From: Stutzerimonas stutzeri KOS6
Lineage (GTDB): Bacteria; Pseudomonadota; Gammaproteobacteria; Pseudomonadales; Pseudomonadaceae
Direction: 5' to 3'
Length of the DNA: 64,000 nt
NCBI RefSeq assembly: GCF_000307775.2
Contig: NZ_KK020675.1
Span: 446,553 to 510,552 of the forward strand
Shown here piece after piece: positions 1 to 64,000 of this stretch. The notes below the pieces were generated by a model that saw only the letters and a list, made by a program, of their open reading frames with translations, did not search any database and was not told the DNA's origin. Every line of letters begins with the position of its first letter. The first letter of the stretch is position 1. Position numbers and translations under genes: made by a program.

Positions 1-320
1 CTCCACGCAGCGGATACGCACCGATCCCCGTGGGAGGCGCGCCCTCGCGGCGATGCAGGCCAAAGGCCTGCGCAAAATCCAAAGCTGCAGCCCGAGAACA
101 TCGCCCTAGAGGCGGGCCTCCCACGAAACCGGCACGCACCGATCCTCCCGTGGGAGGCGCGCCCTCGCGGCGATGCAGGCCAAAGGCCTGCGTAGAACCC
201 AAACCTGCAGCCTGAGAACATCGCCCCGGGCGAGCCCTCCACGCAGCGGATACGCACCGACCCTCCCGTGGGAGGCGCGCCCTCGCGGCGATGCAGGCCA
301 AAGGCCTGCACAAAGTCAGC
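1..320. repeat. Tandem ~119-bp palindrome-containing repeat, 3 copies
   Basis: Three near-identical units lie head to tail. Their conserved core begins at 30, 150 and 268 (periods of 120 and 118 bases). Each core carries a GTGGGAGGCGCGCC stretch followed by the palindrome GCAGGCCAAAGGCCTGC, and copies 1 and 2 end in a CTGCAGCC..GAACATCGCCC tail. The third copy breaks off after the palindrome. CGTGGGAGG and CCTCCCACG segments also face each other between units. This resembles clustered REP/BIME-type intergenic repeats of pseudomonads. No gene is seen here; short reading frames are translations of the repeat. The array probably extends left of the window. Confidence 0.8.
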
Positions 321-382
321 CTGCGGCCAGAACGGCAGTGATCTGCCGATCCGCTCCTGCTCGACACTTTTCCCAAAAAAAA

Positions 383-412
383 TGCCCGTATCCTGCGATA
401 CGGGCATTTTCG
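383..412 (-). terminator. Rho-independent terminator of adk
   Basis: A perfect inverted repeat (ATGCCCGTATC / GATACGGGCAT with a 4-base loop) is flanked by A and T runs. It lies 25 bases past the adk stop. On the minus strand the stem is followed by a run of T (the A run at 375-385). Confidence 0.85.
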
Positions 413-436
413 TCAGCCAGCGCAAGGTCGCATCGA

Positions 437-1174
<738 letters not shown>

Positions 1175-1318
1175 CTATGCGACAAAAGGTTGAACACGAT
1201 ACACAGCGCACCGGGACGGCACAAGCCGTCCACAAAGCGTCTATCAGCTTGCATAAATGCCGCCATTGAACAGCGGTTTCGAGCACCAGGGAACCCGCCG
1301 CACCCTCCATGAGCGAGC

Positions 1319-3958
1319 TCAGCCGGTATTGCGCAGCCCCGCCGCGATACCCGCCACACTGACCAGCAACGCCTGCTCCAAGGGGCTCTCGGGTGGGCTT
1401 TGGCACTGTCGCGAACGGGCCAGCAGCTCGATCTGCATCAGGTGCAGCGGGTCGAGATAGGTGTTGCGCAGACTGAGCGCCTCCTGGGTCTTCGGGCTGT
1501 GATCGAGCAGATCGGACTGACCGGTCAGGGCCAGGACGGCCCTGACCACCTGCGACAATCGGTCACGCAAATCGACACCGAGCGTCAGCAACTGCGGCTG
1601 AACCAGGCGCTCGTCATAACGCCGGGCAATGTCGGCATCGGCCTTGGCCAGGACCATTTCCAGCATATCGATGCGGGTACTGAAGAACGGCCAGTGGGTG
1701 CGCATCTCTGCCAGTCGGTCCGCCTCGCCGCGCTCCAGGGCACGATGCAGGGCCTGCTCCCAGCCCAGCCAGGCCGGCAGCATCAGCCGCGTCTGCGTCC
1801 AGGCGAAGATCCAGGGAATGGCCCGCAGGCTCTCCACCCCACCCTCCCTGCGCTTGGCCGGGCGGCTGCCCAGGGGCAACCGCCCCAGCTCCAGCTCAGG
1901 CGTTGCCTGGCGAAAGTATTCGACGAACAGCGGATGCTCGCGTACCACGCCGCGGTAGGTCGCCACACCGTCCTCGGCGAGACGATCCATGACTTCGCGC
2001 CAGCCGGGTTCGGGCAACGGTGGCGGCAGCAGCGTCGCCTCCAGCACGGCGGCGAGGTAAAGGTTGAGATTTTGCTCGGCGATGTCCGGCAGACCGAATT
2101 TGAAACGGATCATCTCGCCCTGCTCGGTCGTACGGAAGCGTCCTGCGACGGAGCCTGGCGGTTGCGACAGAATCGCCGCATGCGCCGGACCGCCACCACG
2201 CCCTACGGTGCCTCCGCGCCCATGGAACAACAGCAGCTCCACGCCGTGCTCGCGACAGACGTCCACCAGACGCTCCTGGGCCCGGTACTGGGCCCAGGCC
2301 GCTGCCGTCGTGCCAGCATCCTTGGCCGAATCGGAATAGCCGATCATCACTTCCTGCGGGCCTTGCAGCCGCTGGCGATAGCCCGGCAGGGAAAGCAGCC
2401 GGTCGATGGTCGGCGCCGCGTTGTTCAGATCGTCGAGGGTTTCGAATAGCGGCACCACGCGCATCGGTCGGCGCAGACCGGCTTCCTTGAGCAGCAACTG
2501 CACGGCAAGCACGTCGGAGGCGGCATGTGCCATGGAGATCACGTAAGAGCCCAGCGAGGCAGCCGGCGCCTCGGCGATCACCGCGCAGGTGACCAGCACT
2601 TCGGCGGTATCGGCCGAGGGCCGGTAATGCGCCGGCAGCAACGGACGGCGATTGCCCAGCTCATGCTGGAGCCACTCCAGCCGGCGCTGTTCATCCCACT
2701 GCTGATAGTCACCCAGACCGAGATAGTCGGTAATCTCGGCGAGCGCCGCCGCATGCCGGGCGGCATCCTGGCGGATGTCCAGACGCACGAGGAACAGGCC
2801 GAACACGGCCAGCCGCCGCAGGCAATCGAGCAAGGCGCCATCGGCGATCATGCCCATGCCGCAGGCGTGCAGCGAGCGATAGCACAACTCCAGCGGCCGG
2901 CGCAGTTCAGCGCAATCCTGCAGCACTTCCGCCGGCGCCGGCTGACCATGCTCGATGGCCGCCCGCGCCCATTCGCGAGTCGCCCGCAGGCGATGGCGCA
3001 GCGGCTTGAGCAGCACGCGGTAGGGTTCCGGCGACTCCCCTGTCTGGCGCAGCAACTCCTCGCTGGCGGCGCTCATCGACAGGGCGGTGATCAGTCCTTC
3101 GATCTCGCGCAGATACAGGTCCGCGGCAACCCAACGCGCGGTGAGCAGCACTTCGCGCGAGACCATGGCGGTGACGTTCGGGTTGCCATCGCGGTCGCCG
3201 CCCATCCAGGACGCGAAACGAATCGGCGCAGCCTCCAGCGGAAGGTGCAGGCCCGTCAGGCGGCGCAGCGTTGCATCCGTCTGCCGCAGGACGTTGGGTA
3301 CGGCTTTCCACAGCGAATTCTCGATTGCCGCGAAACCCCACTTGGCCTCTTCGACCGGCGTCGGTCGGTTGCGACGAATCTCCTCGGTATGCCACACCTC
3401 GGCGATCAGGCGTTGCAGCTGCAGCTCGATCCGGTCCTGCTCGGCGGTAGACAGATCGGTGTGATCGCGCGCAGCCAGCTGCTCGGCAATGGCGTCGTAT
3501 TTCTGGATCAGCGTTCGCCGGGAAACTTCCGTGGGATGGGCCGTCAACACCAGCTCGATGTCCAGGCGACTGACCTGACGTGCCAGGAATTCGTCATCAT
3601 GGCCGGCCGCCTTGAGGCGCTCGAGCAGGTCGGAAAACACGCTTGCCTCGAACGGCGCCGGATCATTTGCAGTGCGCCGGCGCACCTGGTGGTACTGCTC
3701 GGCGATATTGGCCAGATTGAGAAACTGGTTGAACGCGCGCGTCATCGGCAGCAGCTCGCCCTCGTCCAGACTGTCCAGCGTCTCTGCCAGTTGCTGCGCG
3801 CCCTCGGCCGATCCCCGTCGCGCCGCCTTGGCGCCCTTGCGGATGCGCTCGATCTTGTCGAAGAACTGCTCGCCGTGCTGTGCACGGATGGTATTGCCAA
3901 GCAGCTCGCCGAGCAGATGCACGTTGTCGCGCAGGCGCGCATCGATGATTTTCGCCAT
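1319..3958 (-). CDS. ppc: Phosphoenolpyruvate carboxylase
   Basis: Carboxylates PEP with bicarbonate to oxaloacetate, replenishing the TCA cycle. The chosen ATG at 3958 gives 879 residues, close to the 883 of E. coli, and has a purine-rich AAGGG site just upstream. An open frame continues to 4108 but its translation is not family-like. Visible motifs are the catalytic histidine region [14 protein letters not shown] (His about 141), [10 protein letters not shown], the glycine-rich [14 protein letters not shown] loop, and the C-terminal LRNTG tail that binds the inhibitor aspartate. No clear terminator follows it before adk. The long plus-strand frames opposite it are shadows. Confidence 0.97.
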
Positions 3959-4209
3959 GACCCTTGCCCCTTCCGTCCATGCGGCTGTTCCCGAGCTTGG
4001 CAGCCGTTCGGGACCTTCGCTAGCGATTCGCCGCCGTTGATCAGACGCGCCGCTGGGAAAAAGATCCTGAACGGCTACGCTGAAATTGTCTCCAACCAGA
4101 GTGCCCACCGCGTCAGGTCATGACAAGGTATCAATGCCAACGGACGTGTCGCTGGGGCGCGCAACGGCACCAGTCACTACTGCTCGTCAGCGCGGGCCAA
4201 GGAGTAAGC

Positions 4210-4560
4210 ATGAGAATTTCCGAACTTGTCAGCCACTGGGAACGGGACGCCAAGGGCCACATGAGCCATACCAGCTACAGCATTCCGCTGGACCTGGAAA
4301 GCGCGGCACGCCTTGCCGCTCTCGCCGAGATGTACCCCAAGCGCAGCCCGGAGGCGCTGCTCGGCGAACTGGTCGGAGCCGCTTTGGAAGCAGTGGAAAC
4401 CAGCCTGCCGTATGTCCGCGGCGCCCAGGTGATCACCACTGACGAGCAAGGTGACCCGGTCTACGAGGATGTCGGGCCTACGCCTCTCTTTCTGGAGCTC
4501 TCGCGCAAGCACCTCCAGCGCATGCTCGATGAAGAGCAGCAGTCCGCAAACCCGGCCTGA
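4210..4560 (+). CDS. Conserved small protein of unknown function (ppc neighbour)
   Basis: A 116-residue soluble protein beginning MRISELVSHWERDAKG. The start has a strong GGAG site seven bases upstream, and the upstream extension of the frame is not credible. The middle is helical with LDLESAARLAALAEMYP, then a GDPVYEDVGPTPLF segment. A protein of this type sits beside ppc in other Pseudomonas genomes. Homologues are sometimes labelled 'type 1 pili tip component' or 'pilin assembly', but nothing in the sequence (no signal peptide, no pilin features) supports this. I do not assign a function. It is transcribed divergently from ppc. Confidence 0.8.
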   Translation: MRISELVSHWERDAKGHMSHTSYSIPLDLESAARLAALAEMYPKRSPEALLGELVGAALEAVETSLPYVRGAQVITTDEQGDPVYEDVGPTPLFLELSRKHLQRMLDEEQQSANPA

Positions 4561-4868
4561 TAGCCAGACCCGGCTCGCACTGGCCCGACCCGACCCGACA
4601 CGCGAGCGAGCGCACCAGAGCAGCCCCGGCAGCTCAACAAACCGAATCAACGATGCTTGCCCCAGCGCAAGCACTGCCTGCTCACGGCGGATATCGCCGG
4701 GCAGCTGCGTCATCGTCAGCCGCTCTGGCCCGCCATCTTTACTGAACGATTGGCGCCGAATGGCCTCACAAAAATATGTCCCGACATCGGTAGTGCACTC
4801 ACGACCGCACTTTCTGTCTGTCCGGGATGCTGACTACTCGTCACGCAAATTCGAACTGGAGACTGACC
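4561..4868. other. Intergenic region before the lipoprotein pair
   Basis: 308 bases without a credible gene. The frames crossing it are out of phase with the real neighbours. The only signal noticed is a weak envelope-stress-like promoter at 4744-4770, listed separately. Confidence 0.6.
4744..4770 (+). promoter_or_regulatory. Possible AlgU/sigma-E-type promoter
   Basis: GAACGA, 16 bases, then TCACA, compared with the AlgU consensus GAACTT-N16/17-TCTGA. The match is partial. It is noted because lptF is known to be AlgU-controlled in P. aeruginosa and this lies about 100 bases before the first gene of the pair. It could be chance. Confidence 0.25.
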
Positions 4869-5261
4869 ATGAACAAAGCTGTCGAAACCCCCGCTTCGAG
4901 ATTTCAGCTACCCAAGCTGGCGGCCATTGCGCTTGGCGGCCTGCTGCTGACTGCCTGTGCCGGCAACCCGCCGAAGGAGCAGTTTGCCGTGACCGAAACG
5001 GCGGTGCGCAGTGCCGTCAGCGCTGGTGGCCCGGAATATGCGGCGGTCGAGATGCGCGCCGCGCAGGAAAAGTGGAAGCAGGCAGAACTGGCCATGCAGA
5101 AGGAAAATTACGAAGAAGCCCGCAAGCTGGCCGAGCAGGCCGAATGGGATGCCCGCGTTGCCGAGCGCAAGGCGGAGGCCGCCAAGGCGCAGAAGGCCCT
5201 CGACGACGCTCAGCAGGGAATCCGTGAACTGCGCGAGGAAGGCATGCGCAGCGTCCGCTGA
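4869..5261 (+). CDS. DUF4398-type lipoprotein
   Basis: A 130-residue predicted lipoprotein. The hydrophobic segment at residues 17-29 ends in the lipobox LTAC (lipidated Cys 30). The remainder is charged and helical, rich in Ala/Glu/Lys (EMRAAQEKWKQAELAMQ), as in DUF4398 periplasmic proteins. The start at 4869 has a GGAG site at 4858-4861. It lies 51 bases before the OmpA-like gene, and this pairing (PA3691-PA3692 in P. aeruginosa) suggests a joint envelope role. The molecular function is unknown. Confidence 0.88.
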   Translation: MNKAVETPASRFQLPKLAAIALGGLLLTACAGNPPKEQFAVTETAVRSAVSAGGPEYAAVEMRAAQEKWKQAELAMQKENYEEARKLAEQAEWDARVAERKAEAAKAQKALDDAQQGIRELREEGMRSVR

Positions 5262-5312
5262 TCCTGCGTCACGTCCGACATTCCATTTTCAGCAGCAAAG
5301 GATGAATTCGTC

Positions 5313-6095
5313 ATGCACAAGCTCGTAACCCTACCTACCGTGCTGGCCCTGAGCATCGGCCTGGTGGCCTGCGCAAACCAGCCCAATCAGAACCTCGAAC
5401 AGGCCCGCAGCAGCTTCTCCGCCCTGCAGAGCGACTCACGGGCCAGCAGGCTCGCGGCACTGGAAACCCAGGACGCCGGCACCATGCTGGACAAGGCGAA
5501 CAAGGCATATCTGAGCGACGCCGATGAAGAAACCGTCGACCAGCTGGCCTATCTGACCAAGCGGCGGATCGAACTGGCCGAGCAGACCATCGCTCTGCGT
5601 ACCGCCGAAGAGGACCTGGGCAAGACCTCCGCACAGCGCGCAGAGGCGCGCCTGGAAGCCCGCGAGGCGGAAATCCGCAAGCTGCAGGAAGACATGCAGG
5701 CCAAGCAGACCGAGCGCGGCACGCTGGTGACCTTCGGCGACGTGCTGTTCGATTATGATCGCGCCGAACTCAAGCCAAGCGGCATGCGCAGCGTGCAGAA
5801 GCTCGCCGAATTCCTCAACGACAATCCCGAGCGCCAGGTGATCGTCGAGGGCTACACCGACAGTACCGGCTCGGCCGAGTACAACCAGCGCCTGTCCGAG
5901 CGCCGTGCCGACTCGGTACGCATGGCGCTGGTGAAGATGGGCGTGGACTCGCGGCGCATCGTGTCGCAGGGCTACGGCAAGGAGTACCCGGTGGCCAGCA
6001 ACGGTGACTCGGCCGGGCGCGCCATGAATCGTCGCGTGGAGGTAACCATTTCCGACGACAACAAGCCGGTGGCACCGCGCTCTTCGATGCGCTGA
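5313..6095 (+). CDS. lptF: OmpA-family outer membrane lipoprotein, LptF-like
   Basis: A 260-residue lipoprotein: signal segment with lipobox LVAC (Cys 20), a DUF4398-like helical part at about 25-125, and an OmpA-like peptidoglycan-binding domain at about 135-245. The domain shows FGDVLFDYDRAELKPSG, VEGYTDSTGSAEYNQRLSE and the closing NRRVEVTI. It should anchor the outer membrane to peptidoglycan. P. aeruginosa LptF, which has the same neighbours, is an envelope-stress survival protein. An AAAGGA site lies ten bases before the start. It forms a pair with the preceding lipoprotein gene. Confidence 0.9.
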   Translation: MHKLVTLPTVLALSIGLVACANQPNQNLEQARSSFSALQSDSRASRLAALETQDAGTMLDKANKAYLSDADEETVDQLAYLTKRRIELAEQTIALRTAEEDLGKTSAQRAEARLEAREAEIRKLQEDMQAKQTERGTLVTFGDVLFDYDRAELKPSGMRSVQKLAEFLNDNPERQVIVEGYTDSTGSAEYNQRLSERRADSVRMALVKMGVDSRRIVSQGYGKEYPVASNGDSAGRAMNRRVEVTISDDNKPVAPRSSMR

Positions 6096-6119
6096 GTCAC
6101 GCGCGCACGCGACAAACGA

Positions 6120-6152
6120 GCGCTCCCGGCGTGTTCATCGCGCCGGGAGCGC
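6120..6152 (+). terminator. Hairpin between convergent genes
   Basis: GCGCTCCCGGCG and CGCCGGGAGCGC form a 12-base stem downstream of lptF. A U-tract is poor on both strands, so termination is inferred from stem strength and the convergent position. Confidence 0.6.
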
Positions 6153-6195
6153 ATTCGTCTCACGCAGACAATGGGCTGCGGCAATCGCCTCCGGA

Positions 6196-6522
6196 TCAGC
6201 GCAGCAAGCCGGCCGGCGGCTGCTCTTCCACGCAGCGTACGGCACGTTTCTTGTTGTCGACCAATACTCCGCTCAGGCCTTTCTGCTCGGTATCGAACAG
6301 CACCAGCACGCCATCGATGCACTGTGCCACCTGCTCGGCCGGTTTCAGCGATACCCGATAGTCCTCGCCGGGAATGGTCTTGAGCATGGTGTAGTCGGCC
6401 AGCAACAATGCGTCCTCGGGCTTGGCGACATGCACGTAGCCGTAGTAGCTCAGCACCGCTACCGTGCCGATCACGCTGCCGATGGCGGTCAGGATCAATG
6501 GAATGGGATTGCGTTCGGACAT
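6196..6522 (-). CDS. Small membrane-anchored hypothetical protein
   Basis: 108 residues starting MSERNPIPLILTAIG, with one transmembrane segment at about 8-27 and a hydrophilic remainder facing the periplasm. The frame opens further upstream but MSERN is the natural N-terminus. The ribosome site is weak. The C-terminal part has two cysteines (VAQCIDGV and AVRCVEEQ) that could form a disulfide. Genes of this type occur near lptF in pseudomonads. Function not recognised. Confidence 0.75.
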   Translation of the reverse strand: MSERNPIPLILTAIGSVIGTVAVLSYYGYVHVAKPEDALLLADYTMLKTIPGEDYRVSLKPAEQVAQCIDGVLVLFDTEQKGLSGVLVDNKKRAVRCVEEQPPAGLLR

Positions 6523-6582
6523 GGATGTTCTCGTCGAGGCAAAGAGGCGCATTGTGGCAAATTCGAGGGTCCTGGCGTCAGC

Positions 6583-7329
6583 TCATTTGCCCCCGGCGCG
6601 GGTTTCTCCACGCGCCTGGTAGGTCGCTTCGTAAACCCGTTCGGCCAGGCGGGAGAACGGCAGGCTCTGAATCCAGACGCTGCCACTGCCCTTGAGCGTG
6701 GTCAGCAGCAGCCCTTCCCCGCCGAACAGCATGCTGCGCAGGCCGCCAGCCAGTTGGATGTCGTAGTCGATGCCCGGCGTGAAGGCGACCAGGCAACCGC
6801 TGTCCAGGCGCAGGGTTTCGTTGTTGAGTTCCTTGCGAATCACCGTTCCGCCCGCATGCACGAAGGCCAGCCCATCGCCCTCCAGGCGCTGCAGGATGAA
6901 GCCTTCGCCGCCGAAGAAGCCCGCACCGATGCGCTTGCTGAAGCTGATGCCGATGCGGGTGCCGTAGGCCGCACAGAGAAAGGCATCCTTCTGGCAGATC
7001 AGCTGGCCACCGAACGCAGCGAGGTCGATCGGCACGACCGTACCGGGATATGGCGCTGCGAAGGCCACACGCGCCGGGCCATCGCCCTGGTTGCTGAAAT
7101 GGGTCAGGAACAGCGACTCGCCAGTGATCATTCGCTTGCCCATGCCCCACAGCTTGCCGAGCACCCCACTGCTGGAACCGTCGCCCATGCGTGCCTCGAA
7201 ACGCACGCCACCAGTCATGTAGTTCATCGCCCCGGCCTCGGCGATCACCGTCTCACCGGGGTCGAGGATGATCTCCACGCTTTGCGCGGACTGTCCGAGG
7301 ATTTCGTATTCGAGCTGATGACTGGCCAC
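6583..7329 (-). CDS. AIM24 / TIGR00266 family protein
   Basis: A 248-residue all-beta protein of the AIM24 family (PA3696 type). GTG at 7329 is chosen because AAGGAG lies six bases upstream; the 207 bases of open frame before it do not look like protein. Glycine-rich repeated strands such as [18 protein letters not shown] and [15 protein letters not shown] show the double-stranded-beta-helix repeat of the family. The yeast namesake is mitochondrial and affects membrane organisation. The bacterial role is unknown. No signal peptide is visible. Confidence 0.88.
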
Positions 7330-7408
7330 GGCAGTCTCCTTGAGCGAATGAATGGGCCATTGCGCCGACGCAGCCATGAAAACCGCTTGTGCGTCATGTG
7401 TCGCGGCG

Positions 7409-8068
7409 CTACTTGCGCCCGAGAATGCGCAGGATACGCAGGAACAGGTTGATGATGTCCATATAGAGAGCCGCGGCGCTGTCGATGGCGTTGTCCAGCG
7501 TCTTCGGAATCCGGTTCGCCCGGCCCCAGTCGACACCCACGTAGCCGCAGAAGATCAACACGACGATCCAGTCGATAACACCGTGGTGGATGCCAAGGAG
7601 GAACAGCTCGACCAGCTCCACGACGATCACCAGCAGCAGCGCCACCGTCAGCGCACCGGCGATGCTGGCGAAAAAGCGCGGAAACAGCGTACCGAGCAAC
7701 ATCATGCCCAGGGTCACCAGCGCCGTGATACGCATCGCCTCGTGCACCAGCGCGGCGTCATAGCGGGTGACCACCAGGTTGACGATCAGTCCGAACGGCA
7801 CCACCACCAGGTTGTAGCCGAGGAAACTCACCCAGGGCTGGCTCGAACGGTGAAACAGCCAGGCGCCGGTCAGGCAACTGGCGAAGTAGCCGCCGAAGAA
7901 CAGCCAGGGGTGAATGCTGCGAATGGCTTCGACCGGGATATTGCCGACCATCCACCAGTTGATCCAGAAGCCCCAGCCGAGCACGAGGCCGATGACGAGG
8001 TTATAGCTGGCAGCCGACAGCCTGCGGTCCATCGGGCTCGTCCGGCGACTGAAGACGGGATTGTCCAT
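7409..8068 (-). CDS. Bax inhibitor-1-like membrane protein
   Basis: 219 residues with about seven hydrophobic segments. The C-terminal signature [24 protein letters not shown] is typical of the bacterial BI-1/TMBIM (YccA-like) family. Eukaryotic relatives conduct calcium and some bacterial ones interact with FtsH, but the function of this branch is not known. It lies 52 bases downstream of the DUF1704 gene in the same direction, so the two may be cotranscribed. Confidence 0.85.
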
Positions 8069-8120
8069 ATCGTTACGCTTCCTTGCGTTGTGGGGGATTC
8101 GTGGTCGATGCCGAATCGCA

Positions 8121-9416
8121 TCAGATGATGTTGGCGTAATCGGCTTCGATGCGATCCAGGCTCAGGTGATTGAGAAAGTTGGAGAAGCACATCCAGGCCG
8201 ACAGCGCATTGAGATCCTGGAACTGCTGCGGCAGGTATTTGGGCGGCGCCACCATGCCCTCGTCCACCAGCTGGCGCAGCGTACGCATGTCCTCCAGCGT
8301 GGTCTTGCCGCAGAACAGCAGCGGGATCTGCTCGAGGCGGCCCTTGCGTACCGCGAGCTGGATGTAGTTATAGATCATGATGAAGCCCTTCAGGTAGGAC
8401 AGATCCTTGGTGAAGGGCAGGCCATTGGGCGTCGAGCCACGGAACACGCGGCTGGCGTTGCTGTAGCAGTCGTCTTCGCCATAGCCCTGCTCGCGGAAAA
8501 AGGCGAACACGTCGAGGAAGTCGGCGCCCTCCTCGGCCATGTGGATGGCGCGGGTGCGGTTGGTCAGCTTGCGCAGGCGCGTCGGGTAGGAGGCGAAGGC
8601 GATCACCTCCATCAGAATCGCCAGGCCTTCCTGGGTCACCGTAGAGGACGGCGGGCCCTTGGCGAGGAAGGTGCAGATCGGCTGGTTCTGTCCGTTGAGC
8701 GTGGTACCGACGTGGACCAGGCCCTCGTGGACCTCCAGCGCGCGTATGTCACGCTCGTTGAACAGCGCATCGCTGCGGATCTTGATGTAGTCGGCACCGG
8801 CCGCCGCATCGGCGAGGATACCGTCGGACTCGAAAACGCGGATCACACCCTCGCCTTCGCCGAACACCACATCCAGCCGCTTCTGCAGCAGCTCGACCGC
8901 CTGCGGCGCGGTGAGATTCTTCGGTTCGTCACGCAGGTCGCCACGATCGGCAATGTTGTTCAGGTAGTCGGAAAGCATCAGGCCGAGATCGGCCAGGGTC
9001 GGGTCACCGGCATGGAAAGCATCGGACGCCGCGCCGTAGAGCTCCTGGGAGATCATGCCGAAGTCCGGAGTACCGCGCGCCTCGAGCATGCGGATGACCA
9101 TGCGGTATTCCTTGCACATGCGCCGCATGATCTGCCCGACCGGGTTGAACTGGCCGAGCTGACGGGTGATGTCCCGCTCGATGTCCTGGAACTCCTGCTT
9201 CTTCGCGCTGGAGTCGAAGGCCAGCGGGCGGCTCTCGTAATAGGTGCGATCGATCTTCGGCAGCTCGCGTCCCTGGGCGGCGAAGAAGCCCTGGCGGATG
9301 CTCTCGTCCCACTTGACCGCATCCAGTACGCGCACCGGGGTCTGCGCCTCGACGATGCGGTCGGACAGCGCGCGCACGATGGTCTGGTAGTCGTCCAGGT
9401 TGTTACGGGTGTTCAT
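8121..9416 (-). CDS. DUF1704 'QEGLA' putative zinc tyrosine-carboxypeptidase-like protein
   Basis: 431 residues of the family named for its QEGLA motif (TIGR02421, 'flavohemoglobin expression-modulating'). The sequence shows HEGLVH at residues 230-235, an HExxxH zinc motif. QEGLA follows with Glu 263, which fits a third metal ligand. The human relative MATCAP, with the same HExxxH arrangement, is a tubulin tyrosine carboxypeptidase, so a peptidase or carboxypeptidase role is plausible. The bacterial substrate is unknown. There is no signal peptide, so it is cytoplasmic. Confidence 0.85.
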   Translation of the reverse strand: MNTRNNLDDYQTIVRALSDRIVEAQTPVRVLDAVKWDESIRQGFFAAQGRELPKIDRTYYESRPLAFDSSAKKQEFQDIERDITRQLGQFNPVGQIMRRMCKEYRMVIRMLEARGTPDFGMISQELYGAASDAFHAGDPTLADLGLMLSDYLNNIADRGDLRDEPKNLTAPQAVELLQKRLDVVFGEGEGVIRVFESDGILADAAAGADYIKIRSDALFNERDIRALEVHEGLVHVGTTLNGQNQPICTFLAKGPPSSTVTQEGLAILMEVIAFASYPTRLRKLTNRTRAIHMAEEGADFLDVFAFFREQGYGEDDCYSNASRVFRGSTPNGLPFTKDLSYLKGFIMIYNYIQLAVRKGRLEQIPLLFCGKTTLEDMRTLRQLVDEGMVAPPKYLPQQFQDLNALSAWMCFSNFLNHLSLDRIEADYANII

Positions 9417-9451
9417 GAGTGCTTACCTGCAGTCATTGATCGACACGCCTG

Positions 9452-9537
9452 CGTCGGGCTTCGCTTCGCTCAACCCAACCTACCGGTACACGTAGGTTGG
9501 GTAGCACCACCCAGGTTGAGCGGCGCGAAGCCCGGCG
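9452..9537. repeat. REP-like nested inverted repeat
   Basis: CGGGCTTCGC at 9455 and GCGAAGCCCG near 9525 bracket an inner pair ACCCAACCTAC (9473-9483) / GTAGGTTGGGT (9492-9502). The two-armed layout between genes is that of a pseudomonad REP doublet. It lies between the DUF1704 start and the lysS end. Confidence 0.75.
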
Positions 9538-9579
9538 CTCATTGAACCACCGCACACCGCGTCCAGCCCAAGGTGTCGA

Positions 9580-11082
9580 TCACAGTTCCGGACGCATATG
9601 CGGGAAGAGAATCACGTCGCGGATCGAAGGCGAGTTGGTCAACAGCATCACCAGGCGATCGATGCCGATACCCTCGCCAGCGGTCGGCGGCATGCCGTAT
9701 TCCAGCGCGCGGACGAAGTCGGCATCGAAGTGCATGGCCTCGTCGTCGCCGGCGTCCTTGTCCGCCACCTGGGCGTGGAAGCGCTCGGCCTGATCCTCGG
9801 CGTCGTTGAGCTCGGAATAGGCGTTGGCGATCTCACGGCCACCGATGAACAGTTCGAAACGATCGGTGACATTGGGATTGCGGTCGTTGCGCCGCGCCAG
9901 GGGCGACACCTCGAACGGATACTCGGTGATGAAGGTCGGCTGTTCCAGCTTGTGCTCGACCAGTTCCTCGAAAATCATCACCTGCAGCTTGCCCAGACCT
10001 TCGTGGCCGAGCAGCTTGGCGCCGGCCTTCTTGGCCAGGACGCGGGCCTTCTCCAGGTCGTTGAGGTCGGAGGCCGAGATCTCCGGGTTGAACTTGAGGA
10101 TCGAGTCGAACACCGACAGCCGCGCGAACGGTTCGCCGAAGTGAAACACCTTGTCGCCATAGGGCACGTCGGTGCTGCCGAGCACGGCCTGGGCCAGCTC
10201 GCGGAACAGTTCCTCGGTCAGGTCCATGTTGTCTTCGTAGTCGGCGTAGGCCTGGTAGAACTCGAGCATGGTGAACTCGGGGTTGTGCCGGGTCGAGACG
10301 CCTTCGTTGCGGAAGTTGCGGTTGATCTCGAACACCCGCTCGAAGCCACCGACCACCAGGCGCTTGAGATAGAGCTCCGGCGCGATGCGCAGGAACATCG
10401 GCATGTCCAGCGCGTTGTGGTGGGTCTCGAACGGCTTGGCCGCGGCGCCGCCAGGGATGGTCTGCAGCATAGGCGTTTCCACTTCGAGGAAGTCACGCTC
10501 GGCGAGGAACTTGCGGATATGCGAGATGACCTGGGAGCGCACGCGGAACGTTTCGCGCACCTCCTCGTTGACCATCAGGTCGACGTAGCGCTGGCGGTAG
10601 CGCTGCTCGGTGTCGGTCAGGCCGTGGAACTTGTCCGGCAGCGGGCGCAGCGACTTGGTCAGCAGGCGCACGCTGCTCATGTAGACGTACAGGTCGCCCT
10701 TGCCGGAACGCGCCAGGGTGCCTTCGGCGGCGATGATGTCGCCCAGGTCGAAGTGCTTGACCGCCTCGACCTGATCGGCCGGCAGGGTCTTGCGATCGAC
10801 GTACACCTGGATGCGCCCGCTCATGTCCTGCAGCACCATGAACGGACCGCGGTTGAGCATGATGCGTCCGGCCACCTTGACCGGAACGGCATCCGCTTCC
10901 AGCTCTTCCTTGGTCTTCTCGGCGTACTGTTTCTGCAGGTCGCCTGCATAGCGGTCGCGGCGGAAGTCATTGGGGAAGGCGTTGCCCTGCTCGCGCACGG
11001 CTGCAAGCTTTTCCTTGCGCAGGGCAATCAGCTTGTTCTCTTCCTCTTGGATGGCGTGCTGGTTCAGCGGTTGTTCGCTCAT
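9580..11082 (-). CDS. lysS: Lysyl-tRNA synthetase (class II)
   Basis: Charges tRNA-Lys with lysine. The start at 11082 ([17 protein letters not shown]) gives 500 residues, against 505 in E. coli; the frame upstream is not protein-like. The N-terminal OB-fold anticodon domain covers about 60-170 ([19 protein letters not shown]). Class II motif 1 is near [21 protein letters not shown], motif 2 has [18 protein letters not shown], and motif 3 is [12 protein letters not shown] near the end. It is downstream of prfB in the same orientation, as in many proteobacteria. Confidence 0.97.
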
Positions 11083-11174
11083 GGTTTCAAAATGCCTGGA
11101 TCGAATGGATGAATCCTGGGTTGAGTCTTCCGGAAGGCGTTTCGCTTCAGCCCACCCGGGACCCTGTCCCTCTT

Positions 11175-11243
11175 TTGGTGGGCTGAAGCCCACCCTACAT
11201 CTGGACACGCGGAACTCAAGCAGGGTGGATTTCAGCCCACCAA
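11175..11243. repeat. REP-like inverted repeat between prfB and lysS
   Basis: GGTGGGCTGAAGCCCACCCT (from 11177) and AGGGTGGATTTCAGCCCACC (from 11222) are imperfect inverted copies. A third GCCCACC copy lies at about 11151. This fits a REP doublet that could stabilise or attenuate prfB-lysS readthrough. Confidence 0.75.
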
Positions 11244-11308
11244 CGCGGTGCCCGGTCATGCCGGGCCGCCGCACTCTACGGTCGCTCTGCCACTGTGCCC
11301 GGCAAGGC

Positions 11309-12404
11309 TTAAAGCCCTTGCTTGAGACTGGCCTCGAGGTACTCGTCGATATCCCCGTCCAACACCTTGTCGCAGTCGCTGCGCTCGACGCCGGTCCGCA
11401 GATCCTTGATGCGCGACTGGTCGAGCACGTAAGAACGGATCTGATGGCCCCAGCCGATATCGGACTTGGAGTCTTCCAGCGCCTGGGACGCTGCGTTGCG
11501 CTTCTGCATCTCCTGCTCGTACAACTTGGCCCGCAGCATTTTCATGGCGGTGTCCTTGTTGGCGTGCTGGGAACGCTCGTTCTGGCACGCCACCACGGTG
11601 TTGGTCGGTACGTGGGTGATACGCACGGCCGAATCGGTGGTGTTTACGTGCTGACCACCGGCCCCGGAAGAACGGTAGGTGTCGATGCGCAGGTCGGACG
11701 GGTTGATCTCGATGTCGATGTTGTCATCGATTTCCGGCGAGACGAATACCGCGGTAAACGAGGTATGGCGACGGTTGCCGGAGTCGAACGGGCTCTTGCG
11801 CACCAGGCGATGCACGCCGATTTCGGTACGCAGCCAGCCGAAGGCGTACTCACCCTTGATGTGCAGGGTGGCGCCCTTGATGCCGGCAACTTCGCCTTCG
11901 GACAGCTCGATGATGGTGGCGTCGAAGCCGTGCTTGTCGGCCCAGCGCAGGTACATGCGCAGCAGCATGTTGGCCCAGTCCTGAGCCTCGGTGCCGCCGG
12001 AACCGGCCTGGATATCGAGATAGGCGTTGTTGGGGTCCATGTCGCCGCTGAACATGCGGCGGAATTCCAGACCTTCGAGAATGCCGCGCAGGCGATCCAG
12101 CTCGGCCGCGACATCATCCACGGCGCCCTGGTCGTCTTCTTCGACGGCCATGTCGAGCAGGTCACGGGAATCGGCCAGGCCGCCGTCGAGGTCGTCGATG
12201 GTTTCGACGATCTGCGCCAGGGTGGCGCGCTCACGGCCAAGGTTCTGGGCGTATTCGGGGTTGTTCCAGACGTTCGGGTCTTCGAGTTCGCGGTTTACTT
12301 CGACGAGACGATCATGCTTCTGATCGTAGTCAAAGATACCCCCGAATTGACAGGGTGCGCTCGGACAGGTCCTTGATGCTGTTGAGGATCGGGTTGATTT
12401 CCAT
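11309..12404 (-). CDS. prfB: Peptide chain release factor 2 (programmed +1 frameshift)
   Basis: Recognises UGA and UAA stops and releases the peptide. Translation starts at ATG 12404 ([20 protein letters not shown]), reaches an in-frame TGA at codon 25 (12332-12330), and must slip +1 on the preceding CTT to continue as DYDQKHDRL. The joined product is 364 residues (E. coli 365). The RF2-type SPF anticodon-like motif ([11 protein letters not shown]) and the catalytic GGQ ([16 protein letters not shown]) are present. RF2 level autoregulates through the frameshift. A single open frame from 12421 would give the wrong N-terminus. Confidence 0.97.
12329..12344 (-). promoter_or_regulatory. prfB programmed frameshift site
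   Basis: On the minus strand the site reads CGGGGGTATCTTTGAC: an internal Shine-Dalgarno-like G run, then CTT-TGA-C. It has the same spacing as the E. coli RF2 site. Low RF2 slows termination at TGA and favours the +1 slip. Confidence 0.95.
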
Positions 12405-12528
12405 AGGTAGGCAGCTCTCAATCGGACGGTGCAAAAGCCGGCGATTATAACTCAGCCAACCCGTGCTGACAGCCCGCCGGGCGTGCCGGCGGACGGTCAG
12501 GAAACGGATTTGCTCTCATGATGGTCGA

Positions 12529-13248
12529 TCAGGCACTGACACCGCGTACCTGGCTTTCCAGTTCGGCTTTGAGTTGCGGATCGAGCTGCAGGCAGCGGGC
12601 CAGCTCGTCGAGGTAGGCACGCTCCATGAAATGCTCCTCGTCCACCATCAGCACACTGGCCAGATACATCTCGGCGGCCATTTCCGGCGTCTTCGCGGCA
12701 GCAGCCACGTCGGCCGGATCGAGCGGCTTGTTCAGCTCCGATTCCAGCCAATGCTGCAGGTCGGTATCGCCAGCCAGCTTGGCCAGTTCGGCTTCAATCA
12801 ACTGACGTTCGCGCACATCGACGTGGCCGTCGGCCTTAGCCGCCGCTACCAGAGCCTTGAGGATGCCCTGGCTGTGCACTTCGACGTCCGCCGGCGGCAG
12901 GCGATCGATGGTCTGCGGCGCCTGTTGCGCCGCCGCGCCCTGCTGTGCCTGCCAGTTACTGTAGGCTTTGTAGGCCAGCACACCGAGTGCCGCCAGGCCG
13001 CCGTATGTCACCGCCTTGCCGCCCATCTTGCGCACCTTGCGATTGCCCAGCAGCAGGCCCATGGCCCCGGCTGCCAGCGCACCACCGCCCGCACCGGACA
13101 AGACATTGCCGAGCGAACCGCCGCCGGCACCGGAGAGCAGATCGCCCAAGCCACCTTTGCCGGGCTTGCCGCTCGCGCCGGTTTGCTGCTTCTGCAACAG
13201 GTCCTGCCCGGACCTGAGCAGTTGATCGAGAAGGCCACTGGTTTTCAT
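12529..13248 (-). CDS. DUF533 inner-membrane protein, YebE-like
   Basis: 239 residues from ATG 13248, chosen over the ATG 12 bases upstream because GGGGAC sits at good spacing. A low-complexity Gly/Ala part lies at about 25-75 (LLSGAGGGSLGNVLSGAGGG), then a hydrophobic segment (GGLAALGVLAYKAY). The C-terminal TerB-like helical domain (ALVAAAKADGHVDVRERQLI) follows. The DUF533/YebE family is of unknown function; in E. coli it responds to envelope stress. Confidence 0.85.
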   Translation of the reverse strand: MKTSGLLDQLLRSGQDLLQKQQTGASGKPGKGGLGDLLSGAGGGSLGNVLSGAGGGALAAGAMGLLLGNRKVRKMGGKAVTYGGLAALGVLAYKAYSNWQAQQGAAAQQAPQTIDRLPPADVEVHSQGILKALVAAAKADGHVDVRERQLIEAELAKLAGDTDLQHWLESELNKPLDPADVAAAAKTPEMAAEMYLASVLMVDEEHFMERAYLDELARCLQLDPQLKAELESQVRGVSA

Positions 13249-13284
13249 CGAAGTCCCCATACGAATGGAATTTGTCCCGGTTGC

Positions 13285-14394
13285 TCAGTCGAACGACTCG
13301 GGCACTTGGCGAATCGGTGTGTCGCGATGCGCCGCACGTACGTACTGCGCCGGCCAGGCCACCGAATTGTCGCGCAGGTCCTCGGCGGCATGCAGCGGCC
13401 AGTAAGGATCGCGCAGCAGTTCGCGGGCCAGCAGGATCAGATCAGCCTGGCCGGTGCGCAGGATGTGCTCGGCCTGCACCGCCTCGGTGATCATGCCGAC
13501 CGTGCCGGTGGCGATGCCCGCCTCCTTGCGCACGCGTTCGGCGAACTGGGTCTGGTAGCCCGGGCCGACCGGAATATCGGCGTTGGCAGCGGTTCCGCCG
13601 GAGGACACATCGATCAGGTCGACACCCGCGTCCTTGAGCCGTCGCGCAAGCGCCACGGTTTCGTCGGCGTTCCAGCCATCGTCTACCCAGTCGGTCGCCG
13701 ACAGGCGCACGAACAGCGGCAACTCCTGCGGCCAGACCTCGCGAACGGCAGTGGTGACCTCCAACAGCAGGCGAATGCGATTGTCGAACGAGCCGCCATA
13801 GCGATCCTGGCGCTGATTGGACAGCGGCGAGAGGAACTGATGCAGCAGGTAGCCGTGCGCCGCATGCACTTCGGCGATCTTGAAGCCGGCTGCCAGAGAG
13901 CGCTCGGCAGCCTCGACGAAAGCCTGCACGACTGCCGCGATGCCGGTCTCGTCCAGGGCCGTCGGCGATGCATGCTCCGGCGAGAAGGCGATTGCGGAAG
14001 GAGCGACCGGGTTCCAGCCACCGGCAGCGACCGGGACGCTGCCGTGCCTGCCGAGCCAGGGCCGCCAGGTGCTGGCCTTGCGCCCGGCATGGGCCAGCTG
14101 CACAGCGGCAACCGAGCCCTGCGCCTCGATGAAGCGGGTGATGCGCCGTAGCGGCTCGACATGCGCGTCGGACCAGATGCCAAGGTCCTCCGGCGAAATG
14201 CGCCCGTCAGGGCTGACCGCTGTCGCCTCGACGATCACCAGCCCGGCACCACCAACGGCGCGGCTGCCCAGATGCACCAGATGCCAGTCGTTGGCCATCC
14301 CGGCTTGCGCCGAGTACTGGCACATCGGCGACACGGCGATGCGATTGGGCAAGGTGAGCTGGCGCAGGGTAAGCGGTTGAAAGAGTTGGGACAT
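13285..14394 (-). CDS. NADH:flavin oxidoreductase, XenA/YqjM-type old yellow enzyme
   Basis: A 369-residue FMN-dependent ene-reductase. Start at 14394 (MSQLFQPLTLRQLTLPNRI). The YqjM-class marker Cys in SPMCQYS and the substrate-binding histidine pair in EVHAAHGYLLHQFLSPL are present, as is QLAHAGRKAS. Such enzymes (XenA of P. putida) reduce activated C=C bonds and nitro compounds with NAD(P)H. The physiological substrate is unknown. It lies 36 bases upstream of the yebE-like gene in the same direction. Confidence 0.9.
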   Translation of the reverse strand: MSQLFQPLTLRQLTLPNRIAVSPMCQYSAQAGMANDWHLVHLGSRAVGGAGLVIVEATAVSPDGRISPEDLGIWSDAHVEPLRRITRFIEAQGSVAAVQLAHAGRKASTWRPWLGRHGSVPVAAGGWNPVAPSAIAFSPEHASPTALDETGIAAVVQAFVEAAERSLAAGFKIAEVHAAHGYLLHQFLSPLSNQRQDRYGGSFDNRIRLLLEVTTAVREVWPQELPLFVRLSATDWVDDGWNADETVALARRLKDAGVDLIDVSSGGTAANADIPVGPGYQTQFAERVRKEAGIATGTVGMITEAVQAEHILRTGQADLILLARELLRDPYWPLHAAEDLRDNSVAWPAQYVRAAHRDTPIRQVPESFD

Positions 14395-14478
14395 GACGGC
14401 CTCTACTGTCGTGAATGCAGGTTTGGACACCCCTCAGTAGAGACCGTTTCCACGCCCATGCCCAGCCCGACATTCGAA

Positions 14479-16572
14479 TCAGGCGGCGCTGATCTGCACC
14501 GGCACGCCGTTCAGCGCCGCATTACCGGAGACATCCAGCTCACGCTCGTCCGTCAGGTCATTGCTGCTGGCACCGGGCTGCTGCCACGCGATATGCATCT
14601 GCACGCCGGGCCGGGCATGGCCCCAGCCATGCGGCAGGCTGACCACGCCCGGCATCATCTCGTCGCTGGCCAGGGCTTCCACTTCGACCACGCCGACCCG
14701 CGAGTGCACCCGCACACGCTGTCCATCCTGCAAGGCACGCGAGGCCATGTCGGCCGGATTCATCAGCAGTTGATGACGCGGCTTGCCCTTCACCAGACGC
14801 TGGTAGTTGTGCATCCAAGAGTTGTTGCTGCGCACATGTCGGCGACCGATCAGCAGCAGCTCGCCGGCAGGCGCCTGCGGCTGACCGGCGAAGCGCTGCA
14901 GGTCCTCCAGCATCAGCGACGGCGCGGCCTGAATGCGCTTGTTCGGCGTTTTCAGGCGCCGCGCCAGGTTCGCCTTGAGCGGCCCGAGGTCCAGCCCATG
15001 TGGATAGTCCTGCAGCGCCGCCACGCTCAGCTTGCGCTCCGACCTGTCGCCATACGGCCCATGGCGCAGCGCCAGATCGATCATCTGCTGCGGTGTCAGC
15101 GTCGGCTTCAGCTCGACGCCGGTGCGCGTCGCGTAGGCCCTGGCCAGCCCGATGAAGATTTCCCAGTCGTGCAACGCACCTTCGGGCCTCGGCAGCACCG
15201 GCTGATTGAAGCGGGTGACGTTGCGCACCGCGAGCAGATTGAAGGTGCTGTCGTAGTGATCATGCTCCAGCGGCGCCGTCGGCGGCAGGATGACATCGGC
15301 ATAACGGGTCGTTTCGTTGATGTAGAAATCGACGCTGAGCATGAACTCCAGGCCGTCGAGTGCCTGCTCCAGCTTGCGCCCGTTGGGCGTGGAAAGCACC
15401 GGGTTGCCAGCGACACTGATCAGCGCCCGAACCTGCCCCTCTCCCGGCTCGAGCATCTCCTCGGCCAAGGCTGCCACCGGCAATTCCCCGCCGTATTCGG
15501 GCAGCTGCGAAACCCGGCTGCGCCAGGCGGCGAAATGACCGCCGGATGTGGTTTCCACCAGATCCACTGCGGGCTCGGTGCACAGTGCGCCGCCGACCCG
15601 ATCGAGATTACCGGTGACCAGGTTGATCAGTTGCACCAGCCACTGGCAGAGCGTACCGAAGGCCTGGGTCGAGACGCCCATGCGCCCGTAGCAGACCGCC
15701 TTGTCCGCCGCGGCGAAATCCCGCGCCAGCTGGCGGATGGTGCCGGCCGGCACGCCGCAACGGGCACTCATCGCTTCGGCGCTAAAGGCGGCGATCGCCG
15801 TGCGTACCTCCTCGATGCCGTCCAGCGGGAGCTCGGTGGTACGCGTCAGGCCCTCCTCGAATAGAGTATTGAGCAGGCCGAACAGCAGCGCGGCGTCCTG
15901 GCCAGGACGCACGAACAGATGCTGATCGGCGATCCCCGCGGTCTCGCTGCGCCGCGGATCGACCACCACCAGCTTGCCGCCGCGCGCGCGGATCGCCTTC
16001 AGCCGCTTCTCCACATCCGGCACGGTCATGATGCTGCCGTTGGAGGCGAGCGGATTGCCGCCGAGAATCAGCATGAAATCGGTGTGATCGATATCGGGTA
16101 TCGGCAACAGCAACCCGTGGCCGTACATCAGGTGACTGGTGAGGTGATGCGGCAGCTGGTCGACCGAGGTCGCGGAGAAGCGGTTGCGCGTCTTCAGCAG
16201 GCCGAGGAAGTAGTTGCTGTGGGTCATCAGCCCGTAGTTGTGTACGCTCGGGTTGCCCTGATAGATGGCCACCGCGTTGCTGCCATGACGCTCGCGCACG
16301 CCGGCCAGGCGCTCGGCGACCAGTTCGAAAGCCTCCTGCCAGCCAATGGCCTGCCATTCGTCGCCACAACGGCGCACCGGATGGCGCAAGCGGTCGGGGT
16401 CGTTCTGGATATCCTGCAGCGCCACGGCTTTGGGGCAGATATGACCACGGCTGAAACTGTCATGTGGATCGCCCTTGATCGAGAGGATGCGCTCGCCTTC
16501 GGTCTGGATGGTCAGACCGCAGATGGCTTCACACAGGTGACAGGCACGGTGATGGACGCTGATGTCGCTCAT
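14479..16572 (-). CDS. Molybdopterin oxidoreductase (formate dehydrogenase-like family)
   Basis: 697 residues starting MSDISVHHRACHLCEAICG. The N-terminal CxxCxxxC followed by a distant CP (HICPKAV) builds a [4Fe-4S] cluster, as in the DMSO-reductase superfamily. Molybdopterin-binding segments follow (GNPSVHNYG, LGGNPLASNGS, VVVDPRRSETA), and the C-terminal dinucleotide-binding domain shows NPADMASRALQDG and LPHGWGHARPG. No Tat signal is visible, so it is cytoplasmic. No electron-transfer partner subunit is adjacent. The substrate cannot be read from the sequence. Confidence 0.88.
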   Translation of the reverse strand: MSDISVHHRACHLCEAICGLTIQTEGERILSIKGDPHDSFSRGHICPKAVALQDIQNDPDRLRHPVRRCGDEWQAIGWQEAFELVAERLAGVRERHGSNAVAIYQGNPSVHNYGLMTHSNYFLGLLKTRNRFSATSVDQLPHHLTSHLMYGHGLLLPIPDIDHTDFMLILGGNPLASNGSIMTVPDVEKRLKAIRARGGKLVVVDPRRSETAGIADQHLFVRPGQDAALLFGLLNTLFEEGLTRTTELPLDGIEEVRTAIAAFSAEAMSARCGVPAGTIRQLARDFAAADKAVCYGRMGVSTQAFGTLCQWLVQLINLVTGNLDRVGGALCTEPAVDLVETTSGGHFAAWRSRVSQLPEYGGELPVAALAEEMLEPGEGQVRALISVAGNPVLSTPNGRKLEQALDGLEFMLSVDFYINETTRYADVILPPTAPLEHDHYDSTFNLLAVRNVTRFNQPVLPRPEGALHDWEIFIGLARAYATRTGVELKPTLTPQQMIDLALRHGPYGDRSERKLSVAALQDYPHGLDLGPLKANLARRLKTPNKRIQAAPSLMLEDLQRFAGQPQAPAGELLLIGRRHVRSNNSWMHNYQRLVKGKPRHQLLMNPADMASRALQDGQRVRVHSRVGVVEVEALASDEMMPGVVSLPHGWGHARPGVQMHIAWQQPGASSNDLTDERELDVSGNAALNGVPVQISAA

Positions 16573-16700
16573 TTCGGATTCCCGCATGGCGCTGTTGTTG
16601 TCCAGCCACTCTAGGCGCCACGGCCGCGGCCAACAATCAGACGTCTTGACGGGGAATGCCGATCGATTCAGGCGGCCTATCGTCGCTTCGAACGGAGCAT

Positions 16701-18416
16701 TCAGCGCGGCGCGATATGCGCCACCATCAGTTGCACGCTTTCCTGGCCACGGTACTCGTTGACGTCCAGCTTATAAGCCAGTTCCGCCCAGCGAACCGTC
16801 GGATTCGGCCAGATCTCGCGGTCGATGTTGAAGGCGATGCCGTCCAGGGTCAGCGCGCCGCATTCGCTCTTGAGCACGAGCTTGAGATGACGCTCGCCGA
16901 CGATGCGCTGCTGCACCAGCTGGAAGACACCATGGAACATCGGTTCGGGAAAGTGCTGCCCCCAGGGCCCGGCATTGCGCAGCGCACGCGCCAGCTCCAG
17001 GTGGAATTCCTCTACGCTGAGCTGGCCGTCGGTGAGCAGCCGACCGGTGAGGTCGTCCTCGCACAGCTGACGGCGAACTTCGGCGTCGAATGCCGCGGCG
17101 AAGGCACCGAAGTGCTCCTGCGGCAACGACAGACCGGCCGCCATGGCATGCCCGCCGAACTTGCTGATCAGCCCGGGATGGCGTGCCGCTACGGCATCCA
17201 GCGCATCGCGGATGTGGAAGCCCGGCACCGAACGCGCAGAGCCCTTGAGCAGGCCTTCGCCGGCATCGGCAAAGGCAATGGTCGGACGGTGGTAACGCTC
17301 CTTCAGGCGCGATGCCAGGATGCCGATCACGCCCTGGTGCCAGTCCGCATCGAACAGGCACAGGCCGAACGGCAGGTCCTCGAGCGCCAGGTCCTTGAGC
17401 TGCGCCAGCGCCTCGCGCTGCATGCCCTGCTCGATGGCCTTGCGGTCGTGGTTGAGCTGGTCCAGCTGGGTCGCCATGTCACGTGCGAGCGCCTCGTCCT
17501 CGCAGAGCAGGCACTCGATGCCTAGCGACATGTCGTCGAGCCGTCCGGCTGCATTCAATCGCGGCCCGAGAATGAAGCCCAGGTCGGTAGAGGTGATTCG
17601 CCGATGGTCACGCTTGGCGACTTCCAGAATCGCCCGCAGCCCCGGCCGCGCCCGCCCGGCACGAATCCGCGCCAGGCCCTGATGCACGAGGATGCGGTTG
17701 TTGGCATCCAGCGGCACCACGTCGGCCACGCTGCCCAGCGCCACCAGGTCGAGCAGCTCGGCCAGGTTCGGCTCGGCCCAGCCCTGACGGCTGAACCAGC
17801 CAAGCTCGCGCAGCCGTGCGCGCAGGGCCAGCAGCACGTAGAAGATCACCCCGACCCCGGCGATGCACTTGCTCGGGAAGGTACATTCCGGCTGGTTCGG
17901 ATTGACGATGGCATCGGCCGCCGGCAACTCGTGGCCCGGCAGGTGATGGTCGGTCACCAGCACCTTGAGGCCCGCCGCCTTGGCCGCGGCAACGCCGTCT
18001 ACGCTGGAAATGCCGTTGTCCACGGTCACCAGCAGCTCGGGTTCGCGCTGCAAGGCGACGGCGACGATTTCCGGCGTCAGGCCGTAGCCGTATTCGAAGC
18101 GGTTCGGCACCAGATAATCGACGTGCGCGGCGCCCAGCTGGCGCAAACCGAGCACGCCGACGGTGCTCGCCGTTGCGCCATCGGCGTCGAAATCGCCGAC
18201 GAAGAGGATGCGCTGGCGCTTCTCCAGAGCCTCGACCAGCAGCTCGACTGCCGCATCGATGCCCTTGAGCTGTCCATAAGGAATCAGCCGCGCCAACCCC
18301 TTGTCCAGCTCCGCCGCGCTGGCCACGCCCCGGGCAGCATAGAGGCGCTGCAGCAACGGCGGCAGATCGCCCAGGTCGGGCAGGCGCTCGGGCAAGGGGC
18401 GGGGTTCGATACGCAT
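16701..18416 (-). CDS. recJ: Single-stranded-DNA-specific exonuclease RecJ
   Basis: 5'-3' exonuclease acting in RecF-pathway recombination and mismatch repair. At 571 residues it is close to E. coli (577). DHH-family motifs are visible: GDFDADGAT (Asp 75-79), VDNGISS, VTDHHLPGHELP and the NPNQPECTFPSK region. The C-terminal DHHA1 part shows GHAMAAGLSL, followed by an OB-fold. The gene stands next to yaeQ as in P. aeruginosa, but here a pxp remnant separates them. Confidence 0.97.
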   Translation of the reverse strand: MRIEPRPLPERLPDLGDLPPLLQRLYAARGVASAAELDKGLARLIPYGQLKGIDAAVELLVEALEKRQRILFVGDFDADGATASTVGVLGLRQLGAAHVDYLVPNRFEYGYGLTPEIVAVALQREPELLVTVDNGISSVDGVAAAKAAGLKVLVTDHHLPGHELPAADAIVNPNQPECTFPSKCIAGVGVIFYVLLALRARLRELGWFSRQGWAEPNLAELLDLVALGSVADVVPLDANNRILVHQGLARIRAGRARPGLRAILEVAKRDHRRITSTDLGFILGPRLNAAGRLDDMSLGIECLLCEDEALARDMATQLDQLNHDRKAIEQGMQREALAQLKDLALEDLPFGLCLFDADWHQGVIGILASRLKERYHRPTIAFADAGEGLLKGSARSVPGFHIRDALDAVAARHPGLISKFGGHAMAAGLSLPQEHFGAFAAAFDAEVRRQLCEDDLTGRLLTDGQLSVEEFHLELARALRNAGPWGQHFPEPMFHGVFQLVQQRIVGERHLKLVLKSECGALTLDGIAFNIDREIWPNPTVRWAELAYKLDVNEYRGQESVQLMVAHIAPR

Positions 18417-18686
18417 CGTCAGATTCCGGTCTCGCTCACAAATGGATTACAAGGATGGCAGCATGTGCGCTGGTGCAACGCGGGCCGACCTGCGCTACAA
18501 GGCTGTCAGCGTGATCGATCAGATCCGGGCGTGGCGCCAGCGGCCGTGCCGATGAGGCGGGCAAGCATACAGCAATGTCGAAGCAGGCACTTCAAGCGGG
18601 GCAACGGCCTAAATGTGGATAATCTACCGGCGCCTTGCCAGCTGGCACGCCGCAACGCATCGACCAGTCTCGGAGGAGCAGTTCAC

Positions 18687-19191
18687 GTGGGCCGTCTGTT
18701 ATTGAATTGCGACATGGGGGAAAGCTTCGGCGCCTGACCATGGGCCAGGATGCGCAAGTCATGCCGTTCGCCGACTGCGCCGCCGGTCCCGCCATTATCC
18801 AGCCCGACCCTGCCGGTAGTGCTCGGCGCACAGATTGGGCGATTTCAGCGGACAAAGCCTGTTCGAGGCTTTCAACCGCGAGTGGACGGTCGATCAGCGC
18901 GCCGACCGGATGAGGGGACCAACTGCTCGGCCCACGGCTGCGTTGCCTACGCTCTTCGATGATCTCCGAAGGCGTGCCGTCAGGAGCGATTCAGGTTCCC
19001 CCCGACGGCCAGCCGATCATCCTGCTCAATGATCGCCAGACCATTGGCGGCTATCCCCGCCTCGGTGCATTGACCCGCTGGCCACGGCCCAATTGGCCCA
19101 GTGTCTGCCAGGCCATCAGTTGAGGCTCAAGCCTGTCGCGCTGGAAGCTGCACAACGCCAGCAGCGTGAGCTGCTGGTCAACTGGCGCTAG
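18687..19191 (+). pseudogene. Collapsed 5-oxoprolinase (pxpA...pxpC) remnant
   Basis: A perfect ribosome site (GGAGGA at 18672) precedes GTG 18687. The GTG begins a PxpA/LamB-YcsF N-terminus (LLLNCDMGESFGA). One base is missing at the expected W codon, giving TGA; the next frame continues TMGQDAQVMPFADCA. From about 18812 the translation switches to PxpC (KipA-like): LPVVLGAQIG, DFSGQSLFEAFNREW, RADRM, then [17 protein letters not shown] and [15 protein letters not shown]. It ends, after further frame changes, in [14 protein letters not shown] and a stop at 19191. pxpB and most of pxpA and pxpC are gone. Confidence 0.8.
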
Positions 19192-19282
19192 CGCCGTTGA
19201 ATAAAGAAGCCGAACGGGCAACACGCCAGGAAAACTCGGCACCAGCAAGCATCCGCAGCCCTGCGGCCGGCAGAGCGCACAG

Positions 19283-19825
19283 CTAGCCGCGCTCGCCAAT
19301 CAGCCATTGCAGCGGCAATTCGTGCTGACCACGCTCATCCGTGACGAACAGTGCGCCATCGCTGATCATCACGCTCCAGCTGATCGCGCGAGGCAGATCC
19401 CGGGCTACGGTTTCCAATGCCTCCTGCTGCACCGCCACCACGTTGATCTTCTTCAGGCTGCGCACCGCATCCAGCACCCTGGTCTGCCAGACACGCAGAT
19501 TGCCGTAGGCGACCAGACTGAAACGCTCGGCGCGGCGCGAGCACCAGGTAATGCGCTCGGCGTCCGGCTGACCGACTTCGATCCAGTGCAGCACGCGATC
19601 ATCGAGGCTCTTTTCCCATAACGCCGGCTCGTCGACATCCGACAGCCCACGACCGAACGACAACTGCTCCCCGTACCAAAGGACATAGGCAATCAACCGC
19701 GCCACCAGACGCTCCTCGGTTTCGGAGGGATGCCGGGCAACGGTAAAGCGCAGGTCCTGATAGACGTTGCGGTCGAGGTCGGTGAGATTGATTTCAACTT
19801 TGTAGGGCGTGGCTTGCAGGGCCAT
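19283..19825 (-). CDS. yaeQ: YaeQ family protein
   Basis: 180 residues from MALQATPYKVEINLTDLDR, matching the 181 of E. coli YaeQ; the longer open frame upstream is not family-like. Motifs HPSETEERLVARLIAYVLWYG and EVGQPDAERI fit the PD-(D/E)xK nuclease-like fold assigned to the family. It was once proposed to be an RfaH-like regulator, which is not established. Next to recJ as in P. aeruginosa (PA3725-PA3726). Transcribed divergently from bfd. Confidence 0.92.
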   Translation of the reverse strand: MALQATPYKVEINLTDLDRNVYQDLRFTVARHPSETEERLVARLIAYVLWYGEQLSFGRGLSDVDEPALWEKSLDDRVLHWIEVGQPDAERITWCSRRAERFSLVAYGNLRVWQTRVLDAVRSLKKINVVAVQQEALETVARDLPRAISWSVMISDGALFVTDERGQHELPLQWLIGERG

Positions 19826-19967
19826 GACGGGCATCCGGCGAACGAAAGGCGCAGAGTCTACCGGAAAGCCGAGGCGCCCGGCCTGAATTGTCCGCGACCG
19901 CACCACGGGCAATACGCAGCAAACCGAGCCGGTCACCTATTTTTTCAGCAATCGCCGACAGAGTGCT

Positions 19968-19996
19968 TTGACAATTATTCTCATTCTGATTAGCAT
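19968..19996 (+). promoter_or_regulatory. bfd promoter with overlapping Fur box
   Basis: TTGACA (19968-19973), 17 bases, TAGCAT (19991-19996) make a good sigma-70 promoter. The stretch 19970-19988 read on the minus strand, CAGAATGAGAATAATTGTC, matches 14 of 19 positions of the Fur consensus by hand alignment and covers the -35 and spacer. Iron-bound Fur should therefore block bfd. Confidence 0.75.
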
Positions 19997-20028
19997 CCGT
20001 TCCGTCAACGAATTCAACGGGTAATGCT

Positions 20029-20247
20029 ATGTACGTCTGTCTTTGCCAAGGCGTCACCGACGGCCAGATTCGCAACGCCATCTATGAAGGCTGTTGCAGC
20101 TATCGCGATGTGCGCGAGGCGACCGGTGTCGCTACCCAATGCGGCAAATGCGCATGCGTTGCCAAACAGGTCGTTCGAGAGACACTCAGCAACGTGCAGA
20201 ATGCCCAGGCCGCCCTCGCCTACCCCGCGAGCTTCGCCCAAGCCTGA
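20029..20247 (+). CDS. bfd: Bacterioferritin-associated ferredoxin
   Basis: A 72-residue [2Fe-2S] protein. The cluster cysteines are at 4, 6, 38 and 41 (YVCLCQG and ATQCGKCAC), the exact Bfd spacing. Bfd docks on bacterioferritin and reduces the stored ferric core so that iron is released when iron is short. It has a Fur-type promoter upstream, its own terminator, and bfr follows 205 bases later, so store and release partners sit together. Confidence 0.95.
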   Translation: MYVCLCQGVTDGQIRNAIYEGCCSYRDVREATGVATQCGKCACVAKQVVRETLSNVQNAQAALAYPASFAQA

Positions 20248-20262
20248 CGGACGAGATTCGCC

Positions 20263-20290
20263 AAAAGCCGGGACTGCCCGGCTTTTTTTT
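20263..20290 (+). terminator. Terminator of bfd
   Basis: AGCCGGG / CCCGGCT stem with a 4-base loop, followed by eight T. Classical intrinsic terminator, 16 bases after the bfd stop. Confidence 0.92.
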
Positions 20291-20451
20291 GCCTGCAAAT
20301 CAGGCGGTTGCCGAGATAACACGGAACGCAACCATTCTCGTTAAATTTTAGCTTTGGGATTCAACGACTTAGCCCAAGGGCTATCGTTTGACAGGCTGCC
20401 TTGCCGTGCCCAGACTGCATTCAATCCCACCGGTCAGTACAGGCTAATTCC

Positions 20452-20922
20452 ATGAAAGGCGACAAGCTGGTCATTCAGCACCTCAACAAAATCCTCGGCA
20501 ACGAACTGGTAGCCATCAACCAGTACTTCCTGCACGCACGCATGTATGAGGACTGGGGGCTTGGCAAGCTGGGCAAGCATGAGTACGCAGAATCCATCGA
20601 CGAGATGAAGCACGCGGACAAGCTGATCAAGCGCATCCTTTTCCTGGAAGGCCTGCCGAATCTGCAGGATCTCGGGAAGCTGCTGATCGGTGAGAACACT
20701 CGCGAAATGCTCGAGTGCGACCTCAGGCTGGAGCAAGGCGGTGTACAGGACCTGAAGGTGGCCATCGCCTACTGCGAGAGCGTCGGCGACTACGGCAGTC
20801 GAGAGCTGCTGGAAGACATCCTCGAATCCGAGGAAGAGCACATCGACTGGCTGGAAACTCAGCTGGGCCTGATCGACAAGGTCGGAATGGAGAATTACCT
20901 GCAGTCGCAAATGGACGACTGA
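20452..20922 (+). CDS. bfr: Bacterioferritin (heme-binding, ferroxidase-active)
   Basis: A 156-residue subunit of the 24-mer iron store. All diiron ligands are present: Glu 18, Glu 51, His 54, Glu 94, Glu 127 and His 130. The heme-ligand Met 52 is also present, so this is the catalytic BfrB type. Start ATG 20452 gives the family N-terminus [19 protein letters not shown]. The ribosome site is weak. Bfd just upstream is its reductase. Confidence 0.96.
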
Positions 20923-20949
20923 TCCACTCGGACGGCCACTGCTAAAACG

Positions 20950-20979
20950 AAAACGCCCCGATCGAATCGGGGCGTTTTC
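20950..20979. terminator. Bidirectional terminator, bfr / FKBP gene
   Basis: AAAACGCCCCGAT / ATCGGGGCGTTTT around a 3-base loop, with A and T runs on both sides. Serves the convergent bfr and FKBP genes. Confidence 0.92.
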
Positions 20980-21003
20980 ATTTCCAGCGGCACAGCGACT
21001 CGC

Positions 21004-21738
21004 TTATTCCTGCTCTGTCGCTTCAGCAGGCTGCTCGGTTTCGCTGCCCTTGATGCCCAGCAGTTCGAGATCGAACACCAGCACCGAATTGGCCGGAATC
21101 AGCGGGCTCGGGCTCTGCTCGCCATAGGCCAGCTCGCTCGGGATGTAGAGCTTGAACTTCTCGCCCACGTGCATCAGTTGCAGGCCTTCGACCCAGCCCT
21201 GAATCACGCCACCGACCGGCAGGTCGATCGGGCTGCCACGCTTGATCGAGCTGTCGAAGACGGTGCCATCGGTCAGGCTGCCTTCGTAGTGGACGGTAAC
21301 CACATCGTTTTCGGTCGGCTGGCGGCCTTCGGCCGATTGGATGACCTCGTACTGCAGACCGGACTCGGTGGTCTTCACGCCGTCACGCTTGGCGTTTTCC
21401 TCGAGAAATTTCTTGCCGGCCTCGACCGCCTTGGCGTTCATCTCGGTCATGCGCTCCTCGGCGCGCGTCTGCAGGAAGGCAAAAGCCTCCATCAGTTGCT
21501 CGTCGGTAAGCTTCTGCTCTTTCTTGCCGATCGCATCCTCGATGCCCTGCGCCACAGCCTGGGAATCGAGATCATCCATACCCTCCTGCGCGAGGCTCTT
21601 GCCCATGTTCAGGCCGATGCCGTAGGACGCCTTCTGCGCCGGAGTGTCCAGCTTGACACTGGTCTGCGAGTCGCAACCGGCCAGTACCAGACCGACCAGG
21701 GCAATCGCAGGTGCCAAACGTTGATGTCTCAGTCTCAT
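21004..21738 (-). CDS. FKBP-type peptidyl-prolyl isomerase lipoprotein (FkpA/Mip-like)
   Basis: 244 residues. Signal segment with lipobox VLAGC (Cys 22), an N-terminal dimerisation part (KASYGIGLNMGKSLAQ), a long helix, and a C-terminal FKBP domain at about 140-232 with VHYEGSLTDGTVFDSS, GVIQGWVEGLQLM and IPSELAYGE. It should catalyse proline isomerisation and chaperone proteins in the periplasm. An AAGGAA site precedes the ATG. The acidic tail is Glu-rich. Confidence 0.93.
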   Translation of the reverse strand: MRLRHQRLAPAIALVGLVLAGCDSQTSVKLDTPAQKASYGIGLNMGKSLAQEGMDDLDSQAVAQGIEDAIGKKEQKLTDEQLMEAFAFLQTRAEERMTEMNAKAVEAGKKFLEENAKRDGVKTTESGLQYEVIQSAEGRQPTENDVVTVHYEGSLTDGTVFDSSIKRGSPIDLPVGGVIQGWVEGLQLMHVGEKFKLYIPSELAYGEQSPSPLIPANSVLVFDLELLGIKGSETEQPAEATEQE

Positions 21739-21956
21739 GCTGTTTCCTTAATTACGCTGGGGGCATATCGAAAAATCGGTACCCGAGCTTAGCAGCGTGC
21801 ACCGGCAGTGGCTACTGCGGCCCCTGAGACAGACAGGCACGGCTGCCGACTCGAGAAGCGCTCACGCCCCTGCGACACAGCGCAAAGTTCCCGAGCATGG
21901 CCCGGCGACGCTGCGCCTGCCTGCGAGCCGATAACGCGCACCAATAAAATCGAGGC

Positions 21957-21990
21957 AAAAAAAAAACGGCCTTTATGGCCGTTTTTTTCT
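21957..21990 (-). terminator. Terminator of the Val-Asp tRNA transcript
   Basis: AAAAAACGGCC / GGCCGTTTTTT around a short loop. On the minus strand it lies about 40 bases past tRNA-Asp and ends in a T run. The symmetrical form may also work in the other direction. Confidence 0.88.
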
Positions 21991-22027
21991 TTGCTTCAGG
22001 GCGTTCAGTGGTCCCTTGAAGCTAATA

Positions 22028-22104
22028 TGGCGCAGCGGACGGGACTCGAACCCGCGACCCCCGGCGTGACAGGCCGGTATTCTAACCGACTGAACTACCG
22101 CTGC
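22028..22104 (-). tRNA. tRNA-Asp (GTC)
   Basis: 77 bases including an encoded CCA. The acceptor stem GCAGCGG pairs with CCGCTGC, the T-arm GGTTCGAGTCC is standard and the anticodon is GTC in loop CTGTCAC. Second gene of a two-tRNA transcript after tRNA-Val. It is a substrate for queuosine, whose precursor genes queC and queE are at 58-60 kb. Confidence 0.97.
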
Positions 22105-22117
22105 GCTAAACCTCGAG

Positions 22118-22193
22118 TGGTGGGTGATGACGGGATCGAACCGCCGACCCTCTGCTTGTAAGGCAGATGCTCTCCCAGCTGAGCTAATCACCC
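22118..22193 (-). tRNA. tRNA-Val (TAC)
   Basis: 76 bases including CCA. Acceptor GGGTGAT / ATCACCC, D-arm TAGCTCAGCTGGGAGAGCA, anticodon TAC in the loop CTTACAA, T-loop GGTTCGATCC. First gene of the transcript; only 13 bases separate it from tRNA-Asp. Confidence 0.97.
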
Positions 22194-22215
22194 GTTTGCT
22201 CTCGAAGTGGGGCGC

Positions 22216-22244
22216 ATTCTAGAGAGGGTTCCTAACCTTGGCAA
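22216..22244 (-). promoter_or_regulatory. Sigma-70 promoter of the Val-Asp tRNA genes
   Basis: On the minus strand TTGCCA, 17 bases, TAGAAT, followed by a GC-rich GCGCCCC discriminator, typical of stable-RNA promoters under stringent control. Confidence 0.8.
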
Positions 22245-22406
22245 CCCCCTTTTGAAAAAAAATTGCAGAAGTTCCAAAGACTTAGGAAAACCGCTGTTTA
22301 GCAGTCGTTTTTTCCTGCCCGCTGCGCATTAACCTCCTTCAGGGTTGGCCTTAACTAGCCAGGCAGGAATAATGCCTCCCTTTGCTTTCCGGAGATCTAC
22401 CCCGCC

Positions 22407-23327
22407 ATGTGGTTTCGTAACCTGCTCGTTTACCGTCTCACCCAAAATGTTGCGCTAGATGCCGAGACGCTAGAAGCTGCACTGGCCTCAAAACCTGCCC
22501 GCCCCTGTGCCAGCCAGGAGCTGAGCACTTACGGCTTCGTCGCGCCGTTCGGCAAGGGCGCAGACGCTCCACTGGTCCACGTCAGCCAGGGCTTCCTGCT
22601 CATCGCCACGCGCAAGGAAGAACGTATCCTGCCTGGCAGCGTGGTCAAGGACGCTCTCAAGGAAAAGGTCGACGAGATCGAAGCCGAGCAGATGCGCAAG
22701 GTCTACAAGAAGGAGCGCGACCAGATCAAGGACGAGATCATCCAGGCCTTCCTGCCGCGTGCCTTCATTCGCAAGTCCGGCACCTTCGCCGCGATCGACG
22801 CCGAGCGTGGCCTGATTGTGGTGAACTCGGCCAGTCCGAAGAAAGCCGAAGACCTGCTGTCCACCCTGCGCGAGGCCATCGGCTCGCTGCCGGTGCGCCC
22901 GCTGACGGTGAAGATCGCGCCAAGTGCCACGCTGACCGACTGGGTGAAGACGCAGAAAACCGCGGCTGATTTCTTCGTCCTGGACGAATGCGAACTGCGT
23001 GATCCCCATGAAGACGGCGGCGTGGTGCGCTGCAAGCGTCAGGACCTGACCAGCGACGAGATCCAGCAGCATATGGAAGCCGGCAAGCAGGTCACCCAGC
23101 TGTCGCTGGCCTGGCAGGACAAGCTGTCCTTCGTACTGGACGACAAGCTGATCATCAAACGCCTGCGCTTCGAGGAACTGCTCCAGGACCAGGCCGAAGA
23201 GGATGGCGGTGATGACCCCCTCGCCCAGCAGGACGCCAGCTTCCTGCTGATGATGATGACCTTCCGCGAGTTCCTTCCGGCGCTGTTCGAAGCGTTCGGC
23301 GGCGAGGAGGTTCCGCAGGGCGTCTGA
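22407..23327 (+). CDS. rdgC: Recombination-associated protein RdgC
   Basis: 306 residues starting [15 protein letters not shown], a normal RdgC length. RdgC forms a ring-shaped dimer around double-stranded DNA and restrains RecA. Family segments visible are [33 protein letters not shown] and ITDEIQQHM-like [19 protein letters not shown]. It stands alone, preceded by an AT-rich leader and a GGAG site. Confidence 0.96.
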
Positions 23328-23335
23328 CCCCGCAC

Positions 23336-23355
23336 GGGGCGCCTCTCGGCGCCCC
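23336..23355. terminator. Hairpin between rdgC and the MFS gene
   Basis: GGGGCGCC / GGCGCCCC with a 4-base loop lies between convergent genes. The T-tract is weak. Confidence 0.6.
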
Positions 23356-23362
23356 TTCTGCC

Positions 23363-24775
23363 TCAGCGCAATCCGATCCGCACCAGCAACTTGCCTCCCA
23401 GCCGAGCCCCCAGCGACCAGAGCACAAAGCGCTCGATGAACTCCGGCACATCGATGAACAGCGCACCACAGATCAGCACGCTGAGCAGCGATACCACGAG
23501 GAAAAGCTGCGGTATCGAGAGTTTCAGCAACACCAGCAAGACGATCGCGACGATCGCCGATGCAACCATGAACAGTGCATTGAGGATGTTGTTCGCCGCC
23601 ACTACCCGCGAGCGCTCGTGCGCCACGCTGCGCGACTGGATCAGGGCATACAGCGGCACGATGTACAGGCCGCCGAATACGCCCAGCCCGAGGATATCCG
23701 CCAGTACCCACCAGGCCGACGGCTCGCCGAGCAGCGCCAGCCAGTCCACGTTTGCCGGAGAGGCCGGATGGATGCCGGCATGCCACCACAGCAGCACCCC
23801 GCAAAGGCTCAGGCCGATCGCCCCGAAAGGCACCAACCCGATCTCCACGTGATGCCGTGACAGCCGCTCGCAGAGCAGCGAGCCCAGCGCGATGCCCACC
23901 GAGAACAGCGTGAGGATCAGCGTCACCACGCTTTCATCGCCACCCAGATAGTCCTTGGAAAATGCCGGGATCTGCGTCAGGTAGGTCGCACCGAGGAACC
24001 AGAACCACGAGTTGCCCAGCATTGCGCGCGACACGGCTCGCTGCTGGCCGAACCCGAGCCGCAGGATCCGCCACGACTGGCGCAACACACGCCAGTCCAT
24101 GTGCAAGGTCGGCAAGGCAGCTGCCCCGGCGGGAATGGCCAGACTGGCCAGGTAGCCGGCCAGGGCGATAAGCACCACGCTGATCGCCACCAGCTCGGCG
24201 TAGCTTTCGCTCGCCATCAGCAGCCCGGCACCGATGGTGCCTCCGAGAATGGCCAGAAAGGTACCCATCTCGACCAGCGCATTGCCGCCCACCAGCTCAT
24301 CCTCGGTAAGCTGCTGCGGCAGGATCGAATACTTTACCGGACCGAACAACGCGGACTGGGTGCCCATGCAGAACAGCACGACCAGCAGCACGGGCAGGTT
24401 TCCCAGCAACATGCCTAGGGCACCGGCGAGCATGATCAGGATTTCGGCAAACTTGATCCTGCGGATCAGCCAGGCCTTCTCGAAACGCTCGCCGAACTGC
24501 CCGCCCAGGGCCGAGAACAGGAAGAACGGCAGGATGAACAGCAATGCGCAAAGGTTGATCAACAGGCTCTTGTCGGCAGCGGTGCCGATCCTGAACAGGA
24601 TCGCCAGGATCAGCGCCTGCTTGAATACGTTGTCATTGAACGCACCGAGCAGCTGCGTACAGAAAAACGGTAGAAAGCGGCGCTTGCCGAGCAGACGAAA
24701 CTGCGAGTGCGAGGCGACCGCCCCGTCGTCCGGTGCCGACCTCTTCGAGCGCGTCTCAGGTGATTCATGGCTCAT
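23363..24775 (-). CDS. MFS transporter, LplT-like
   Basis: 470 residues with about 12 membrane segments. The start [11 protein letters not shown] at 24775 overlaps the azlD stop by four bases (ATGA); the frame upstream is not used. The first membrane segments (FFCTQLLGAFNDNVFKQALI) and GPVKYSILPQ resemble the lysophospholipid transporter LplT and the N-terminal half of fused Aas-type proteins. A lysophospholipid flippase role is possible, but no Aas acyltransferase is adjacent. Translational coupling to azlCD is notable. Confidence 0.85.
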   Translation of the reverse strand: MSHESPETRSKRSAPDDGAVASHSQFRLLGKRRFLPFFCTQLLGAFNDNVFKQALILAILFRIGTAADKSLLINLCALLFILPFFLFSALGGQFGERFEKAWLIRRIKFAEILIMLAGALGMLLGNLPVLLVVLFCMGTQSALFGPVKYSILPQQLTEDELVGGNALVEMGTFLAILGGTIGAGLLMASESYAELVAISVVLIALAGYLASLAIPAGAAALPTLHMDWRVLRQSWRILRLGFGQQRAVSRAMLGNSWFWFLGATYLTQIPAFSKDYLGGDESVVTLILTLFSVGIALGSLLCERLSRHHVEIGLVPFGAIGLSLCGVLLWWHAGIHPASPANVDWLALLGEPSAWWVLADILGLGVFGGLYIVPLYALIQSRSVAHERSRVVAANNILNALFMVASAIVAIVLLVLLKLSIPQLFLVVSLLSVLICGALFIDVPEFIERFVLWSLGARLGGKLLVRIGLR

Positions 24776-25098
24776 ATCGGCAGTTGTCCAAATGCCCAGC
24801 GCAGCAGGAAGAAACTCAGCAGACCGCCCGCGATGGTGGCCAGCAGATTGCGAGTGAACGCAGCTATCAGGATAGCCAGCAGGCCCGCGAGCAGATAAGC
24901 GTTGTCCCAGCGCAGGGCCCACTGCCCTTCCGGCATCAGCATTCCCGGCACCACGATGGCGGTCAGCACGGCCACCGGCACGTAGTGCAGCCCCTGCTCG
25001 ACGGCCCGCGGGAAGCGCAGATCCGGCCAGGCGAAGAAGCTGTAGCGAATCAGGAAGGTGATCGCCAGCATGCCGAAGATCAGCATCCAGGTCGTCAT
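24772..25098 (-). CDS. AzlD-type branched-chain amino acid exporter subunit
   Basis: 108 residues, four hydrophobic helices, [20 protein letters not shown] at the start. The small AzlD partner works with AzlC to export branched-chain amino acids (the AzlCD / YgaZH system). Its ATG overlaps the azlC stop by four bases and its stop overlaps the next start by four bases, so the three genes are one coupled operon. Confidence 0.9.
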
Positions 25099-25811
25099 AG
25101 TGCCCCCTGCATGCGCGATTGACCTTCAGCACGGCGCTCCAGCCAGACGCCGACGACGATGCCGGCCATGGCCGCGGCAATCAGCCCGAGCTTGTAAGGC
25201 AGTTCCCAGGTCAGCAAGGCCACCGCTCCGGCTACCAGCGCCGAGGCCACCTGCGGGCGGCTGCGCATCATCGGCACGGCAATGCCGATGAAGGTGGCGA
25301 TCATGGCGAAGTCCAGCCCCCAGCTGGCGATATCCGGAACGGCCTGACCGAACGCGACACCGACCAGCGTCGACAGTTGCCAGCTGATGTACATGGTCAG
25401 CGCGGCGCCGAGAAAGAACCAGTGCTTGTGGGGCGAATCATCATCACGGGCATAACGTTTCTGCACGACGGCAAACGCCTCGTCCGTCAGCCAGAACGCC
25501 AGCGGCACGCGCCAGCGTCCCGGCAGATGACGGACGAAGGGCTGCAACGCGGCACTGTACAGGGCATGGCGCAGATTGACGACGAAGGTGGTCAACAGCA
25601 CCACGGCGGCGCCGACCCCGCCGGTGAGCAGCGTGATCGCGATGAATTGGGCAGAGCCGGCGAACACCAGCGTGGACATCCCCATCGCCTGCCACCCGGA
25701 CAACCCCGCGCCTATCGCCAGAGTGCCGAAGATGACCCCGAACGGAATCGCGCCAAGGATCAACGGCAGAATGTCACGGCAACCGTGGACGAACTCTTGC
25801 GAGCGGGACAT
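25095..25811 (-). CDS. AzlC-type branched-chain amino acid exporter subunit
   Basis: 238 residues with several membrane helices. The family signature appears at the N-terminus ([30 protein letters not shown]), with [12 protein letters not shown] and the [13 protein letters not shown] segment. It is the large channel subunit. The first gene of the operon azlC-azlD-MFS, read leftward. Confidence 0.92.
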
Positions 25812-25940
25812 CGGAACTCCTCGTAGCCATCACGTCGACGGCCGGGCAATCGACTGGAACGGCCTGTGCGGCAAAGCACCGCACGATAACCGAAGTCGAA
25901 GCGGCAGGCGATGCGCAGTGCGGCAGCGCGCATGCCGCCG

Positions 25941-26501
25941 TCAGTCGGCAGAGAGCTGTTGGCGGAGCTGAGGCCAATCCTGGTCGGTGATGCTGTAGAT
26001 GACGGTATCGTCCAGACGTCCGTCAGCCAGACGTCGGTGATTGCGCAGCAGCCCCTCGCGCTGCGCGCCGAGCTTCTCGATGGCGCGTTGCGAGCGCAGG
26101 TTGCTGGCAGCAGTCTTCAGCTGCACGCGGACCAGTCGCCACTCCTCGAACGCGTGACGCAGCAGCAGAAACTTGATCGAGGCATTCAGGCCGCTGCCGT
26201 GCTGCGCCCGGTCCAGCCAGGTCCAGCCGAGCTCGGCAGCCGGCAGGCTCGGCATGAAGTCGGCGAAGCGCGTGGTACCGACCAACTGATCGGCGATCCG
26301 CACGCTGAAGACCACCGCGCGGGCATCCCGCTGCTCGGCCAGCGCATGCCGATACCAGTCCGGGCGCAGCGGTCCGTTCATGTACGTGAGTTCCGCGCGA
26401 TTGCGTTCGGCCAGCGCAGCCAGCTCCGCGATATCCGCGTCCATCAGCGGTTCCAAGCGCAGCGCGCCGCGCTGCAGGGTTACCGGATGCGGCGTGAGCA
26501 T
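25941..26501 (-). CDS. GNAT acetyltransferase, RimJ/YjcK-like
   Basis: 186 residues from MLTPHPVTLQRGALRLEP, with AGGAGA upstream. The GNAT fold (Acetyltransf_3 type) is seen in LVGTTRFADF, AELGWTWLDRAQHGSGLNASIK and the CoA-binding/helix region RVQLKTAASNLRSQRAIEKLGAQREGLLR. Relatives acetylate ribosomal protein N-termini or small molecules. The substrate cannot be told. Confidence 0.87.
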   Translation of the reverse strand: MLTPHPVTLQRGALRLEPLMDADIAELAALAERNRAELTYMNGPLRPDWYRHALAEQRDARAVVFSVRIADQLVGTTRFADFMPSLPAAELGWTWLDRAQHGSGLNASIKFLLLRHAFEEWRLVRVQLKTAASNLRSQRAIEKLGAQREGLLRNHRRLADGRLDDTVIYSITDQDWPQLRQQLSAD

Positions 26502-26743
26502 GACATTCTCCTGTAATTGACAACGGGAGGGCGCTGACGGCGCGCCCAACAGAGCGATGATGCTGCCGACGAGCCCGTCCTAGACACATGCGACCTTGGT
26601 AGCAACCGCGTACACGGGGCACGCCAATACTGCGAAACTTCACCGATCGAGCATATTAACGAGTCGCCAGGGCTGATTGAATTTCGGTGCATGTTCCTGT
26701 CCACCGAAGCCGGCCTGGCGCCACCCACGCCCCTGGAGTTTGC

Positions 26744-29700
26744 ATGACGCTGTCAGGCGGGCTGATCGCTGCGGTCGCCCTCGTCTACATGGCCATCCTG
26801 TTCGCCATCGCCTTCTATGGTGACCGCACCCGCGACTCGTTGTCGCCGCGCCTGCGGGCCTGGGTGTATAGCCTGTCGCTGGCGGTGTACTGCACCAGCT
26901 GGACCTTTTTCGGCGCCGTTGGCCAGTCCGCCGAGCAACTGTGGGCGTTCCTGCCCATCTACCTGGGCCCGATCCTGCTGCTGCTGTTCGCCCCGCACGT
27001 GATCCAGAAGATGATCATGATCAGCAAGCAGGAGAACATCACCTCGATCGCCGACTTCATCGCGGCGCGCTACGGCAAGTCGCAGGTACTCGCCGTTGTG
27101 GTGACCCTGATCTGCCTGGTCGGCGTGCTGCCCTATATCGCGCTGCAACTCAAAGGCATCGTGCTCGGGGTGAACCTGCTGAGTGGCACCAACATCGAAG
27201 TGGCCGGCACCGGCACGCGGGACACCGCCCTGATCGTCTCGATCGTCCTGGCGTTGTTCACCATCCTCTTCGGCACGCGCAACCTGGATGTCACCGAGCA
27301 CCATCGCGGCATGGTGCTGGCGATTGCCTTCGAATCGCTGGTCAAGCTGCTGGCGTTTCTCGCCGTGGGCGCATTCGTCACGTTCGGCCTGTTCAACGGC
27401 TTCGGCGACCTGTTCAACCAGGCTCACGACTCGCCTCTGCTCGCGGAATTCTGGAGCGAGAACATCAACTGGGCGTCGATGCTGGTGCAAACCACCGTGG
27501 CGATGATGGCGATCGTCTGCCTGCCTCGGCAGTTCCACGTCGCGGTGGTAGAGAACATCGAGCCCCGCGACTTCAGCCTGGCTCGCTGGGTGTTTCCGCT
27601 GTACCTGGTGCTCGCGGCGGTGTTCGTCATTCCCATTGCGCTGGCCGGCCAGATGTTGCTGCCCGCAGGCGTGACGCCCGACTCCTTCGTCATCAGCCTG
27701 CCGCTGGCCGAACTGCACCCGTGGCTTGCACTACTGGCCTTCATTGGCGGCGCATCGGCGGCAACCGGCATGGTGATCGTCGCCAGCGTGGCGCTTTCGA
27801 CCATGATGTCCAACGACATACTGCTGCCCTGGCTGCTGCGGCGCCAGGAAACCGAACGCCCCTTCGAGGCGTTCCGCCACTGGATGCTCTCGGTACGCCG
27901 GCTCAGCATCGTGCTCATTCTGCTGCTGGCCTATGTCAGCTATCGCCTGCTCGGCTCCACGGCTTCGCTGGCCACCATCGGCCAGATCGCCTTTGCCGCC
28001 ATCACCCAGCTGGCACCGGCCATGGTCGGCGCGCTGTACTGGAAACAGGCCAACCGGCGCGGCGTATTCGCCGGTCTGACCGCCGGCGCCGCCATCTGGT
28101 TCTACACCCTGATCCTGCCCGTGCTGGGCTGGCCGCTGGAAATGTTTCCCGGCCTGAGCTGGATGTACAACGGCGGACTGGGCTTCGGCCTCAGCGGGCT
28201 GACCCTCGGTGTGACGCTCTCGCTGGTAGGCAATGCGACGCTGTTCTTCTGGGTGTCGATCCTGAGCCAGACCCATGTCGCGGAACACTGGCAGGCGAGC
28301 CGCTTCATCGGCCAGGAAATCAGCCCACCGACCGGCGGCCGCCGCCTGCTCGCCGTACGGGTCGAGGACCTGCTGGTACTGGCCTCTCGCTTCGTCGGCG
28401 CCGAGCGGGCCGAGCAGAGTTTCCAGCGCTTCGCCCGCCGCCACGGCCAGGACTTCTCGCCCAAGCTGCAGGCCGACGGCCAGTGGATAGCGCACACCGA
28501 ACGCCTGCTGGCCGGTGTACTGGGCGCCTCGTCAACCCGGGCAGTGGTCAAGGCCGCACTCGAAGGACGCGACATGCAGGTCGACGACGTGGTGCGTATC
28601 GTCGGCGAAGCCTCGCAGGTGCTGCAGTTCAACCGTGCGCTGTTGCAGGGCGCAATCGAGAACATCACCCAGGGCATCAGCGTGGTGGATCAGTCGCTGC
28701 GACTGGTGGCCTGGAACCATCGCTATCTCGAGCTGTTCGAGTACCCGGACGGGCTGGTCTACATCGGCCGCCCGATCGCCGACATCATCCGCTACAACGC
28801 CGAGCGTGGGCTATGCGGCCCGGGCGATCCGGATACCCACGTGGCCAAGCGCCTGTACTGGATGCGCCAGGGTCGCGCGCACACCTCCGAGCGGCTGTTC
28901 CCCAACGGCCGCGTGGTCGAACTGATCGGCAATCCGATGCCCGGCGGCGGCTTCGTCATGAGTTTCAGTGACATCACCGCCTACCGCGAGGCCGAACGGG
29001 CGCTGAAGGACGCCAACGAGGGCCTCGAGCAACGCGTCAGCGAACGTACCCAGGAGCTGTCGCAACTCAACCAGGCACTGATCGAGGCCAAAAGCACGGC
29101 GGAAGCGGCCAACCAGTCGAAGACCCGTTTCCTCGCTGCGGTCAGCCACGACCTGATGCAGCCGCTCAATGCCGCGCGCCTGTTCTCTGCGGCGCTGTCG
29201 CATCAGCAGAGCGCCCTGCCCACGGAGGCCCAGGAACTGGTGCAGCATCTGGACAGCTCGCTGCGCTCGGCCGAAGACCTGATTACCGACCTGCTGGACA
29301 TCTCGCGCCTGGAGAGCGGCCGGGTCACGCCGGATCGCAACCCGTTCCCGCTGGCCACGCTGTTCGACACCCTGAGCACCGAGTTCACGGCGCTCGCACG
29401 CGAGCAAGGCGTCACCCTGCGCGTGCACGGCAGCAAGCTGCGCGTCGACAGCGACATTCGGCTGTTGCGACGGGTGCTGCAGAACTTCCTGACCAATGCC
29501 TTCCGCTACGCCAAGGGACGGGTGGTACTCGGCGTTCGGCGGCAGGGTTCGTCGCTGCGCCTGGAAGTCTGGGATCGCGGCCCGGGCATTCCGCAGGACA
29601 AGCTGAGGGTGATCTTCGAAGAGTTCAAACGGCTCGATAGCCATCAGACCCGGGCGGAGAAAGGCCTGGGCCTGGGCCTGGCCATTGCCGACGGCCTGTG

Positions 29701-30211
29701 CCATGTGCTCGGCCATCCGCTGGAGGTCCGTTCCTGGCCCGGCAAAGGCAGCGTGTTCAGCGTCAGCGTGCCAATCGCGCGTGCGCTCAGCCTGCCGCGC
29801 GCGCCGGCCAAGCGGAGCGAACCGCAACACAGCGCACTCACCGGCACCCAGGTACTGTGCATCGACAACGAAGACAGCATTTTGGTCGGCATGAACAGCC
29901 TGCTCACGCGCTGGGGCTGCCAGGTGTGGACGGCTCGCAACCGCACCGATTGCGAGGAACTGCTGGCCGAGGACATTCGCCCACAACTGGTACTGGTCGA
30001 CTATCACCTGGACGAAGGCCTGACCGGCACCGAGCTGATGGCCTGGCTACGCACGCGCCTGGGCGAGCCGGTGCCCGGCGTGGTGATCAGTGCCGATGGC
30101 CGCCCGGAACTGGTGACGGCGATCCATGCAAGTGGCCTGGATTTTCTCGCCAAGCCGGTCAAACCGGCCGCATTGCGCGCCCTGATGAGCCGTCACCTGC
30201 CCCTGCGCTGA
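26744..30211 (+). CDS. Hybrid sensor histidine kinase with sodium:solute-symporter-like N-terminus
   Basis: 1155 residues. Residues 1 to about 500 hold some 13 membrane helices of the SSS (PutP-like) family, as in CbrA and PA3271-type kinases. A PAS-like region follows near 640-770, then a coiled coil, HisKA with phosphoacceptor His 802 in AVSHDLMQPLNAARL, HATPase with DRGPGIP and GLGLGLAIADGL, and a C-terminal receiver with Asp 1086 in LVLVDYHLDEG. The HDLMQPLN box groups it with NahK/ErcS'-type hybrid kinases. ATG 26744 has a GGAG site. No cognate regulator is adjacent. It may couple transport or sensing of a small solute to signalling. Confidence 0.92.
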   Translation: MTLSGGLIAAVALVYMAILFAIAFYGDRTRDSLSPRLRAWVYSLSLAVYCTSWTFFGAVGQSAEQLWAFLPIYLGPILLLLFAPHVIQKMIMISKQENITSIADFIAARYGKSQVLAVVVTLICLVGVLPYIALQLKGIVLGVNLLSGTNIEVAGTGTRDTALIVSIVLALFTILFGTRNLDVTEHHRGMVLAIAFESLVKLLAFLAVGAFVTFGLFNGFGDLFNQAHDSPLLAEFWSENINWASMLVQTTVAMMAIVCLPRQFHVAVVENIEPRDFSLARWVFPLYLVLAAVFVIPIALAGQMLLPAGVTPDSFVISLPLAELHPWLALLAFIGGASAATGMVIVASVALSTMMSNDILLPWLLRRQETERPFEAFRHWMLSVRRLSIVLILLLAYVSYRLLGSTASLATIGQIAFAAITQLAPAMVGALYWKQANRRGVFAGLTAGAAIWFYTLILPVLGWPLEMFPGLSWMYNGGLGFGLSGLTLGVTLSLVGNATLFFWVSILSQTHVAEHWQASRFIGQEISPPTGGRRLLAVRVEDLLVLASRFVGAERAEQSFQRFARRHGQDFSPKLQADGQWIAHTERLLAGVLGASSTRAVVKAALEGRDMQVDDVVRIVGEASQVLQFNRALLQGAIENITQGISVVDQSLRLVAWNHRYLELFEYPDGLVYIGRPIADIIRYNAERGLCGPGDPDTHVAKRLYWMRQGRAHTSERLFPNGRVVELIGNPMPGGGFVMSFSDITAYREAERALKDANEGLEQRVSERTQELSQLNQALIEAKSTAEAANQSKTRFLAAVSHDLMQPLNAARLFSAALSHQQSALPTEAQELVQHLDSSLRSAEDLITDLLDISRLESGRVTPDRNPFPLATLFDTLSTEFTALAREQGVTLRVHGSKLRVDSDIRLLRRVLQNFLTNAFRYAKGRVVLGVRRQGSSLRLEVWDRGPGIPQDKLRVIFEEFKRLDSHQTRAEKGLGLGLAIADGLCHVLGHPLEVRSWPGKGSVFSVSVPIARALSLPRAPAKRSEPQHSALTGTQVLCIDNEDSILVGMNSLLTRWGCQVWTARNRTDCEELLAEDIRPQLVLVDYHLDEGLTGTELMAWLRTRLGEPVPGVVISADGRPELVTAIHASGLDFLAKPVKPAALRALMSRHLPLR

Positions 30212-30334
30212 GGTCGCCGCCGGGCGCGGCGGGGCTAATGGACCGCTAGACGCCCTGCCGACAGCGAGGACAGTCACCCCCGGTCGGGCCGGTTACACTG
30301 ATGGCCATCTGCAGACACAGCCGCGAGATGGTCG

Positions 30335-31582
30335 ATGACAATCGAGCTTTTCCTGAACCTCGCCACGGCACTGGCCGTCGGCTTGCTGATCGGCACCGAG
30401 CGCAGCTGGAGCGGCCGGGAAAGTCCCGGCCAAGAACTGGTTGCCGGCATCCGCACCTTCGGCCTTGCCGGCCTGCTCGGTGGCCTTGCGGCAATCAGCG
30501 TCACCCACCTCGGCGCACTCGCCTGGGCAGCGACGTTCTGCATGCTCGCCCTGCTGGTCATCGTCGGCTACGTCATCGACGCGCGCCGCAGTGGCGACCA
30601 TGGCATGACCACCGAGGTCGCCCTGCTGCTGACCTTCGTCCTAGGCAGCCTGGCCGTGGCGGAAAGCCGGCAACTGGCAGCCGCCTGCGCCATCGTGGTG
30701 GCGCTGCTGCTGAGCCTCAAGGCGCGACTGCACCAGGCCCTCAGGCAGCTCAGCGAAGCCGAGCTCGGCGGCGCGCTGAAGATGCTGTTCATCTCGGTCG
30801 TCCTGCTACCCACGCTGCCGAACCAGGGCTACGGCCCCTGGCAGGCGCTCAATCCCTATACGACCTGGATGATGGTGGTGCTGATCACCGGGATCGGCTT
30901 TGCCGCCTATGTGGCGATACGCGTCCTCGGGACCCGCCACGGACTGCTCGTCACCGCGCTGCTCGGCGGCATCGTCTCGTCCACCGCCATGACCATCACC
31001 CTGGCCCGGCTGAACGCGCCGAATCTGCGTGCCGCACTCGCTGCCGGCCTGCTCGCCACATCCGCCTTGATGTTTCCGCGCGTGCTGCTGGAAGTAGGAC
31101 TGGTCAACCCTGCGCTGTTGCCCGGACTGGTCCTGCCACTGGCATCTGCCGGAGCCATCTACGCCGCCGGTGCCATCTTCTACTACCTGCGCGCGGCGGC
31201 AGCCCCTGACGACGCCGCCGAGCCACTGCTGAGGAACCCCTTCGAGCTGGCCCCGGCGCTACGCTTCGCGGCGCTGCTGGTGCTTATCCTGCTGCTGGTC
31301 GAAGGCGCGCGGCGCTGGCTGGGCGACACCGGCATCTACCTGGTATCGCTGCTGGCGGGACTGACCGACGTCGACGCCATTACGCTTTCCCTGGCAAGCA
31401 ACGCGCGCGACGGAATGAGCCACGAAGTGGCTGCACGCGGCATCGTGTTCGCCGCGCTGAGCAACAGCCTGGTCAAGGCCATGCTGATCGCCCTGATTGG
31501 CGGGCGCGATCTGGCGCTACGCACCCTGCCGATCATCTTCGCCAGCCTGCTGACTGCCCTCGCGATCCTGCTGCTGGGCTGA
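30335..31582 (+). CDS. MgtC/SapB N-domain plus DUF4010 membrane protein
   Basis: 415 residues, nearly all hydrophobic. The N-terminal MgtC-like part shows LATALAVGLLIGTERSW and GIRTFGLAGLLGGL; the C-terminal DUF4010 part shows GILVSSTAMTITLAR-like GIVSSTAMTITLARL and SLLAGLTDVDAITLSLA. The function is not established; MgtC relatives affect magnesium and ATPase physiology. It follows the kinase gene by 123 bases in the same direction, possibly cotranscribed. Confidence 0.88.
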   Translation: MTIELFLNLATALAVGLLIGTERSWSGRESPGQELVAGIRTFGLAGLLGGLAAISVTHLGALAWAATFCMLALLVIVGYVIDARRSGDHGMTTEVALLLTFVLGSLAVAESRQLAAACAIVVALLLSLKARLHQALRQLSEAELGGALKMLFISVVLLPTLPNQGYGPWQALNPYTTWMMVVLITGIGFAAYVAIRVLGTRHGLLVTALLGGIVSSTAMTITLARLNAPNLRAALAAGLLATSALMFPRVLLEVGLVNPALLPGLVLPLASAGAIYAAGAIFYYLRAAAAPDDAAEPLLRNPFELAPALRFAALLVLILLLVEGARRWLGDTGIYLVSLLAGLTDVDAITLSLASNARDGMSHEVAARGIVFAALSNSLVKAMLIALIGGRDLALRTLPIIFASLLTALAILLLG

Positions 31583-31592
31583 ACGCGGGCGC

Positions 31593-33065
31593 TCAGGCGT
31601 CCGTCTCGCCGAGCTCCTCGGCGCCGGCGCGTTCCAGCCAGTCGCCCGGCAGGCGCTTGCTGGCCCGTGCCCCGAGCGACTTCAACTGCTCCGCACGACC
31701 CACCAGATTGCCACGCCCGTCGCTGAGCTTGTTGCGCGCCGACAGATAGGCCCGATCAAGCTGCTGCAGGCGGCTGCCGATCTCGTCGAGATCCTGGATG
31801 AAGGCCACGAACTTGTCGTACAGCGCCCCGGCCTTTTCTGCTATTTCGCGCGCATTCTGGCTTTGCCGCTCCTGCCGCCACAGACTGTCGATGACCCTCA
31901 GCGTGGCCAGCAGCGTCGTCGGGCTCACGATCACGATATGCCGGCCGTAGGCCTCCTGGAACAGTTCAGGGTCGGCTTGCAGCGCCGCCGCGAAGGCAGC
32001 TTCGATCGGAACGAACAGCAGCACGAAGTCCAGGCTCTGCAGACCTTCGAGGCGTTGGTAGTCCTTCAGCGAAAGCCCCTTCAGATGGCTGCGCAACGAC
32101 TGAACATGCTGCTTGAGTGCCAATGCCCGGCTGCTCTCGTCCTCGGCGCAGGTCAACGCCTGATAGGCGGTCAGGCTGACCTTGGCATCCACCACGACCT
32201 GCTTGTCGCCCGGCAGATGAATGAGCACATCAGGCTGGAAGCGCTCGCCGTCAGGGCTCTTCAGACTGACCTGGGTATGGTATTCACGGCCCTTTTCTAA
32301 ACCGGCGTGCTCCAGCACCCGCTCGAGCACCAGCTCGCCCCAGTTACCCTGCGTCTTCTGCCCTTGCAGTGCCCGTGTCAGGTTGGTCGCTTCGTCGCCC
32401 AGGCGCTGGTTCAGCTGCTGCAGCCGCTCCAGCTCGCGCGCCAGGGAAAACCGCTCGCGCGCCTCGTTCTGGTAGCTTTCCTCGACGCGCTTTTCGAAGG
32501 ACTGGATGCGCTCCTTCAGCGGCTCGAGCAACTGCCCCAGCCGCTCATGACTGGACTCGCTGAAGCGTTGCTCGCGTTCATCGAATATCTTGCCGGCGAG
32601 TTCGGCGAACTGCGCCCGCAGTTCATCTCGCGCCGCCTGGAGATCGGCCAGGCGCTGCTGGTGGGCACTGTGCTGCTCGCGCAGTTCGGCGTCCAGCGCG
32701 GCATGCGCAGCGCTCAAGCGCCGCAACTCGCCCTGCTGAGCATCACGCTCGGCCTGCAGATCGGCGATGCTTTCGACATCCTCACCCCGCTGGGCACGCA
32801 ACAGCTCGCTCTCGCGGCGCAATGCCGCCAGCTCGGCCTGCTGGTTCGACTTGATGCCATTCAGCTCGGCGAGCTCGACCCGACAACCATCCAGCCGTGC
32901 GTTCAGGCCTTCCTGAGCGAGTGCGGCCTGCCGGAGCCGCTCATCGAGTGCGGCGCGCTCGGCATTGCCCGCGGCCAGCCGCCGCTGCAGGTACAGGCTC
33001 AGGGCGACCAGGGCGACCAGGCCAAGCGCCAGGCCGACCAATAGATGAAGAGGATCAAAGGACAT
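31593..33065 (-). CDS. rmuC: DNA recombination protein RmuC
   Basis: 490 residues: an N-terminal membrane anchor (LLVGLALGLVALVALSLYL), a long coiled coil at about 25-230 rich in Glu/Arg/Leu, and a C-terminal nuclease-like RmuC domain with FQPDVLIHLPGDKQVVVDAKVSLTA and VSPTTLLATLRVI. RmuC limits inversions at repeats and is thought to cut DNA structures. It converges on the MgtC-type gene with a 10-base gap. Confidence 0.95.
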   Translation of the reverse strand: MSFDPLHLLVGLALGLVALVALSLYLQRRLAAGNAERAALDERLRQAALAQEGLNARLDGCRVELAELNGIKSNQQAELAALRRESELLRAQRGEDVESIADLQAERDAQQGELRRLSAAHAALDAELREQHSAHQQRLADLQAARDELRAQFAELAGKIFDEREQRFSESSHERLGQLLEPLKERIQSFEKRVEESYQNEARERFSLARELERLQQLNQRLGDEATNLTRALQGQKTQGNWGELVLERVLEHAGLEKGREYHTQVSLKSPDGERFQPDVLIHLPGDKQVVVDAKVSLTAYQALTCAEDESSRALALKQHVQSLRSHLKGLSLKDYQRLEGLQSLDFVLLFVPIEAAFAAALQADPELFQEAYGRHIVIVSPTTLLATLRVIDSLWRQERQSQNAREIAEKAGALYDKFVAFIQDLDEIGSRLQQLDRAYLSARNKLSDGRGNLVGRAEQLKSLGARASKRLPGDWLERAGAEELGETDA

Positions 33066-33129
33066 GAGGGGCTCCGGCGAAATTGCCGGGCAGTATAACG
33101 AGCCGCAGGTAGGCGGTCAGGCGAGCCGA

Positions 33130-33582
33130 TCAGCCCGTGACCCGGCGCAGGAAGCGCAGCGCTTCCTGCGACCCCTGTGCCGCCGCCAGCTCGAGCCATT
33201 GGCGTGCCTTGGCCGGCTCGGCATGGTCAGCCCGGCAGTAGAGTCGACCCAGCTCCAGCTGGGCCTGGCAATCGCCAGCACGCGCCGCCTGGCGCAGCAG
33301 CTCGAAACCGATCCGGCGATCCCGCTGGCTATCGCACTCGCAGCACAACAACCGGCCCAGGCGACTCTGCGCTTCCACCACCCCTTCGCGCGCAGGCTGC
33401 TTGAGCATACGCCCGGCAATCCGCTTGACGCCCTGGCTACGGCCCAGGTGCTGGCTGTCGAGCAGCCACAGCGCCATACGCAGCGGCAAGCGTGACGCGG
33501 TAGCGGTAGTCGTCGGGGAAGCAGGAGCAGAAGTACGCGTTCTCATGCACATCAGGGGGGCTGGATGAATAAGGTCGCGCAC
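33130..33582 (-). CDS. Sel1-like repeat protein
   Basis: 150 residues from GTG 33582, chosen because AAGGAG lies four bases upstream; internal ATGs at 33552 and 33546 lack a good site. The C-terminal two thirds carry Sel1/TPR-like repeats (AQSRLGRLLCCECDSQRDRR, GFELLRQAARAGDCQAQLELGRLY, ARQWLELAAAQGSQEAL). Such proteins scaffold protein complexes. No signal peptide is clear. It is 64 bases upstream of rmuC in the same direction. Confidence 0.8.
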   Translation of the reverse strand: MRDLIHPAPLMCMRTRTSAPASPTTTATASRLPLRMALWLLDSQHLGRSQGVKRIAGRMLKQPAREGVVEAQSRLGRLLCCECDSQRDRRIGFELLRQAARAGDCQAQLELGRLYCRADHAEPAKARQWLELAAAQGSQEALRFLRRVTG

Positions 33583-34024
33583 TCTACTCCTTTTTTCGGA
33601 GAGTTAAAGTCTTGTCAAAATCTAAAAAATTAGATCTGAATCACAACATTCATTAATCCACAGAAGCTGTGGATAAGTCAGTGGACAAGCAGCAGACAAA
33701 TCCTTCGATCCCGCGTCTCATGGGGGCTGCGCTTAAACTGACGCTTTTTTCACCAGCGAAAAAATCGCTTATTTTTCAATTGGTTATTAACGTTCTATGG
33801 ATTCCGGGCATTTGCGACAGTTTGTCATAAGCGCTTGACAGACGCGTTTTGCAAATGTGCACAAGTTCAGCGCACGGTGCTCCAGGCGGCATGGATCAAG
33901 GCTTAGGGCCGCCCGGTCTGAAACTCCGCTGACATCTTGCTGTCGGCCTCGCACCGCGCTGGAGCAGCCTCAGCGCGCCGCTCCTGCGGTTATGCTGTCG
34001 CCCTCCTCCTTCCGGGACGCGGCA
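33583..34024. other. AT-richer intergenic region between divergent genes
   Basis: 442 bases without a credible gene, between the Sel1 gene (left) and ydbH (right). The left half is AT-rich and should hold the promoters. A TTGACA at 33835-33840 could serve ydbH but has no good -10 at the usual spacing. No further structure was recognised. Confidence 0.6.
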
Positions 34025-36586
34025 ATGACGAAACCGTCAAGAATCCTGCTTCGACTGTGCTCGGCGGTGCTGGCCGTATTGCTGCTCGGCAGCGGATTCG
34101 CCTGGCAGCAGTGGACCGCATTCAAACGCGAGCAGGGTATCGTGCGGCTCGACTGGGACGGCCTGCGCCTGTCTCCTTCGGGCCTATCCGTACGGCTACT
34201 GAGCTATGAACAAGCCACCACGGAAGGCCTGCATCTGACCCTGCAAGCCGATGATGCTTCTCTACAGCTTTCCGGCTTATTGCGACCATTACCTGCCCGT
34301 TCGTTGCACGTTGCCCGGCTCGAGCTTAACGTGCAGTCCCTTCCGCAAAAGGCGGAAAGGCAACCTTCGCCGCCAGTCCTTGACAGCTATCGGCAATCGA
34401 TCGCGTGGTTGCCGCAGCAGTTGAACATAGCCGACCTGCAGCTAACGCTCCCTTGCGCGAGCGGGCATTGCGACGAACGGGGCGCCCTTCAGCTGCGCCA
34501 TGCCGGTGACTCGCTGCTCCCCCTCGACGGCCGCCTGGACCTGAACCGCAACGAGCACCAGCTATCTCTGATCATCGCCGCGCAGCGACCCGATGTCGCA
34601 GGCAGCCTGGTCGAAGCGACGCTGCTGATCGACGGACAGCCGCGCATGGAAACGCGCAGCCGGCTCGACAGCAGCGCAGACGCCCTGCAGTGGAGCGGGA
34701 CACTTTCCATGGGTAGCCTGCCTGAAGCGCCCTGGCTACTGGACTGGCTTGCCGAGTGGTCGAACCGCGCGTCACCGGCGCTGCCGGATATGCCCAGCGA
34801 CATGCGCCTCGGCGCCGGTTGGGCGCTGTCCTGGCCGCCCGTGCAGGAGGCGACCTTCGACTGGCGCGACTCGACCGGCGAGCTGCGCCTCTCCGCGCTC
34901 CTGCCGGTGCCCTGGCCAGTGATCGGGCTTGGCGAGTTGCAAGGCGAGTTCGATCTCGCTGCGCATGGCCGAAACGGCGTTTGGCTGCCGTCCGAGCTGA
35001 ACGCCGCTCTCAAGCTGAAACCCGCGCCCACACTGCTCGCCAGCGTGCCAACGCAACTGCACCCCACACAGCTGCACATCGGCATCGAGCCTATCGATGC
35101 CGAGCGATCCCCCGGGCACCTGCCGGTCCAGCTCAAACTGGATGCCGAGGGCGACAGTACGCTGACCCTGCTGGCACGCCTGCAACTGACCACCACACCG
35201 CCCTATGCGCTGGGTATCGAACAGGCGCAGCTGCAGTTGCAAGGCAGCGAACTGCAGTTGGACGGCTTGTCGCTGCAGGGCCTGGATGCGGAGCTGGGCT
35301 TCTCCGGGCAGATCGACCTGGAGCGCATCGAGCTGCAGCTTCTCGAGTCCTCGCACATCGCCCTGGCCAGGGCGAGCAGCGGCGAGCTTGCCGCCAGCCA
35401 GCTGCGTGTCGACCTGCCTGAGCCGCTGCACCTGCAAGTCGAACATCATCGAATGCGCCCCACCTTCTGGCGCGCCCGGGGCAAGGCGGCCTTGCGCCTG
35501 GGTCGCCTGGCGCATCCTCAATTGCTCGCCCAGGGCTGGCGCTGGAGCGCCGAGCTGGACGCGGACGCCACGCACGCCAGTGGTTCCGGCCCTTTGAGCA
35601 ACGACGCCGGGCTCGCGCTGGACCTGGACCTGGACAAGCGCTGGAGCGGCCCGCTGCAGGTGAACGGCAAACTGCAGGAGATCTTTCTGCGTGCCGGAAA
35701 CCCCTTGGCCGGCAGCCTCACGGCATGGCCTGCATCGCTCGAACTGAACAGCGGGCGCCTGCAGGGTAGCGGCAACCTGACGCTGCCTGAAGACGCCAAC
35801 GTCGTATCGGCCAGGCTCACGCTGGAAGCCCGCGGCCTGGCCGGCATCTTCGACCGTGCAGAGCTGGCCGGCCTGGATGCACAACTTGCCGCAAACCTGG
35901 AACGCAACCGACTGCAGGTGGATCTCGCCGAAGTCCGGCTGGCCCAACTCAACCCCGGATTCACAATCGGTCCGCTGCGGCTGCAGGGGCAGTACCAGGC
36001 GAATATCGAGCAGCCGACTCGCGGCCGCGTCAGCTGGATAGCCGCTGAAACCGAAATATTCGGAGGACGGTTCTGGCTGCAACCATCGGAAATCGACCTG
36101 AGCGCGCCGAGCCAGAAGCTCAGCGCGCGCCTGCAGGGACTGCAACTGGACGAACTGCTGAAGGCCTATCCGACCGAAGGACTCAGTGGCGACGGTATCC
36201 TGGATGGGCGTTTCGACATTCAGCGCAGCGCCCGGGGGCTGAGCGTGAACCAGGGCCAGCTCGCCGCACGCGAACCCGGCGTGCTGCGCTTTCGTTCACC
36301 GAAGATCGAAGCTCTCGGCCAGTCGAACCCGGCAATGAAGCTCGTCACCGAAGCCCTGCACGACTTTCATTATGATCTGCTGAGCAGTGACGTCCGTTAT
36401 GATGAGCGCGGCAAGCTGAACCTCGGGCTTCGCCTCAATGGCCGCAATCCGGCACTGGAAGGCGGACGACCGATCAATTTTTCGATCAACCTGGAAGAGG
36501 ACATTCCGGCGCTTTTGACCAGCTTGCAGCTCAGCGACCGGGTAAGCGAAACCATCCAGCGGCGGGTGCAGGAGCGCCTTCAATGA
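34025..36586 (+). CDS. ydbH: YdbH family AsmA-like intermembrane lipid-bridge protein
   Basis: 853 residues from MTKPSRILLRLCSA, with an N-terminal membrane anchor at about 8-28 and a long, beta-rich periplasmic body ending in the YdbH/'dicarboxylate transport' C-terminal domain (PEIEALGQSNPAMKLVTEAL-like and RPINFSINLEEDIPALL). E. coli YdbH (879 residues) spans the periplasm, binds the outer-membrane lipoprotein YnbE and helps move phospholipid to the outer membrane, redundantly with TamB and YhdP. The next two genes are ynbE and ydbL, the same three-gene set, which strongly supports the assignment. Confidence 0.9.
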   Translation: MTKPSRILLRLCSAVLAVLLLGSGFAWQQWTAFKREQGIVRLDWDGLRLSPSGLSVRLLSYEQATTEGLHLTLQADDASLQLSGLLRPLPARSLHVARLELNVQSLPQKAERQPSPPVLDSYRQSIAWLPQQLNIADLQLTLPCASGHCDERGALQLRHAGDSLLPLDGRLDLNRNEHQLSLIIAAQRPDVAGSLVEATLLIDGQPRMETRSRLDSSADALQWSGTLSMGSLPEAPWLLDWLAEWSNRASPALPDMPSDMRLGAGWALSWPPVQEATFDWRDSTGELRLSALLPVPWPVIGLGELQGEFDLAAHGRNGVWLPSELNAALKLKPAPTLLASVPTQLHPTQLHIGIEPIDAERSPGHLPVQLKLDAEGDSTLTLLARLQLTTTPPYALGIEQAQLQLQGSELQLDGLSLQGLDAELGFSGQIDLERIELQLLESSHIALARASSGELAASQLRVDLPEPLHLQVEHHRMRPTFWRARGKAALRLGRLAHPQLLAQGWRWSAELDADATHASGSGPLSNDAGLALDLDLDKRWSGPLQVNGKLQEIFLRAGNPLAGSLTAWPASLELNSGRLQGSGNLTLPEDANVVSARLTLEARGLAGIFDRAELAGLDAQLAANLERNRLQVDLAEVRLAQLNPGFTIGPLRLQGQYQANIEQPTRGRVSWIAAETEIFGGRFWLQPSEIDLSAPSQKLSARLQGLQLDELLKAYPTEGLSGDGILDGRFDIQRSARGLSVNQGQLAAREPGVLRFRSPKIEALGQSNPAMKLVTEALHDFHYDLLSSDVRYDERGKLNLGLRLNGRNPALEGGRPINFSINLEEDIPALLTSLQLSDRVSETIQRRVQERLQ

Positions 36587-36623
36587 GGCCATGCAGCCGC
36601 GCGTCGACACAGGAGAAGCCGCC

Positions 36624-36815
36624 ATGCGGTTGCGCCAATCGCTGAGCATCGTGCTACTGGTCCTGCTCGCCAGCGCCTGTACGCCACGGGTCGAACTGGC
36701 CGTACCGAACGAGCCGATCAACATCAACCTGAACGTGAAGATCGAACACGAGATTTACATCCGGGTGGACAAGCAGCTCGACTCGATCATCAACCAAGAC
36801 AGCGGACTGTTCTGA
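36624..36815 (+). CDS. ynbE: YnbE-like outer membrane lipoprotein
   Basis: 63 residues. Signal segment and lipobox ASAC (Cys 19), then a short tail with NLNVKIEHEIYIRVDKQLD that can add beta-strands to the YdbH bridge. ATG 36624 has AGGAG eight bases upstream. Small proteins of this family are often missed. Sits 37 bases after ydbH. Confidence 0.9.
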   Translation: MRLRQSLSIVLLVLLASACTPRVELAVPNEPININLNVKIEHEIYIRVDKQLDSIINQDSGLF

Positions 36816-36823
36816 GGAAGACG

Positions 36824-37168
36824 ATGAAAACCTATTCGAAACTGGCCAGTCTCCTGCTGGCATTCATGCTGGCCCTGCCCGTCGCGGCGATGACACTCAA
36901 CCAAGCCATGTCCGCACTGGGCGAGGCCAAGGCCAGCGGCCTGCTTGGCGAGAAACCCGACGGTTACCTTGGCGTGGTTCGCTCCGGCGGGAACGTCGAG
37001 GAGATCGCCAGCCAGATCAACCAGGCGCGCCGCGCCGAATACCACCGCGTGGCCAAGCAGAACGGCATCAGCGTCAGCGACGTGGAAGCCATCGCCGGCA
37101 AGAAAGCCATCGAGAAGACCCCGGCCGGGCAGATCATCCAGCTCAACGGCAACTGGGTTCGCAAGTGA
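36824..37168 (+). CDS. ydbL: YdbL family (DUF1318) periplasmic protein
   Basis: 114 residues with a cleavable signal peptide (about 22 residues, ALPVAA then MTLNQAMSAL) and a DUF1318 domain: GEKPDGYLGVV, INQARRAEYHRVAKQNGIS, VEAIAGKKAIEKTPAG. In E. coli YdbL acts as a periplasmic helper that keeps YdbH-YnbE from over-assembling. Eight bases after ynbE, with an AGGAAG site. A hairpin follows the stop. Confidence 0.92.
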   Translation: MKTYSKLASLLLAFMLALPVAAMTLNQAMSALGEAKASGLLGEKPDGYLGVVRSGGNVEEIASQINQARRAEYHRVAKQNGISVSDVEAIAGKKAIEKTPAGQIIQLNGNWVRK

Positions 37169-37176
37169 CCAACGAT

Positions 37177-37199
37177 GATGGCCGGGTCCGCCGGCCATC
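37177..37199 (+). terminator. Hairpin after ydbL
   Basis: GATGGCCGG / CCGGCCATC with a 5-base loop, nine bases after the ydbL stop, followed by a weak pyrimidine tract. Confidence 0.65.
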
Positions 37200-37216
37200 G
37201 CTCTTCACGGCAGCGC

Positions 37217-37525
37217 CTACAGCAGTGTCAGAGCGTGTGCCCGGATCACCAGGCTCTCCTGCCGAAACCGGCGCTCCAGCTCGGCGCGATAATCTGCCCA
37301 CCAGCCCCTGTCCAGCTTATCGGCCATGACCTCGTAGACCACCAACTCGTCATGAACCGCGTTGTCACCCTCTTCCAGCCAATAGCCACTCGCTGGGGCT
37401 CGCGAATAGGTGGTCAGGCCACCGAAACGCTCGATGAGCTCATCACGCACAGCACGGAAAGACGACTTCGGCAGCGCCTGCTGATCGATGTCGTAGAGCG
37501 GTAGCAGCAACTGAATCAGGTACAT
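37217..37525 (-). CDS. Small hypothetical protein
   Basis: 102 residues from MYLIQLLLPLYDID, with TGGAGT upstream. Acidic, soluble, with FRAVRDELIERFGGLTTYSRAP and GYWLEEGDNAVHDELVVYEVM; the latter resembles small proteins that adopt a ferredoxin-like fold. No function recognised. It is convergent with ydbL and 73 bases upstream... of no other gene; polB lies further left in transcription order but 72 bases to the right and separately started. Confidence 0.75.
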   Translation of the reverse strand: MYLIQLLLPLYDIDQQALPKSSFRAVRDELIERFGGLTTYSRAPASGYWLEEGDNAVHDELVVYEVMADKLDRGWWADYRAELERRFRQESLVIRAHALTLL

Positions 37526-37597
37526 GTCGGCACTCCAGTGAATGTTGCCTGACATATGACCTGCCCGGCGCTAGACAGATGCCACGAGCCGGCGAAC

Positions 37598-39964
37598 TCA
37601 GAACAAGCCGAGCTGCCCGTCGACCAGCGAGGCGAAGTCATCGCCCACGAATGGCAGTATCGCGTCGGCCACCGGCTGTAGCTGACGCGTCACATAGTGG
37701 TCGTAGTCGATGGGCGACGAGCGGGTTTCCAGCGGCTCGGGGCCGGTAACTGTGATCAGGTAGCTGATCCAGCCACCGTTCTGGTACTGCCGTGGCCGAC
37801 CGTGACGGTCGTTGTAGTCGTCGGCCAGGCGCGCCGCCCGCACATGTGGCGGGACGTTGCGCTGGTAGTCATCCAGCCGGCGACGCAGGCGCTTGCGGTA
37901 GATCAGCAGCTCGTCGAGCTCGCCGGCCAGCGTGCGCCGAACGTAGTCGCGCACGTAGTCCCGGTGCGGCTGGCGATGGAAAATACGCCGGTATAACTCC
38001 TGCTGAAAGCCCTGGGCCAGCGGCGACCAGTCGGTACGCACGGTTTCCAGCCCCTTGAACACCATCCCGTCGCTGCCATCCGGCCGGGTGACAAGGCCGG
38101 CATAGCGCTTCTTGCTACCCTCCTCGGCGCCGCGAATGGTAGGCATCAGGAAGCGCCGGAAGTGCGTTTCGTACTGCAATTCCAGCGCACTGGCCAGTCC
38201 GTACTCGGCCTGCAGACGCTCTCGCCACCAATCATTGATGTGCTGGACCAGCTGACGCCCGATCAGCGCCGCCTCGTCATCCGAATGCGCCTTGCGCAGC
38301 CAGACGAACGTGGAATCGGTATCGCCGTAGATCACCACATGCCCCTGGGCCTCGATCAATTCCCGCGTGCGACGCATGATTTCGTGACCGCGCAGGGTGA
38401 TCGACGACGCCAGCCTCGGATCGAAGAAGCGGCAGCCGCTGGAACCGAGCACGCCGTAGAAAGCGTTCATGATGATCTTCAAGGCCTGCGACAATGGCTT
38501 GTTGTGCTCGCGCTTCGCCGTCTCGCGGCCTTCCCACACCCGCTCGACGATCGCCGGCAGGCAGTGCCGGGTCCGCGAGAAACGCGCCCCGCGAAAGCCC
38601 GACACCGAGTCGTCGTCGGCCGGTTGACGGAGCCCCTCGATCAACCCCACCGGATCGATGAGAAAGGTGCGGATGATCGACGGGTACAGGCTCTTGTAAT
38701 CGAGCACCAGCACCGACTCGTAGAGCCCCGGCTGCGAATCCATTACGAACCCACCCGGGCTGGCTTCGGCCTGGCGCTCGCCGAGGTTGGGCGCGACGAA
38801 CCCCTGGCGGTGCATCAGCGGCAGGTACAGGTGCTCGAATGCCGCCACCGATCCGCCGCTGCGATCGGCGGCCAGACCAGTCACGGTGGAGCGCTCCAGG
38901 AGGAAGGTCAGCAGCTCGGTACGGGCGAAGATCCGCGTTACCAGCTCACAGTCCTTGAGGTTGTAGCGCGCCAGTGCCGGCTTGTCCTCGGCGAACATCC
39001 GGTCGATTTCCGCCATACGCTGGTAGGGATTGTCGATCGCCTTGCCTTCGCCCAGCAGGGTCTGGGCGACGTTCTCGAGGCTGAACGAAGGAAAACTCCA
39101 GGTAGCCGAACGCAGTGCCTCGATACCGTCGATGATCAGCCGTCCCGCTGCCGCGGCGAAATAATGCCTGGCGCGACCGCCATGCTCGCGCCACTCCATC
39201 TGCGCACCGCCACGACCGAGACGCAGGGGTACCTGCAAACGTTTCGAGTGATCGTGCAACACGCGCAGATCGAACTGCACCAGGTTCCAGCCGATGATCG
39301 CATCCGGATCATGCTCGGCAAACCAGGCGTTCAACCGCTCCAGCAGCTCGGCGCGGGTCTGGCAGTAATCGAGCGGGAAATCCAGCGCGTCCCCCTGCTC
39401 GCTCGCCGGCCCCAGCATATAGACCTGGCGCTGGTCACAGCCTTGCAATGCGATTGAATAGAGATCGCCGCGGGCATTGGTTTCGATATCCAGCGAAACC
39501 AGCCTGAGTGCCGGCCGATAGTCCGGCGCCGGCCTGAGCTGCGCATCGATCTGGGCACCGCCAGCCGCGGGCACGCCAGCGAAGCACACCGGCGCGGTGA
39601 TGAAGCGCTCCATCAGATAGCGCTCGGGCGGGCGGATATCAGCCTCATAGACATCCACCCCAGCATCGCGCAGTAGCCGCGTGCAGTCCAACAGGCGACG
39701 ATAGGAGCGGCAGTACAGCCCCATCACCGGACGATGGCGGAAATCATGCAAGGCCAGCAGCCGCAGCTCGGCGTCACGCTCACCACGCAACAACGCCTCG
39801 ACGCGCCCCCGCTGCTCCTCCGGAATGAAGGCAACCGAATGCTGATGCGGCACGCGCACCTGCCGAGCTCCTTCATCGGTGGCCAACCAGAAGCTGATCT
39901 CCGTGCCATCTGGCGTATCCCGCCAGTGCCGCGTCAGGATGAAACCCTGTCGTGGTTGCGACAT
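37598..39964 (-). CDS. polB: DNA polymerase II (family B)
   Basis: 788 residues, against 783 in E. coli. Exonuclease motifs: SLDIETN (Exo I), [14 protein letters not shown] (Exo II), YNLKDCELV (Exo III). Polymerase motifs: [13 protein letters not shown] (A), [15 protein letters not shown] (B), YGDTDSTFV (C). All catalytic acids are intact. ATG 39964 is preferred to the GTG one codon upstream, because GGGA sits five bases before it. It restarts stalled forks and does translesion synthesis. An SOS box was looked for upstream and not found. Confidence 0.96.
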
Positions 39965-40925
39965 CACATTCCCGCCGCCATACGCAAAAAAATCCGAATT
40001 CTGACGAGCCCAACGGCCTAGGTTACATGCCGTGGCGTAGAGAGCGTGATCTGGGCCCTGTTTTTTGGTGGTCGTTGCAGCTATAAGCGCGTCGTTGGTG
40101 CAGACTTCAGCCGGTTCTCCAGCTTGTTGCGTCGCAATTGGGCACGGTGATTTACGACATTTTTATGACATCTGCGTATTCAGATGAATCACGAACAATT
40201 GCGTAGCCAACGTAAGAGCAAATTGATCCGATGGATGATACGTCGCAAATCTAGCCACAAAAAGAAACCATAAGGAAAATTAGGCAGATCCAACATGACC
40301 GATCTAACTGCTCCTTTAGTATCTATGGCGCATGGCCATCATTTAACTATATGATCTCTTCGTTATTGCCCCATTGAGGCCCAGACCGAGGAACAGGATG
40401 AGCTTGCGATCCACAAGGCGGGATCGATTCATGGTTGTCTTTGCTGCCTTCTTATCGATATTCATTCTCACTGAAATGCATTCTCTACTAAACGTTAACT
40501 CAAAAGGGAATAGCGCCGATCCAAGCATCACTTGGTGACAGCCCTAACTTAACAACATCCCTTTAGTTTTACCTTCAGACATCTTGCTTAGAAAGCTCAG
40601 AATACGGCCAATAATCTATACATGGCTTCTATCAAGCCCAAGCGCATCTACCGACTTACCAAACTCAATTGCAGTCACAACTTATTGCCCAGCGCTTAAA
40701 ACCAAGTAACAATTGCCCGATCCTGATCTACCAAAAGTAAGTGAATCATTGCCAAATGCCGACCTCACGAGCAAGATCCAATAGATGGTAATGACGAATT
40801 CAGCATGCTCAGCTAAAAAATGAGCAAAACGCAAAGTTTCTATCGCCCAGAAAACAGGCAATGCCTCAGCGACACCGGCAACACCCTTGGAAGAATTGAG
40901 CTCTATTACCTCAGGATACAACGCA
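39965..40925. other. AT-rich intergenic region, left edge of the island
   Basis: About 960 bases, visibly poorer in G and C than the flanking core. The change begins just after the polB start at about 39990. Only one short plausible reading frame is seen (40398-40538, listed separately). Minus-strand frames at 40343-40531 and 40682-41035 have no ribosome site or recognisable sequence. Possible decayed island DNA. Confidence 0.6.
40398..40538 (+). CDS. Candidate 46-residue membrane protein
   Basis: A short frame starting MSLRSTRRDRFMVVF with AGGA five bases before the ATG. Layout: an Arg-rich N-terminus, one hydrophobic segment (about residues 12-25, FMVVFAAFLSIFILT) and a polar tail ending in ITW. 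This positive-inside pattern fits a small inner-membrane protein or signal peptide. I recognise no family. Small size and AT-rich context mean it could be chance. Confidence 0.35.
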   Translation: MSLRSTRRDRFMVVFAAFLSIFILTEMHSLLNVNSKGNSADPSITW

Positions 40926-43702
40926 ATGACGATGCTTGAGCATGCTTTGACCAAGGGGCCCAGAGGGATGCCTTTTTTGGTTCTTCTCTGCGGTTTGCTT
41001 TGTACGGCGGCCGTTTGGTTCACCTTGTATGCCACTCAGGAAAAAGCAGCGGATCAGAAATTTCAGCAACTGGGTGATGAGGTGCTGGAAGCAATCGAGA
41101 AGCGGATGAGCAGCCATCGCCAGATACTACTCAGTAGCGCAGGCTTGTTTGAGGTAAGCAATGACGTCAGCAGGGAAGACTGGCGACGCTTTGTGCAACG
41201 TATGAATCTGGAGTCCAACTATCCGGGAATTCTCGGGCTTGGTTATAGCCAGGCCGTGAGGCCAGAGCAGTTGAACGCCTTTGAGGAGGGCGTACGCCAA
41301 GAGGGCTTTGCCGAGTTCACCATCAAACCGGCCGGCAAGCGTGATCTGTACACGTCGATCATCTATCTGGAACCATTTGAAGGGAGAAATTTGGCGGCAC
41401 TCGGCTTCGACATGTTTTCCGAGCCCATCCGGCGAGCAGCTATGACTAGAGCGGTTGAAACCGGTATGGCTCAACTGAGCGGCAAAGTCACTCTCGTCCA
41501 GGAAAACAATGGGCCTGCGCAAGCGGGCTTGCTGATGTATGTACCCGTTTATCAATCTGGGGCTGTATTGAGTTCACCTGAGCAACGCTGGGAGGCTTTG
41601 CGTGGATTCGTCTACAGCCCCTACCGTGTAAACGACCTGATGCGAGCAATACTCGATGGCCGGGATTTGCAAGTCGACTTTGCACTCCATACCGGCGTAT
41701 TGGGCTCTCCTGAACAGCTTATTTTCAACAGCCACCCGCGAATTGAGTCGGCAGATTTGCCGTCGCGCACAAAGCGACTAGAACTTTTTGGCCAGCCTCT
41801 CTATGTAAGTTTCTATCCGCAGCCAGGTTTTTACGAGGATTTCCATCAGGGCCAGGGACTATTGCTGGTGCTTGGCATTGTGATCAGTCTGCTTCTGTTC
41901 CTGTTGGCACAAGTGCTGGCGAATGGTCAGCGGCGGGCCATTACACAACTGAGAGTGCTGGAAAAGAGCGAAGCTCGCCTCGGCGCCATCGCAATGGTTT
42001 CCAACGATTTAATCTGGGAACTCGATGTCGAAAGCCGGACGCTCTCTCACAACCAGCGAAGCAGCGTCAGTCAGCTACCCAAGAGCCTCATGATTGATGA
42101 TTGGCTGAGATGCATTCATCCAGATGACAAGCAACAACTCGTCGAAAGCTTTCTCCACGCTCTGGAGGGTAAAGACCTTACATGGGTTGCAGAATTTCGA
42201 TACCTAGACAGATACAGCAATATCGGAATACTTGAATCCAAGGCAGCCTTCTTAAGAAATGAAGAAGGAAAGGCCATTCATGTTGTAGGCGGCGCACAAG
42301 ATTTGACGCGTCGACGCAAGATGCAGTCTGCGATGATGAATATGGCAGCGAGCGTCGCCGACCTTGAGGACGAGCAGTTTTTTACTGCCCTACTTAGAAA
42401 CCTGGTCCATGGTCTTGAGGCAGACGGCGGTTGCATCGCCAAGATAGACGAGGAGGACCCGTCCACAGCAAGAACATTAGCGGTTGTTGTCGATGGCGAA
42501 CGCGTCAATGACTTCAGCTATCCAGTTGCTGGAAGTCCTTGTGAGAACCTACTGTCAAACAAGGAGTGTTTTGTACCTGAAAATCTTGCTGAACGTTTTC
42601 CGCACGCAAGTGGTGTGCCGGGTATCCAGCCGAGGACCTATGTCGGCGGCCAACTTCTTGATGAGCAAGGTGTCGTCATAGGTTTTATCTATGTGCTGTA
42701 CAGGACTCCTGTTGAGCGCACGGATTTTATGACCTCGGTATTGCAGGTTTTTGCAGTGCGCGCTGCGGCGGAAATACGCCGCATTGAGGCTGATAAAAAG
42801 CTTCGAGAACAAGCAGACCTACTCGATCATGCAAAAGAATCAATCATCGTACTGGACCTGGACTTGAACGTCAGATTCTGGAACAAAGGTGCCGAAGAAA
42901 TGTATGGCATTGCTAGAAGTAATGCCATAGGTCACAACGTGAGCCAGTTTTACGCCGAAGCGTCCGCCCTCTCTTTTGCCCTATCGGAAACGTTGCATAA
43001 CGACCAGTTCAGCGGAGAATTCCAGCAGGTGGTTGAGTCCAACACCTCGACTGCTGTAGTAGATGAAAACTGGACGCTAATTCGAGATGCATCCGGCACA
43101 CCTAAATCAATCCTTAAAGTTGGTATTGACGTCACGGATCGAAATGAAGCCGAGGCTCAGATTAAGAAGCTGGCGTACTTCGACACACTGACCGACTTGC
43201 CTAACCGCAGGCTGTTCATGGAGCGTTTGAAGGATGCAACAGAAAGCAGCACGGCCAGCGGCAGAAGTTCCGCACTGCTTTTCATTGACTTAGACAACTT
43301 CAAGAACCTGAATGACTTGCATGGCCACCTCAAAGGCGATGAATTTCTCGTATCCGTCTCTCGGGTGCTCTCTAAAACCGTACGCAAGGGCGATACCGTA
43401 GCACGGCTAGGCGGTGATGAGTTCGTCATTATCATTACCGAACTGGATGCGAATCGATCCATCGCGAAACAGCAGGCCTCTCAGGTTGCCAAGTCAATTA
43501 TCAAGGCATTCGAAAATCCACTCGACATACAACATTTGGTTGTATACGCCACTGCAAGTATCGGTATAACTGTGTTCAACGACGCCAGTCATCATCTTGG
43601 CGAGTTGCTCAGGCAAGCCGACCTGGCCATGTATGAAGCAAAGGATTTTGGACGCAATACCTACAGGATTTATGACGCTAGAAACGACGAAGCCCTCAAC
43701 AC
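40926..43702 (+). pseudogene. CHASE-PAS-GGDEF half of an IS-split c-di-GMP enzyme
   Basis: The 5' part of a 1181-codon gene cut by an IS21 element at 43703. ATG 40926 is chosen (AGGA ten bases upstream); a TTG at 40887 is less likely. It encodes TM1 (about 15-35), a periplasmic CHASE domain (about 65-280), TM2 (LVLGIVISLLLFLLAQVL), PAS and GAF-like regions, a second PAS, and a GGDEF domain with the intact GGDEF at residues 829-833. The EAL half is 46306-47074. After the last native codon the frame runs into the IS and stops at 43811, so a truncated diguanylate cyclase may still be made. Confidence 0.9.
43696..43702. repeat. Target site duplication, left copy
   Basis: TCAACAC immediately left of the IS tip TGCGGATTCC. 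The identical copy is at 46299-46305. Confidence 0.9.
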
Positions 43703-43704
43703 TG

Positions 43705-43773
43705 CGGATTCCACGCCATTCGGACACTCAGCCCACGCTGATCCGGACACCTGTTCCACGATCATTCGGACAG
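43705..43773. repeat. IS left-end array, three degenerate 23-bp repeats
   Basis: Units at 43705, 43728 and 43751, each 23 bases with the pattern ..TTCCACG...AT[CT]CGGACA., inverted relative to the right-end array. They are probably IstA binding sites. Confidence 0.8.
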
Positions 43774-43807
43774 GCAGTCGGAGCGCAGCGACGCAGGGCT
43801 GGCATTG

Positions 43808-44563
43808 TTAGTCCGGGTTGGCTGACGTCGTCAATTCCTGCGTCCGTTTGCGCATTGATTCACCCTTCAGATTGATCCGGTAAGCGTTGTGCACCAGGCG
43901 GTCGAGGATGGCGTCGGCCAGGGTCGGATCGCCGATCAGTTCGTGCCAGTTGTCCACCGGCATCTGGCTGGTGACGATGGTCGAGCGCTGGCCGTAGCGG
44001 TCGTCCAGTAGCTCCAGCATGTCGCGCCGCTGTTCGGCGGTGAACGGGGCCAGGCCCCAGTCGTCGAGGATCAGCAGGTCGGTCTTGGCGTAGCTGCTCA
44101 TCAGCTTGGCGAAGCGGCCGTCGCCATGGGCCAAGCCCAGCTCTTCCAACAGGCGCGGCAAGCGCAGGTAACGCACGCTGTAGCCCTCTCGGCAGGTCTG
44201 GTGGGCCAGGGCGCAGGCCAGCCAGGTTTTACCGACACCGGTGGGGCCGCCGATGATCAGGTTGAGGCCGTCGCGTAACCACTGACCGCTGCTCAGCTGG
44301 AGGATCAGCGCCTTGTCGAGTCCGCGCGGGCTGCGGTAGTCGATGTCTTCGAGGCAGGCGTTGTGCTTGAGCCGGGCCTGACGCAGGCGGCTGCTGAGGC
44401 GCTTGTCGTCGCGTTCGGTCAGTTCGCGGTCGACCAGCAGGCCGAGGCGTTCCACGAAGCTCAGGCTGTCGATGTCGGGGGTTTTCAGTTGCTCGGCGAG
44501 TGCCTTGAGCATGCCGGTCAGGCGCAGGGTCTGGAGCTTGTCCAGGGTCGGATGGGGCAGCAT
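43808..44563 (-). CDS. istB: IS21 helper ATPase IstB
   Basis: 251 residues from ATG 44563 (AAGGAA site), 17 bases after the istA stop. AAA+ ATPase: Walker A GGPTGVGKTWLA, Walker B LLILDDWGLAPF, sensor region TIVTSQMPVDNW. It forms the DnaA-like partner that selects target DNA and activates IstA. The longer open frame to 44707 overlaps istA and is not used. Stops 105 bases inside the left end. Confidence 0.96.
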   Translation of the reverse strand: MLPHPTLDKLQTLRLTGMLKALAEQLKTPDIDSLSFVERLGLLVDRELTERDDKRLSSRLRQARLKHNACLEDIDYRSPRGLDKALILQLSSGQWLRDGLNLIIGGPTGVGKTWLACALAHQTCREGYSVRYLRLPRLLEELGLAHGDGRFAKLMSSYAKTDLLILDDWGLAPFTAEQRRDMLELLDDRYGQRSTIVTSQMPVDNWHELIGDPTLADAILDRLVHNAYRINLKGESMRKRTQELTTSANPD

Positions 44564-44580
44564 GGTGGGATTCCTTGTGT

Positions 44581-46110
44581 TCAGTGGTAGTAGCCGGGGC
44601 CGCGCAGATTGGCGTGGTCGTCCGGCAGCAGGGGCAGGTTGGCTTGAGCCAACGGCAGGCTTTCCAAAGCCTGGCGCAGGATCGATTCGAGGCTCTTGTA
44701 GCTGCACGCACCGAGGCTGAGGGCGCGACGGCAGGCCAACTCCAAGCGCACTTCGCCATGGGTCTTGCCCAGGCGCAGGATGCCCAGGCAGGCCCGGTAG
44801 CCTTGGGTTGGGTGGATGCGCCGTTCGAGGATGTGGCTGATCACGCCGGCCGTGTTCGGCCCGGTCTGCTCAGCCCAGCGGATCAGCCGTTGTGGCGTCC
44901 ACTCGGCGTGCTCGCGATGGCTCTTGGGCATGTGCTCGGCCTGTGTGCTGTGCCGGCCCTTGTGCGGTGAGCGAAGGTGGCTGGCCACCCGCTGATTGGC
45001 GTGGAAACACTCGACGGTGCGCGCCGTCAGGCGTACTTCCAGTTGTTTCTTCACCAGTTGGTACGGCACCGAGTAGTAGTGCCCATCAACCTCGACGTGG
45101 TAGTCGATGTGCACACGCGCCTTCTTCCACTCGGCATACACGTAGGGTTGCTCCGGCAGCGGCCGCAGCACCGGACGATCCAGGGCTTCGAAGGCCGAGT
45201 GCCGGGAGCCCGGCAGCTTGCGAAACGGTCGTCGGTTGAGGCGCTCCAGCAATAAGGCGATGGCGCTGTTGAGTTCGTCCAAGGAGAAGAACTGGCGGTT
45301 CCTCAGCGCGGCGAGGATCCAGCGCTCGACCACCTGCACGCCGACCTCGGCCTTAGCCTTGTCGCGCGGCTTACGCGCCCGCGCCGGCACCACCGCCACG
45401 CCATAGTGCTCGGCCAGATCGCGGTAGCTCGGGTTGATGTCCGGCTCGTAGCGATGGCTCTTACTCACCGCGCTGCGCAGGTTGTCCGGCACCACGATCT
45501 CCGGCACGCCCCCGAGGAAGGCGAAGCAGCGGGTATGCGAGCCCAGCCAGTCCGGCAGCTGCTGCGACCAGGTGGCTTCGGCGAAGGTGTAGCTGGAGGC
45601 GCCGAGCACCGCGACGAACACCTGCGCCTGGCGGATCTCGCCGCTGTGCCGGTCGATCACCGGCACCGTCTGCCCGGCGTAGTCGACGAACAACTTCTCG
45701 CCGACACGATGTTCCTGGCGCATCACCACGTCCAGCTTGCCCTGCCAGGCCCGGTAGTGCTCGCAGAACCAGCTGTACTGAAAACCCTGCGGCTGGCTCA
45801 GGCGATACTCCTGCCAGAGCAGCGCCAGGGTCACGCCGGGGCGACGCAGCTCGGCGTGCACCCAAGACCAATCAGGCAGTGGCCGCTGCTCACTGGGCAC
45901 CGCAGGGGCCAATGGGAACAGTTGCTGTTCCAGTTCGGAATCGGACAACGAGCAGGGCCAGGCTAGACCGCTGGCGGCAAAGCGACAGAGGTAATCACCG
46001 GCACTGCTGTGGCCTATGCCCAGACTGCGGGAGATCTTACGGACAGACAGCCCGCAATCGAACTTGAGGCGCAACACCTCACGGATTTTACGCATGGATA
46101 AACGCTCCAC
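44581..46110 (-). CDS. istA: IS21 transposase IstA
   Basis: 509 residues. N-terminal helix-turn-helix (VRKISRSLGIGHSSAGDYL, about 22-40), then an RNase H-like DDE core: KLFVDYAGQTVP (D), EIVVPDNLRSAV (D), KAKAEVGVQVVERWIL (E). A C-terminal beta domain (HVEVDGHYYSVPYQLV) follows. Start MERLSMRKIREVLR at 46110; the next ATG five codons on is an alternative. It binds the terminal repeats and cuts and joins the IS ends. Confidence 0.96.
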   Translation of the reverse strand: MERLSMRKIREVLRLKFDCGLSVRKISRSLGIGHSSAGDYLCRFAASGLAWPCSLSDSELEQQLFPLAPAVPSEQRPLPDWSWVHAELRRPGVTLALLWQEYRLSQPQGFQYSWFCEHYRAWQGKLDVVMRQEHRVGEKLFVDYAGQTVPVIDRHSGEIRQAQVFVAVLGASSYTFAEATWSQQLPDWLGSHTRCFAFLGGVPEIVVPDNLRSAVSKSHRYEPDINPSYRDLAEHYGVAVVPARARKPRDKAKAEVGVQVVERWILAALRNRQFFSLDELNSAIALLLERLNRRPFRKLPGSRHSAFEALDRPVLRPLPEQPYVYAEWKKARVHIDYHVEVDGHYYSVPYQLVKKQLEVRLTARTVECFHANQRVASHLRSPHKGRHSTQAEHMPKSHREHAEWTPQRLIRWAEQTGPNTAGVISHILERRIHPTQGYRACLGILRLGKTHGEVRLELACRRALSLGACSYKSLESILRQALESLPLAQANLPLLPDDHANLRGPGYYH

Positions 46111-46180
46111 GACGACCTCTTCGCTTCGAAAAAGAGGTCGATGGTAGTGAATAAATCCTGCGTAGCTGCCTGCCTGAAAA

Positions 46181-46295
46181 GTGTCCGGATGGCCGTGGAA
46201 TCGGTGTCCGGATGCTCGTGGAATGAGTGTCCGGATCAGCGTGGAATCACTGTCCGGATGTGCGTGGAATGGGTGTCCGAGTCAGCGTGGAATCC
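46181..46295. repeat. IS right-end array, five 23-bp direct repeats
   Basis: Five units with an exact 23-base period begin at 46181, 46204, 46227, 46250 and 46273. Each fits [GC]TGTCCG[GA][AG]T...CGTGGAAT.., with variation mostly in a 3-base spacer. They lie between istA and the right tip. IS21 elements bind transposase at multiple terminal repeats. They are not CRISPR repeats, because there are no spacers. Confidence 0.9.
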
Positions 46296-46298
46296 GCA

Positions 46299-46305
46299 TC
46301 AACAC
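46299..46305. repeat. Target site duplication, right copy
   Basis: TCAACAC immediately right of the IS tip, identical to 43696-43702. Confidence 0.9.
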
Positions 46306-47074
46306 CAGGATCTCGCTATCCACTGAATTCAAGCGCGCACTGGAAAACGGCGAATTTGAACTATGGTATCAGACTCAATTTAATGCCAGCGAAGATGTTT
46401 ACGGAGCTGAAGCCCTCCTGCGATGGCGACATCCCTCGAAAGGACTCATACCCCCTTCCGACTTCATACCTCTCGCTGAACGCTCCAGTTTTATTGTGGA
46501 TCTGGGTCGCTGGATTCTGGACAACGCTTGCCTCCAACTTTCCAGATGGCAAGATAAAATTTCGAATAAACACTTTACGCTATCCGTCAACGTCAGCGTC
46601 CAGCAACTTCGTCAAGATAACTTTGTGGAGGAAGTGCTTCAGTCCATCCAACGCCATAACGTCGCCCCAGGAAAACTTGTACTTGAGCTAACGGAAGGCG
46701 TGCTGGACGAAACTAACGACATCATATCCAGAAGGCTTCACGCATTACGCGAAAGCGGAATCCTCATCTCACTTGATGATTTTGGAACAGGCTACTCCTC
46801 ACTTTCTCGACTCAAGAGAATGCCTTTTGATGAAATAAAGATTGATAAGTCTTTCATCAATGAAATACCCCATAACGAAGACGACTCGGCAATTGTTATG
46901 GCTATATTGGAACTTGGTAAGGCGATGCGTATGAGGGTTGTGGCTGAGGGCGTGGAAACCGCTGAACAGCTTAGCTTTCTTAAACGTAACGGATGCCAGG
47001 CATTCCAAGGCTACTACTATTCTGTTCCAACCCCTAACCCAGTGATCGGCCCCAGCGAGCCTGGGGACGAATGA
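46306..47074 (+). pseudogene. EAL half of the IS-split c-di-GMP enzyme
   Basis: Continues the gene begun at 40926. Joining base 43702 to 46306 reads EALNTRISLSTEFKRALENGEFELWYQ without a frame change. EAL-domain motifs are intact: YGAEALLRWRHP (EAL at 46409-46417), FTLSVNVS, LVLELTEG, ISLDDFGTGYSSLS, IKIDKSFI, VVAEGVET. The catalytic residues for c-di-GMP phosphodiesterase are present. The last 15 residues (VPTPNPVIGPSEPGDE) depart from the usual family ending, so the 3' end may also be rearranged. It lacks its own start signal except through the IS end. Confidence 0.9.
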
Positions 47075-47234
47075 CAAAGCGTTGTTGCGAAGGCTCAGAC
47101 GCTCGGCATAAAAATCGAAGTACGACTCGGTTTGGCTATTGATCGATAGTCATGCCAGAGCGCATCACCCCGCGCGCTGGGCAGTCGTAGCATGTACAGC
47201 GGAACCCCTTCGGCAGCCGTTTCGTAATGAACGC

Positions 47235-47320
47235 GGAAACATCCTGCCCCATGCGTCGCCGGCGATGACGATGCGCTATGCCCACCTTGCGCCAGAGCAT
47301 CTCAAGGATGAGATCAGCCT
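47235..47320 (+). pseudogene. Tyrosine recombinase C-terminal fragment
   Basis: The translation HASPAMTMRYAHLAPEHLKDE is the final catalytic-Tyr region of phage-type integrases (usual form: a conserved H, then TxRYAHL). Nothing upstream in frame gives the rest of the enzyme. The fragment ends at a MITE-like element. It marks a former integrative element near tRNA-Ser. Confidence 0.6.
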
Positions 47321-47322
47321 AG

Positions 47323-47461
47323 GCTCTGTACGAAACGTGCCTGCGCTCGGTGATGCTTCGTTAAAAACGGGTTCGGAATGCTCATTTACAGCACGTAAAC
47401 TCCGCCTCCTCACCCGTTTTTGCCTCGCCTGACCTTCGCTCGACGACTTTTCGTACAAAAC
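47323..47461. mobile_element. MITE-like element, 139 bp, with CTAG duplication
   Basis: Terminal inverted repeats GCTCTGTACGAAA (left) and, inverted from the right, GTTTTGTACGAAA, flanked on both sides by CTAG (47319-47322 and 47462-47465). CTAG is the target duplication of IS5-group elements. There is no transposase gene. Probably a non-autonomous relative of an IS5-type element. Confidence 0.65.
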
Positions 47462-47466
47462 CTAGG

Positions 47467-47837
47467 ACCGCAATCATGGAGAAATGCCTTTCAGCCAGAG
47501 GCAGATCACTAGATCTGCGATATGCCTGCATCCCGGTTTATTTCTCCCTGGACTTGCCTGCGTCGCGGTGTTTGTCGCAGATCTGCCCGCCGTTATTCTG
47601 GGAGCGCAGCTGCTCTCCGCCACCGGGCGTGGATACATTTCCGTGCGGGCTCTTCGGTCTTCTGTCGGCCATAAGTGACGACCTCTTTTAGCTGCTGGAT
47701 ATCGACCGCAATCTCTACATCCGAGCCCACACTAAAGCTGCTCGAGAAATGTTGGACCATCAGAAGCTAGCAAAGAGCCATCCTCATCCTGCTGCTTGTT
47801 TCGACACTACTTCGACAACTGGCCGGTCTAGAAAAGC
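47467..47837. other. Unassigned island-edge DNA
   Basis: About 370 bases between the MITE and the tRNA-Ser terminator. Short frames at 47476-47691 and 47484-47678 are hydrophobic or cysteine-rich but lack ribosome sites and family resemblance. Another frame reads LLDIDRNLYIRAHTKAAREML near 47690-47760 without a start. These look like fragments of decayed genes; none is recognised. Confidence 0.5.
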
Positions 47838-47872
47838 AAAAGCCCCCGAAACTCTAGGAATTTCAGGGGCTT
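47838..47872 (-). terminator. Terminator of tRNA-Ser
   Basis: AGCCCCCGAAA / TTTCAGGGGCT, a near-perfect stem with a 9-base loop, 14 bases past the tRNA 3' end on the minus strand, followed by TTTTGCTTTT. Confidence 0.85.
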
Positions 47873-47885
47873 AGGCTATATATGG

Positions 47886-47975
47886 TGGCGGAGAGATAGG
47901 GATTTGAACCCTAGGTACCCGCGAAGGTACAACGGATTTCGAATCCGTCCCGTTCGGCCACTCCGGCATCTCTCC
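47886..47975 (-). tRNA. tRNA-Ser (CGA)
   Basis: 90 bases with encoded CCA. Acceptor GGAGAGA / TCTCTCC, anticodon CGA in GATTCGAAATC, the long variable arm of a class II tRNA (TTGTACCTTCGCGGGTACC) and T-loop GGTTCAAATCC. It stands alone at the border of the island; tRNA-Ser genes are frequent integrase targets. Confidence 0.97.
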
Positions 47976-47985
47976 AGCGGCGCGC

Positions 47986-48014
47986 ATGATATCAGCTGAA
48001 TCGCGTTTGTCGAA
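47986..48014 (-). promoter_or_regulatory. Promoter of tRNA-Ser
   Basis: On the minus strand TTCGAC, 17 bases, TATCAT, then a GCGCGCCG discriminator. The -10 is good and the -35 moderate. Confidence 0.6.
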
Positions 48015-48100
48015 CCCCAACCGCACAGATTTTTTGCGATTTTTCAGGCTATTGCGACGGCCCGCAGCCAGAACCGAGCGGTGCGGGCCGCGCGGGCCGG

Positions 48101-48970
48101 TCAGGCCGTCAGGCGAGTCAGCGCTTCACGGTATTTGTCGGCGGTCTTCTGCGCGACATCCGCCGGCACCGCAGGAGCGGGTGGCTCCTTGTTCCAGCCG
48201 GTGGACTCCAGCCAGTCACGGACGAACTGCTTGTCGAAGCTCGGCGGGTTCTTGCCTTCCTCGTAGCTATCGGCCGGCCAGAAGCGGCTGGAATCGGGCG
48301 TCAGCACTTCGTCCATCAGGGTCAGCGTGCCGTCTTCATCCAGGCCAAATTCGAACTTGGTGTCGGCAATGATGATGCCGCGCGTGGCTGCGTATTCAAC
48401 GGCTGCGCTATAGAGCGCGATGGACACGTCGCGTACCCGAGCCGCCAGCTCGCTGCCGATGATGGCTTCACACTGCGCGAAGGAGATGTTCTCGTCGTGA
48501 TCGCCCACGGCGGCCTTGGTGGAGGGCGTGAAGATCGGCTGCGGCAGCTTGGCCGCCTCTTTCAGGCCGGCCGGCAGCTGGATGCCGCAGACCGTGCCGC
48601 TCTTCTGGTATTCCTTCCAGCCGGAACCAACGATGTAGCCGCGCACGATGGCCTCCACAGCGACCGGCTTGAGGCGCTTGGCGACTACCGCGCGCCCCTC
48701 TACCAGCGGCAGCTCGGCGGCCGGGACCACATCCTCGACCTTGTCGCCGGTGAAGTGATTGGGAACCAGCCCCTTGAGCTTGTCGAACCAGAAGTTGGAG
48801 ATGGCGGTGAGGATCTTGCCCTTCTCCGGGATCGGCTCGGCGAGAATCACGTCGAACGCCGAGAGACGATCGGTGGCGACCATGAGCATGCGTTTGTCGT
48901 CGATCTCGTAGAGATCACGAACCTTGCCCGAGTAAATTTTCTTCAGGCTGAGGGCGGTGGGACTGGTCAT
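48101..48970 (-). CDS. purC: SAICAR synthetase, long subtype
   Basis: Joins aspartate to CAIR in purine synthesis. 289 residues. Motifs: [70 protein letters not shown] and [15 protein letters not shown]. This is the approximately 300-residue subtype of beta-proteobacteria and yeast Ade1, not the 236-residue form (MEKREELYRGKAKSVY) usual in P. aeruginosa at this same locus after bamC. No part is missing. It sits at the edge of the foreign segment, so replacement by transfer is possible. Confidence 0.95.
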
Positions 48971-49066
48971 ACGAAAGAACTTCCGCGGTTGGCAGGTCAG
49001 CAGAAACGAAACAGGCGAAACCCGGGGGCCTCGCCTATTCGTGTCGTGTCACGGGGCGGCTCGCGC

Positions 49067-50167
49067 TCAGCCCAGGTTGTCTTTGAGCAGGCCGAGTACG
49101 CGTCTGGCGACATCGGCTGGTGCGACGGTGTCGATGCTCTTGTCCAGCGTCACCTGAATGGCATTGCCCACACGCGTCAGGCGTACCTGATAGCGCTCGG
49201 CTCGCGCTTCGATTTCTTCCTTGTCCGGCGCACCGCCGAACAGGCGGCTGAAGAAGCCGGGCTTTTCGTCCGGATCGTTGGCGCGCTCGCTGAGGTTCAC
49301 GTAATAGACACCCAGGCTCCGGTCAAGGTCGTCGACGCGCACATCGGCGGCCTGGAGCGCTCGGCCAACACTGGACCAGGCGCGATCGAAATCGCTGTCC
49401 AGCTGCAGGACCGGGTTGCCGCTCCCGTCCTCGGTCAGGCTCACACGGCTCGGTGCATCGAAGTCGCGCTCGGCCAGCAGTGAAACCGAACCACCCTCGC
49501 GCGTACTGCGATCCAGGCTCGCCTGCAGCTCATCGAGCAGTACCCGATCGAGCTCCTTGTTGCTGGAGCTGTCCGGCCAGTCCACATCGGCTCCGCTGCC
49601 GGCCGGACGTTTGACGCTGAGCACGAAAATCTCGCTGGTGTTGCTCTGCACACCGGGCTCGATACGGACGCGCACGCGGGTTTCGCCATCCTGGATGCCC
49701 AGGTCGCGCACCAGCGCCTCGTCCAGGTCGGCAGCCATCTGCCAGGCAGTGACGAACTCACCGGTCTGGCGCCGCTCTTCGGCGATGCCGAAGCCCTTGT
49801 CGGTGAAGAACTGCCGGGCCGCGACCCACACCTGCGACGGCGCATACTGCGCCACCAGCCAACGGGAATCGCCGGAGGACTGAACACTGAATTCGCTGAC
49901 ATCAGCTGCGACGACCAGGCGCTGAGGGCGCGGCACTTCGTACTTGCCCGAAACGCGGCTGTCGGCAACCTGCTGCGGGATCGGCAGCAGCGGGTCGAGC
50001 GGGCGGATTTCGCCGTCGACTGCAACCTGCATCGGCGCGGTCTGGTGCGCCGAAAGATAATCGCTTCCGCGGTCGCGGAAATATCCATCATCGCCCCACA
50101 GCCAGCCACAGCCGCTGGTTGTAGAGATGATCAGGGCAAGGGTCGAAAGTCCGGCCAGTCGCTTCAT
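49067..50167 (-). CDS. bamC: Outer membrane assembly lipoprotein BamC
   Basis: 366 residues. Lipobox TSGC (Cys 20), an unstructured N-terminal lasso (about 21-90) that binds BamD, and two helix-grip domains (for example WVAARQFFTDKGFGIAEE and AWSSVGRALQAADVRVDDLD). It is part of the BAM complex folding beta-barrel proteins. It lies 16 bases after dapA, as in E. coli (nlpB/dapX) and Pseudomonas. Confidence 0.94.
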   Translation of the reverse strand: MKRLAGLSTLALIISTTSGCGWLWGDDGYFRDRGSDYLSAHQTAPMQVAVDGEIRPLDPLLPIPQQVADSRVSGKYEVPRPQRLVVAADVSEFSVQSSGDSRWLVAQYAPSQVWVAARQFFTDKGFGIAEERRQTGEFVTAWQMAADLDEALVRDLGIQDGETRVRVRIEPGVQSNTSEIFVLSVKRPAGSGADVDWPDSSSNKELDRVLLDELQASLDRSTREGGSVSLLAERDFDAPSRVSLTEDGSGNPVLQLDSDFDRAWSSVGRALQAADVRVDDLDRSLGVYYVNLSERANDPDEKPGFFSRLFGGAPDKEEIEARAERYQVRLTRVGNAIQVTLDKSIDTVAPADVARRVLGLLKDNLG

Positions 50168-50183
50168 GCGTATTCCTTTGTTA

Positions 50184-51062
50184 TTAAGCCAGCGCGCCGG
50201 TTTGGCGCATCGCCTGGCGCAGCGGTTCCTGGAAGCTCTGGCTCAGCCAGGTCAGCGGCAGACGGATGCCATTGCCCATCAGGGCCATCTCGTGCAGCGC
50301 CCACTTGACCGGGATCGGGTTGGCTTCCAGGAACAGAGCGCGATGCAGCGGCATCAGTCGCTCATTGATCGCCCGCGCAGTATCGGCATCACCCGCCATC
50401 GCCGCGGCACAGAGGTCACTCATGGCGCGCGGCGCCACGTTCGCGGTTACGGAGATGTTGCCCTTGCCACCCATGAGCATCAACTCGACGGCGGTGGGGT
50501 CATCGCCCGAATAGACAAGGAAGTCCTTGCTGACGCGATCCAGGACTTCCTGCCCGCGCTTGAGGTCGCCCGTGGCCTCCTTGATACCAATGATGTTGGA
50601 TATCTTGGACAGGCGCTCGACGGTATCGGGCAACATGTCGCATACGGTGCGGCCGGGCACGTTGTAGAGAATCTGCGGAATCGCCACGGCTTCGGCGATA
50701 TGTTTGAAGTGCAGGTACAGACCTTCCTGGGTCGGCTTGTTGTAATAAGGTGTCACCAGCAGGCAGGCGTCGGCGCCGGCGGACTTGGCGTTCTCGGTCA
50801 ACTCGACTGCTTCGCTGGTGGAGTTGGCACCGGTTCCGGCGATCACCGGGATACGGCCGTTGACCTGGTCGACGACGCGCCGGATGACTTCGATGTGCTC
50901 GGCGACGCTCAGCGTGGCCGACTCGCCGGTGGTCCCGACTGCAACGATTGCATTGGTGCCTTCCTGCAAATGGAATTCCACCAGTTTGCTAAGGCTGTCC
51001 CAGTCCAGACCGCCCTGCGCATCCATGGGCGTGACCAGCGCCACCATACTGCCCGCAATCAT
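50184..51062 (-). CDS. dapA: 4-hydroxy-tetrahydrodipicolinate synthase
   Basis: 292 residues, normal length. Condenses pyruvate with aspartate semialdehyde in lysine and peptidoglycan-precursor synthesis. Visible: [25 protein letters not shown] with the catalytic Tyr, and the Schiff-base Lys in [11 protein letters not shown]. First gene of dapA-bamC-purC. Divergent from gcvR. Confidence 0.97.
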
Positions 51063-51288
51063 GCAACCACTCCTGCCGGATTAAATAAAAGAGGCGTAAT
51101 GGTACAAGGCTCCCAAGCGCTTTGCGAGTAGCCTGACGCTCGCCGTATGCGGTGGCCGAGCGCCTGCCCGGAACAGCCGCCCTCCGTATCCGTCCGGCGA
51201 TACGCATTCCCTCCGACCACGCTTTTCGCTACCCTTAGCCGTTTTCGGCTTGGCTGGCCGACCGATTCACCACCGCCAGGAATGCTGC

Positions 51289-51849
51289 ATGTCCACCCCC
51301 CCTCTACCCCGTGAACAATTTCTCGTCATCAGCGCACTCGGCGCCAACCCCATGGAGCTGACCAACGTGCTCTGCCGGGCTGCCAACGAGAATCGCTGCG
51401 CTGTGGTCAGCACCCGCCTGACACGTCATGGCGAGTGCAGCGCACTGGTCCTCGAAGTGGCCGGCAGCTGGGATGCCCTGGCCCGCATGGAGACCGCACT
51501 GCCGGGACTCTCGAAAAAGCATGCATTCACGGCCAACGTGGTACGCAGCGAGGCCCTGGAAAGCCGCCCGCAGGCGCTGCCCTATGTGGCCTACGTGAGC
51601 GCTGCCTATCGACCGGACATCCTCAACGAGCTGTGCCAGTTCTTCATCGACCACCGGGTCGAGCTGGAAAGCCTGACCTGCGATACCTACCAGGCTCCCC
51701 AGACCGGCGGCACCATGCTCAATGCCACGCTGACGGTGACGCTGCCGGCCGGGACCCAGATCAGCTGGCTGCGCGATCAGTTTCTCGATTTTGCCGACGC
51801 GCTGAACCTCGATGCATTGATCGAGCCATGGCGTCCCCAGAACCCGTAA
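51289..51849 (+). CDS. gcvR: Glycine cleavage system repressor GcvR
   Basis: 186 residues with two ACT domains (FLVISALGANPMELTNVLCRA and PYVAYVSAAYRPDILNELCQF). GcvR binds GcvA and, when glycine is low, blocks activation of the gcv operon. Start ATG 51289 with AGGAA upstream. bcp follows 20 bases later in the same direction. Located next to dapA as in E. coli and P. aeruginosa. Confidence 0.93.
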   Translation: MSTPPLPREQFLVISALGANPMELTNVLCRAANENRCAVVSTRLTRHGECSALVLEVAGSWDALARMETALPGLSKKHAFTANVVRSEALESRPQALPYVAYVSAAYRPDILNELCQFFIDHRVELESLTCDTYQAPQTGGTMLNATLTVTLPAGTQISWLRDQFLDFADALNLDALIEPWRPQNP

Positions 51850-51869
51850 GGCCCAGCACAGGAGTCAAC

Positions 51870-52343
51870 ATGGCTGTCGAAATCGATCATCCCGTTCCGT
51901 CTTTCCAGGCACAGGCCACCAGCAACCAGGTGATCAGCCCCGAATCGCTGGCCGGCAAGCAGGCCGTACTGTACTTCTACCCGAAGGACAACACGCCAGG
52001 TTGCACGACCCAAGGGCAAGGCTTTCGCGACCAGCACCAGGCGTTCCTCGCGGCGAACACGCTGGTCTTCGGCATCTCGCGCGACAGCCTGAAGACGCAC
52101 GAGAACTTCCGTGCCAAGCAGGGCTTTCCCTTCGAACTGATCAGCGACAAGGATGAACAGCTCTGCCAGCTGTTCGACGTGATCAAGTTGAAAAAGCTCT
52201 ACGGAAAGGAATATCTCGGCGTCGACCGCAGCACCTTCCTGATCGACCGCAACGGCGTATTGCGCCAGGAGTGGCGTGGCGTGAAGGTCCCCGGCCACGT
52301 GGAAGCGGTACTCAAGGCCGCCCAGGCGCTGAACGAGGCGTGA
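51870..52343 (+). CDS. bcp: Thiol peroxidase Bcp (peroxiredoxin PrxQ type)
   Basis: 157 residues. Peroxidatic Cys 45 in FYPKDNTPGCTTQ. The resolving Cys found five residues later in 2-Cys PrxQ enzymes is replaced by Gln 50, so this is probably a 1-Cys or alternative-resolving form; another Cys occurs in DEQLCQLF. Reduces hydroperoxides using thioredoxin. Start with AGGAG site. Follows gcvR. Confidence 0.94.
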   Translation: MAVEIDHPVPSFQAQATSNQVISPESLAGKQAVLYFYPKDNTPGCTTQGQGFRDQHQAFLAANTLVFGISRDSLKTHENFRAKQGFPFELISDKDEQLCQLFDVIKLKKLYGKEYLGVDRSTFLIDRNGVLRQEWRGVKVPGHVEAVLKAAQALNEA

Positions 52344-52376
52344 GCGGGCCGGCATCAAGCCAGCCGCTGTCCCACC

Positions 52377-53459
52377 TCACTCGCCGGCTTCGGCAACCGC
52401 CGCTGCCGGCCCGCGCGGCCAGGCATAGAGCACGGCCTTGAACAAGGTCGCCAACGGAATCGCGAAGAACACACCCCAGAAGCCCCAGAGCCCGCCGAAC
52501 AGCAGCACCGCGCAAATGATCGCGACCGGATGCAAGTTCACCGCCTCGGAAAACAGTAATGGCACCAGCACGTTGCCATCCAATGCCTGAATGATCGCGT
52601 AGGCCACCATCAGATAGATGAACTGGTCGCCCAGCCCCCACTGGAACATGCCGATCAAGGCGATCGGGATGGTGACGACGGTCGCGCCGATGTAAGGCAC
52701 CACGACCGAGATCCCCACCAGCATCGCCATCAGCGCTGCGTAGTTGAGCTCCAGCGCCGCGAAGACCGCATAGGACACCGCGGCGCAAATCAGAATCTCG
52801 ATCACCTTGCCCCGAATGTAGTTGGCGATCTGCTGGTTCATCTCTTGGGAAACCTGGGTGATCAGCCCACGCTCACGGGGCAGGTAGCCCCGGATCCAGT
52901 CACCGATCTGCTGACGATCCTTGAGGAAGAAAAACACCAGAATCGGCACCAGAACCAGATAGATCATCAGCCCGATCAGCAGCGGCAGGCTGGACAGCGA
53001 CGAGGTCAGCACCAACTGCCCATAGCGTCCGATCTCGCCGCGCATGAAGTCGATACCGCGCAGCACCTGCTCCTCGGTCACCAGCTGCGGATAACGCTCC
53101 GGCAACAGCAGCAACAGCGACTGCCACTCGACCAGCATCCGCGGCAGCTCATTGAAGAGCGTCAGCACCTGCTGCCAAAGCAGCGGCACGATGAACAGCG
53201 TGCAGACGACCAACACGCCGATGAACATCAGGAACACCAGCCACACTGCCAGCAGATGCGGCATCCGACGACGCTCCAGCGCACCGACCAGGCCTTGCAT
53301 GAGAAACGCCAGCACCAGCCCAGCCAGTACCGGCGCAAGCATCTTGCCAAGCGTCAGGACGGCAGCGAATGCAAGGAACAGCAGCACCGCGAGAACGATC
53401 GCCTCCTCATGCGAGAAGTAACGCTGCATCCAACCGCGTAATACCTTGAGCATGTACAT
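52377..53459 (-). CDS. AI-2E / PerM family transporter
   Basis: 360 residues with about eight membrane helices in the usual arrangement: two or three N-terminal segments, an amphipathic periplasmic stretch (LFNELPRMLVEWQSLL), then the C-terminal group with VVPYIGATVVTIPIALI and LDGNVLVPLLFSEAVNLHP. The family includes the AI-2 exporter TqsA and Na+/H+ antiporters; substrate not predictable. Convergent with bcp. Confidence 0.9.
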   Translation of the reverse strand: MYMLKVLRGWMQRYFSHEEAIVLAVLLFLAFAAVLTLGKMLAPVLAGLVLAFLMQGLVGALERRRMPHLLAVWLVFLMFIGVLVVCTLFIVPLLWQQVLTLFNELPRMLVEWQSLLLLLPERYPQLVTEEQVLRGIDFMRGEIGRYGQLVLTSSLSSLPLLIGLMIYLVLVPILVFFFLKDRQQIGDWIRGYLPRERGLITQVSQEMNQQIANYIRGKVIEILICAAVSYAVFAALELNYAALMAMLVGISVVVPYIGATVVTIPIALIGMFQWGLGDQFIYLMVAYAIIQALDGNVLVPLLFSEAVNLHPVAIICAVLLFGGLWGFWGVFFAIPLATLFKAVLYAWPRGPAAAVAEAGE

Positions 53460-53474
53460 CCCCGGGGCGAATCG

Positions 53475-53726
53475 TCAGGCCTTGCGCAGCCAGTAGCGAA
53501 AGAGACCATCCTCGGCTTCTTCGTGCAGAAGCGCATGCCCCGCCAGCCTGGCGAAGCTGCGAAAATCGCGCTGCGAGCCCGGATCGCTGGCCGTGACCTT
53601 GAGCACGGCGCCGCTGGCCAGGCGATTGAGCTCCAGCTTGGCCTTGAGCAGAGGCATCGGACAGTCGAGCCCGACGGCATCCAGCTCGGCGTCGCAGGCG
53701 ATTGCTCGCGATCGTGCATCAGTCAT
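53475..53726 (-). CDS. TusA-like sulfur carrier protein
   Basis: 83 residues from MTDARSRAIACDAELD, with GGAGG upstream. The catalytic Cys is in GLDCPMPLLKAK, the TusA/SirA signature. The P. aeruginosa orthologue in the same place (PA1006) is persulfidated and needed for molybdenum homeostasis and nitrate respiration, which suggests sulfur delivery to molybdopterin here too. Fifteen bases upstream of the PerM gene, same strand. Confidence 0.92.
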   Translation of the reverse strand: MTDARSRAIACDAELDAVGLDCPMPLLKAKLELNRLASGAVLKVTASDPGSQRDFRSFARLAGHALLHEEAEDGLFRYWLRKA

Positions 53727-53835
53727 GGTTAGCCTCCACAGAAAAGCCATGCAGCATACCTAGCACAGCAGGACTCTGGCCAGCCGGCCAAGGTCAAGGC
53801 TACAGTAGCCCCTCTCCCCCAACGAGCCTGTCTGG

Positions 53836-55266
53836 ATGAAACTGCTGCGCCCTGCCCTCCTCACGCTCACCTGTCTATTCGCCCAGCCGGTCCTGTCCAA
53901 TGACCTGCCGTCGCTGGGCGACGCCAGCTCGGGCATCGTTTCACCGGAACAGGAGCACCTGCTCGGACGCGCCTGGCTCAGTCTGCTGCGCGGCCAGGTC
54001 AGCCAACTTTCCGATCCGCAGCTCAAGGACTACGTCGAAGATAGCGTCTACCGCCTCGCAGAAACGAGCAGGCTGGAAGATCGCCGGCTGGAATTCGTCC
54101 TGCTGGACAGCCCCCAGCTGAATGCCTTCGCGGCCCCCGGAGGGATCATCGGCGTCAATGGCGGCCTGTTCATCTACGCCCAGACCGAAGCGGAGTACGC
54201 CTCGGTCATGGCCCACGAACTGGCCCACCTGTCGCAGCGCCACTTCGCGCGTGGCCTGGAAGCCCAGCAACGCATGCAGCTACCGATGATGGCTGCGATG
54301 CTGGCAGGCGTCGTGGCCGCCGCTGCCGGCGCGGGCGACGCAGGCATCGCGGCGATCGTCTCCACCCAGGCGGCGGCGATCCAGGCCCAGCGCCGCTTTT
54401 CTCGCCAGAATGAGCAGGAGGCGGATCGCATCGGCATCGTCAATCTCGAGCGGGCCGGCTATGACCCGCGCGCAATGCCGTCCATGTTCGGACGGCTGAT
54501 GCGCCAGTATCGCTATGACCAGAAGCCACCGGAGTTCTTGCTGACCCACCCCGTCAACGAGTCGCGCATCGCCGACACCACCAACCGAGCCGAGCAATAT
54601 CCGCCAGGCGGCGCCCAGGACAGCCTGCGCTACCAGCTGATGCGGGCAAGAACACAGCTCAAGTTCGAGAGCACTCCAGGCGTCGGGGCCAAGCGCTTTC
54701 GCGCGATGCTCAACGAAAACCCGCAAATGGATGCCGCACGCTACGGCCTGGCACTGGCCCAGATCAAGGCAGGCCAACTCGCCGATGCCGGTGAAAGCCT
54801 GGCCCCCCTGCTGAGCAAGGCCCCGGATGACCTGTCCTACAACCTGGCGCAGATCGAGCTGGACATCACCTCCAACCGCCTGCAGCAGGCACAGACACGC
54901 CTGCAACGATTGCTTCAGCTTTATCCGGGCAACTACCCGGTGCGCCAGATGCACATCGACCTCTTGATGAAGCAGGGCGAGACACAAAAGGCCGAGCGGG
55001 AACTCGAACAACTCGCCGAGCAGCGGTCGCGAGATCCCGACATCTGGTATCAGGTTGCCGAAGTCCGCGGACTGAGTGGAAACATCGTCGGCCTGCATCA
55101 GGCTCGAGCCGAATACTTCGCGCTGGTGGGCGATTACGACCAGGGCATCGAACAGCTCGATCTGGCCAAGCGTCGAGCGGGCAACTTCCAGCTCGCTGCT
55201 CGGATCGATGCACGGCAGAAGCAGTTGATCGATGAAAAGCGCTCGGTCGACGAAATGCTGCGCTGA
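53836..55266 (+). CDS. bepA: Periplasmic M48 metalloprotease/chaperone BepA
   Basis: 476 residues. Signal peptide (about 1-21), M48 peptidase domain with HELAH at 127-131 and third ligand Glu 195 in NEQEADRIG, and a C-terminal TPR domain (about 290-440, repeated A..L-rich helices). BepA helps LptD assembly and degrades stalled outer membrane proteins. Motif LLDSPQLNAFAAPGGIIGVNGGL is typical. Divergent from the TusA-like gene. Confidence 0.93.
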   Translation: MKLLRPALLTLTCLFAQPVLSNDLPSLGDASSGIVSPEQEHLLGRAWLSLLRGQVSQLSDPQLKDYVEDSVYRLAETSRLEDRRLEFVLLDSPQLNAFAAPGGIIGVNGGLFIYAQTEAEYASVMAHELAHLSQRHFARGLEAQQRMQLPMMAAMLAGVVAAAAGAGDAGIAAIVSTQAAAIQAQRRFSRQNEQEADRIGIVNLERAGYDPRAMPSMFGRLMRQYRYDQKPPEFLLTHPVNESRIADTTNRAEQYPPGGAQDSLRYQLMRARTQLKFESTPGVGAKRFRAMLNENPQMDAARYGLALAQIKAGQLADAGESLAPLLSKAPDDLSYNLAQIELDITSNRLQQAQTRLQRLLQLYPGNYPVRQMHIDLLMKQGETQKAERELEQLAEQRSRDPDIWYQVAEVRGLSGNIVGLHQARAEYFALVGDYDQGIEQLDLAKRRAGNFQLAARIDARQKQLIDEKRSVDEMLR

Positions 55267-55277
55267 ACCGGCAAGGG

Positions 55278-55308
55278 CCGTCGCAGAACGCTCAGCGCTC
55301 TGCGACGG
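55278..55308. terminator. Hairpin between bepA and nadA
   Basis: CCGTCGCAGA / TCTGCGACGG, a 10-base stem with an 11-base loop that itself contains GCTCAGCGC, between convergent genes. No strong T-tract. Confidence 0.6.
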
Positions 55309-55310
55309 AC

Positions 55311-56369
55311 TCAGGCATTGCCCGCCTGTTTGAGCCGCGCGGCCTGGGTGAAATCCAGCATTCGCTTGAGCGGCTTGACCGCACGCGGAATGAGCGCCTG
55401 ATCGACGAATATCTCGTTGCTGCCGGCCCGCAGGCACTCGAGCGTACGTTCCAGGGTATTCATCGCCATCCACGGGCAGTGCGCACAGCTGCGACAGGTT
55501 GCACCCTGGCCGGCAGTCGGCGCCTCGATGAAGATCTTCTCCGGGCAAAGCTGCTGCATCTTGTAGAAAATGCCACGGTCGGTCGCCACGATGAGTGTCT
55601 GCTGCGGCAATGTCTGCGCCGCCTTGATGAGCTGACTGGTGGATCCCACTGCGTCGGCGAGCTCGACCACGGCCTGCGGCGACTCCGGGTGCACCAGAAT
55701 CGCGGCATCGGGGTAAAGCGCCTTCATGTCGGCCAGCTGCTTGGCCTTGAACTCTTCATGAACGATGCAGGCACCGTCCCATAGCAGCATATCCGCCCCG
55801 GTTTCGCGGCGAACGTAGTCGCCCAGATGCTTGTCCGGCGCCCAGATGATCTTCTCGCCGTTATCCATCAGGCTTTCGACGATTTCCAGCGCACAGCTGG
55901 ACGTCACCACCCAGTCGGCCCGTGCCTTGACCGCTGCCGAAGTGTTCGCATAGACCACCACGGTGCGCTCGGGATGCTGATCGCAGAAGGCGGAAAAGTC
56001 CTCCACCGGGCAGCCCAGATCGAGCGAGCAAGTGGCCTCGAGGGTCGGCATCAGCACGCGCTTCTCGGGATTGAGGATCTTCGCCGTTTCGCCCATGAAC
56101 TTGACGCCGGCGACCAGTACGGTCTGTGCCGGGTGCTCATTGCCGAAACGCGCCATTTCCAGGGAATCGGAAACGCAGCCGCCGGTTTCCTCCGCCAGGG
56201 CCTGGATCACTGGATCGGTATAGTAATGCGCCACCAGCACTGCGTTCTGGCGCTTCAACTCGACAGCTATCTCGCTGCGCAACTGCGCTTGCTGCTCAGG
56301 CGTAAGAGGCTTGGGCTGCATGGCGGCCAGGTGAGCCTGCACAAGAATGCGTTCGGGTATCTGCGTCAT
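55311..56369 (-). CDS. nadA: Quinolinate synthase
   Basis: 352 residues from [14 protein letters not shown], the P. aeruginosa length; the open frame to 56516 is upstream noise. Makes quinolinate from iminoaspartate and dihydroxyacetone phosphate in NAD synthesis, using a [4Fe-4S] cluster. Motifs: [43 protein letters not shown], and the [13 protein letters not shown] region with conserved cysteines. Confidence 0.96.
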
Positions 56370-56576
56370 GGTCGCGGGTCCTGCCAACACGAAATTGCAC
56401 GAAGCGCCGACCACAACGGCGTAACCCGGCATGATACGGCTTGTCGATAACAGGAGAGGCACAGGGTTCGACACACCTCCTGCCATTCGACGGGGCAGGA
56501 ATACTAGCCGAAGCATCTGCTAAAGGGAAAGCGCGGGAGTCGCATGCGAAGCACTGGATGGCACCCCGCGAAATGA

Positions 56577-56605
56577 AAACCGCCGGCATCAGCCGGCGGT
56601 TATTT
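56577..56605 (-). terminator. Terminator of the CoA-transferase gene
   Basis: AACCGCCGGC / GCCGGCGGTT stem with a short loop, five bases beyond the stop on the minus strand, followed by a TTTT run (AAAA at 56577). Confidence 0.9.
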
Positions 56606-56609
56606 TGGA

Positions 56610-58106
56610 TCACTCGCCCTTGAGCATGTGTCCACGTTCTTCCAGGTTGATATGCCACTGCATGGCTTCGCCCAGCAGATGCGGCGTCTGCCCGCCCTTC
56701 TTGCAGGCGTCGTCGAAGTACTTGTTCAGCGCATCGCGGTAGGACGGGTGTACGCAGTTGTCGATGATGACGCGCGCACGCTCGCGCGGAGCGAGGCCAC
56801 GCAGGTCGGCCAGACCCTGCTCGGTCACCAGGATCTCGACGTCGTGCTCTGTGTGGTCGACATGAGCCACCATTGGCACGACGCTGGAGATGTTGCCGCC
56901 CTTGGCGATCGACTTGGTCACGAAGATGGCCATGTGGGCGTTACGCGCGAAATCGCCCGAACCGCCGATGCCGTTCATCATCTTGGTGCCACCCACGTGA
57001 GTGGAGTTGACGTTGCCGTAGATGTCGAACTCCAGCGCAGTGTTGATGCCGATGATGCCCAGGCGGCGCACCAGCTCAGGATGGTTGGAGATTTCCTGCG
57101 GACGCAGAATCAGTTTGTCCTTGTACTTTTCCAGGTTGCCGAACACGCGGTCGTTGCAGCGCTCGGACAGGGTGATGGAGCAACCGGAGGCGAAAGTCAT
57201 CTTGCCGGCGTCGATCAGCTCGAAGGTGCAGTCCTGCAGTACTTCGGAGTACATGACCAGATCTTCGAACGGCGAGTCGATCAGACCGCACATCACGGCG
57301 TTGGCGATGTTGCCGATACCCACCTGCATCGGGCCGAGGTTCTTGGCCATGCGCCCGGCTTCGACTTCACTCTTGAAGAACTCGACCAGGTGGTTGGCAA
57401 TGGCCTGGGTTTCTTCGTCCGGCGGCGTAACCGTGGAGTAGGAGTCCGGCTGGTCGGTAATGACGATCGCAGCGATCTTGGCCGGGTCAACCGGAATCGC
57501 GGCAGTGCCCAGACGGTCATCGACCTTGGTCAGCGGAATCGGACCGCGATTCGGACGCTCGCCCGGGAAATAGATGTCATGCAGACCTTCCAGGTTCAGG
57601 TTGTGCGCCAGGTTCAGCTCGATGATCACCTGATCGGCAAACATTGCCAGGTTGGCCGAGTTACCGACGGAGGTGGTCGGAACGATATGGCCGTCCTCGG
57701 TGATGCACAGCGCTTCGACGATGGTGACGTCCGGACGCTTGATCTGATGGTTGCGCATCTGCTCGACGGTGTGCGACAGGTGCTGGTCGATGAACATGAC
57801 CTCGCCCTGGTTGATGGCCTTGCGCAGCACCGGATCCGCCTGGAACGGCATGCGACGAGCCAGCAGGCCGGCAGAAGCCATCTTGCCATCCAGGTCGTTA
57901 CCGAGGCTGGCACCGGTGACCAGGCTGATCTTCAGCTTCTCGTCCTTGGCACGGTCGATCAGCGCAAGGGGTACTGCCTTGGCTTCCCCCGCACGGGTGA
58001 AGCCGCTCATGCCAACGGTCATGCCGTCGCGAATAAGGGAAGCGGCCTCTTGGGCGCTCATGACCTTGTTCTGCAGAGAGGACAAGCGGATGCGATCAGA
58101 ATACAT
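56610..58106 (-). CDS. Acetyl-CoA hydrolase / succinyl-CoA:acetate CoA-transferase family protein
   Basis: 498 residues. Family I CoA-transferase with GMTVGMSGFTRAGEAKAVP, the catalytic Glu region LVMYSEVLQDC, and the glycine-rich FASGCSITLS, GGTKMMNGIGGSGDFARNA. Members (AarC, Cat1) move CoA between succinyl-CoA or propionyl-CoA and acetate. Which donor is used here cannot be told. Single gene with its own terminator. Confidence 0.93.
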   Translation of the reverse strand: MYSDRIRLSSLQNKVMSAQEAASLIRDGMTVGMSGFTRAGEAKAVPLALIDRAKDEKLKISLVTGASLGNDLDGKMASAGLLARRMPFQADPVLRKAINQGEVMFIDQHLSHTVEQMRNHQIKRPDVTIVEALCITEDGHIVPTTSVGNSANLAMFADQVIIELNLAHNLNLEGLHDIYFPGERPNRGPIPLTKVDDRLGTAAIPVDPAKIAAIVITDQPDSYSTVTPPDEETQAIANHLVEFFKSEVEAGRMAKNLGPMQVGIGNIANAVMCGLIDSPFEDLVMYSEVLQDCTFELIDAGKMTFASGCSITLSERCNDRVFGNLEKYKDKLILRPQEISNHPELVRRLGIIGINTALEFDIYGNVNSTHVGGTKMMNGIGGSGDFARNAHMAIFVTKSIAKGGNISSVVPMVAHVDHTEHDVEILVTEQGLADLRGLAPRERARVIIDNCVHPSYRDALNKYFDDACKKGGQTPHLLGEAMQWHINLEERGHMLKGE

Positions 58107-58250
58107 TTGAGCCTCGAACCAACGGACAATCAGGAAGGTCGCAGTCTATTACGTTTAAAAACGCTTGAGCCACCTACTAAGGTCGTAGAGAAAAAAGTGG
58201 CTTATGGCCGAACGTAGCACTCGCGCGGAGCCGAGCGAAAAAGCGGGCAT

Positions 58251-58284
58251 AAAAAAGCCGGACGACCTGTCGGTCTCCGGCTTT
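58251..58284 (-). terminator. Terminator of tRNA-Lys
   Basis: AAAGCCGGA / TCCGGCTTT stem enclosing a CGAC..GTCG inner pair, 22 bases beyond the tRNA 3' end, ending in T on the minus strand. Confidence 0.85.
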
Positions 58285-58305
58285 CTCTGCTCCCTGAGGA
58301 GAATC

Positions 58306-58381
58306 TGGTGGGTCGTGTAGGATTCGAACCTACGACCAATTGGTTAAAAGCCAACTGCTCTACCAACTGAGCTAACGACCC
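58306..58381 (-). tRNA. tRNA-Lys (TTT)
   Basis: 76 bases with encoded CCA. Acceptor GGGTCGT / ACGACCC, anticodon TTT in the loop CTTTTAA, T-loop GGTTCGAATCC. A TATCAT -10 at 58394-58399 with a GCGCCCCGC discriminator precedes it; the -35 lies in an A/T homopolymer run. Located between the CoA-transferase gene and queC. Confidence 0.97.
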
Positions 58382-58454
58382 GATGCGGGGCGCATGATAC
58401 TGATTTGATTGATGAAAAAAAAGTTTTTTTTAAAAAACTTTGTTCAGCGAACCT

Positions 58455-59129
58455 TCAGCGATAACGAGTCGGATCGGCCAGCCCGGCCTCGGCGAAACCC
58501 GCAGCCCGCAGCCGGCAACTGTCGCACTTGCCACATGCCCGCCCATCCTCGTCAGCCTGATAGCAGGACACGGTCATCGCGTAGTCAACACCCAGGCGCG
58601 CGCCTTCCTGAACGATCCGCGCCTTGCTCATGTCCTGCAGCGGGGCCTGGATGCGAAAACCTGTACCCTCCACGCCCGCCTTGGTCGCCAGATTGGCCAT
58701 GCGCTCGAACGCCGCGACGAATTCGGGACGACAGTCCGGATAGCCAGAGTAATCCACCGCATTGACGCCGATGAAGATGTCCTGCGCACCCAGGACTTCC
58801 GCCCAGCCAAGCGCCAGCGAAAGGAAAACGGTATTGCGAGCCGGCACATAGGTAACCGGGATACCGTCGCCAGGCGACTCGGGCACATCGATGCTCTCAT
58901 CGGTCAGTGCCGAGCCACCGATACCGTTGAGGTTGAGCCCTATGACCTTGTGCTCGACCACGCCCAACTGCCTGGCAACGCGCTCCGCAGCCTGCAGTTC
59001 GGCACGATGACGCTGCCCGTAATCGAAGCTCATGGTGTAGCAGGCGTAGCCCTGATCACGGGCCATTGCGACGACCGTAGCCGAATCAAGCCCACCAGAC
59101 AGCAGAATGACTGCCTTCTTATCGTTCAT
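58455..59129 (-). CDS. queC: 7-cyano-7-deazaguanine synthase
   Basis: 224 residues. Converts CDG to preQ0 with ATP and ammonia in queuosine synthesis. PP-loop SGGLDS at 11-16, and the C-terminal zinc-binding cysteines [20 protein letters not shown]. Located 39 bases after queE, as one operon, as in P. aeruginosa. Confidence 0.97.
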
Positions 59130-59168
59130 TGCGCATTACCCTCAAAGCAAATTACCGAGGCCGGTGAT

Positions 59169-59810
59169 TCAGTGGCCTGGCGCGTCATTCCAGATGATCT
59201 TGTGCAGCTGCAACTGCAACCTGACCGGCAGGTTGTCGGCAACGATCCAGTCGGCCAGCGCACGCACATCGACCTGGCCATGGCTCGGCGAGAACAGTAC
59301 TTCGCCAGCCCGGCGATCAAGGCCGTACTCGATCAGCTTGCTGACAGCCCAGTCATAGTCCTCGCGCGAGCAGATGACGAACTTCACCTGATCGTTGCGC
59401 GTAAGGCAGCCAATGTTCTCGTAGCGATTGCGCGCAATTTCGGCAGAACCTGGCGTTTTCAGGTCGACCACGCGACTCACCCGCTCGTCTACCGCGGAAA
59501 TATCGAGTGCGCCACTGGTTTCCAGCGACACCTCGTACCCGGCATCGCACAGGCGCCGCAGCAGTGGCACACAATTGGGCTGGGCCAGCGGCTCTCCACC
59601 GGTGACACAGACGTAACGAGGGTTATAGCTGGCGACGCGTTCGACGATCGCATCGAGGGACATCAGCTCTCCGCCACTGAACGCGTAGGCGGTATCGCAA
59701 TATTGACAGCGCAGGGGACAGCCAGTGAGGCGAACGAACACCGTGGGCAGTCCACTGGTGCGCGTCTCGCCCTGCAGCGAGTAGAAGATCTCGGTAATTC
59801 GCAGGGTCAT
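59169..59810 (-). CDS. queE: 7-carboxy-7-deazaguanine synthase (radical SAM)
   Basis: 213 residues from MTLRITEIFYSLQGE. The radical-SAM cluster cysteines CPLRCQYC are at 31, 35 and 38 (CxxxCxxC as in QueE), with CVTGGEPLAQ and the ETSGALD region. It makes CDG from carboxy-tetrahydropterin, the substrate of QueC. The Shine-Dalgarno site is poor, and a GTG three codons earlier is an alternative start. Sixteen bases separate it from no partner upstream other than cpoB's terminator region. Confidence 0.94.
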   Translation of the reverse strand: MTLRITEIFYSLQGETRTSGLPTVFVRLTGCPLRCQYCDTAYAFSGGELMSLDAIVERVASYNPRYVCVTGGEPLAQPNCVPLLRRLCDAGYEVSLETSGALDISAVDERVSRVVDLKTPGSAEIARNRYENIGCLTRNDQVKFVICSREDYDWAVSKLIEYGLDRRAGEVLFSPSHGQVDVRALADWIVADNLPVRLQLQLHKIIWNDAPGH

Positions 59811-59883
59811 ATCAGCCACGGGCGTGACGGCTAGACAGGCCATCCGCCTCCGTTGCAAGGAATAGGGGCGGCGATTCTAACGA

Positions 59884-59909
59884 AAAAACCCGCACAATGG
59901 GCGGGTTTC
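59884..59909 (-). terminator. Terminator of the tol-pal operon
   Basis: AAAACCCGC / GCGGGTTT stem with a loop of about 6 bases, 24 bases after the cpoB stop, with an A run that reads as T on the minus strand. Confidence 0.85.
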
Positions 59910-59932
59910 GTTCGTTATCACCAACGGTGACT

Positions 59933-60745
59933 TCAGCGATTGAGCTGGCGCTGGGCAAGCTGGGCCGCAGAAGTGTTCGGATACTGCGAAATGACCTGAC
60001 GCAGAATGCCCTGGGCCTTGTCCCGATTCCCCAGCCGAATCTCGACATCGGCCAGCTTGTAGAGCGAATCCGGCACCTTGCTGTGCTGCGGATAAGCCTG
60101 ACTTACGCGAGCAAAAGCCTGGCCGGCGCCTTGCAAATCGCCCTTGGCCAGATTGACTTCGCCCAGCCAGTATTGGGCGTTGCCCGCATATTGACTGTCG
60201 GGGTATTTACGCAAAAAAGCCGCGAACGCCTGGCTGGCCCTGTCGAAGTCCTTTGCCTTGATCAGGTCGAAAGCAGCGTCGTAATAGAGCTTTTCCTGCG
60301 CCGGGTCGCTCGACTCGCTACGCCCCTGCCCTTGCGCGGCGGCATTGGCACTGGCATCGGCGGCGGATGATGCCTCTTGGGGCGCCACCGCCTGATTGGC
60401 AGCAGCTGCGGACCCGCTCGACAGGCGTCGATCCAGATCCTGATAACGTTCCAGCCCCTCTTGCTGCAGGCGCTGGATCTCATTCTGTTGCACCTCGAGC
60501 ATGCCGCGCAATTGCGCGATCTCTTCCTGCATCTGCTGCAGTTGCATGAAGAGCATGCCCTGCGCCGAAGATGGGGCGACAGCCCCACCTCCGGCATAGG
60601 CACCATCACCGCTCGGCGCAGCCGCGGAATATCCGGAGCCGGTGCCAGTGGCACCCTGCTCGTAATCCACGACCGGCACTTGAGCCAGCGCCATCAGCGG
60701 CAGCCCGAGCACTGTAAAAGTCAGAGCGTGACGGTACTTTCGCAT
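59933..60745 (-). CDS. cpoB: Tol-Pal coordinator CpoB (YbgF)
   Basis: 270 residues. Signal peptide (about 1-21), coiled-coil trimerisation region (LFMQLQQMQEEIAQLRGMLE, about 65-110), a low-complexity Ala/Ser linker, and C-terminal TPRs (YYDAAFDLIKAKDFDRASQA, YAGNAQYWLGEVNLAKGD). CpoB links peptidoglycan synthesis with Tol-driven outer membrane constriction. Six bases after pal, last gene of the operon. Confidence 0.94.
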   Translation of the reverse strand: MRKYRHALTFTVLGLPLMALAQVPVVDYEQGATGTGSGYSAAAPSGDGAYAGGGAVAPSSAQGMLFMQLQQMQEEIAQLRGMLEVQQNEIQRLQQEGLERYQDLDRRLSSGSAAAANQAVAPQEASSAADASANAAAQGQGRSESSDPAQEKLYYDAAFDLIKAKDFDRASQAFAAFLRKYPDSQYAGNAQYWLGEVNLAKGDLQGAGQAFARVSQAYPQHSKVPDSLYKLADVEIRLGNRDKAQGILRQVISQYPNTSAAQLAQRQLNR

Positions 60746-60751
60746 GACGAC

Positions 60752-61255
60752 TTACTTACGCAGTTCGACGCGACGGTTCTGAGCCCAGGACTGCTCGTCG
60801 TTACCCATGGCAACCGGACGCTCCTCGCCGTAGGAAACCAGTTCCAGCTGGGCCGGGGAAACACCCTGCAGGACCAGGTAACGCTGAACGGCCTTGGAGC
60901 GGCGCTCGCCCAGAGCCATGTTGTACTCACGGGTACCACGCTCGTCGGTGTGGCCTTCCAGAACGACGCGAGCGCCGTTGCCTTTCAGGTCCTTGGCGTG
61001 AACGTCCAGAGCGCGCATGGCTTCCGGCTTCAGGTCGGAGCTGTCGTACTCGAAGTAGAAGGTGGTGATGGCGCGCAGAGCAGCTTCTTCGCTCATGCTG
61101 CCGTCGACGGCACCGGAGTCAGCACCATAACCAGCATTCGGATCGATCGCGCCCGAACCCTCGCCCGAATCGTCGCCGCCTTTGGACGAACAACCGACAG
61201 CAACAGCCATGGCCAGAGCCAGAGCGGTGAACTTACCGAATTTCAGCATTTCCAT
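60752..61255 (-). CDS. pal: Peptidoglycan-associated lipoprotein Pal (OprL)
   Basis: 167 residues from [15 protein letters not shown], the N-terminus of P. aeruginosa OprL. Lipobox AVGC (Cys 22), a Gly/Ser/Asp-rich linker, and an OmpA-like domain with [34 protein letters not shown] and the ending NRRVELRK. It binds peptidoglycan and TolB, tethering the outer membrane. Confidence 0.96.
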
Positions 61256-61301
61256 TTGTAACAACCCCAGGTGTGTTTTGGTTAAAAGCGTTGATACCGC
61301 A

Positions 61302-62606
61302 TCAGTTCAGGTAAGGGGACCAGGACGGCTCTCGGACTTCGCCTTGAGCTGTAGGAAGCGGGAGCCTAACGCGTCCATTGATGGACACGAGCATCAAGAC
61401 TCCCCGGCCCTGCTGGCGGGTGGCGTAGATTAGCATGGTGCCATTAGGCGCAACAGTGGGCGACTCATCCAGACTGGTATCAGAAAGTATGCGCAGGTTG
61501 CCGCGCTGCAGATCCTGAGCAGCAACCTTGAAGTTGGTGTAGCCATCCTGACGATGAATCATGACCAGGGTCTTCTCGTCGGCCGACAGTTTCGGGTTGG
61601 CGTTGTAGTTGCCGACGAAGGTCACCCGCTCGGCAGAGTTGGTACCCAGCCGCTGCTTGTACACCTGCGGCTTGCCCGCGCGGTCGGACGTGTAATAGAT
61701 GGTCTGACCGTCAGCTCCCCAGAACGGTTCGGTATCGATCGCATAGTGATTGGTCAGGCGCTGCAACTGCCGCGAGCCCAGGTCCATCACGTAGACCTCG
61801 GGATTGCCGTCCTTCGACAGCACGAACGCCAGGCGATTACCGTCCGGGGAAAACGCCGGAGCGCCGTTCAACCCTTCGAAATTGGTGATCTGCTCGCGTC
61901 GACCGGTATCGATGTGCTGGATGAAGATGCGTGGACGCTTCTGCTCGAACGAAACGTAGGCGATGCGACGTCCGTCCGGCGAATAGCGTGGCGAGAGGAT
62001 GGGTTCGCGCGACTGCAGCAAGGTCACTGCGCGCGCACCGTCATAGTCCGAGCGCTGCAGCGTATAACGGGTATTCGCGCCACCCAGCCGCTCGACAGTC
62101 ACGTACAACAGGCGGGTCGAGAACGCCCCCTTGATGCCGGTCAGTTTCTCGAACGCCTGATCCGCGGCATGGTGAGCCATGTCGCGCAGCTGATCCGAAC
62201 CGCCACCGACCGTTCCGCTCATCACTTGCTGCTCGGTGGCAACATTGAATACCTCGTAGCGAATCTGCAGACGACCGCCCGCCGGCTCGATGTTGCCCAC
62301 CATCACATACTGGGCGCCCAGCGCCTTCCAGTCGCGATAGATGATCTCGCTGCCACGGCTCGGCATGCTGATCATGTTCTGCCGCGCAATGGGCTGGAAC
62401 GTGCCCGAGTTACGCAGGTCGTTACCGATGATTTCCGCCATGTCCTCCGGCAGCACGGTACCGCCCTGCCAGCCGAAAGGCACCACGGCGATCGGAATCG
62501 CACGATCGGCACCGCTGGTCACGACGATGTTTTTCTCCTGCGCCACCGCCATTCCTGTCAGGCAGCACAACAAAAGGACAAGTAGACCTCGAAGGGAGTT
62601 GATCAC
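61302..62606 (-). CDS. tolB: Tol-Pal system beta-propeller protein TolB
   Basis: 434 residues with a signal peptide (about 1-22). The N-terminal alpha/beta domain ([14 protein letters not shown]) is followed by a six-bladed propeller with repeated sequence [48 protein letters not shown] and the W-P-less closing SWSPYLN. It binds Pal and TolA. Its start overlaps the tolA stop by four bases. Confidence 0.96.
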
Positions 62607-63601
62607 AACGCAAGATCCTCAGGCGTGAATGTCATTTTGAATGAACGGTAGGGCTGAAATTCCTGCGGGCTCAGGCCCTGCATTTCAGTCAACCGACCGA
62701 TGTTCTTCACTGCGGCAACCGCAGAATTGTCGAAGGGTACGTCACCGCTCGATCGCGAAACACCGACGTTGGTGATAGTGCCATCCGGAAGCATGTTGAC
62801 CTGCAACTGTACGGTCATGTTGTTGCGCGCTGATGGTGGGCGGGTCCAACCTTCCGCGGCACGCAGCCGAATCAGGTCATCGAAGTTACCGGATACCTGA
62901 TCGCCTTGCGTATCAGCCATCGCCTGTTGACGTTCGGTGGAGTCGGACAGCAGCTCGGCAAGCGCCTGAGCCTTCTTGTCCTCTGCCGCCTTGCGTGCAG
63001 CTTCTGCCGCAGCTTTCTTCTTGGCTTCTTCCGCCGCCTTTTTCCTGGCTGCCTCGGCCGCAGCCTTCTTCTTCGCGTCCTCGGCTGCTTTGCGCTTGGC
63101 CTCTTCGGCGGCCTTCTTCTTGGCCTCCTCGGCCGCTTTCTTCTTGGCCGCCTCTTCTGCAGCTTTCTTCTTCGCGATCTCAGCCTGTTTCTGCTGCTCG
63201 ACCTTCTTGGCCGCCTCGGCCTTCTTGGCTGCAGCAGCCTTCTCGGCAGCCGCTTTCGCCGCTTCGGCCTTTCGAGCCTCCTCAGCCTTCTTTTGTTCCG
63301 CAACGCGAGCGGCAACCTGCTTTTCCTGCTCGACCTTGCGCTGCTCCATCTGCTCGGTCTCGAACTGCTTGGCAGCGGTCTTCTTCGCCTCGCCGGCGAT
63401 CTTCTGGTTGGTCTGCGTGGTCGCCTGGCTCTGCGACTTGAGCTGATACAGAGTGGCCTGCACGATCGGCTTGGATGGCGGCAGCTCGGGCGTCATGGAA
63501 AAACTGACGAACAGCATGCCGAAGATGAGCAAATGCAGGCCGACCGCAAGCACGGTCGGCCAGAAATAGCCCTGCGAAGGCGAGGAGTCGCGCTGCTGCA
63601 T
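62603..63601 (-). CDS. tolA: Energy-transducing Tol protein TolA
   Basis: 332 residues. One N-terminal membrane helix (about 12-34), then a long Lys/Ala/Glu-rich helix (about 60-215) with tandem [15 protein letters not shown] repeats spanning the periplasm, and a C-terminal globular domain (about 230-332) with [20 protein letters not shown]. It couples TolQR to TolB-Pal. Its start overlaps the tolR stop (TGATG). Confidence 0.95.
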
Positions 63602-64000
63602 CAGGGCGCCTCGGTGATCAGGCCGACATTGCCCACACCGGCCTCCTGCAGACCACCCATGGCAGCCATGACCGAGCCGTAATCGACGGCCCGGTCGCCA
63701 CGAATGAACACCTGGGTATCCGGGCGCTGGCGCATGATGGCGACGACGGCACGGGTCATGTCTTCCAGCGCTACCGCCTCGTTACCCTTGCTCTCGGTGT
63801 CGACTTCGCTGCCGACATTCCAGTAGTAGGTCTTGTCCGCCTTGATGGAGATGGTCAACACCTGCTTGTCGTTGTCCTGCGGCAAGGCCTCGCTGCTGAC
63901 CTTGGGCAGATCGACCTTGACGCCCTGGTTGAGCATCGGCGCCGTGACCATGAAGATGACCAGCAGCACCAGCATCACATCGATGTAAGGCACCACGTTC
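63601..64000 (-). CDS. tolR: Tol-Pal protein TolR (5' end outside window)
   Basis: Partial: the start lies beyond the right edge, and the window encodes the last 132 or so residues, from NVVPYIDVMLVLLVIFM. That segment carries the single membrane helix with the proton-path Asp of the ExbD/TolR family (YIDVMLVLLVIF). A periplasmic domain follows (VDLPKVSSEAL, TQVFIRGDRAVDYGSVMAAM). With TolQ it converts proton flow into TolA motion. First visible gene of tolR-tolA-tolB-pal-cpoB. Confidence 0.96.
   Translation of the reverse strand, partial: NVVPYIDVMLVLLVIFMVTAPMLNQGVKVDLPKVSSEALPQDNDKQVLTISIKADKTYYWNVGSEVDTESKGNEAVALEDMTRAVVAIMRQRPDTQVFIRGDRAVDYGSVMAAMGGLQEAGVGNVGLITEAP

Follow-up and report, generated by a model that had tools for sequence, protein, structure and literature searches.

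Apparent splitting of an accessory GGDEF-EAL gene by an ISPpu7-like IS21 element in Stutzerimonas stutzeri KOS6

The insertion sequence (IS) described below resembles the ISPpu7/ISPpu23 group, IS21-family elements of Pseudomonas plasmids whose group names come from the annotation of the plasmid records, and shares with it the length of 2,596 bp, the end bases and the placement of istA and istB. The top-ranked match, on plasmid pPNP1 of Pseudomonas sp. JS425, was full length with 97.7% identity, and nucleotide divergence from the best 20 of the 91 plasmid records carrying related copies was 2.3–9.2%. These copies are on plasmids, whereas the present element is a single copy on a chromosome-sized contig. 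In the excerpt of PMC10122671 used here, IS21-family terminal direct repeats are separated by 23 bp and the member studied produced a 5-bp target duplication; the length of the duplication varies between family members, since it is 6–7 bp for the elements considered here. Disruption of GGDEF/EAL genes by mobile elements is known from Ferrovum myxofaciens, where, according to the abstract of PMC8899612, of 41 variable disruptions as many as 9 per sample hit diguanylate cyclase/phosphodiesterase genes. Those disruptions were repeated and variable within populations, while here one insertion was seen in one assembly, which adds one more case to the account, in that paper, of c-di-GMP genes as frequent mobile-element targets.

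Among solved GGDEF-EAL proteins, the chains matched by the left half of the split gene were also matched, in corresponding order, by the right half, namely 4rnh and 4rnf ("Motility regulator"), 5m3c (GGDEF 4–164, EAL 175–419) and 5xgb (PA0861), the matches on 4rnh covering 21–190 and 198–445. We take 4rnh and 4rnf to be MorA, and 5xgb is presumably RbdA. The present gene differs from these proteins by its N-terminal CHASE sensor and by the interruption at the hinge.

The window, a stretch of 64,000 nucleotides from contig NZ_KK020675.1 to which all coordinates refer, contains a c-di-GMP gene at 40926–47074 with the order CHASE-PAS-PAS-GGDEF-EAL and an IS at the GGDEF-EAL hinge. An ISPpu7-group IS21 element very probably transposed into the hinge codons of this accessory gene when it was still continuous, a history to which the 7-bp duplication left at the site, the intact ends and a paralogue with the same hinge length all point; the initial annotation had already proposed such a clean insertion.

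Boundaries and relatives of the insertion sequence

The element and its parts were delimited as follows.

43703..46298, minus strand, complete ISPpu7-like IS21-family element, 2596 bp (genome copy search, plasmid copies, profile matches)
43696..43702, plus strand, target-site duplication, left copy, TCAACAC (sequence)
46299..46305, plus strand, target-site duplication, right copy, TCAACAC (sequence)
43703..43716, plus strand, istB-side terminal inverted repeat, adjoining the GGDEF half (repeat pair, 14/14 bases)
46285..46298, plus strand, istA-side terminal inverted repeat (partner of the 43703..43716 repeat)
46180..46294, plus strand, istA-side terminal repeats spaced by 23 nt, adjoining the EAL half (repeat search)
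43808..44563, minus strand, istB, helper ATPase, 251 aa, without internal stop (NF038214, 281 bits, cut-off 200)
44581..46095, minus strand, istA, transposase, 504 aa, without internal stop (NF033546, 309 bits, cut-off 160)

The IS starts with TGCGGATTCCACGC and ends with GCGTGGAATCCGCA, which form a perfect 14-bp terminal inverted repeat, and both perfect TCAACAC copies directly abut these ends; the chance that 7 bases agree at two fixed positions is approximately 6e-5. Three features that characterize the IS21 family were found: the tandem genes istA (for the DDE transposase) and istB (for the AAA+ helper), with the Pfam domains rve, Mu-transpos_C_2 and IstB_IS21, terminal inverted repeats containing direct repeats about 23 bp apart, and a short direct target duplication, here of 7 bp. 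The boundaries were fixed independently by the plasmid copies, since the ten best among the matches listed aligned over positions 1–2596 of the query and the five that were opened shared the first and last 16 bases of the present IS and carried target duplications of their own (7 bp in four, 6 bp in one). The duplication and the intact ends, both asserted beforehand, were thereby borne out. One of the 91 plasmid records has a best place at least 99% identical to the IS, presumably a partial one. Related copies were also present in 14 of 55 other genus genomes at E ≤ 1e-100, including partial copies and copies only 67–79% identical.

A search of the 4.95-Mb genome returned the IS as a single copy, the three further rows coming from the repeats at its ends and from a match of 26 bases. 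An assembly or cloning artefact is a general possibility wherever one assembly only is at hand. The probability of such an artefact is negligible here, given the perfect duplication at both exact IS ends, the 998-kb contig that surrounds the insertion, and the single copy of the IS, which left no repeat to confuse the assembly. The insertion had also been called recent; this holds in a relative sense only, as the duplication is perfect and the transposase genes and both halves are free of stops, and it gives no date.

The two halves of the gene and their relatives

The pieces on either side of the IS were annotated as follows.

40926..43702, plus strand, left half, CHASE-PAS-PAS-GGDEF, 925 codons and 2 bases (Pfam, motifs)
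43703..43811, plus strand, 36-residue tail followed by a stop, added to the truncated cyclase by the IS (translation)
46181..47074, plus strand, continuous frame from within the IS to the end of the EAL half (open reading frame)
46306..47074, plus strand, right half, complete EAL domain (Pfam, motifs)

Translation revealed no internal stops in either half. Removal of the IS and one target copy joins 2,777 bases (40926–43702) to 769 bases (46306–47074) and yields 1,182 codons including the stop, in agreement with the frame arithmetic of the initial annotation. Its domain assignments were likewise reproduced: Pfam identified CHASE, PAS and GGDEF on the left half, with the GGDEF motif intact at residue 829 and an RxxD I-site at residue 820, and EAL on the right half over profile positions 3–236 of 236, with the motifs EAL, NVS, ELTE, DDFG, KID, EGVE and QGY. 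Catalytic motifs could thus be found in both domains, where the individual residues presumably have their usual catalytic roles. The remnants would be a promoter-proximal piece, able to encode a CHASE-PAS-PAS-GGDEF protein whose 961 residues include the 36 from the IS, and a distal EAL piece that lacks a start of its own. The first native in-frame ATG/GTG/TTG of the right half is GTG 46496 (codon 64), inside the EAL domain, and the IS supplies in-frame starts at GTG 46181, ATG 46223 and GTG 46241.

The same genome contains an uninterrupted paralogue (G000:C2:958519-962475; L066:3520-7476, minus strand) of up to 1,318 aa, in which GGDEF is followed by EAL in one open frame, as CHASE3-PAS-GGDEF-EAL. 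The two halves were compared with it separately rather than as a rejoined protein. Left residues 340–921 aligned with paralogue residues 475–1055 at 58% identity and right residues 4–243 with 1064–1303 at 60% identity, so that the matched parts are separated by 8 residues in both the paralogue and the split gene. The domain order and hinge length are the same, whereas the paralogue has a CHASE3 sensor in place of CHASE. The paralogue match stops 12 residues short of the end of the EAL half, and the original C-terminus is therefore not certain.

The paralogue is thus a homologue that joins the two halves in the expected order, but no full-length orthologue appeared among the matches listed, and the predicted homologue of about 1,180 residues was not found, the joining homologue being up to 1,318 residues long with a CHASE3 sensor. 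Among the matches listed, a full-length orthologue was absent for the right half in 56 genus genomes and for the left half in 58 relatives. The left half likewise gave no full-length orthologue in 398 family genomes, 398 genomes of genus g36 or 390 order genomes, with two candidates scored per genome shown. The named genomes contributed 21 loci whose best segments were 24–38% identical, none spanning the full length; the viral contigs searched yielded no uninterrupted orthologue; and at least 5,000 plasmid records matched, of which, among those listed, none covered 80% of the query and all were below 60% identity. The intact gene itself was therefore not seen in the relatives searched.

The CHASE module of the split gene shares 78% identity with the one in a hybrid histidine kinase, and the best N-terminal matches at E ≤ 1e-150 came from six genomes of genus g36. 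The domains of one of these, L103, were scanned and proved to be those of a CHASE hybrid histidine kinase rather than a cyclase. Judged from these matches, the split gene looks chimeric, with a histidine-kinase-type CHASE module joined to a GGDEF-EAL output.

The low-GC insert beside tRNA-Ser

Comparison with relatives shows, as a new feature of the locus, that the split gene is part of an insert of 7.9 kb, for the most part of low GC, which separates polB from tRNA-Ser.

39974..47831, no strand, mostly low-GC inserted segment, 7,858 bp, between polB and tRNA-Ser(CGA) (comparison with relatives)
40015..40059, plus strand, possible decayed left attachment site, degenerate tRNA-Ser 3' end and flank, 32/45 bases (alignment)
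47139..47432, plus strand, open frame with phage-type integrase fragment, close to the tRNA (phrog_7269, E 2.1e-6, residues 34–65)
47886..47975, minus strand, tRNA-Ser(CGA), likely integration site (tRNA call, comparison with relatives)

Among 29 loci examined in relatives, 11 have polB next to the tRNA, with 67–119 bp where the insert would be; similarity to these 11 ends at 39973 (39966 in one) and returns at 47830–47833. The GC content of the insert outside the IS is 45–55%, compared with 63% in the rest of the window. The position at a tRNA 3' end and the absence from these 11 loci are those of a tRNA-borne island, whose usual attachment repeats and integrase gene are represented here by a degenerate candidate repeat and an integrase fragment only. 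The segment presumably arrived via an integrase. The left attachment candidate is suggestive only, because its score was equalled by 1 of 2000 shuffles and by 3 of 1262 control windows, the three overlapping at one place near 27.3 kb. Five of the 11 loci show a match between 39984–40059 and the relative's tRNA region, and a repeat search over 39800–48150 detected no tRNA 3'-end copy at the left boundary. Of 53 matching relatives, 8 carry part of the tRNA 3' region a second time, about 6–50 kb from the first and on the same strand of the same contig. The open frame 47139..47432 had no Pfam match, and similar integrase fragments lie near tRNA-Ser in L092 and L084. No ORF of at least 150 aa was present within 40021–40886 or 47075–47885. 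The locus is a clean example of how an accessory c-di-GMP gene is assembled and broken, with an apparent sensor swap and a tRNA-linked insert, in either order, followed by an IS in the hinge.

Consequences for c-di-GMP signalling

This is an ordinary gene disruption by an IS, probably of small effect, and alone it leaves the view of c-di-GMP signalling unchanged. The initial annotation suggested that the strain may have gained an unopposed truncated cyclase, with possible changes in biofilm or motility. The suggestion, taken as a rise in c-di-GMP that promotes biofilm, draws for the truncated GGDEF piece on the GGDEF motif and all sensory domains that it retains, together with the gene start and upstream region. 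The RxxD I-site mediates product inhibition, and its retention leads one to expect product inhibition of the truncated cyclase. The 36-residue foreign tail may also destabilise the piece, and the whole enzyme may have acted as cyclase, as phosphodiesterase or in both roles. Besides the split gene, the genome still has 33 GGDEF and 19 EAL matches. The suggestion is weakened by the I-site and by these genome-wide totals (34 GGDEF, 20 EAL), and such a gain of function is unlikely. Most likely the truncated cyclase would be product-inhibited or unstable, and a small effect on the cell would be expected because of the redundancy of GGDEF/EAL proteins.

The EAL half could instead be expressed as a separate phosphodiesterase from an IS start codon and an outward promoter, with the two activities uncoupled. 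The frame is open from GTG 46181 in the IS, with the starts at 46223 and 46241 behind it, the EAL domain is complete and has the motifs that an active enzyme should show, and an excerpt of PMC9330008 places IS21 elements among the makers of fusion promoters. Against this, no promoter-like site was detected in 46090–46420 on either strand, a result of low weight with 0.3 expected by chance, and inspection by eye showed no good ribosome-binding site ahead of the start codons that the IS provides. That scan and one upstream of the gene, which found nothing promoter-like with 1.4 expected by chance, covered the sigma-70 consensus only. We take the istA-side end to be the left end of the IS, so that IRR would lie on the GGDEF-half side. 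The same excerpt of PMC9330008 locates the outward -35 box of IS21 elements in IRR, here the end away from the EAL half, from which it would read antisense into the GGDEF half. Such a functional split is quite improbable, and loss of the EAL activity of the split gene is likely. That both parts now act under separate control, one as a cyclase that senses through CHASE and the other as a free EAL phosphodiesterase started from the IS, is very doubtful; if true, it would be gene fission by a mobile element in a gene itself built from a histidine-kinase sensor and a GGDEF-EAL output.

The disruption might also have been selectively neutral because it hit a passenger gene that was by then dispensable, in an island undergoing decay, a reading which concerns the effect only, is compatible with the insertion history favoured here and is a real possibility, if somewhat short of an even chance. 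The island flanks look eroded, with their integrase fragment, at most a degenerate left site and no ORF of the above size, and no orthologue was listed among the matches in the relatives searched. On the other hand, both halves keep open frames, of 925 and 255 codons, as well as conserved motifs, and the gene was therefore coding-intact when it was hit.

The IS21 element and the two pieces of the split gene

The initial annotation had described a gene at 40926-47074 as split by an IS insertion, and a direct reading of this region agreed: TCAACAC was present at both flanks (43696-43702 and 46299-46305), enclosing a complete element with intact ends. The parts are as follows.

40926-43702: left piece, 925 codons plus two bases up to the insertion point, with CHASE, two PAS regions and GGDEF (Pfam)
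43703-46298: ISPpu7-like element, 2,596 bp, its two ends forming a perfect inverted repeat of 14 bp
46306-47074: right piece, with an EAL domain filling profile positions 3-236 of 236 (Pfam)

The element encodes istA (504 aa) and istB (251 aa), both free of internal stops and above the NCBIfam cut-offs for the IS21 family, and its istA-side end carries repeats with 23-nt spacing. All three features tested place the element in the IS21 family. Comparison with a plasmid collection revealed matches in 91 records, 70 of which spanned 80% or more of its length; the top-ranked match had 97.7% identity across element bases 1-2596, and several matching records bear the names ISPpu7 or ISPpu23 in their annotation. 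The first and last 16 bases were identical to those of our element in all five plasmid records inspected, with target duplications of 7 bp in four and 6 bp in one. The element occurs as a single copy in its own genome. With that genome counted, 15 of the 56 in the genus gave matches at E <= 1e-100, some of them partial or only 67-79% identical.

The left reading frame continues 36 residues into the element and stops at 43809-43811, giving a total of 961 residues. It retains GGDEF at residue 829 and, five residues ahead, an RxxD site at 820, which we take to be the product-inhibition site. The right piece retains the motifs EAL, NVS, ELTE, DDFG, KID, EGVE and QGY, which we read as catalytic. 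Its earliest native in-frame ATG, GTG or TTG is the GTG at 46496 (codon 64), within the EAL domain. The frame is open upstream into the element up to a stop at 46175, and the element supplies in-frame starts at GTG 46181, ATG 46223 and GTG 46241.

Evidence for one former gene

The left and right halves were compared separately. A paralogue matching both halves was found in the same genome (contig C2, L066:3520-7476, minus strand, up to 1,318 aa): left residues 340-921 matched its residues 475-1055 with 58% identity, and right residues 4-243 matched 1064-1303 with 60% identity. The hinge between the matched stretches is 8 residues in the paralogue and likewise 4 + 1 + 3 = 8 in the split gene, with the insertion-broken codon counted once. 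A clean insertion should leave the order and the hinge length unchanged, as seen here, whereas two genes of independent origin would not be expected to share them. In the solved structures 4rnh and 5m3c, too, the regions matching the left and right halves follow each other in this order. As far as the sequence indicates, the split was caused by IS21 insertion, given the duplication, the intact ends and a paralogue joining both halves with the same hinge length.

The initial annotation had named a full-length uninterrupted homologue of about 1180 residues as support for the reconstruction. The paralogue is uninterrupted and joins both halves in order, but no uninterrupted orthologue appeared among the matches listed, where the sole full-length match was the window's own left half. 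The left half was searched against 58 relatives (best matches listed) and, at E <= 1e-150, against 398 family genomes, 398 genomes of another genus (g36) and 390 order genomes, two candidates being scored in each genome shown for the latter three. These sets and the 56 genus genomes used for the right half overlap, and comprise one genome per species. Among the matches listed for the right half in 56 genus genomes, the best outside its own genome had 48-49% identity.

The final 12 residues of the EAL half (47036-47074) lie outside the paralogue match. The original C-terminus of the gene may have differed from the present one. The paralogue itself lies uninterrupted, as a CHASE3-PAS-GGDEF-EAL protein, in a signalling cluster (L066:504-14961; G000:C2:955503-969960) adjoining an apparent glmS, judged by eye. 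The cluster also holds a histidine kinase with receiver domains, a 486-aa PAS_2-GAF-PHY phytochrome without an output domain, and a 1,494-aa CheB-CheR-PAS-GGDEF-EAL fusion.

Predicted effect of the split

The EAL activity of the split gene has most likely been lost. The istA-side end of the element, presumably its left end, adjoins the EAL half. Elements of this kind are reported to carry an outward-facing -35 box in their right end (PMC9330008). With the ends so assigned, the box in this copy would point into the GGDEF half in the antisense direction. A sigma-70 scan of 46090-46420 revealed nothing promoter-like (0.3 expected by chance), which carries little weight because the scan was also silent at 40000-41000 (1.4 expected by chance). 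The left half keeps its native start and could make a cyclase. This truncated cyclase would retain its presumed product-inhibition site, and the genome has 33 other GGDEF and 19 other EAL domain matches. An effect on biofilm or motility is possible, yet not indicated. The functional consequence of the split is probably small.

Disruption of cyclase and phosphodiesterase genes by mobile elements is already on record: in Ferrovum myxofaciens, such genes reportedly account for up to 9 of the 41 variable disruptions in a given sample, and a count of 9 of 37 is stated for one sample (PMC8899612). No description of the present insertion was found in a literature search of limited depth. This IS21 split of a c-di-GMP gene can be regarded as ordinary biology.

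Apparently chimeric gene and insert beside tRNA-Ser

Residues 1-339 (40926-41942) were 78% identical, ungapped, to L103:1501-2517, part of a CHASE-PAS-HisKA-HATPase-receiver hybrid kinase (Pfam) of genus g36, and 50% identical to a kinase-like protein (type judged by eye) of the window's own genus. From residue 340 onward, identity to the g36 kinase fell to 23%, and there the match to the own-genome GGDEF-EAL paralogue starts (53% over 340-478, 60% over 479-925). This sharp switch looks like a sensor exchanged between families of signalling proteins, and the simplest reading is that the CHASE sensor and GGDEF-EAL output were fused prior to IS arrival.

The gene is part of an insert, low in GC over most of its length, that separates polB from tRNA-Ser(CGA). 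The left half has 51% GC and the right half 48%; 40021-40925 and 47075-47885 have 45% and 54%, against 64% in the element and 63% in the remainder of the window. The tRNA-Ser region was found in 53 of 55 other genus genomes, and flanking loci were compared in the best 29 of these 53. purC lay on the opposite side of the tRNA in all 29, and polB adjoined the tRNA within 1.5 kb in 11; in the other 18, polB was absent from the stretch compared, so the insert boundaries rest on the 11. In these, similarity ends at 39973 (39966 in one) and restarts at 47830-47833, with 67-119 bp in place of the 7,858 bp (39974-47831) of the own genome. In 8 of the 53 relatives, the tRNA 3'-region was matched in part a second time, about 6-50 kb away on the same contig and strand, as expected for a site used by integrating elements. 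The tRNA-Ser(CGA) gene looks like an integration site common to the genus.

Within the insert, a phage-type integrase fragment was detected in 47139-47432 (PHROGs, E = 2e-6; no Pfam match for this frame), together with a candidate degenerate tRNA-end copy at 40015-40059 (32 of 45 bases). The score of this copy was equalled by 1 of 2000 shuffled sequences and by 3 of 1262 control windows, which overlap at one place, making the copy no more than suggestive. The two would be remnants of an integrating element. Similar integrase fragments occur near the same tRNA at two loci (L092 and L084), both from genomes with the second tRNA-end copy. The tRNA-Ser 3' end also recurs in inverted orientation inside the insert, as a perfect match of 12 nt (47613-47624 versus 47884-47895) that may be due to chance.
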